Shown here: in pieces, positions 1 through 26,834 of the stretch
Layout: every line of letters begins with the position of its first letter
How positions within the stretch are numbered: the stretch's first letter is position 1
Origin: a virus
Strand: one strand, 5' to 3'
DNA: 26,834 bases
IMG/VR virus record: IMGVR_UViG_3300021438_000062
Span: 1-26,834 of that record
Notes under the pieces: model-generated
Told to the model about the DNA's origin: nothing
The model's database searches: none
What the model saw: only the letters and a program-made list of their open reading frames with translations
Position numbers and translations under genes: made by a program

Positions 1-1
1 G

Positions 2-178
2 GTGAAGTTGGGTTTGGATGTATTCCATTTTGATTTCAAAGAACCAAAGGGTATGCAAGTTTGGGCGGCAAAACCGGGCAATGAAGCTATACGTGAACTT
101 CTTGGCAACGACCCCTACGCCGCAACCCGTAGAGCCATCGTTAGAGCCGCCGCTGCGATTGGCAGGGGGATGGAATGA
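2..178 (+). CDS. C-terminal part of an unrecognised phage protein (5' end outside window)
   Basis: An open frame runs from the window edge to a TGA at 176-178, giving 58 visible residues. It could begin at the GTG at position 2, but no ribosome site can be seen, so I treat it as a partial gene. The end of the protein is rich in Ala and Arg (ATRRAIVRAAAAIGRGME) and probably forms an amphipathic helix. I do not recognise the family. The stop codon overlaps the ATG of the next small gene by four bases (ATGA), which suggests an operon with coupled translation and supports the frame being real. Confidence 0.55.
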   Translation: MKLGLDVFHFDFKEPKGMQVWAAKPGNEAIRELLGNDPYAATRRAIVRAAAAIGRGME

Positions 179-282
179 ATAAAGAAAGCATCGAAGCAAT
201 TTTGTTTAATCTTGTTTTTGGCGTTACGACTGGATTGGCGTTTATTTTCTTGCTATGGGTAGCCAAGAAGGTGTTGTTATGA
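175..282 (+). CDS. 35-residue single-helix membrane peptide
   Basis: This short frame encodes MNKESIEAILFNLVFGVTTG followed by LAFIFLLWVAKKVLL. A polar N-terminus of about seven residues is followed by one hydrophobic segment (about residues 9-29) and ends with a Lys pair and a short hydrophobic tail, so an inner-membrane micropeptide is likely. A purine-rich GGCAGGGGG lies just before the ATG. The start overlaps the upstream stop, and its own TGA overlaps the next ATG, each by four bases; this double overlap is the main reason to believe in so short a gene. The function is unknown; a regulator or a small membrane disruptor are possibilities that the sequence does not settle. Confidence 0.6.
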   Translation: MNKESIEAILFNLVFGVTTGLAFIFLLWVAKKVLL

Positions 283-1070
283 GTACCGCTACCGAACTGC
301 TGAGACGGGCCGATGAAATTTGTAGCCGTGCTTGGGACCCCAAGGCTGAAGAACTGTCAGAAGACATCCGCTCTCACCTAGCCTCCGAGCCAGAAGCGGA
401 TGAGGATGAATGCGAGAAGTTCTTAAACACAAGATTGCCGTTTCCCGTCAAATTTGCCAACGGCAAAAACGGCGCTGGAACTACGATCAGGACGCTACTT
501 ATCAGGCTTGAAAATCAAAACAAGCACGTTGAGGAACTGATCGAGCGCGTGAAAGCATCCGCCGAGCCAGAAGCGCCTGTCGAATGCGTCCATGTCCCGC
601 TGACTATCTGGAAACATTTGAAGAAAGGAAGAATAACCGCTGAAGACTTGGTTGATGCGGTGAAGAAAGCCAATGCGGAAGAACGGGCCGAGAAAGAAGC
701 GGAGCCACTGCCATCTTTTCTGACAGAACAAGAACCGCTTGGGGGAGAATTTTCCAGAATACTAGACAAGCATAGATGGGATTTATATGAACGGGGAGGT
801 GGAGAATGCCAACTCAAACCAGTTGAGCCAGAAGCGGAGCCTGTGGCGTGCGTCAATACCCCGTTGAGCATGGTCTATCCAGAATATAACCGGCGCGTTC
901 TAGGAGCCAGACCCGAGCCATCAAGGAAGCCGATGACGGAGGAGGAGATTAGCGACGCTTATGAAAGCTACATCAGCAAGCATAGCGATTACAGCGAGTA
1001 TTACGCTTTCTGTTGCGCCATCCGCGTAGCAGAAAAGCACCACTTCGGGATAGGAGGGGGTGATGAATAA
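279..1070 (+). CDS. Acidic modular phage protein with repeated EPEAE/CVxxPL segments and AEKHH tail
   Basis: This is a 263-residue, highly charged protein of unknown function. I chose the ATG at 279 over an in-frame ATG at 255 because it overlaps the upstream stop and has AAGAAGG seven bases before it. The protein looks built from cassettes. An EPEA motif occurs three times. Two of these lead into similar segments (PEAPVECVHVPLT and PEAEPVACVNTPLS). Long charged helices fill the gaps. The C-terminus has PMTEEE, an aromatic stretch and RVAEKHHFGIG. The next gene carries versions of the same terminal elements, with DNA identity in short islands. No enzymatic motif is visible. Such proteins commonly lie near the ends of phage early operons, but I cannot assign a role. 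Confidence 0.7.
   Translation: MSTATELLRRADEICSRAWDPKAEELSEDIRSHLASEPEADEDECEKFLNTRLPFPVKFANGKNGAGTTIRTLLIRLENQNKHVEELIERVKASAEPEAPVECVHVPLTIWKHLKKGRITAEDLVDAVKKANAEERAEKEAEPLPSFLTEQEPLGGEFSRILDKHRWDLYERGGGECQLKPVEPEAEPVACVNTPLSMVYPEYNRRVLGARPEPSRKPMTEEEISDAYESYISKHSDYSEYYAFCCAIRVAEKHHFGIGGGDE
926..943 (+). repeat. 18-base direct repeat, copy 1
   Basis: The sequence gaagccgatgacggagga occurs here and again at 1155-1172, in the same reading frame. It encodes the KPMTE element in two adjacent genes. Exact identity at DNA level suggests recent duplication or recombination between cassettes. Confidence 0.85.
1029..1056 (+). repeat. AEKHH-coding repeat, copy 1 (contains the ribosome site of the next gene)
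   Basis: The bases gcagaaaagcaccac then ttc then gggataggag recur at 1342-1366 without the ttc triplet. They encode AEKHH(F)GIG. In this copy the AGGAG part, extended to AGGAGG, is also the likely ribosome binding site for the gene starting at 1063. Confidence 0.85.
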
Positions 1071-1428
1071 GAAGTTGCTTACAGAAATGTCAGACGAAGA
1101 TCTGATGGAGCTCGATAGGCTATTAACAAGAGCAGAAAACGCGTTAAAGCAGAAGAAGCCGATGACGGAGGATGCAGAGGATGAGGCATTCAATAGCGCC
1201 AGCAAATATGCCGCTTGGTTAGAGACTGAGAATAGGATGCTGCGTGAAGCACGAAAGCCGATTACAAAGAGAGAAATGCTGACATGGTATGACGAATTAA
1301 GGCCAAAAAGCGTTGCTGATTTTGTGCTTGGGTTCCGCTGCGCAGAAAAGCACCACGGGATAGGAGTCAACCAATCAGACCCAGATTCAATAGACCTACA
1401 ATCACGCTGTAGAGGAGACAAACCATGA
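1063..1428 (+). CDS. Acidic modular phage protein, shorter relative of the upstream gene
   Basis: This 121-residue protein begins MNKKLLTEMSDEDLMELDRL. I chose the ATG at 1063 because AGGAGG ends five bases before it; a GTG at 1060 sits too close to that site. It overlaps the upstream gene by eight bases and overlaps the next ATG by four. Charged helices make up the N-terminal half. The KPMTE element is near residue 32, and a second similar KPIT element precedes WYDEL and the terminal GFRCAEKHHGIG motif. The C-terminal part therefore resembles that of the preceding protein, with short DNA stretches identical. The function is unknown; the shared motif probably marks a small alpha-helical module exchanged between phages. 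Confidence 0.7.
   Translation: MNKKLLTEMSDEDLMELDRLLTRAENALKQKKPMTEDAEDEAFNSASKYAAWLETENRMLREARKPITKREMLTWYDELRPKSVADFVLGFRCAEKHHGIGVNQSDPDSIDLQSRCRGDKP
1155..1172 (+). repeat. 18-base direct repeat, copy 2
   Basis: This is identical to 926-943 and in the same frame (KPMTE). It lies near the middle of the shorter relative, farther from the AEKHH repeat than copy 1 is (about 187 versus 103 bases), so the interval between the repeats differs in length. Confidence 0.85.
1342..1366 (+). repeat. AEKHH-coding repeat, copy 2
   Basis: This matches 1029-1056 except that it lacks a ttc triplet, so the protein reads AEKHHGIG. Here the AGGAG part is not followed closely by a start codon, so it probably serves only as coding sequence. 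Confidence 0.85.
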
Positions 1429-1655
1429 ACGCACTAATCCTAGCCTTAGCGCCAATCGTCACATGCTACAACTATGGCACTGTCACGCAATGCTCAGATG
1501 GAACAATCGTCTATCGCTATGGCAATCAAATGCAGATAGAGACGTTTAATCAGCAGCCTTCCAAACAATTAGAGCCGCAATTGCCAGCCACACCAGCAAT
1601 AGAAGCAATACAGCCATTTGACTCAGGGCTTAGAGTGCTTGAACCATTCAAATAA
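1425..1655 (+). CDS. Small exported-looking protein with two cysteines
   Basis: This 76-residue protein starts four bases inside the upstream gene, with AGAGGAGA six bases before the ATG. Residues 2-13 are hydrophobic (NALILALAPIVT), followed by CYNYGTVTQCSDGTIVYRYG. A weak signal peptide, or a very weak lipoprotein signal with Cys14, is possible; the two cysteines (14 and 23) could form a disulfide bond outside the cytoplasm. The second half is rich in Pro and Gln. Proteins with this Cys-Tyr-Tyr-Gly arrangement are common as unnamed small phage products. The last 33 bases overlap the convergent minus-strand gene. An outer-membrane spanin role was considered but has little support. Confidence 0.65.
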   Translation: MNALILALAPIVTCYNYGTVTQCSDGTIVYRYGNQMQIETFNQQPSKQLEPQLPATPAIEAIQPFDSGLRVLEPFK

Positions 1656-1814
1656 ATGATCAAAGCCAATGAAGAGAAGAACTGAGAACACCATGCCAAA
1701 GAGAAACTTAGCTGTTTTAGACATAGCAGCTAGCTTCTTGAGTTCAATCAGTTCTTCTTTTGTCAGGCTGTTACTGGTGTCAATAACGCGCAAAGATTCA
1801 TTTTCGTCAGTCAT
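1623..1814 (-). CDS. Small membrane protein at the end of the lysis cassette
   Basis: This 63-residue protein has a charged N-terminal half (about residues 1-35, probably cytoplasmic), one membrane helix (about residues 36-52, FLFGMVFSVLLFIGF), and a short aromatic and basic tail (DHLFEWFKHSKP). It is the last gene of the late operon and overlaps the holin gene by four bases (ATGA), so the two are probably translated together. Position suggests a lysis role: a second holin, an antiholin, or an inner-membrane partner. No spanin pair is recognisable. The coding end overlaps the convergent plus-strand gene by 33 bases, and I see no strong terminator between the two operons. Confidence 0.7.
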   Translation of the reverse strand: MTDENESLRVIDTSNSLTKEELIELKKLAAMSKTAKFLFGMVFSVLLFIGFDHLFEWFKHSKP

Positions 1815-1990
1815 GGCTTGTCCTTGGTAAAGACAGCAATTGCACTGGCTACACCTACGCCAATCTGAGTGATGCTAGAAGCAAGTTCTGGTCTGATATA
1901 AATACCAATAGAGCTAGCAGCACCGACAATACCAAGCCAAGTAGAGCGTTCTTGCAAACGATTAATTGCCCAGACGAATAATGATTTCAT
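1811..1990 (-). CDS. Holin-like protein with two membrane helices
   Basis: This 59-residue protein was read directly from the sequence. It begins MKSLFVWAINRLQERSTWLG and ends AVFTKDKP. Two hydrophobic segments (about residues 19-32 and 38-54) are separated by a short turn with Arg-Pro-Glu, and the tail is charged. Size, topology and position directly after the endolysin match small class II-type holins, which form holes in the inner membrane so the endolysin can reach the cell wall. The ribosome site AGGAG lies in the last codons of the endolysin gene, whose stop is two bases upstream of this ATG. The RLQERSTWLG opening resembles many small phage holin annotations, but assignment to one holin family is inference. 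Confidence 0.75.
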   Translation of the reverse strand: MKSLFVWAINRLQERSTWLGIVGAASSIGIYIRPELASSITQIGVGVASAIAVFTKDKP

Positions 1991-1992
1991 GA

Positions 1993-2367
1993 TTAGCTCC
2001 TATCAATTTGCCAGTGCGGAGCATCAGGAAAAGTCTTCCATCTGCCGCCCCAAGTGATTTTAACATTAAGTTCCTTTGCTGCTTCCATCATAGCATCAGC
2101 TAACGGATAATAGTGTTTCCATGCCCAAGATATTTGTCCGTCAACTATTGGCGCTATATCTACAGCATGTCCAGTAAGATGATAGCTGTTCATTGTCCTA
2201 GACTTGCCAGCATCTAGCAGATAGGCCTGACGCGCTTTTGTCCGTAATCCTTCGATCACAACAAAGTCTACTGGCGTAATCTCAATAGCGCGTTTGACTA
2301 CTTTGACTAGATCAGGATGTACTCCATTCAAGCGCCGTAGAGACTTTTCAGACAGATGAAAACTCAT
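1993..2367 (-). CDS. Endolysin, M15-type zinc peptidase (L-alanyl-D-glutamate or D,D-peptidase type)
   Basis: This 124-residue enzyme should cut the peptide part of peptidoglycan at the end of infection. The M15 signature is complete: GLRT near residues 40-43, SYHLTGHAVDI at 61-71 (zinc ligands His63 and Asp70), WGGRW at 106-110, and DAPHW at 115-119 (catalytic Asp115 and third zinc ligand His118). The spacing matches the phage T5-type endolysin group. No signal peptide or SAR anchor is seen, so release should depend on the holin encoded next. The ATG overlaps the stop of the upstream fibre-assembly-type gene by four bases. The family is clear; the exact bond cut is inferred. Confidence 0.92.
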   Translation of the reverse strand: MSFHLSEKSLRRLNGVHPDLVKVVKRAIEITPVDFVVIEGLRTKARQAYLLDAGKSRTMNSYHLTGHAVDIAPIVDGQISWAWKHYYPLADAMMEAAKELNVKITWGGRWKTFPDAPHWQIDRS

Positions 2368-2549
2368 GTTACTGGGATCAGCTTAGGATAACCAGGCTTA
2401 TCAGGATCAGGAACGATTTCATTGCCAGATGACTGACCATCGATCAATAGCAAATAATCATCTTCCGTGATCTCAACACAATCTTCTGGAACAGATTTGT
2501 AATCAATATCACTGGCATAAAAGCCTTTTTTGCTTGCTGAATAGCGCAT
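2364..2549 (-). CDS. Small tail-fibre assembly-type protein
   Basis: This 61-residue protein starts MRYSASKKGFYASDIDYKSV. I chose the ATG at 2549 because it is two bases after the fibre stop; a longer in-frame reading would overlap the fibre gene heavily. The opening motif (YSASxxGFY), then VEIT and a short Gly and Asp-rich segment (PDPDKPG), resembles the N-terminal part of tail-fibre assembly chaperone-like proteins that commonly follow fibre genes. It lacks the longer C-terminal part seen in classic assembly proteins, so it may be a minimal version. Its place directly behind the fibre gene supports a role in folding or trimerising that fibre, but this remains inference. Confidence 0.7.
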   Translation of the reverse strand: MRYSASKKGFYASDIDYKSVPEDCVEITEDDYLLLIDGQSSGNEIVPDPDKPGYPKLIPVT

Positions 2550-2551
2550 GA

Positions 2552-3739
2552 TTAATACCCAAATGCAATGTAAGAAACAGGATTGGTTGATCCACAATAT
2601 GCAGTAAACCCAGTTGTAGTCAGCGTATTGACTGATGTAGCAACAGCAGGATTTACGATTGCATTGGTTACAACAGACGCGCACACAGTTGGGAATGCGG
2701 TTGCAAACGTAACACTAGTACCAGCAGATGATGCAGTGCCTTGTCCAAACTGAATAATTAATCCATTTGGCAGCTTGATATATTTGCTAGTTGCAGGACT
2801 TGGCAGAGTAAATCCGCCATAGCTAAACTTGCTAGTTGTTCTGTCATACTGGATGCCAATGCCAACAGTCTGCTCAATAACGCCCCAAGTGTTTGCATCG
2901 TTGTACAAAGACACATCAGCTACGCCAGTTCTTCTTGCAGTAAGAATGCCTTGAGAAGCTGTCTGCTGAGTAGAAAAAGAATTACTTGCAGCAGCTACAG
3001 CCGTATTAACAGAAATAGGCCAAAAGTTAGACAAGGTTGCAGTGTCATACGCCCAGAGCAGTTGTGTGCTACTGATGTTATAGTCCATCCACATCGTTCT
3101 AGCAGTGCCAGAAGCAGCAGATCCAGCCTGTACCGCTACCGGGATACTAGAAACAGTGCCAGTCTCAATAAAGCCGTAAGAAAGAGCATTGATCGTCGGA
3201 TCAACAGATTGACCATAGTCAGGCGATACCACAATTGTAGTGGAGCCTAAAGCATAAGATGAGATAACAACCGTGCCATAGTACGTTGTGCCTACGCTGT
3301 TGTTCATCTTCAATCTACGCCCAGTAAGGAACGTAGTTCTTTGATCGCCTACAACGTAGAAAGATGTGCCATTAAGATAAGTCGGCGTACCGGAGAATGA
3401 GATCCAGTTTTGCACGCTAGTTGTGCCAGGATCATTGACACCAGTGATATTGTCAAACGTACTAACAACCACACCATGCGTCTGACCATATTGCGGCGGA
3501 CCTTCAAGAATCATCTTGTAAGAAGATCCTGACTTGAGCCATATTTCCCCGCCAGTCTCTCCACGCGCATCTAACTGAATCGGATTAGTCCATGCAGTGT
3601 CAGCTACTGGAGTCGTATACGCTAACAAAGGAGTAGACGTACCGGCTTCATAGAACCAGATCAGACCGCCGACTAAAAACGTACCGTCATCATTGAATTG
3701 AGCGTCTTGAAGGATCGGAGAGAGATATGCGTTGGACAT
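2552..3739 (-). CDS. Tail fibre with AGTST-type N-terminal domain and gp53-like C-terminal domain
   Basis: This 395-residue fibre probably binds the host surface. Residues 1-103 form an attachment-type domain with GGLIWFYEAGTSTPL, NPIQLDARGETGGEIWL and GSSYKMILEG, a pattern shared by many podovirus and siphovirus fibres and echoed in the gp4-like gene at 12108-13229. The middle is Ser, Thr and Ala-rich. Residues about 320-395 contain LPNGLIIQFGQG, a Phe-Pro segment and end SYIAFGY, which matches the gp53-like fibre tip that commonly closes trimeric fibres. The gene follows the ejection proteins, the place P22 uses for its tailspike, and is followed by a small assembly-type gene. No endosialidase or lyase motif is visible. 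Confidence 0.85.
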   Translation of the reverse strand: MSNAYLSPILQDAQFNDDGTFLVGGLIWFYEAGTSTPLLAYTTPVADTAWTNPIQLDARGETGGEIWLKSGSSYKMILEGPPQYGQTHGVVVSTFDNITGVNDPGTTSVQNWISFSGTPTYLNGTSFYVVGDQRTTFLTGRRLKMNNSVGTTYYGTVVISSYALGSTTIVVSPDYGQSVDPTINALSYGFIETGTVSSIPVAVQAGSAASGTARTMWMDYNISSTQLLWAYDTATLSNFWPISVNTAVAAASNSFSTQQTASQGILTARRTGVADVSLYNDANTWGVIEQTVGIGIQYDRTTSKFSYGGFTLPSPATSKYIKLPNGLIIQFGQGTASSAGTSVTFATAFPTVCASVVTNAIVNPAVATSVNTLTTTGFTAYCGSTNPVSYIAFGY

Positions 3740-3743
3740 GGTT

Positions 3744-5444
3744 TTACCTATTCAATGATGAGCCAATCGCTGCGCCAGCAACACTACCGGGAGCATGTGC
3801 AAAGTCTGCTTCAAGCAAACGCAATAAAGTTCCCGGCTGTCTACGAAGCATTTTAGCGGCCTTTTTAGGATCAAGCAGAATGTCTGCAAGCTCTCTCTGC
3901 ATTGCTTGTTCAGCGCGTGTATAAGCGTAATCAATGCCAGGCAAATGCGTTACTTTGCCAATTAATGTACCCGGAAAGCCAGCACGTTCTGCAAGACTTT
4001 GCATGGCAAGATTCTGGAAAGTGTTAGATCCAATGCCGCGCCCTGCGCCAGCGGATTCAGCTTGTCTAGACAAATCAGATGCGATTGCAGAATAAGTATC
4101 CTGATCGCTTTGCTTCATGATGTCTGAGAATCTAGCGCCTTTAAACCCAGTAGCTCTCTGAGCAGTAACATCCGCATCACGCAATGCACTAGCAAATGAC
4201 TCAGCGCGTTCGCGGGTCACAGGACCAAAGTCAGACAATGAAGGAGCTAACTTTTCATACAAAGACTGACCTACATCCATGCGAGAAATAGGCTGTGACA
4301 GTCGCTTAAACTCAGCTTGCGCTTCTGCATATTTGGGAATGTTCTGACCGCGCCATTCTTCAAAAGCGTTTACAGTGCCTTTAAGCGCATTCTGTTGTGC
4401 TTTGCTAAGAGATGTTTTAGCTTCATCACGCAATGAATCAAGACCAATCTTTAGCCAGTGCAAACCTTGGCCTGAGATTTCAGCAGGAACTTCACCAGAT
4501 TCAATTGCCTTAATAAGATCAGCGGGAATTGGCGTACCTTGTTCTGCTGCGATGGTCTGCGCCTGAGACAGCGCATTACGCATACTGGGACGCTTGAACA
4601 ATTCACGCAATGAGTCATCTACTGGCACACTCATCTGCATAGCTTCTTCATACATTGGCTTAGTGACAGATTCACGCATGCCAAGTGCCGCAGCTTTTTG
4701 TGCTTCAGATCCTGCAATATCCTGTAAAGCCATACGTCTAGCGCCTACATTCTCTGCGCGTCTCTGAAAATAAGACTCAGGATTTGCTTGTTCGGCCCAG
4801 CGCTGCATTGCTGCTAATCCGCCAGATTGCGGAGCAGCCTCAGATGCCGTGTACTGCACTCCCGGTACGCCAGATCGAGTTGTTTCAAGCTGACTTGCTA
4901 CGCTTGGTGCATTTTCGCCTACAACGCGCTGTAATGACCTAGCAATGATATTCTGCTTGCCGCCTTCAGTCAGTGGCTCAATTGCTCTAGTGATGGTTCC
5001 AGCGGCATAAGGAATAGTTTCACCAACAAGAGAACCGACAGCACCAAGAGCGCCTGACTTTTCCCGTTCATACGTTCCGCCAGGTTCAAATAACGCAGAT
5101 AAGCTACCTGATGTATAAGCGCGTTGTAACGCAGGAAGCACTCCAGCACCAGGCATTGCAAGGCTTGGCGATAACATCGCTGCTTCTGATGCAATTTGAC
5201 CAACCTGTGCTGGCATACCAGCTTGCTTAACCCATTCAGCTTGACTAGCAAGTGCCTGTACCTCTTCTGGAGATAGATCAGTAAATGCGCGTTTAATGCC
5301 CATCATTCCCTTGTAGCCTTGGGCAGATGCGCCTTTTATAAATCTTTCAGCAGCTCCAACAGATGACGGAATTTCAGCTTTTCCATATTTAGACCATGGA
5401 CCTTCTGATTCTTCAGCGCCGTATTTTTCCCAAGGATTAGGCAT
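3744..5444 (-). CDS. Ejection (internal virion) protein, probable P22 gp16-position protein
   Basis: This 566-residue protein begins with two short repeats (NPWEKYGAEE and GPWSKYGKAE) and then a Gly and Ala-rich, weakly hydrophobic stretch (about residues 85-165) that could insert in membranes. Most of the rest is predicted charged helix rich in Ala, Gln and Glu. This composition and its place as third of three after the tail genes match phage proteins that leave the capsid with the DNA and help it cross the cell envelope. I see no transglycosylase motif, so wall cleavage is not claimed. The start ATG shares one base with the upstream TAA. PWxKYG openings recur in unnamed phage virion proteins. 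Confidence 0.7.
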   Translation of the reverse strand: MPNPWEKYGAEESEGPWSKYGKAEIPSSVGAAERFIKGASAQGYKGMMGIKRAFTDLSPEEVQALASQAEWVKQAGMPAQVGQIASEAAMLSPSLAMPGAGVLPALQRAYTSGSLSALFEPGGTYEREKSGALGAVGSLVGETIPYAAGTITRAIEPLTEGGKQNIIARSLQRVVGENAPSVASQLETTRSGVPGVQYTASEAAPQSGGLAAMQRWAEQANPESYFQRRAENVGARRMALQDIAGSEAQKAAALGMRESVTKPMYEEAMQMSVPVDDSLRELFKRPSMRNALSQAQTIAAEQGTPIPADLIKAIESGEVPAEISGQGLHWLKIGLDSLRDEAKTSLSKAQQNALKGTVNAFEEWRGQNIPKYAEAQAEFKRLSQPISRMDVGQSLYEKLAPSLSDFGPVTRERAESFASALRDADVTAQRATGFKGARFSDIMKQSDQDTYSAIASDLSRQAESAGAGRGIGSNTFQNLAMQSLAERAGFPGTLIGKVTHLPGIDYAYTRAEQAMQRELADILLDPKKAAKMLRRQPGTLLRLLEADFAHAPGSVAGAAIGSSLNR

Positions 5445-6775
5445 TACATTTTCTCCCAGCTAGACTTATCAGCAGGATTGCCACCCTTAAACCTATATCC
5501 GCTTTCTTCATGTCCAACTTGCAATCCGCCGGAACTTTTTGGCGCAGACTTATCGGCTTTCTCCATAATGTCCATAAACGTGCGGAAAGCTGCTTTTCTA
5601 GCATCAGCAGGAACATTTGGATCAGCGATAGCGCCAGCCGCATCCGCCATCATCTTTTGTTCAAAGTCAGATATAGCGCCAGCACCGGCAAGACTTTTAG
5701 TAATGCTTTTTAATTGAGGAGCGATTACATCAAGCTGTTTTGTTGCCTCAAGAGCTTCAGAGCTTGCTCCAACCATAGGAGCTAATTTACCTTTTACTTG
5801 TTGCTCAACTCCTGACGCAATTGACTTATCAATCAACTTTTCAATGTCTTCGCGCTTTGGAATGCTAGAAAGAATTTCTTGTCTTTGGGCAATTGTGGCT
5901 TCTTTTTCAGCCTGTAATTGTCCTTCGCGAGATGCTTTAGCTTCCTTGCTTTTAACTTCTTCAATTGGAATCAATCCAGCAGGAGTTTGAGCTTCTGGCA
6001 TGCCTTTCTTTTCCGCCAAGAAACGCTTCAGTCCTTCTTTCTCTGGACCTTCAGCCATTCCTTTCAAAGCGCCTTCTAGTGCGTTTAGTTCAGTCGCACT
6101 TGCGCCAGAAAAGTCAGGCATTTCTCTAGAAGGACGATTAATAAATTGACCGCGTTGTGCATCCCAGATTGGCTGAGGATTAATGTCTTCATAAGACGGA
6201 GCCTGTCTTTGCTTAATAGCAAGCTGACTTTTTTGCTGCTCTTCAAGGCCTTTATAGTGCCTACTTGGAACACCTAATCCAGTAGTTCTGTCCAAAATCT
6301 GCTCTGGAGAAAATTGAGTAAAATCAGCCTGTGGCTTAATTCCATGCTTTTCTTCAAGCTCTTTCTGTGCTGCTCCAACTGCCGATCTAAACTTTTCAAG
6401 CGCCATCTCTGGACGCATGTTTGATCTAACATCATCAAAATATGTGTCAGCTAACGGACCCATGTATTGAGCATAAGTCTTTGACTGAAACTCTTGCTGT
6501 TTTTGCATTAGGTCTTGCGCTTGCAGTTGTTGTAGATAAGACTGATTGCCAGCTTGCTGTAGCTTAATCCCAAGCTCAGGACTAATTGCCATGACATCTT
6601 GCGGAGACACATTGCGCCCAGATGAATACAGATCGCGCAATTTCTGCGTATCCTCCATCTCTCGCTGCTTTTCCTGTAGCAACATCATGCCCATTAGACC
6701 TTTCTGCTGACGCTCCTGCTGTACATAAGGATTGCCAGTTTCAATTAATGCTTTCCAGATTTCGGGATCAGCCAT
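5444..6775 (-). CDS. Ejection-type internal virion protein, P22 gp20 position
   Basis: This 443-residue protein is very hydrophilic, with long Gln, Glu and Lys-rich helical stretches (for example around residues 20-110 and 265-320) likely to form coiled coils. A Gly and Ala-rich segment with LAGAGAISDFEQKMM lies near residues 365-385, and the C-terminus contains a Gly-rich GGLQVGHEESGYRFKGGNP. The middle position of the three-gene ejection block corresponds to gp20 of P22. No clear sequence motif proves homology, so the assignment rests on composition, size and order. The stop codon overlaps the next start by one base. Confidence 0.65.
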   Translation of the reverse strand: MADPEIWKALIETGNPYVQQERQQKGLMGMMLLQEKQREMEDTQKLRDLYSSGRNVSPQDVMAISPELGIKLQQAGNQSYLQQLQAQDLMQKQQEFQSKTYAQYMGPLADTYFDDVRSNMRPEMALEKFRSAVGAAQKELEEKHGIKPQADFTQFSPEQILDRTTGLGVPSRHYKGLEEQQKSQLAIKQRQAPSYEDINPQPIWDAQRGQFINRPSREMPDFSGASATELNALEGALKGMAEGPEKEGLKRFLAEKKGMPEAQTPAGLIPIEEVKSKEAKASREGQLQAEKEATIAQRQEILSSIPKREDIEKLIDKSIASGVEQQVKGKLAPMVGASSEALEATKQLDVIAPQLKSITKSLAGAGAISDFEQKMMADAAGAIADPNVPADARKAAFRTFMDIMEKADKSAPKSSGGLQVGHEESGYRFKGGNPADKSSWEKM

Positions 6776-6786
6776 GATATTTACCT

Positions 6787-7581
6787 TTAAAGAACTACTG
6801 TCTTTTGGCCAGGAGTCTGCAATTGATCGTATGAGGATATTGGAGCAGTGTTGCCAAATTGATTGACTGCGAAACTACCGAGATTGCCAAGCGTTGAACC
6901 CATAGTTCCCCACATGTTTCCTTGCTGATTTCCTGCGCTAGTGTTTGATTGCATAGCACTAGGTGCAATACCCTGTGCAAGCGCCCAAGGAGCCTGTGCT
7001 GCGCTGTAACCTAGCTTAGTGATATCGCCAAGCATGCCGGACTGCTGTGCTGCTCCAGCCATGCGAGTTTTCTGTCCTGCAAGATTGGTATTAAACGCAT
7101 TCATATACGCTTGCTGCGCTCTTTCCCATGCAGACTGAAAGCCAGTAGCCGCTTGTTTCTGTCCAAATCCTTGTGCTGCTTGCAACTGAGCGCCAGAAAG
7201 CAATCCGCCACGCGCTGCTGCTGACTGTGCTAGCTCTTTCTGTCCTTGCTGAAGCTGAAACTGATAGCCTGGTGTTGCTTGCAATTCAGCCAAATTACGC
7301 ACCATTGGCGTATACAATGGCGATTGTGCGTACATTTCAGGCGTGTATTCCTGATACTGAGACTGCTGTAACAAACCTGGCAGCATTTCCCGGTAGCGTT
7401 GCGCCCCTTCTCTGCCAAGTCTGCGATAAGGCTGCATGTCTTTGTAAGATCCAGCCCAGATGTCTTGCATCATTTTTTGATTAGCTGCGTTTGCCGCGCT
7501 ACTCGCACCCGCTGAGATGCCAGCACCGGCCATAGATCCGACTGCGCCTATTGTTGCTGCTCCAATTAATGCACCAGCCAT
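6787..7581 (-). CDS. DNA-transfer (ejection) protein, P22 gp7-like
   Basis: This 264-residue protein begins with a Gly and Ala-rich hydrophobic region (about residues 1-33, MAGALIGAATIGAVGSMAGA) typical of gp7-like ejection proteins and possibly membrane-active. It is followed by a helical segment with DMQPYRRLGREGAQRY and a Gln and Ala-rich body (about residues 95-215) that contains LAQSAAARGGLLSGAQLQAA. Similar GGLLSG-containing segments occur widely in phage proteins annotated as internal or DNA-transfer proteins. It is the first gene of the ejection block, the same relative place as P22 gp7. In P22, gp7 is thought to help form a conduit through the envelope; function here is inferred from these similarities. 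Confidence 0.75.
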   Translation of the reverse strand: MAGALIGAATIGAVGSMAGAGISAGASSAANAANQKMMQDIWAGSYKDMQPYRRLGREGAQRYREMLPGLLQQSQYQEYTPEMYAQSPLYTPMVRNLAELQATPGYQFQLQQGQKELAQSAAARGGLLSGAQLQAAQGFGQKQAATGFQSAWERAQQAYMNAFNTNLAGQKTRMAGAAQQSGMLGDITKLGYSAAQAPWALAQGIAPSAMQSNTSAGNQQGNMWGTMGSTLGNLGSFAVNQFGNTAPISSYDQLQTPGQKTVVL

Positions 7582-7583
7582 AG

Positions 7584-8039
7584 CTATACCTCTAAAAGTT
7601 CAATGCGTTTCTGATATTCATCATACGTTTCAGTGAATATCTGCTCTTCAATTTCATCAACTGAGTCAGTGTCAGAGCAATGTACGTTTATCCAGCTAGT
7701 GTCGGTTTCACAGTAGATTGCCCTTTGCGTACCAGGCTTAGTGATAAACATATCAGGTCCAATGATTATACTCTTTTTACCATGTTCGTTATAAACATGA
7801 CACTTGCCAAATAAGACAATGCAAACATGCTCTTTTGCATGTACTTTTGTAATAACCGTTATGCCAGCAGGAACATAGTTACGTCTTGCATACATTCCTT
7901 TGCAAAACAAATGATCCACTGGCGGTTCAAATTCCTGCATCAAACCGCGCTTACAGGACTCCTCCATGACATGACGCAATGTCTCTATGCGCTTTATGCC
8001 AATAGGAACAAGATCAGTGCTTACTTTTTCTTGCAACAT
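7584..8039 (-). CDS. Cupin-fold phage protein
   Basis: This 151-residue protein has a helical N-terminal third and a small beta-barrel core. MYARRNYVPAGITVITKVHA leads to His67 and His71, then a strand ending in FGKCHVYNEHG, then GPDMFITKPGTQRA with the cupin-like Pro-Gly turn (residues 102-103), and a late WINVHC with His120. The classic second-motif His is replaced by Ala or Ile near residues 107-108, so metal binding may be altered. The acidic C-terminus is probably helical. Related cupin-like genes occur beside tail and ejection genes in other podoviruses. It occupies the place of gp26 or gp14 in the P22 order. Whether it is a virion part or an enzyme cannot be told. Confidence 0.7.
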   Translation of the reverse strand: MLQEKVSTDLVPIGIKRIETLRHVMEESCKRGLMQEFEPPVDHLFCKGMYARRNYVPAGITVITKVHAKEHVCIVLFGKCHVYNEHGKKSIIIGPDMFITKPGTQRAIYCETDTSWINVHCSDTDSVDEIEEQIFTETYDEYQKRIELLEV

Positions 8040-8053
8040 GAAAAATTAGACTC

Positions 8054-10204
8054 TTATTGCCCTGTCAACCATGCTTCGTAGTTTATATCAATGTATCCAA
8101 AGTTGTTGATTCCGTAGCCAAACCAATCAAAGTATGTTGGCGTAATGACTCCAAGCATTACACCAATTGCGCCAGCGTAATTTTCGCTTTCATTTGCAAA
8201 TCTAATGTTTATCGACACATTAGGAGTTTGCGGGAATGCGGTTGGAAAATAAACGCGCTTCCAAGGACTAATGCCAGCAGTACCAGTGATCATGTAGAAA
8301 CTTCCATAGCCAGTGCTGCTCATAAAATCTCTATCACCGCCATTCTGGGCTTGGCCCATAGCGTATCTACTGTTTGCTGTATTTGTTATATTAAATTTAG
8401 CGCCAGTAATGTTCATGATGTTCGGGCAAACATACGCTCTTGCAGTATCAAGAATTGCTATGCCGCCACAAGGACCATACAATTGATTTGATGCAATAAG
8501 AATTGTTTCTGTAGTTGAGGAGGTGTAACCAGATCCGTTTCCAGCGCCATTCTGCAATGTAATGGCATATCCACCAGTAGCAGCACCAAGAGTGTTTGAT
8601 GTGATTGTAATGTTGTTAGCTTTTTGTCCATCTACAAGGACAGCAAATGGCCCAAATGATGACAATTGATTACCAGTAATTACAATTTGATTTGGAAAAC
8701 CACCAGTAGAACTACCGCCGTAGATTGCTATCGGACCTACGCTTGCGCCTTCAGCAGAATTTCCAACAAAAAAACCAAGGTTAAGATCATTTGCTGAAGG
8801 ATTAAGATACCAATGATATTGACCAGCAAGGAACTTGTTGCCAGTCATTTTTAATCCACCAGAAGACACTTGATACACATGAGCAAAAGCGCTACCCGCC
8901 GTGTACCCAACCCAAAAATCCATGTAGTTGTTGGTTATGAACGAATCGCCATAATCATTTTGCCATGAGCCAGAAGATCCATTTGCAACATAAACATCAA
9001 CATAAGCAGTGTTTGCCATGTAGCAATTGCTGACATTAAATGCAGCCGCATTAGCAAAAAACAACGAATAATAGCCAAACACAAAATGGCAATTAAAAAT
9101 CTTTGTGCCAAAATTAACGGCTTGTCCTGCTACTCCAGCATAAACACTGACGTAAGTGCCTGCGCTTCTTGCAGGATTTCCAAGAGACACCCAAGCTGAT
9201 CCATTCCATTGCCAAATGTAATTCTGTGAATTGACAAGCGGACTTGAAGGATGTCTTAAACTAGAAGGAGCAGCAACAATGTATTTATCGCCAACAGAGG
9301 GAGAAGCCGGAAGATAGTAATAATCCCAGACAGTTCCTTTGATTGATGCAATAGCTTCTGGTTGAAATCCTACATTTTGAAATACAACTTCTGCACCAGT
9401 ACCTACAGTAAACGCATCCCCAGAAAATGAGCTAGATACTTGAAATACAGTGCCAACCGTAGGCAATGCTGTACTTGCGTTTTGTTCAAACAGATAAGAT
9501 GTCTGTGGATTGTCACCAAGGATCGTGCAAGTATCGTTGATGTAAATTGCGCCAGTAATGCTCCAGATACCAGATTTAAAGTACAGTGTCCTACCGGGAT
9601 TGGCTGTAATGGCCGTCTGAATCGCTGATGTGCTTGTGCCATACGTTGCAGCAACATCCACAAATCCTTTGCTTGCTGCGCTATTAAACGTAGTCCAATC
9701 CGTACTGGTCAGATAGCCATTTGTAGATCCATTGGCCGCTGGCATACTGATCGCTGGATTGACTCCTCCAGAGGAAACAACTGGAGATGTTCCAGTGACA
9801 GAATTTACATAAGTTCCAGCAGGCTGTTTATTATTAAACGTAGTCCAATCAGCGGCGCTTAAGTAGCCATTGGATGAACTAGTTGCTTGCGAAATGCTGA
9901 TGTTTGGCGCAGATCCGCCAGAAGATGCGATTGGCGCAGTGCCAGTGACTGAGGAAACAACTGACGAACCAGGATTGGCGTTGACCCATGCAGATCCATT
10001 CCACCAGACCGGCGTATTCTGTGTCGTATCAAAATAAGGCTGACCAATAGACAGATTATTTGTTGGCCGTCCAGCAGTCGATCCAGCACCAGTAATGCTG
10101 TTAATGATGATCTGCACTCTATCAAACCATTGCTGCCAAACAGCCGTAACTTTGCTTGTCAGAGGAATAATAGACGATTGAAATGGAGCCTTTGGCAAAC
10201 TCAC
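8054..10204 (-). CDS. Beta-helix tailspike or fibre with inserted DUF2793-like module
   Basis: This 716-residue protein starts at a GTG that overlaps the upstream stop by four bases, with GAGG seven bases before it. Residues 1-75 contain a helix (AVWQQWFDRVQIIINSITGA) and a YFDTTQNTPVWWNGSAWV motif. Two tandem repeats follow (about residues 82-125 and 132-174), each with VTGT, SSGG and NGYL then DWTTFN. From about residue 181 the pattern of short Gly and Asn-rich strands (for example ITGAIYINDTCTILGDNPQT) indicates a right-handed parallel beta-helix. Residues 290-340 look like an inserted module (SVGDKYIV then WQWNGSAWV). The helix and the terminal strand domain resemble the spike at 13247-14983. 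The likely role is binding or cleaving host polysaccharide; no catalytic residues can be assigned. Confidence 0.82.
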   Translation of the reverse strand: MSLPKAPFQSSIIPLTSKVTAVWQQWFDRVQIIINSITGAGSTAGRPTNNLSIGQPYFDTTQNTPVWWNGSAWVNANPGSSVVSSVTGTAPIASSGGSAPNISISQATSSSNGYLSAADWTTFNNKQPAGTYVNSVTGTSPVVSSGGVNPAISMPAANGSTNGYLTSTDWTTFNSAASKGFVDVAATYGTSTSAIQTAITANPGRTLYFKSGIWSITGAIYINDTCTILGDNPQTSYLFEQNASTALPTVGTVFQVSSSFSGDAFTVGTGAEVVFQNVGFQPEAIASIKGTVWDYYYLPASPSVGDKYIVAAPSSLRHPSSPLVNSQNYIWQWNGSAWVSLGNPARSAGTYVSVYAGVAGQAVNFGTKIFNCHFVFGYYSLFFANAAAFNVSNCYMANTAYVDVYVANGSSGSWQNDYGDSFITNNYMDFWVGYTAGSAFAHVYQVSSGGLKMTGNKFLAGQYHWYLNPSANDLNLGFFVGNSAEGASVGPIAIYGGSSTGGFPNQIVITGNQLSSFGPFAVLVDGQKANNITITSNTLGAATGGYAITLQNGAGNGSGYTSSTTETILIASNQLYGPCGGIAILDTARAYVCPNIMNITGAKFNITNTANSRYAMGQAQNGGDRDFMSSTGYGSFYMITGTAGISPWKRVYFPTAFPQTPNVSINIRFANESENYAGAIGVMLGVITPTYFDWFGYGINNFGYIDINYEAWLTGQ
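9683..9961 (-). repeat. Tandem repeats inside the spike gene (VTGT...DWTTFN units)
   Basis: Two adjacent units of about 44 residues encode VTGTxP, SSGG, a short IS strand, NGYL and DWTTFN. At DNA level the 18 bases attaaacgtagtccaatc are identical at 9683-9700 and 9833-9850, exactly 150 bases apart, so the unit length is 150 bases. Such units are typical of extensible fibre shafts. Confidence 0.85.
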
Positions 10205-12105
10205 TTTGCTGCCTCAGTTGCGTATGCAGCCGCCGACATCATGACAACTTTTACCGGATCTGTGATTCGGAACTTAAACACATAGTTACGGCTAACACCC
10301 AAGCGCCTCCATTCAGCGCGTTTAAGATATTCACCGGCCTGACCAAAGCTAGTCCACATTTCATTACCGTATGTGTATCCACCGTCACGGCTGACTTGCA
10401 ACATCGCTTGCGGGTTATAAATCATCGGCAAGTCTTCAGTTGCATAGCCTGAGATCAGGTCTTGGCCTAGTTCCGTATCCAGTATGCTGTCGTTTTCAGC
10501 AGCCAGAAACACTTCAACTTGCGTTGGCATGAGCCTGGTTGCATCACCAGTACCTTGCTCCATATCGAGCCTGAGCCTGTATATATGGAGTTTGTTAAAC
10601 GATGTGCTAGCAAAGAAATGAGGCGTAATTAGCTCTCTAGCAATGTAATCGCCATTGTCTGTGTAAGTGTTGACATCATAAGTGTAGAGATTGCCATTGC
10701 GATAATCAGACACATAAATTTCATTCTGGAACTGCGTAGACCTCAAACTGTAATGCCTAGTGTCAGATCCTGACGTAAGATCAGACCAGACATCAGACGT
10801 TGCGTCATACATCCAGGTCTTTGCTTCAGCTTGAAAAGATATGACGTAGAAGTCATGTCCTGCAAGACGATAGGAATATGCAATCGCATCCTCTGGCGAT
10901 TCATAGCTATTGAACAAAAAGTCCAAATCTGGCGTAGAGACTGGTACACAGCGATAGTTGTCAACTCGAACAACGGATATCCCGCCGCGTCTTGAGCGTC
11001 CAAGATAAAACAATTCTCCAGCGCATCTTGCATAAGATCGGACAGCAACCAGACCTACGTCAGTCGGAGAGCCAGCAATTCTTTGCAACGGAAAAGGATA
11101 TGCGCCAGTGTTTTGCCAGTATTCTTGAGATGCAGCGCCTAGAAGCACTAGACAGCCATTGTCTACAGTGACGGCTTGCAAATTATCCGTGTATGCTTCT
11201 TTGCTAGCAAACTGCAAAGGATCCCAGTAGAAGCCATCATAAGAGCCTGACAGCCAGAACTGTTTAGTACCGACAACATTGACAATGAAATAGCTGTCTA
11301 GGAACGTGACAGTCGTAGCTTTTGGAAAGTTTGTTCCAGTGTAAGCTGTATTGATCTGTCTAAAATTATTAACGATTTGCAATACGCCAGTGGCTGTTGA
11401 GACAGTGCCAGAGCTAATCGTGAACTCATTGGCGTTTGTGCATACACCAGTACCAGGCGTAGTGCCGGTTGCAGTAAAGACTACGCCGACCTCATTAGCC
11501 GCAGCGCCTACAAGAGTAAAGTTAGAAGATCCGACTGATTGAATGACATATTCAGTGCCTATAACCAATGCAGTTGCATTAGCCTGTATAAGCTGCACCG
11601 TGTAGTCATTTTCAAAGACATTGTAGTTATCGCCTAGGACATGAATAATCTGACCCGTCTTGCGCGTAGTTAATGTCTCAGTAATCGTAATCGTTGCGCT
11701 AACTTTGCTGTACGGAAGATCCCCAGTAGTCGGCTGATAAATATAGCCAGATACGCCATCAACAATCATTAGCTGAGTGCCATTGTCAGCCATAGACACA
11801 GTGCCAGAGCTAGTCAGCAACGTGCCACGATTCTTTTGCGTACCGTCAGGAAAGATTTCAACTAGCTGATCGTATGCAACCGCAAACATTCTGTTTTGCG
11901 ACTGAAACCACCAGAGGCCACGAATAGGATTAGCGCCAAGAGAAATAAACGGCTTTAGACCCGGAGTGCCGTATGCAACAAGATTAGACTTATCTTTCTC
12001 TGGCTTAATTTCAAGAAAAAGATTCTGGCGTTTTTGAGCAGTAACAGCGCGAGAACGTCCTGCAACACCAGGGCCTAGGATCGGAAGTTGCATTGTTTCA
12101 GGCAT
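10201..12105 (-). CDS. Packaged-DNA stabilisation / tail hub protein, P22 gp10-like
   Basis: This 634-residue protein matches the gp10 (Phage_stabilise) pattern: an opening LPILGPGVAGRSRAVTAQKR with a following ENLY-like NLF segment, YGTPGLKPF, IRGLWWFQSQNRMFAVAY, and later QEYWQNTGAYPFPLQRI and a C-terminal GNEMWTSFGQAGEYLKRAEW. In P22, gp10 joins the gp4 ring to the needle and the tailspikes and keeps packaged DNA inside. It is longer than P22 gp10 (472 residues). Much of the excess lies around residues 135-245, which include the mobile-looking segment GTEYVIQSVGSSNFTLVGAA. The gene follows the gp4-like gene with a two-base gap, as expected for this pair, and its stop overlaps the GTG of the next spike gene. 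Confidence 0.88.
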   Translation of the reverse strand: MPETMQLPILGPGVAGRSRAVTAQKRQNLFLEIKPEKDKSNLVAYGTPGLKPFISLGANPIRGLWWFQSQNRMFAVAYDQLVEIFPDGTQKNRGTLLTSSGTVSMADNGTQLMIVDGVSGYIYQPTTGDLPYSKVSATITITETLTTRKTGQIIHVLGDNYNVFENDYTVQLIQANATALVIGTEYVIQSVGSSNFTLVGAAANEVGVVFTATGTTPGTGVCTNANEFTISSGTVSTATGVLQIVNNFRQINTAYTGTNFPKATTVTFLDSYFIVNVVGTKQFWLSGSYDGFYWDPLQFASKEAYTDNLQAVTVDNGCLVLLGAASQEYWQNTGAYPFPLQRIAGSPTDVGLVAVRSYARCAGELFYLGRSRRGGISVVRVDNYRCVPVSTPDLDFLFNSYESPEDAIAYSYRLAGHDFYVISFQAEAKTWMYDATSDVWSDLTSGSDTRHYSLRSTQFQNEIYVSDYRNGNLYTYDVNTYTDNGDYIARELITPHFFASTSFNKLHIYRLRLDMEQGTGDATRLMPTQVEVFLAAENDSILDTELGQDLISGYATEDLPMIYNPQAMLQVSRDGGYTYGNEMWTSFGQAGEYLKRAEWRRLGVSRNYVFKFRITDPVKVVMMSAAAYATEAAK

Positions 12106-12107
12106 GA

Positions 12108-13229
12108 TTAGCGCCCCATCGAGTCCGAATATATATTATAACGTAATTGAGACGTATTCATTAACGCCACATCTGTTTGCAACGTCACAGTGCGCTGATT
12201 GAGACGCTTAACACGTTTAAGTGCATTAATCGCAAGTTGTACAGTCGTAGGGCGAATATCAAACTGATACTCTTCAGCTATACGCACTGCAAGATTAAAT
12301 ACAATCGCTTCCCAGTAGCCAGGAGGGAATGACATGTAAGATGTCGGATCTAAGATCATGTCAAACGGCTTCCAAGAGGTCAGATTGATATATGCTGGAC
12401 CCTGCGTACTGGGATCGTTTGGCGCAAAGATTGGATAAATATAGACTTCAGCCAGCGGAAAAGACGGCTGATAGTAAATGTAGTTCGGAAAGTTAGTGCT
12501 GAGAGTCTTCAGACGCACTGCGTTGTAGTCATCATAACCAAGCACTTGCATTGGATAGCTGACAGGAATCGAGCCGTTGTTGAGGATCAGATACGCATCA
12601 ACAATCTTCATTGGCCTAGAAGTGTTGAAATCGCCACCATAGCCCATGCTGTACGGATTCTGACCAGACACTAGCGGGAACTGCTCACGAATCACCTGAT
12701 ACAGCGTCAATTCATCTGCTGACCAGCTATCAAGCATACGATTCAAAGATTCTAGGCCGTCTTGCAGTTCTGATGCTGTCAGATCCGTATCAACCGCTGA
12801 TACCTGAATAAGACGCATCGCTGCACGGATAATGTCATTGCCGGTATACATCTGGCCGACATTCTGTGCAGTCTTTGTGCTAACAGCTACTGGACTTGGA
12901 GCATCCCAGAGCGCAGGATTTTCTTCCCAGAGTAAGATAGAAAGATCCCAGATTGGACCTGGCAAAGACCAAATGTTAGTGATTGTTGATGACCTGACAA
13001 GATTGCCGCCAGCAATCATGAAGTCATACTGGATTGAACCGTCAACAAAATAACACTCTACGATCCCTGTAGAGATGTTAATCGGCTGTTCAATGATTTG
13101 CGTACATGCAGAGTCACTATAGACCGGAACAATTGTGCTAGTTCCTGCATACAAAAACTCGCCATAGGCAGTTTCGCCAATGTATGCACCAATCGGAGGA
13201 ACAAGAGTTAGCGTAAAGAAACTAGACAT
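12108..13229 (-). CDS. gp4-like head-completion protein fused to an N-terminal fibre-type domain
   Basis: This protein has 373 residues, over twice the 166 of P22 gp4. Residues 1-90 form a domain with GEFLYAGTSTIVPVYSDS and a GSIQYDFMIAGG element, closely resembling the AGTST attachment domain of the tail fibre at 2552-3739. A Trp and Pro-rich linker (about residues 90-125) follows. From residue 128 the gp4-like core begins: GNDIIRAAMRLIQVSA, then DGLESLNRMLDSWSADELTL, then NPYSMGYGGD, FPPGYWEAIVFNLAVRIAEE and a helix-rich end. In P22, gp4 binds the portal after packaging and starts neck assembly. The pairing with the gp10-like gene supports the assignment. The added domain might dock a fibre on the neck. 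Confidence 0.85.
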   Translation of the reverse strand: MSSFFTLTLVPPIGAYIGETAYGEFLYAGTSTIVPVYSDSACTQIIEQPINISTGIVECYFVDGSIQYDFMIAGGNLVRSSTITNIWSLPGPIWDLSILLWEENPALWDAPSPVAVSTKTAQNVGQMYTGNDIIRAAMRLIQVSAVDTDLTASELQDGLESLNRMLDSWSADELTLYQVIREQFPLVSGQNPYSMGYGGDFNTSRPMKIVDAYLILNNGSIPVSYPMQVLGYDDYNAVRLKTLSTNFPNYIYYQPSFPLAEVYIYPIFAPNDPSTQGPAYINLTSWKPFDMILDPTSYMSFPPGYWEAIVFNLAVRIAEEYQFDIRPTTVQLAINALKRVKRLNQRTVTLQTDVALMNTSQLRYNIYSDSMGR

Positions 13230-13246
13230 TTAATTGTTCCTATAAA

Positions 13247-14983
13247 TTAAAAGGGAAACTGTTCTAGTTCTGCTGACCAGAATACATCCGTTGAGTTTAC
13301 GCCATTATTGACTGCAATGACGTACAAGTTAAATCCAGTATTTGTGACATTCTGTACCCATGCAGATACGCCACCGGCTGATCCTCCAGCAATCGTCACC
13401 GTTACATTTGGAATGGCTGATGGCGGGAATACTTGCGGGAAAGTGACTGCAACACTGCCAATGTAGAGAGATCCGTAAGGCGAGTTAGACACTACACCAG
13501 TAGCCAGTCCTTTCTGATTCCAGCCAGTTCCCCAGACAGATGAAGAAGATGTATTGACTGGCGTAGGAAAGTTTCTGTAATCGTTGTAGTCTACACGGCA
13601 ATACAGAGCATTAGCACCAATCTGAATGCCAGCAGACGCAGGAGATCCGCCAACAGCGTAGAACTTGTTTGCAGTGATGTAAATGTCTTGATTGTAATCA
13701 ATGCCAAGACTGTTGTTAGAGTTATGTACTCCAAACGTGTTGCCAGAAATTACAATGTCGTTCAAAAATCCAGATGAATCATTAGCAATCAAACACCATG
13801 AGTTAGTTGCTTCTGCCGCCGTTGGCGTACCAATCTGATTACCATTGATGACAATGCCACCCCAACCATATGAACCTGATTTGCGCCTAAACTTAATTCC
13901 AGCGTATTTGTTGGTTTCAATTGAGCAGTTAGCAATAATTAAGTCACCGACACCTTTAGTTGGCAAAACAGCATTCATGAAGTATCCATGATTGCCGCCA
14001 AGGAACTTACAGCTAGTAATTTTTAAACCGCCAGATGAATATTGCAGTACGCCAGCTTGTTCATCGTCGGAACTGTAGAATCCTGCGCCAAACGTGCAAG
14101 AAGTGATTGATGAATCACCTGAGTCTACGTCTACAACGTTCTGAACAAAGATGCCAGCCCTGCTTGCATTGCTGATATAGCAGCCAATGACCTTAAAGTG
14201 CGGCGCATTGTTAAGGCTGATTCCGTCATATCCGCTATTTGAGTAGACGTTTTGAATAAACGTACCTTGGACTTCGCCAGATGACGGATAGACGCTTAAA
14301 AGAGCGCCAGCAGTCTGAGAATAGACATTGGTTTGCAGCGTAAAGTCTCTAAACATTGGTCCATATACGCCAGGACCACCAACACCATTCCATGTGATGA
14401 TGTTAGTGCTGAATGTTCCAGAGACAACGATTAAAGTTGCTTTAGGACCATCGCCAACCATGCCAGCTCCAGTCGTTGTGATACCGGGATTGACGTAATA
14501 CAGCCCTTTTGGAACGTAAACTAGTTTGCCGGTGTTAAATGCAGCTTGGAATGCAGTCGTATTTGTAGCCGCTGATGCGCTTGGACTAGCGCCATAGTCA
14601 AGAACGTTTGCAGTCGATGCACCTGGCGCATTAACCCAACTTGGCGCACTTGATCCGTTGCATTGCAGAACCTGACCCGCAGTGCCTGGTGCAAGAAAGC
14701 TAGTCGTATTTAGCGCAGACTGATAAGGCAGAGAACCAGCAGCGCCGCCATTGATGTTATTAGTCGTATTGCTGACAACACTTAGGCCGCTGACCTGAGT
14801 TGTGCTGATAGATAATGCAGTTGCATTGCCATTGCCATCAGTGACGGTCTGTAGAGAAGACGTTATGCCACCTGGAACCTGTAGCAGACTAGGATAAGAC
14901 GCTTTTTGCTGTTGCTGACCAAGACTTGACATAAGAAAACCTGCTACGGTTGATATTACTTTACGGACCTTCTTCAGTGCCAT
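13247..14983 (-). CDS. Beta-helix tailspike or fibre, paralogue of the spike at 8054-10204
   Basis: I give the start as the ATG at 14983 (578 residues), which overlaps the upstream small gene by 23 bases. An ATG at 15028 would overlap more; one at 14932, preceded by GCAGG, would give the shape MSSLGQQQQKASYPSLLQVP common in phage fibres and is the main alternative. A Ser, Thr and Asn-rich neck precedes VLDYGASPSASAATNTTAFQ, the usual entry to a pectate-lyase-like beta-helix. Repeated short strands follow. The segment YSSGGLKITSCKFLGGNHGY matches QVSSGGLKMTGNKFLAGQYH in the other spike, and the terminal strand-rich domains also correspond. Host-glycan binding or cleavage is likely, but catalytic residues are not evident. 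Confidence 0.82.
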   Translation of the reverse strand: MALKKVRKVISTVAGFLMSSLGQQQQKASYPSLLQVPGGITSSLQTVTDGNGNATALSISTTQVSGLSVVSNTTNNINGGAAGSLPYQSALNTTSFLAPGTAGQVLQCNGSSAPSWVNAPGASTANVLDYGASPSASAATNTTAFQAAFNTGKLVYVPKGLYYVNPGITTTGAGMVGDGPKATLIVVSGTFSTNIITWNGVGGPGVYGPMFRDFTLQTNVYSQTAGALLSVYPSSGEVQGTFIQNVYSNSGYDGISLNNAPHFKVIGCYISNASRAGIFVQNVVDVDSGDSSITSCTFGAGFYSSDDEQAGVLQYSSGGLKITSCKFLGGNHGYFMNAVLPTKGVGDLIIANCSIETNKYAGIKFRRKSGSYGWGGIVINGNQIGTPTAAEATNSWCLIANDSSGFLNDIVISGNTFGVHNSNNSLGIDYNQDIYITANKFYAVGGSPASAGIQIGANALYCRVDYNDYRNFPTPVNTSSSSVWGTGWNQKGLATGVVSNSPYGSLYIGSVAVTFPQVFPPSAIPNVTVTIAGGSAGGVSAWVQNVTNTGFNLYVIAVNNGVNSTDVFWSAELEQFPF

Positions 14984-15128
14984 TGTTTTCAGACTCTGGC
15001 TTAGTGATCTGATCCTTCGCTTCTTCATTGATTGCGTTAATCAACTGAAAGACCTGTTCGTAGGGCTGCTTGCCAAGATAGCCCATGATGGCGTTGACAA
15101 GGTTTAATGAGAGAGTGATGTCGTTCAT
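14961..15128 (-). CDS. Small conserved-type phage protein preceding a spike gene
   Basis: This 55-residue protein begins MNDITLSLNLVNAIMGYLGK, continues with QPYEQVFQLINAINEEAKDQ and ends in an acidic tail. The pattern of a short amphipathic helix, LVNAI, YLG, QPY and a second helix is familiar from many small phage genes next to tail fibre genes, but it has no known function. The ATG overlaps the HNH endonuclease stop by four bases, and the end overlaps the likely spike start by 23 bases. It may help fibre assembly, which is only suggested by position. Confidence 0.7.
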   Translation of the reverse strand: MNDITLSLNLVNAIMGYLGKQPYEQVFQLINAINEEAKDQITKPESENNGTEEGP

Positions 15129-15622
15129 GCGCTAACTCCGTGGTTTGCAAATTTACCGTGATATTTTTCTCGCGCTTCATACGCTACAAGGCCAGCCAAT
15201 TCAAGATCCTTGAAATATCCAAGACTTATGCTTTTGCCGTTTTTAATCACGCGCACCAACCATGCTTTCGTCTTTTTATGCCACGAAACTCCGGGGTATC
15301 CAGATGTATTGTTTTTTAGCGCCACACGATTGCATTGATTTTCGCTTCTGTTCGCGGGACGCAAATTTTCAATTCTGTTATCTGCTCTATCCATATTGGT
15401 GTGGTCAACTTCTTTCGGCAGATAGCCATGATGCAACAGAAAAATTAACCGATGCGCTTTATGAATCTTTCCAAGCCATGTGATGTGCCTGTATCCAGTT
15501 TTATGAATTGACCCAGCAAGCGTTCCAACCAGATATTTCTTGTTGTGATATGGAGCTTTGATCCAGTAAAGGTTGCCATCTTTATACTCAAAATATTCGG
15601 AGATAAGTGCTTGAGTAATCAT
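15125..15622 (-). CDS. HNH homing-type endonuclease with AP2-like DNA-binding domain
   Basis: This 165-residue protein has an HNH_3-type nuclease region: AHRLIFLLHHGYLPKEVDHT (His57, Asp73 and His74), followed by ADNRIENLRP (Asn86) and a final SENQCN (Asn95). Residues 103-159 form an AP2-like three-stranded domain (NNTSGYPGVSWHKK, then AWLVRV, then GYFKDLELAG) that binds DNA in related mobile endonucleases. Such enzymes cut genomes lacking the gene and spread by repair. It is a free-standing gene, with no visible intron, and it overlaps both neighbours by four bases (ATGA on each side). This unusually tight fit places it inside the late operon between fibre genes. All key residues appear present, so it may be active. 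Confidence 0.92.
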   Translation of the reverse strand: MITQALISEYFEYKDGNLYWIKAPYHNKKYLVGTLAGSIHKTGYRHITWLGKIHKAHRLIFLLHHGYLPKEVDHTNMDRADNRIENLRPANRSENQCNRVALKNNTSGYPGVSWHKKTKAWLVRVIKNGKSISLGYFKDLELAGLVAYEAREKYHGKFANHGVSA

Positions 15623-15951
15623 GCGTTTGCCAATGTTGTTACAGTTCCAGATGAACCTTTGTATTTTAAAGCACCAGACTCGACATATAAAACACCACCC
15701 CCAGAGGGCGTACCGCTTGGCGCCGCCGTACGATTTGCAATAAACATAACCAAAGTACCAGACGCAAATGACGTTCCGCCAATCCCTACGTTGCCAGAAC
15801 TATTTACCGTCACAAGATCCGTTACACTCCCGGCGTTCCCATTCCCAAGGCGTACCGTGCCGTCAGGTGTGCTGGGCTGATACCAAGTAAAGTTGTTCGT
15901 CGCGGTGAGCGACTGGCCGATCTGGCAGTTTAAAACCTTGACTGTACTCAT
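15619..15951 (-). CDS. Small fibre-type protein (C-terminal shaft or cap)
   Basis: This 110-residue protein begins MSTVKVLNCQIGQSLTATNN and contains repeated Gly, Ser and Thr-rich short strands (VTVNSSGNVGIGGTSF), a motif frequent in bacteriophage fibre shafts. It then has APSGTPSGGGVLYVESGALK and the closing GSSGTVTTLANA, a standard ending of fibre-associated proteins. The ATG overlaps the upstream stop by four bases, and its own stop overlaps the HNH start by four. It looks complete rather than truncated by the endonuclease. It may be a minor fibre or a tip module; there is no assembly domain or catalytic motif. Confidence 0.7.
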   Translation of the reverse strand: MSTVKVLNCQIGQSLTATNNFTWYQPSTPDGTVRLGNGNAGSVTDLVTVNSSGNVGIGGTSFASGTLVMFIANRTAAPSGTPSGGGVLYVESGALKYKGSSGTVTTLANA

Positions 15952-16166
15952 GGGATCGTCCTCAGAAACGCATCTACTTCTTCCTGCGTCATCACATTCC
16001 CATCAGGGTCTTGGAGTTCGACGCCTTCGGAGACTTCCCGCTTGAAGGTTTGGTAGTCGGTGTTGGCGGGGTCGAAGGGGATGAAGGCGTTGTCAGTGAG
16101 ACGCTCAAGATTTTGCCCAGTAATTTGATGCGTGTATTGGTCGATTACATTTATTAAACGATACAT
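15948..16166 (-). CDS. Small conserved-type tail-associated protein
   Basis: This 72-residue protein opens MYRLINVIDQYTHQITGQNL and contains DNAFIPFDPANTDYQTFKRE and a Pro and Asp-rich end. IPFDPANTDYQ is a recurrent motif in small phage proteins encoded after fibre genes, some annotated as fibre assembly proteins. It lies directly after the 412-residue fibre gene with no gap and overlaps the next start by four bases. A chaperone-like role for the adjacent fibre is plausible but not shown. Confidence 0.65.
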   Translation of the reverse strand: MYRLINVIDQYTHQITGQNLERLTDNAFIPFDPANTDYQTFKREVSEGVELQDPDGNVMTQEEVDAFLRTIP

Positions 16167-17405
16167 TTAAAGCTCCGAACTAAACGCCAACGGGCTATTT
16201 GTCAAAACTGATGGTCTACCATCCGCGCCGCTAGAAAACCCACCAAATTGAATTTTTGAAGCAGATGTTGTGCCTATAGAACCGCCAGACGCTGGAGCTG
16301 AAAATCCGGTTGTTTGTGATCCAGTCTGTGATTCTGATACGGTTGGATTTAGTGCGGTTGGCGCTGCTATGGCTGTGATTGTCGGCGCTGATCTCATTTC
16401 AACAGGATATGAACCGCTGAATCTTGCTGTTGATGCGGTATTAAAAACTCCAGCCCAACCGTTTGCACCAGACCAATAATACCTCTGACACAACGCCAGC
16501 TCAGTGCCGTAAAGCCTGTTCTCAAACGGTGTGGCCGTAGCGCCTTTTTCTAGCTGGACTCCGGTCACATACCATGTGGCTCCATTCGTGCCTACGACTG
16601 AGGTTGCGCCTGTGGCTGACCAGTATTGAGCGCCCGCCCATGAGCCTGCGGTTCCGCTGCTTGAAGAACCAACGCCTAAACCGAAAGTTACGAGAATCCC
16701 TGCGCCATTAGTTGTTAGCCATGTCCCGGAAGTATCTCCTGCTATGGTCACAGAAATCTGTGTCCAAGTGTTTGCTGAAGAAATGGAATACGAGAATGGA
16801 TACGATCTATTGAGGGCAGAATTTAATAATGACCCACCAAAGGTTCCCGTAAGGCTAGACCGAACCCAAAATGACAAAGTTACGGTTGCGGCGCTTGCTG
16901 TGCCCCATGCAAGATCAGAACAATTTAGACCTTCAATTGCTTGTTCAATAGAAAATAGATCAGACGCGCCTACCGAATAAGAAGATAGGGATGTAATCCC
17001 AAGATATTTAGTAAATCCAGCCGGAGGCGTTACTGAGCCAGCGTTTTGTTGGACAGAAAACTTGGAGGATTGCGTAAGCCTCATCTGCCATCTATCAACC
17101 GTATAGGTTTGATCCGCTGTGGGAGTCACACTCGCCCCAGCATTCCGCTGGTCAATCATCATCGCCCCATTGATGATCTTGTTTCGTATCCCGGCAAGCT
17201 GAGTGCTTGTAGGACCGGAGGTTGCTTCGACTGTGTTGCTTCCTGATGCGACTAGGGTTTTGTTGGTGAGGGTTTCTGTCCCGGCAATTGTTGCAACCGT
17301 TCCAGTAGCGCTAGGTAGCGTAAGCGTTAAGTTTGACGCAGTAGACGGTGTAGTTACAGTGACAGACCCGCCACCAGCCGATGCAAGTTTTAAATTACCA
17401 GACAT
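16167..17405 (-). CDS. Tail fibre with phage-type receptor-binding body
   Basis: This 412-residue protein has a short shaft (residues 1-70, with VTVTTPSTASNLTLTLPSAT and TETLTNKTL). From about residue 75 comes IRNKIINGAMMIDQRNAGAS, then YTVDRW and SIEQAIEGLN, then LSFWVRSSLTGTF, with WYVTGVQLEKGATATPFENR near residues 280-300. This ordered set is found in many phage and prophage fibre proteins and forms a beta-rich body that resembles carbohydrate-binding modules (two large strand clusters separated by loops). The C-terminal 110 residues are variable in such families. The gene abuts the 869-residue fibre gene and is followed by a small assembly-type gene. Receptor binding is inferred. Confidence 0.82.
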   Translation of the reverse strand: MSGNLKLASAGGGSVTVTTPSTASNLTLTLPSATGTVATIAGTETLTNKTLVASGSNTVEATSGPTSTQLAGIRNKIINGAMMIDQRNAGASVTPTADQTYTVDRWQMRLTQSSKFSVQQNAGSVTPPAGFTKYLGITSLSSYSVGASDLFSIEQAIEGLNCSDLAWGTASAATVTLSFWVRSSLTGTFGGSLLNSALNRSYPFSYSISSANTWTQISVTIAGDTSGTWLTTNGAGILVTFGLGVGSSSSGTAGSWAGAQYWSATGATSVVGTNGATWYVTGVQLEKGATATPFENRLYGTELALCQRYYWSGANGWAGVFNTASTARFSGSYPVEMRSAPTITAIAAPTALNPTVSESQTGSQTTGFSAPASGGSIGTTSASKIQFGGFSSGADGRPSVLTNSPLAFSSEL

Positions 17406-20015
17406 TTACACCACCACCCAGGTTGATCCAGAAGGAACAGTGACTGTTTGACCAGACGCAACTGTTATTGGTCCTGCACTCATTGCATTACTTCCTGATG
17501 GAATTGAATAACTTGCCGCTACAGTAGCGCTATTAACAATTATACCATTTGCGGCAATAACTTCTTGTGCTTGCAGTTCGCCAGTTGAAGGCTTGTACAA
17601 AAGATTTGCATTGCCAGTATAGATTGTGCTTACGGTTCCAGTAGTGGCATTTGCAAATAGCGGATACAAATTACTAGATGTTGACGTATCATTGCTAATT
17701 GAAACCGCCGATCCGCTAGTTGCGCTTAATGTGCCTCCAGCAAACGTAAGATTTGATCCAATTGTTACATTGCTAAATCCGCCTGATCCGTTGCCGTAGA
17801 GGATAGATGTACCGGATGTAGCAGAAAAACTGCCAGCAACAGAAACAGTCCAAGACGCATACGTTCCTGATCCACCAGTGTTGTCAACATTGACTACAAG
17901 AGTTGTTCCAGAGAACGCCGTAATGACACCTTCCATGAAGTTTGCTGGCGTAACGCTGTAGGCCAAGCGTACTCTGGTTCCAACAGTAAATGCAGTTGCT
18001 GTTGAGCCAAGATTGGTCGTAAATGTCTTAGAACCAGTGCCAATCGTTGTTGACGTAGAACTAGTCAGACCATAATAACCAATGCCAATCTGTGCTTGTT
18101 GACATGCAGTAACAATAACGCCAGGAGTTTCTGGAGTGACTGGAGTTGTACCCGCAGGAAGCGTTTCAATATAAACCTGTGTGCTTTCCGGTTGCCACAT
18201 GATCTCAAAGAAATCATTAGCAGCAGCAGTAAAGACGTAATTGACCGCCGCAATAAGCTGACCGTGAATGCCTCCATGCGATCCGACCACGGCATACTGG
18301 CTATTTGAGTCAGCAACGTCACCGGTTACACCGCTATCGTTCTTTCTCAGCCATACATTGACGTTGTGAATTGATGTGTCAGTGTTTGTAAACTGAATGG
18401 AATACTGAAGGTTGTATACGCCAGCATTTGCAAACGTAACACGCGTCGGATTGCCTGATCCATCGTTAGCAATGCTTACGCCATTAGCTTCAAACGTGTG
18501 ATTTATCTTAATTGGGTACGCAGTAGTCGTATTGGCCGCTGTCTGCGTTGCGTTCGTATCGTAAAAAGATCCGTAATAGCCTGGAGAACCAACAATTGAC
18601 GTAGTGGCGTTGGCATTAAGCACACCAGAAGAGAACGTCATGTTGGAGCCGATAGATACATTACTGAATCCGCCAGCACCGTTGCCATACAGAATTGAGG
18701 TTCCAGACGTTGCCGGTGCATAGTCAGTGCCTGAGACAGCAGCAGAAACACCAGTACCGTTGCCCTTGAGAAGCCCAGTAACAGATGTTGAAAGCGTAAT
18801 GGCTGGAGTGGTTGTGCTATTCGCTACCGTGCCAGCAAAGCCATTAGCGGAGACAACAGAGACATCAGTCACCGTACCACCACCGCCAGTGACAGCAGCA
18901 AGCGTACCGGCAGAATATGTTAGACCAGATCCAACCGTGACGTTAGAGAATCCGCCAGAGCCGTTGTTAGCCAGTAACTGTGCGTTAGTTCCAGTAGTTG
19001 CAGCCGCATAATCAGTACCAGCAGTTGCTGAACTAAATCCGCCAGATCCATTACCTTTAAGAATTGATGTGCCAGTTGTTGCTGGTGCGTAATCTGTTCC
19101 AGAAACAGCAGCACTAATTGCAGTACCATTTCCTTTAAGCAATCCAGTAACAGTTGTGCTTAAAGTAATCGCTGGAGTTGTTGTGGACGTTGCAACCGTG
19201 CCAGCAAGCCCATTTGCAGTAACAACAGATACGTTTGTTACGGTCCCGCCAGCAGCGGAACTGGAAAGAGTGCCACCAGCAAATGTAAGACCAGAACCGA
19301 CAGTAACATTAGAGAAGCCACCAGCACCGTTACCGTACAAAATACTAGTGCCGCTAGTAGCTGGCGCATAATCAGTACCAGATACTGCCGCAGCGAATGC
19401 GCTTGTACCATTGCCTTTTACCAGACCAGTAAGTGTAGTCACACCAGTGCCGCCTCTAGCGACTGACAACGTGCCAGTTGTGCCAGCAACAATAGGCAAA
19501 CCAGAGCAGTTTGTTAAGGTTCCTGATGTCGGAGTGCCTAGGATTGGCGTAATTAACGTTGGCGTATCAGCAAATACAAGCGCACCGGAGCCAGTTTCGT
19601 CAGTAACAGCGCTTCTTAAATTTAAACTGCTAGGAACAGCAAGAAACGCAGCAACACCAGTACCAAGACCAGAAATACCAGTGCTAACTGGTAATCCTGT
19701 GCAATTTGTCAATGTGCCTGAGCTTGGAGTGCCAAGAGCGCCGTTAGGAACTAAATAATCAACGCCAGCAATAGCGTTAGTGAAAAGCCCTGCAACAGCC
19801 TTTTGCATTCCAGATGCAGTCGTAAGTGTTAGCGCACTAAATTGTGCCGTACTGGGCGTTACAGAGCCAATAGCGCCTGGACTTGGCAGAACTGCTTGTA
19901 CGATCTGATTAAGAGTAGCTTTCTGGGTAACACCAGAATGAACAATAGGCGCGACATCCGCCGCTGGAGAGAACGTACTTGCGGCTGGAAGCTGAGAGAT
20001 TTTGACGTTTGACAT
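17406..20015 (-). CDS. Large repetitive fibre with jelly-roll domain
   Basis: This 869-residue protein opens MSNVKISQLPAASTFSPAAD, a common fibre start. Residues about 196-469 hold repeated units: LKGNG followed by AVSGTDYAPAT, and SILYGNGAGGFSNV followed by GS, TF and GGTL. A further copy lies at 732-766. Residues about 478-642 form a TNF/C1q-like jelly-roll (TAYPIKINHTFEANGVSI, FANAGVYNLQYSIQF, VNVWLRKN, FFEIMWQ). Residues 645-729 form another beta domain (FTVGTRVRLAYSVTPANFME to GSGTYASW). The end (about 775-869) contains LLYKPSTGELQA and a Val, Thr and Ser-rich tail ending GSTWVVV, a frequent fibre cap. It probably trimerises as a long host-contacting fibre. It follows a small gene of unknown role. 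Confidence 0.85.
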   Translation of the reverse strand: MSNVKISQLPAASTFSPAADVAPIVHSGVTQKATLNQIVQAVLPSPGAIGSVTPSTAQFSALTLTTASGMQKAVAGLFTNAIAGVDYLVPNGALGTPSSGTLTNCTGLPVSTGISGLGTGVAAFLAVPSSLNLRSAVTDETGSGALVFADTPTLITPILGTPTSGTLTNCSGLPIVAGTTGTLSVARGGTGVTTLTGLVKGNGTSAFAAAVSGTDYAPATSGTSILYGNGAGGFSNVTVGSGLTFAGGTLSSSAAGGTVTNVSVVTANGLAGTVATSTTTPAITLSTTVTGLLKGNGTAISAAVSGTDYAPATTGTSILKGNGSGGFSSATAGTDYAAATTGTNAQLLANNGSGGFSNVTVGSGLTYSAGTLAAVTGGGGTVTDVSVVSANGFAGTVANSTTTPAITLSTSVTGLLKGNGTGVSAAVSGTDYAPATSGTSILYGNGAGGFSNVSIGSNMTFSSGVLNANATTSIVGSPGYYGSFYDTNATQTAANTTTAYPIKINHTFEANGVSIANDGSGNPTRVTFANAGVYNLQYSIQFTNTDTSIHNVNVWLRKNDSGVTGDVADSNSQYAVVGSHGGIHGQLIAAVNYVFTAAANDFFEIMWQPESTQVYIETLPAGTTPVTPETPGVIVTACQQAQIGIGYYGLTSSTSTTIGTGSKTFTTNLGSTATAFTVGTRVRLAYSVTPANFMEGVITAFSGTTLVVNVDNTGGSGTYASWTVSVAGSFSATSGTSILYGNGSGGFSNVTIGSNLTFAGGTLSATSGSAVSISNDTSTSSNLYPLFANATTGTVSTIYTGNANLLYKPSTGELQAQEVIAANGIIVNSATVAASYSIPSGSNAMSAGPITVASGQTVTVPSGSTWVVV
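17718..17822 (-). repeat. Detached copy of the fibre repeat unit
   Basis: This stretch encodes SGTSILYGNGSGGFSNVTIG followed by SNLTFAGGTLSA (residues about 732-766), nearly the same as the units at 18609-19430. It lies after the jelly-roll domain, showing that the domain was inserted between repeat units or that a unit moved. Confidence 0.8.
18609..19430 (-). repeat. Fibre shaft repeat array
   Basis: Residues about 196-469 of the large fibre contain three GLxKGNG...AVSGTDYAPAT units, three full YGNG or NNGSGGFSNV units, one partial unit, and two VSVVxANGxAGTVAxSTTTP units. Sequence differs between copies at DNA level, so the array is old or has been under selection for coding change. Confidence 0.85.
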
Positions 20016-20061
20016 CGCTAACCTACTATCGGTAAGGAATGGGCGTTATACCCAGAAATAA

Positions 20062-20259
20062 CTAATCAGACTTTGGTTTGCGCCCTCTTCTTGGCGTTTC
20101 ACTAATTTCTTCCAATTCTACTACATTCAGATACTTTTCGTACCATTCAGCACTGGTTATGTAACCAAGCGCTTGCAATTCTTTGAGATGTGATTCATCA
20201 GTTGCAATCTTGATGTCATTGTAATCTTCAAGATGCACTGCACATGGAAAATCAATCAT
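20062..20259 (-). CDS. Small hypothetical protein with basic C-terminal RRGRKPK tail
   Basis: This 65-residue protein begins MIDFPCAVHLEDYNDIKIAT and has EWYEKYLNVVELEEISE followed by TPRRGRKPKSD. TAGGAGT lies about seven bases before the ATG. The end is strongly basic; an AT-hook-like GRKPK might bind DNA, but such short tails also occur in phage structural genes. It sits between a terminator (just upstream) and the large fibre gene, so it would be the first gene of the downstream transcript. I do not recognise a family with known function. Confidence 0.6.
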   Translation of the reverse strand: MIDFPCAVHLEDYNDIKIATDESHLKELQALGYITSAEWYEKYLNVVELEEISETPRRGRKPKSD

Positions 20260-20270
20260 TCTTTACTCCT

Positions 20271-20298
20271 AATAAGAAAAGAGGGGCCGAAGCCCCTC
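20271..20298 (-). terminator. Strong rho-independent terminator after the decoration gene
   Basis: On the minus strand a perfect seven-pair stem (GAGGGGC with GCCCCTC) closes a UUCG tetraloop and is followed by TTTTCTTATT. This is a textbook intrinsic terminator in the direction of the late genes. It lies 14 bases after the 122-residue gene and before the small gene at 20062-20259. Confidence 0.92.
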
Positions 20299-20311
20299 AG
20301 TTCCAACCTTT

Positions 20312-20680
20312 TTACGGGTTTGTTCCAGCAACGATACCGACGTTATTGAACTTCGTAACACCGAAGTCAGACTGTACCGGATAAGACCTAGCAACATATA
20401 CCAGATAGGTATCAGCCGCAGGCGTTGCAGATGAGCCAGAGTTGCTATACACAACAGACAGCGTGTTGGCTGCTGAAACGTAAGCATTGACAATCGCAAG
20501 ACCTGAGCCAGGCGTTACTGAGGGGTTGACAGACACAAAGTCACCAACAGCGATGCCAGAAACCGTGAAGGTCTGAGTGGTAATACCAGCCGCAGCAGCG
20601 GAAGGAGTTACAGCAACAGACAGTACGGCCTGACCGCGTTGAATGCTTGGAGTGACGATATTAGGACCAGGATTAGACAT
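20312..20680 (-). CDS. Putative head decoration or minor capsid protein
   Basis: This 122-residue protein opens MSNPGPNIVTPSIQRGQAVL and is built of short Val, Thr and Ser-rich strands, with a central GDFVSVNPSVTPGSGL and AANTLSVVYSNSGSSAT, and a terminal YLVYVARSYPVQSDF. Similar short beta proteins directly after the coat gene are common in podoviruses and are often capsid decoration or minor head proteins. GGAGG lies ahead of its ATG, close after the coat stop, and a strong terminator follows, so it would be made at high level with the coat. The decoration role is inferred from position. Confidence 0.6.
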   Translation of the reverse strand: MSNPGPNIVTPSIQRGQAVLSVAVTPSAAAAGITTQTFTVSGIAVGDFVSVNPSVTPGSGLAIVNAYVSAANTLSVVYSNSGSSATPAADTYLVYVARSYPVQSDFGVTKFNNVGIVAGTNP

Positions 20681-20692
20681 AGTAACCTCCTA

Positions 20693-21946
20693 TTAACCAG
20701 TTACGCGGGTAGCGAGTTCGGGATAGACGGTTGACCAGCCGTAAAGAACGTCAAGACGGCAAGGCAACTGGTCAGAGTTGATGTCGTACTGACGAACAAG
20801 ACGGATGCTCACGCCATCTGCTGATGCGCGACCGGCCATGTCAACACCCTGCGGCAGAATAAGATCAGCCGTACCAAATGCAAACGCATCCTTGTGGAAT
20901 GCAATCGCGTTCGGGTAAGAAGATCCGTTAGAACCAGAGATGACAGAAGCGTTGCCGCTGGGAATAGACCCAGTGGTGCTAGTTACGTTCTGGAACTGGC
21001 CAGAGAAGACCGGAGTCGGGAACACAGAAAGAGTCTGTGAAGAACCAGTACCGGTAACGCCAGCAGTAAGAACGAAGTTACGCAGTGCGCCAGTAGACTG
21101 ACGGTTCTGCGGGTTGACTGCATATACACCAGGAATGGTGAATACAGTACCAGCAGTCAGCGTCTTGCCGTTGGTAATGGTTGCAGTCAGAGAGAATGCA
21201 GTCTGTGCATTGGTCTGAACTGAGCCACCAGCCTGTGCAGCAACTGCCAGAGTGTCAGTGCCGACAATGAACGTACCGGAGGTGAAGTTACCTACGTTCT
21301 GATCCATTGCAAAGTTGAAGCCCAAGGTAGAGTCACCAAGCGCACCCTTTTCAAAGATGCGAGAGATAACACCCTGCGGATTAAACAGATTGGTAAGACC
21401 AGAAACGATGCCAACTTCTACAGTCGGATCGACAACAAAATGACGCTCTTCGTCAACCGGAGCAGCTTCCTGATTCAGACGAGCACGAGCAGCAAGAATA
21501 GCCGCCGTAGACTGTGCCTGAGTCGGAGTGCCGGTCAGCTGACCAGGAGTACCAACAAGGTTGTAAACATTCAGGAACTGCTGAAGACCGTCATAGTCGA
21601 TCTTATTTGCAACAGCCGCAACAGCAGGCTTGATGAAACGATCAGAGAAATCGCTGATGTTCATCGTGAGATCCTGAGTCGTAAACGCCATGTCTACGCC
21701 GAACTGGGTTCCCAGGGTCAGCGGTACATAGGTTTCAACAGAGGACTCAACCTGAAGCGCAGGACCGGTACGACCGACATAACGCGGGGGTTTACGCAGA
21801 TTGATAGTGGTGCCGATTTTCGCACCTTCCTGAGCAAATTTGTCATCGTACTGACGAGACACTGCGCGCGTAAAAACCAACTGGTTTGTCAATACTCGCA
21901 ATGCTTCGTTAGTAATCATTGAAATAGTGAGTAACTGATTACTCAT
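20693..21946 (-). CDS. Major capsid protein, P22 coat (gp5)-like
   Basis: This is 417 residues from the ATG at 21946 (P22 gp5 has 430). A TTG start at 21958 would put the ribosome site GGAGG inside the gene; GGAGG five bases before this ATG decides the start. The opening LTISMITNEALRVLTNQLVF, YDDKFAQEGAKIGTTINLRK, PLTLGTQFGVDMAFTTQDL, IDYDGLQQF and RHFVVDPTVEV match the P22 coat family. A central beta-rich stretch (about residues 235-310, with TFIVGTDTLAVAAQAG and VNPQNRQSTG) fits the inserted I-domain. The end has LDVLYGWSTVYPELATRVTG. It forms the capsid shell on the scaffold encoded nearby. Confidence 0.93.
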   Translation of the reverse strand: MSNQLLTISMITNEALRVLTNQLVFTRAVSRQYDDKFAQEGAKIGTTINLRKPPRYVGRTGPALQVESSVETYVPLTLGTQFGVDMAFTTQDLTMNISDFSDRFIKPAVAAVANKIDYDGLQQFLNVYNLVGTPGQLTGTPTQAQSTAAILAARARLNQEAAPVDEERHFVVDPTVEVGIVSGLTNLFNPQGVISRIFEKGALGDSTLGFNFAMDQNVGNFTSGTFIVGTDTLAVAAQAGGSVQTNAQTAFSLTATITNGKTLTAGTVFTIPGVYAVNPQNRQSTGALRNFVLTAGVTGTGSSQTLSVFPTPVFSGQFQNVTSTTGSIPSGNASVISGSNGSSYPNAIAFHKDAFAFGTADLILPQGVDMAGRASADGVSIRLVRQYDINSDQLPCRLDVLYGWSTVYPELATRVTG

Positions 21947-21950
21947 GATT

Positions 21951-21956
21951 ACCTCC
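21951..21956 (-). promoter_or_regulatory. Ribosome binding site of the coat gene
   Basis: On the minus strand GGAGGT is followed by AATC and the coat ATG, an ideal spacing. It fits the high expression expected of a coat protein and places the start at 21946. Confidence 0.85.
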
Positions 21957-21958
21957 AA

Positions 21959-22079
21959 AAATGGAAAGATTAAAAGGTTACTAGCCTTATAAAGTTTCCA
22001 GAGCAGAGGCCGACTCCTTGAATGGCTCTAGATACGCCGCAAAACCCAACTAAGGCCAACTTAGGTTCTGGTAGCGCAC
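21959..22079 (-). other. 121-base leader between GIY-YIG endonuclease and coat gene
   Basis: No gene is visible in this leader. On the minus strand it holds a five-pair hairpin (CTAAG with CTTAG, 22050-22064), a second possible stem (AGAGC with GCTCT, 22000-22029), and an AT-rich TTTATAAGG element (near 21985-21993) that resembles a -10 box. No good -35 box accompanies it, so a promoter is only possible. A start for coat transcription would make sense here because of the terminator after the scaffold gene. Confidence 0.3.
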
Positions 22080-22748
22080 TTATATCACTTGTCTTTTGTT
22101 TTGTAAAGCAATCCGAAATGCAGCCGCATCAAGTAGACTTTTAAAGTTTCCGTAAAAAGTTGTTTTCCCACGAAAGCATTCAACCACTTTCCAGCACTTT
22201 TGAGATTCAACCCAATTGACTCCGGCCAACCCAATTCCGCTTCCTGATTTTGGCTTTCCAACTCGCGCTAAAGATAAGTTAATTGAATGCTCTTTTGATT
22301 TTGATTTTCCTTTAGCTGCGTTGCTCATTTTGAGCCTTGTTTGTTCTGTGTTTTTACGCCCAATCCGATGCGTGTTTAATCTTTCATTGACCTGATGACC
22401 TTCTTCTGTGGAATAAAATTTTTTTAACTTAGCCGCTCTTTTGTCTTTTGTTTGTTGTGTCTGCTTAAAGCCGCTATGTCCTTCACCACCATTAGTCAAA
22501 TTAACTAAGCACACTCCGTCATGCTTAAATTGTTTGATATAAATTTTTTCTAAATCAAACGCTTGCGACTCATTAAGGCAATTTACGATATCAACAATAA
22601 TGTTATTTTTACCGTACTTTGCAACAATGTTTTTGTGCCATTGTGTGCGTTTTGAAAATTGATAAGCGCGATTGCCTGTGCCTTTACCAACATAAAAAGG
22701 CGTTCCATCAGGCTTCTTGTGAATGTAGACGTAGAACTGCTTGTGCAT
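22080..22748 (-). CDS. GIY-YIG homing endonuclease with NUMOD3 and AP2-like modules
   Basis: I chose the ATG at 22748 (222 residues) because GGTGAT precedes it and the nuclease domain starts at once; an ATG at 22772 would add eight residues. FYVYIHKKPDGTPFYVGKGT carries the GIY and YIG-type motifs (Tyr6-Tyr8, Tyr19-Val-Gly21), with Arg27 and catalytic Glu67 in LEKIYIKQF and Asn83 before TNGGEGHSG. Residues about 91-170 have NUMOD3-like DNA-binding repeats (HSGFKQTQQTKDK, RKNTEQTRLKMSNAAKGK, LARVGKPKSG). The end (about 173-212) resembles an AP2 domain (GVNW, CWKVVE, NFKSLLDAAA). It lies between scaffold and coat, a free-standing mobile gene. Base composition looks more A and T rich than its neighbours. 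Confidence 0.92.
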   Translation of the reverse strand: MHKQFYVYIHKKPDGTPFYVGKGTGNRAYQFSKRTQWHKNIVAKYGKNNIIVDIVNCLNESQAFDLEKIYIKQFKHDGVCLVNLTNGGEGHSGFKQTQQTKDKRAAKLKKFYSTEEGHQVNERLNTHRIGRKNTEQTRLKMSNAAKGKSKSKEHSINLSLARVGKPKSGSGIGLAGVNWVESQKCWKVVECFRGKTTFYGNFKSLLDAAAFRIALQNKRQVI

Positions 22749-22782
22749 AAGATCACCATCACGATAGGTCACGCATGAAGAA

Positions 22783-22832
22783 TGCGGCTGTCTGGGCGTG
22801 AATCCAGACGGAGTTTCGAACCTCCTGCCGCA
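22783..22832 (-). other. Compact, fully paired three-way-junction element
   Basis: In 50 bases an outer stem (plus-strand TGCGGC 22783-22788 with GCCGCA 22827-22832) encloses two hairpins: GTCTGG (22790-22795) with CCAGAC (22804-22809), loop 8 bases, and GGAG (22810-22813) with CTCC (22822-22825), loop TTTCGAAC. Only single bases link the stems to the outer stem, and all pairs are Watson-Crick. One loop resembles a tRNA T-loop, but there is no D arm and no anticodon arm of normal size. It lies between the scaffold terminator and the endonuclease start. It could be a folded RNA, a tRNA-derived relic, or a target-site scar of the endonuclease. Strand is assigned to match the transcript, but either strand can fold. 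Confidence 0.6.
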
Positions 22833-22847
22833 AACATATTATTACAT

Positions 22848-22874
22848 AAAAAAGGCCAAGTGATGAGCTTGGCC
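22848..22874 (-). terminator. Rho-independent terminator after the scaffold gene
   Basis: On the minus strand a seven-pair stem (GGCCAAG with CTTGGCC, 22854-22874) has a seven-base loop and is followed by TTTTTT. There is no T tract on the other side, so it acts in the late-gene direction only. A second small palindrome (GCGGAT with ATCCGC, 22892-22906) precedes it after the scaffold stop. The arrangement should limit read-through from scaffold toward the endonuclease and coat. Confidence 0.88.
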
Positions 22875-22927
22875 GTAAGGAGGAGTAAGAAGCGGATTAG
22901 ATCCGCAACTAACCTATATCATAGTAT

Positions 22928-23791
22928 TTAGCGTTTGATTCTTGCCTCACGCTTTGCACGTTCTTCTGCATTTCTTGCGGCAATAAACTCATGCGGAGAC
23001 ATTTCATACAACGTTTTAGCTGGATTAGCCCCAGTAGTGCCTAGCGGTTTGATTGGCGTTGGCGCATTAGATGTCTTTCTAGGCGCACGATTAATAATCT
23101 CAGCCAAACGCATACCGGCTTGGATCGGATTCATCTGTGAGATTTCATACGCTACATCTAGATTCTTGCCGAGTGTGTAGGCAATCTCTGGTCCGTTGTC
23201 TAAACCCAGTAGCGCTTGTCGAATTGTCGGGTTTTGTGCAAGTCTCGGGTCCGATGTAATCCCTTCGATAACCGCGTCATAGTCCGCAAATTTGGCCCTA
23301 GTAGCCGCTTCTGAAGCCTCCAACTTAGCTTGTGCTTGCGTCTGACGCTCATACTGCGCCCGCTGTTCATATTCCGCAGCAACAGCCCTCTTCGCCTCTT
23401 CAATCGCTGAAACTCGCGTGTATTCCAACTGAGCCTGAATATAACGCGGATCATACTGTCCTCCTGCAAAGTCATTAGGATCTGGCGGTTGAATGCTTGG
23501 CGCTACTGGTTCTGGAGCTCTTTGCTGCTGACTAGCAATCTGCTCAAGCATCTTTTCCAAGCGTTCCGCATGTCTACGCGCTTCATGCTTGTCTTTTGTT
23601 AGCTCATCAATCCGCCGCTTATACCAAGGATCTTTTTGCTCTTTGTCTTCAGGCTGAATCGCTTCCTCTGGATTCTCATCACTAGACAAGAGCTCTTCAG
23701 CTTCTGTTGCCTCAGATACGCCTTGATCCAAGTTCGTTGCTTCCGTTGCGCTAACTTGGCTATCAACAATCGCATTATTTTCTTCGCTCAT
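22928..23791 (-). CDS. Scaffolding protein, P22 gp8-like
   Basis: This 287-residue protein is acidic at the N-terminus (residues 1-52, rich in Glu and Asp), then helical with many charged residues (KDKHEARRHAERLEKMLEQI, and long Ala, Glu and Gln helices at about residues 130-170). A Pro-rich stretch (PEPVAPSIQPPDPND) lies near residue 95. The end is basic (ARNAEERAKREARIKR). The size is close to P22 gp8 (303 residues), and the basic C-terminal helix corresponds to the region that binds coat in P22. Its place between portal and coat fixes the function: it guides coat assembly and leaves before or during packaging. AAGGAGT precedes the ATG. It is followed by a terminator. Confidence 0.85.
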   Translation of the reverse strand: MSEENNAIVDSQVSATEATNLDQGVSEATEAEELLSSDENPEEAIQPEDKEQKDPWYKRRIDELTKDKHEARRHAERLEKMLEQIASQQQRAPEPVAPSIQPPDPNDFAGGQYDPRYIQAQLEYTRVSAIEEAKRAVAAEYEQRAQYERQTQAQAKLEASEAATRAKFADYDAVIEGITSDPRLAQNPTIRQALLGLDNGPEIAYTLGKNLDVAYEISQMNPIQAGMRLAEIINRAPRKTSNAPTPIKPLGTTGANPAKTLYEMSPHEFIAARNAEERAKREARIKR

Positions 23792-23811
23792 TACTTACTC
23801 CTTACGTTGTT

Positions 23812-26007
23812 TTACATTTCATTCTTTTCTTCTGGCTTCTGTTCGCCAGTCAATGCTGCGACATTCGGCTGTCTAGTCATTGCACCAGGCTTAGGCATTG
23901 GCGCTGGTCCTGATTGCTTTGACGCTGACTGCACTGGCGGCTGTACTGCCTGACCCATTGCCTCATGAATGCCTGGCATGACAGTGTTTTCCAGAGATTC
24001 AAATTCCATATTTTCCTCTGGCAATTCTTCAGCACCAAGGCCAAGCATTAGCCTAAGATTCTCATTCACCATCGCTTGCAACTGCTGATCTGTCAGCATC
24101 AGCTTGCCTTCAACGTCAATGCGCTTCGTCTGCGAGTCAAACCATTGGCGCTCTGCTTCTTGAATCTTCAGCATGGCCTCATTGCGTGAGAACTGTAGCT
24201 CTTGGCTCATCTCTTCCATCTGATTAGCCATCTGCTCGATCATCTGCTGTGCTTGAATGACTTGAGGATCAATCTTCGTACCGTCAGCAGTCGGCTGCAA
24301 CTGTGGCGGAAGCATAGCTTGCAAGCGCTTAGAGATTTCTTCAGCACCAGGCCAGTCCATGTTCTTCAGCATCAGATCGCCAATCATGTTGAACAGACTG
24401 GGATTAGCCTGTGTCAGCGCAAGCATCATGTTTGCAGCTTCATCGCGCTTCGTTGCATAACTCGGACCTGAGTCGCATACAACGTCATACGTTCCAATAG
24501 CAGGGTTATAAATGCTGTCAACCGCTGGATTGTCCGTATATGCGCTAGCCATGCCCATATTAGGATCAATGTTGACCTGTTTGGGCACACCGTCTTCGCC
24601 AAGGATACGAATCACTCTAGCGCGGTCATAAATCTTAGGAATCATATCCAGTACGATGCGTCCTGCATGACGGATAGATCGGTTGAGATTGTCCTGATAA
24701 TGGAAGTTGCCAGCTTCAGACTGCTTCTGACGTAGCATCAATGCACGGCCAGAGGTTTCATTGGATTCACCGCCTAGGCTTGGCTGGTAAATACCCATGG
24801 ACTGCATGATGTCATTCTCAGCAAGCTGCACTGCTTGCATGATTGCGCTTGACGCCTGTGGCGGTTGTGACCTTTGTGGCGGAGGCGCAGGAGTACCAGC
24901 AATAGAGATAGGATCGTACTCAAGATAAGCCAGAGATTCCTGATTAGCTCTACCCCAGCGCGGATCAGTCTCAAACTGTCCAGCAACGCCTACAAACGGC
25001 GCTTTAGGTGCAAGTGCTACGTTCTCAGCATTGGCGCTCAAATAGTAGTTGTAGAGTCTCTGAGCGTCCTTAGCGTTGCGAACTAGGCCAGACAGATATC
25101 TTCTACCCTGTACCCAGACCTCATGTCCTAGCACTGGAATGATCGGAATGTACTTCGTCGGAATCTCAGCTTCTTCTAGGATCGTTTGGCCCGTTACTTT
25201 GCACCACATGCAACGGCGAACATCCGCCATGCGTGAACGCCCAGACTCTTCGTCAAAGATCTCTTCCTGAGAGTGTTCAATGTAATAATACTCAGCAATG
25301 CGGATAGAGTCTTTCGTGTACCAGCCCTGCATGTCTCCATTGCCAGCAGATTCCCAGTTAGTTTCTGGAACGTCTGGATACAGGCGCTTGAATTCATCCT
25401 TTGGAATCTCTTCAGCAATGATGCAGTATTCAGCGTCTGACCCATCAGGCTGCTTGCTGTGCGGATCAAAGTAGACCTTCATTGGATCAACGATACGATC
25501 AATAAAGATTTCCTGATCGAATGATCGGTCATCAGCCCAGTCATTACGCACACGGAAATAGCCAAGGCCAGCATCCACTTGCCACTCAACCGCCGTGTCG
25601 TATGCAATGGATGCGTTGCTGTTGTCTTGGATATGACGAATGATGCCCATCAATACTTCTGACGTTTCTTCATCAGCGCCATCATTGACAGGGCGAATAC
25701 GAATGCTTGGAGTGTTCTGGCGAATCTCATTAACTACTCGATCACGGAACTGGAGCAACCGATTAACGACAAGCATTGGCCGCTCTTTGCCAGGTCTAGC
25801 GCGGTCATACTTTGCAGCTTCTGGCCATTGATCTGCTAAACGCGCAAACCGAATATCATCCAGCATTTCCTGTCGATTCTGCGCGGTAGATTCCATGCAG
25901 ATATCAAACCGTTTGCGGATGGTTTCTAGCTTCTCCTGTGTAGCCGCTGAGTTATCTTCATTGCCAACACCAAGAGAATCAATGATTGAATCAGTATCTA
26001 AGTTCAT
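23812..26007 (-). CDS. Portal protein, P22 gp1-like
   Basis: This 731-residue protein is nearly the size of P22 gp1 (725). Characteristic segments are RFDICMESTAQNRQEMLDDI, RFARLADQWPEAAKYDRARP, VVNRLLQFRDRVVNEIRQNT, GYFRVRNDWADDRSFDQEIF and IDRIVDPMKVYFDPHSKQPD, followed by the core with GHEVWVQGRRYLSGLVRNAK and LRQKQSEAGNFHYQDNLNRS. Residues about 585-650 form a long Gln and Glu-rich helix likely to reach into the capsid (barrel), followed by a Pro-rich tail. Twelve copies should make the ring through which DNA enters and leaves, binding terminase and then the gp4-like protein. The ATG is two bases after the terminase stop. Confidence 0.93.
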   Translation of the reverse strand: MNLDTDSIIDSLGVGNEDNSAATQEKLETIRKRFDICMESTAQNRQEMLDDIRFARLADQWPEAAKYDRARPGKERPMLVVNRLLQFRDRVVNEIRQNTPSIRIRPVNDGADEETSEVLMGIIRHIQDNSNASIAYDTAVEWQVDAGLGYFRVRNDWADDRSFDQEIFIDRIVDPMKVYFDPHSKQPDGSDAEYCIIAEEIPKDEFKRLYPDVPETNWESAGNGDMQGWYTKDSIRIAEYYYIEHSQEEIFDEESGRSRMADVRRCMWCKVTGQTILEEAEIPTKYIPIIPVLGHEVWVQGRRYLSGLVRNAKDAQRLYNYYLSANAENVALAPKAPFVGVAGQFETDPRWGRANQESLAYLEYDPISIAGTPAPPPQRSQPPQASSAIMQAVQLAENDIMQSMGIYQPSLGGESNETSGRALMLRQKQSEAGNFHYQDNLNRSIRHAGRIVLDMIPKIYDRARVIRILGEDGVPKQVNIDPNMGMASAYTDNPAVDSIYNPAIGTYDVVCDSGPSYATKRDEAANMMLALTQANPSLFNMIGDLMLKNMDWPGAEEISKRLQAMLPPQLQPTADGTKIDPQVIQAQQMIEQMANQMEEMSQELQFSRNEAMLKIQEAERQWFDSQTKRIDVEGKLMLTDQQLQAMVNENLRLMLGLGAEELPEENMEFESLENTVMPGIHEAMGQAVQPPVQSASKQSGPAPMPKPGAMTRQPNVAALTGEQKPEEKNEM

Positions 26008-26009
26008 AG

Positions 26010-26834
26010 TTATGCGCCCATCCAGCTACCGGTTTGCCCACTATCATAATCCTTTCTGCGTTTTATGTTGTCATTTCTAAACATGTCAACGCATGTTGCA
26101 AGATAACGGAATGCGTCTGCGCCATGACTGTATTCATCATGCAATGGTCCGCCTGGTTGACCAGTAGTCTGATTGATACTGCGACGATAACGCTTCAAGC
26201 ATTCTTGTAATCTAAAAGTTTTTTGCTTATCCATCCAAAGCCTTGGAAACAGCATTCTGCCTAGCCTGATGCCATGTTCTACATCGCCAATCGGGATGAC
26301 TTCTACTTCCCAACCAAGTGCTGTCATAATCTCTGCGGCTGATTTGCCGGTCTTGTAATCCTTGTGCACTGCATCATGCGGTAGCCAGAGCTTGCCGAAG
26401 TTGTAGTTCTTGCGTTTAAGCTCTGCTGAGTACCAGTCAAGCGTCTGGAATGACTCTTCAATGTAGTCAACAATTCGACATTCAGAGCCAGCACGTTGCG
26501 CCATGATGATACTCATCGCGTCGTTCCAGCCTAGATCGACTACAACATGAGTTTTTAGCATAGGATCGTGCGTAACTAGATTGATTCGATGCTGCTCAAC
26601 CATGAGCTGATACTCATCAGCATAGATTGCGCCATCAACTACAGTCTTTGGCTTGCCAAGCCAGATGTTGTCGTAATCCTTTTTGTTGTGCATTTCACAA
26701 TGCTTGCGCTCGACTTCAAGCACACTTGGAAACCAAGGATTGTCCATGTAATTGACTTGCACTACATAGCTATCTGGCACTTGGTTAGCAATGAATCGAG
26801 TGTAAGTGTCATCAGTGTCCAAGTCTGGATTCAT
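26010..26834 (-). CDS. terL: Terminase large subunit, C-terminal nuclease part (N-terminal ATPase outside window)
   Basis: The visible 274 residues start at the window edge, so the ATPase domain is missing; the first Met (26834) is probably internal. The opening NPDLDTDDTYTRFI and YMDNPWFPSVLEVERKHC belong to the linker at the end of the ATPase part. The RNase H-type nuclease follows: VVVDLGWNDAMSIIM (Asp100), VDYIEES (Asp123), LPHDAVHKDY (Asp154), and HDEYSHGADAFRYLA (Asp233 and Asp240), the acidic residues that bind metal. The enzyme cuts the concatemer and, with the portal, drives packaging. It is followed by the portal gene as in P22. The packaging mode cannot be judged without the rest. 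Confidence 0.93.
   Translation of the reverse strand: MNPDLDTDDTYTRFIANQVPDSYVVQVNYMDNPWFPSVLEVERKHCEMHNKKDYDNIWLGKPKTVVDGAIYADEYQLMVEQHRINLVTHDPMLKTHVVVDLGWNDAMSIIMAQRAGSECRIVDYIEESFQTLDWYSAELKRKNYNFGKLWLPHDAVHKDYKTGKSAAEIMTALGWEVEVIPIGDVEHGIRLGRMLFPRLWMDKQKTFRLQECLKRYRRSINQTTGQPGGPLHDEYSHGADAFRYLATCVDMFRNDNIKRRKDYDSGQTGSWMGA

Follow-up and report, generated by a model that had tools for sequence, protein, structure and literature searches.

The locus considered here raises the question of what an almost completely paired stretch of fifty bases does between the scaffold gene of a phage and the endonuclease gene that follows it, and which of the neighboring genes it serves. The stretch occupies positions 22783-22832 of a phage contig of 26,834 bases, which in its full length is termed the window in this report. 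A preliminary description, made from the letters alone, held that such order is unlikely to arise by chance and offered three readings, namely a regulatory RNA in the leader of the coat gene, a reduced tRNA-like fold, and the boundary of a mobile element. Among these, a regulatory RNA is the best supported; the mRNA to which it belongs is that of the endonuclease and not that of the coat protein.

Gene Order around the Element

Read on the minus strand, the locus comprises, in this order, a portal-like gene, the scaffold gene, its terminator, the element, a GIY-YIG endonuclease gene, the coat promoter, the coat leader, and the coat gene, where the names portal, scaffold, and coat were assigned by eye from the sequence. 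The scaffold terminator, a hairpin followed by a T run (22848-22874, minus strand), lies immediately upstream of the promoter of the element and is separate from the element itself; the latter does not have the GC-rich hairpin and U run of an intrinsic terminator, as TTCTTCATGCG follows it. The gene for the endonuclease, a GIY-YIG family protein of 222 amino acids, extends from 22748 to 22080 on the minus strand, with the ATG at 22748 favored over a GTG at 22772, and is preceded by a Shine-Dalgarno-like GGTGA (22753-22757, minus strand). Its 3' end contains the coat promoter, TTTACA and TATAAG separated by 17 bases (22079-22107, minus strand), and the same embedded layout is found in the relatives. 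The element is the leader of the endonuclease gene; the coat gene is served by a promoter of its own and, downstream of the endonuclease, by a different leader.

Fold, Covariation, and Extent of the Family

Folding reproduced the arrangement described previously, with three stems that have 6, 6, and 4 Watson-Crick pairs, together with two 8-base loops. P1 (22832-22827 paired with 22788-22783, minus strand) is followed by an unpaired A (22826) and by P2 (22825-22822 with 22813-22810), which carries loop 2 (22814-22821); then come P3 (22809-22804 with 22795-22790), which carries loop 3 (22796-22803), and a second unpaired A (22789) that leads back to P1. The minimum free energy is -23.2 kcal/mol (z = -2.95), and 2 of 200 shuffled sequences folded equally well; the fold signal of the single sequence is therefore modest, and the case rests on the homologues.

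The first of these came from IMG/VR loci whose endonuclease or coat protein is closely related to that of the window. There the element lies directly upstream of the endonuclease in clear sequence variants, and the family was extended by pattern scans built on the P2 hairpin and by BLAST against GenBank phages. It comprises about 28 distinct sequences, which come from environmental phage contigs and from two cultured GenBank phages, Proteus phage ZX7 and Acinetobacter phage Acjo_20, and all promoter-bearing members have the layout GGC-A-P2-loop2-P2'-P3-loop3-P3'-(A)-GCC in common. Covariation was counted on a subset of 14 distinct sequences because MAFFT misaligned P3 in several members. In this subset, 99% of the pair cells are standard pairs, 10 of the 15 pairs show a two-sided change in one or more sequences, with 53 doubly changed cells, and the covariation, which covers all three helices, scores 0.708 as compared with 0.195 after shuffling (0 of 500 shuffles as good) and at most 0.14 in slid controls. 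Pairing is thus kept through sequence change, and neither loss of pairing, nor random variation, nor folding on a par with shuffled sequences, which had been named beforehand as grounds for giving up the fold, was found. The sense strand is the minus strand, as for the neighboring genes, because the wobbles in three relatives (L005, L131, and L382) are G-U on that strand alone, whereas on the opposite strand they would read A-C.

A covariance model has one match in the window, on the minus strand, with 63 bits and an E value of about 6e-13, the window sequence being itself part of the model seed. The model recovers members outside the alignment with 34 to 50 bits (L143, L118, L164, L384, L069, L182, and the second element of L105) and matches in 30 of the 30 records searched whole, three of which have a second copy before another endonuclease. 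The window has a second endonuclease gene, apparently of the HNH type as judged by eye (15125-15622, minus strand), whose start overlaps the stop of the preceding gene; the search of the window with the model found no element there. That the three-way junction is a real RNA element is, in our view, virtually certain.

The comparison with RNA family models that had been proposed as a check returned no match in the window at the gathering score of Rfam 15, and none up to an E value of 5 around the element; for the member L143, the best Rfam match was mascRNA, on the other strand and far below the cutoff (E 0.47). As far as Rfam and the searched papers show, this widespread family is undescribed, where most subscription papers and a 2017 survey of candidate structured RNAs lie outside that search. 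An exact-pattern scan of bacterial and archaeal genomes gave 13 matches, and those inspected have no promoter, anti-loops, or endonuclease. Two of the 13, L258 and L259, score as model matches, yet look like chance. When 369 genomes of one class were searched with the model, a single match came up, inside an aspartyl-tRNA synthetase-like gene, which is likewise attributed to chance. Given that the bacterial matches are chance only, the family looks confined to phages. Among the GenBank phages that BLAST retrieved with variants of the P2 hairpin, ZX7 and Acjo_20 alone were true members, the matches in Cruim01, MT838764, and Ab20 being due to chance, and a scan driven by HNH proteins found no additional elements among the best 80 loci.

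Promoter and Transcription Start

Upstream of P1 lies a -10 box, AATAAT (22838-22843, minus strand), with a TG extension at 22846-22845, at a spacing that is the same in most relatives: in most of 26 members exactly 5 bases separate the end of such a hexamer, usually TG-extended, from the 6-bp P1. The summed score of the box is 292 versus 204 in shuffles, none of which (0 of 1000) was as good. Given this fixed spacing, the endonuclease mRNA probably has the RNA at its very 5' end, and we infer a transcription start at the first G of P1, about G22831 in the window. The functional unit is larger than fifty bases, extending from about 22846 to 22748, and includes the -10 box upstream and, downstream, two repeats complementary to loop 3, termed anti-loops. 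Variants in loci without the endonuclease (L016, L018, and L055) have no -10 box of that kind.

Five other loci (L294, L295, L298, L299, and L301) have a TATAAT box a few bases before the ATG of a GIY-YIG gene; these endonuclease mRNAs, which are without the element, are possibly leaderless.

A Palindromic Loop

Loop 2 of the window, GTTCGAAA, consists of a 6-base palindrome with a purine on each flank, and in the relatives it reads ATTGCAAG, TTTGCAAG, AATGCATA, or CGTGCATA. The palindrome is perfect in GTTCGAAA, ATTGCAAG, TTTGCAAG, and AATGCATA, with the cores TTCGAA, TTGCAA, and ATGCAT, and that of CGTGCATA, GTGCAT, has G-U ends; positions 1 and 8 of the loop do not form a Watson-Crick pair with each other. 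In two comparisons, L118 with L182 and L101 with the window, the junctions differ by a four-base exchange only, GTTCGAAA for ATTGCAAG, and self-complementarity is kept. The exchanged central bases, CG or GC, cannot pair with each other inside one loop, and their exchange is compensatory for loop-loop pairing between two molecules. The palindrome is thus retained through sequence change, except in the variant of L016 and L018, which has no endonuclease and carries a 7-base non-palindromic loop. A loop that varies yet stays self-complementary is the signature of kissing loops, through which two molecules may dimerize; few distinct palindromes are known, and we put forward the dimer tentatively, with somewhat less than an even chance of being right.

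The dimerization initiation site of retroviruses is a kissing hairpin loop with a 6-base palindrome, which is self-complementary though varying, and with unpaired flanks that are mostly purines. Loop 2 is like it in its varying palindrome of the same length and in its unpaired, mostly purine flanks; however, the retroviral site serves genome dimerization, whereas loop 2, of 8 bases, caps a 4-bp stem that is part of a three-way junction, and its dimer is a putative one.

One Loop and Two Anti-loops

Loop 3, ATTCACGC, is complementary to two repeats that sit between the junction and the start codon on the minus strand. Anti-loop 1, GCGTGA (22769-22774), pairs with TCACGC of the loop, and anti-loop 2, CGTGA (22759-22763), which adjoins the Shine-Dalgarno-like GGTGA, pairs with TCACG. 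The two repeats are 8-13 bases apart in 17 of 19 representatives, usually 9 to 12 and typically about 11, and the second abuts the Shine-Dalgarno sequence, its end lying in most cases 8-15 bases upstream of the start codon. When loop 3 of the 19 representatives was scored against the downstream leader, the best and second-best pairings reached 277 and 225, as compared with 178 and 112 in shuffled leaders (0 of 3000 shuffles as good, with maxima of 231.5 and 162). These scores were computed after the complementarity had been seen by eye in some of these members; L382-L384 and L418, which came to light later, mostly fit.

On exchange of the leaders between members, the swapped partners missed the observed pairing score (14 representatives, 0 of 2000), and the pairing of loop 3 is therefore member-specific. 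In the controls, the reverse complement of loop 3 and loop 2 itself stayed at background against the leader, and a pairing of loop 2 with the leader was set aside. For instance, L060 combines the loop TTCACGC with the repeats GCGTGA and CGTGAA, L095 combines TTCGTAC with GTACGG and TACGAA, L143 combines TAGCCCATTG with CAATGGGCTG and AATGGGC, and L383 has the loop TGAAT and the repeat ATTCA twice; the second anti-loop is poor in L119 and L384. Both anti-loops match the same loop bases, and so they should be mutually exclusive partners; whether they compete in this way is, to our mind, an evenly balanced matter.

In many members a hairpin of the type CCU...AGG, with anti-loop 2 in its loop, can be seen to include the Shine-Dalgarno sequence, and its weakly supported counterpart in the window would pair GGT with ACC (22769-22767), again with anti-loop 2 in the loop. 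Tests of this hairpin were weak (8 of 2000; 119 of 5000 against shuffled linkers; 1233 of 5000 against swapped linkers), for which reason the OFF state discussed below stays conjectural.

The coat gene has a conserved leader RNA of its own (21960-22089, minus strand), which is present with or without the endonuclease and for which no Rfam match was found in the window. It has a covarying hairpin with a GCC(C/T) loop and a second hairpin, CAGAT..ATTCGAGGGA..GGCTCCCATCTG, and two GGC copies downstream are possible partners of the loop, so that here, too, one loop would have two anti-loops.

Downstream Genes and Mobility

The gene behind the element is nearly always an endonuclease, either of the GIY-YIG type with NUMOD3, AP2, or HTH parts, or of the HNH_3 or HNH/HNH_5 type. 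Elsewhere it precedes other genes: in L382 that of a DNA methyltransferase, so named from the motif DPPYGIG; in Acinetobacter phage Acjo_20 that of a large protein which looks like a primase, judged from the N-terminal sequence only; and in L119 and L125 that of a 156-aa protein of no known kind. This variety counts against a reading as an endonuclease leader.

Within the interval between scaffold and coat, every locus that has an endonuclease (11 of 11) also has the element, whereas 59 of the 64 loci without one lack it; among the others, two keep it (L127, around 4396, and L138, around 4272) and three have the promoterless variant. In L127 and L138 the endonuclease is deleted, and the junction is retained along with the last endonuclease codons and the coat promoter. 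Such joint presence and absence argues that element and endonuclease move as one unit, of which the element would be cargo. The idea of a mobile-element boundary holds insofar as both are gained and lost together between the terminator and the coat promoter; no sign was seen that the element marks a recombination point. In Proteus phage ZX7 (L383, MZ424863, element at 4058-4108), the unit is located between the terminase genes, and the annotated CDS QXO10329 starts upstream of the element; this start is probably wrong, the over-extended gene hiding the element, and an ATG downstream of the leader is the likely one.

Genes that look tRNA-like by eye lie between scaffold and coat in L016, L018, L024, L043, L078, L080, L092, and L095. 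This interval seems to be a hot spot of insertion.

Proposed Mechanism and Alternatives

The fold and the pairings are well supported, and the regulatory output is a well-founded inference. The presence of the second anti-loop at the ribosome-binding site favors control of translation, and the element is probably a cis-acting leader that controls that of the endonuclease. Transcription would start at the first G of P1, so that the mRNA begins with the junction, and loop 3 would pair with either anti-loop 1 or anti-loop 2, never with both. Anti-loop 2 touches the Shine-Dalgarno sequence, and its pairing with loop 3 would impede the loading of ribosomes (the OFF state), while pairing with anti-loop 1 would leave the ribosome site free, giving a two-state switch; the palindromic loop 2 would let two leaders kiss, and the switch could thereby be biased by the abundance of the mRNA in infection. 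In its complete form, this would be a ligand-free dimerizing switch on mobile endonuclease genes, in which kissing 5' ends and a loop choosing between anti-loops make the output track mRNA concentration, a scheme that we regard as speculative and rather unlikely as a whole. To our knowledge, no regulator unites a kissing palindromic loop with one loop choosing between two anti-loops.

A paired 5' end might instead stabilize the mRNA by shielding it from 5'-end-dependent decay, with no switch, loop 3 swapping its partner repeat so that the shield survives a ribosome covering one of them. P1 begins at the presumed start, leaving no more than about one base unpaired, and the genes downstream are of different kinds, as would suit such a role; a simple hairpin would suffice for it, however, with neither a covarying palindromic loop nor a repeat beside the Shine-Dalgarno sequence, and we consider it distinctly unlikely. 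At the level of DNA, the repeats and their inverted copy in P3 could form an operator bound by the endonuclease or another phage protein, as in the autorepression known for I-TevI (PMC2988022), and three copies of the motif do lie close to the promoter, with a spacing of one helical turn between the direct repeats. Yet the motif is independent of the protein, in that related GIY-YIG proteins have different motifs and HNH and GIY-YIG genes have TAGTCA or TAGTGA in common, and the helices covary with G-U wobbles on one strand, which is the behavior of RNA; an operator is very improbable.

A structured RNA right at the start of a transcript also recalls promoter-proximal antitermination RNAs of the put type, which would modify RNA polymerase and thereby let it read through terminators when it transcribes the endonuclease gene. 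We hold this to be highly improbable, as a second repeat at the Shine-Dalgarno sequence is unexpected for an antiterminator and the element stands before different genes with no common terminator layout. Several relatives have tRNA-like genes in the same interval, and still a tRNA-like or processed small RNA, or a recombination end of a mobile element, deserves hardly any credence: neither ARAGORN nor Rfam found a tRNA, there is no CCA end and no D arm, and the likeness of TTCGAA to a T-loop does not extend to relatives with TTGCAA or ATGCAT, the latter of which cannot form U54-A58, the rule being broken by AATGCATA in L105 and CGTGCATA in L418. As for a recombination end, the element lies inside a transcribed leader.

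Relation to Known Systems

Translational control, the reading favored here, is familiar from T4-type phages, which control the homing endonucleases I-TevI, I-TevII, I-TevIII, segB, and Aeh1 mobE by hairpins that sequester the ribosome-binding site (PMC2988022, PMC3014915). These hairpins resemble the element in being structured RNAs immediately upstream of phage GIY-YIG or HNH homing endonuclease genes, judged to act in translational control, and in that the endonuclease gene harbors a downstream phage promoter. They are, however, simple hairpins that hold the ribosome-binding site on long read-through transcripts only, the short transcripts lacking the inhibitory structure, whereas the element is a three-way junction transcribed from the gene's own promoter, with the -10 box upstream of the whole of it; it also leaves most of the ribosome-binding site outside, unlike those hairpins, and the two have no common fold family. 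In seg43 of Aeromonas phage 25, a very stable hairpin lies just upstream of the ribosome-binding site and excludes it (PMC2988022), as the element does with respect to its endonuclease gene; seg43 is one case of a single hairpin, and the passage on it mentions no anti-loops.

The toxin mRNAs of tisB and timP have 5' pseudoknots with alternative states, which in timP are mutually exclusive conformations (PMC7708055, PMC11228461). In the element, too, a loop pairs with the downstream leader with the support of covariation; however, tisB and timP belong to bacterial toxin-antitoxin systems of type I and have antisense RNAs, unlike the element, which resembles T4-type hairpins and toxin pseudoknots in its apparent role and belongs to a fold family common to neither. 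We know of no three-way junction with a palindromic loop, nor of a pair of equivalent anti-loops, in tisB or timP.

Free-standing homing endonucleases need to be made in an amount and with a timing harmless to the carrier phage. The leader accompanies mutually unrelated GIY-YIG and HNH genes, and it therefore has the look of a prefabricated cassette for the control of selfish genes, one whose layout of one loop and two anti-loops combined with a palindromic loop is unusual.

Two further features were noted in the loci examined. In L019 and L093, a sequence that looks like a group I intron by eye lies after the first coat codons, just before the coat match of the locus. Upstream of an HNH gene in L357 (about 870-1000) there is a different, unrelated-looking three-way fold, with a 13-bp P1, GATTGCTTGCGCC/GGCGCAAGCAATC, and TGAATTAAATTTCA inside.
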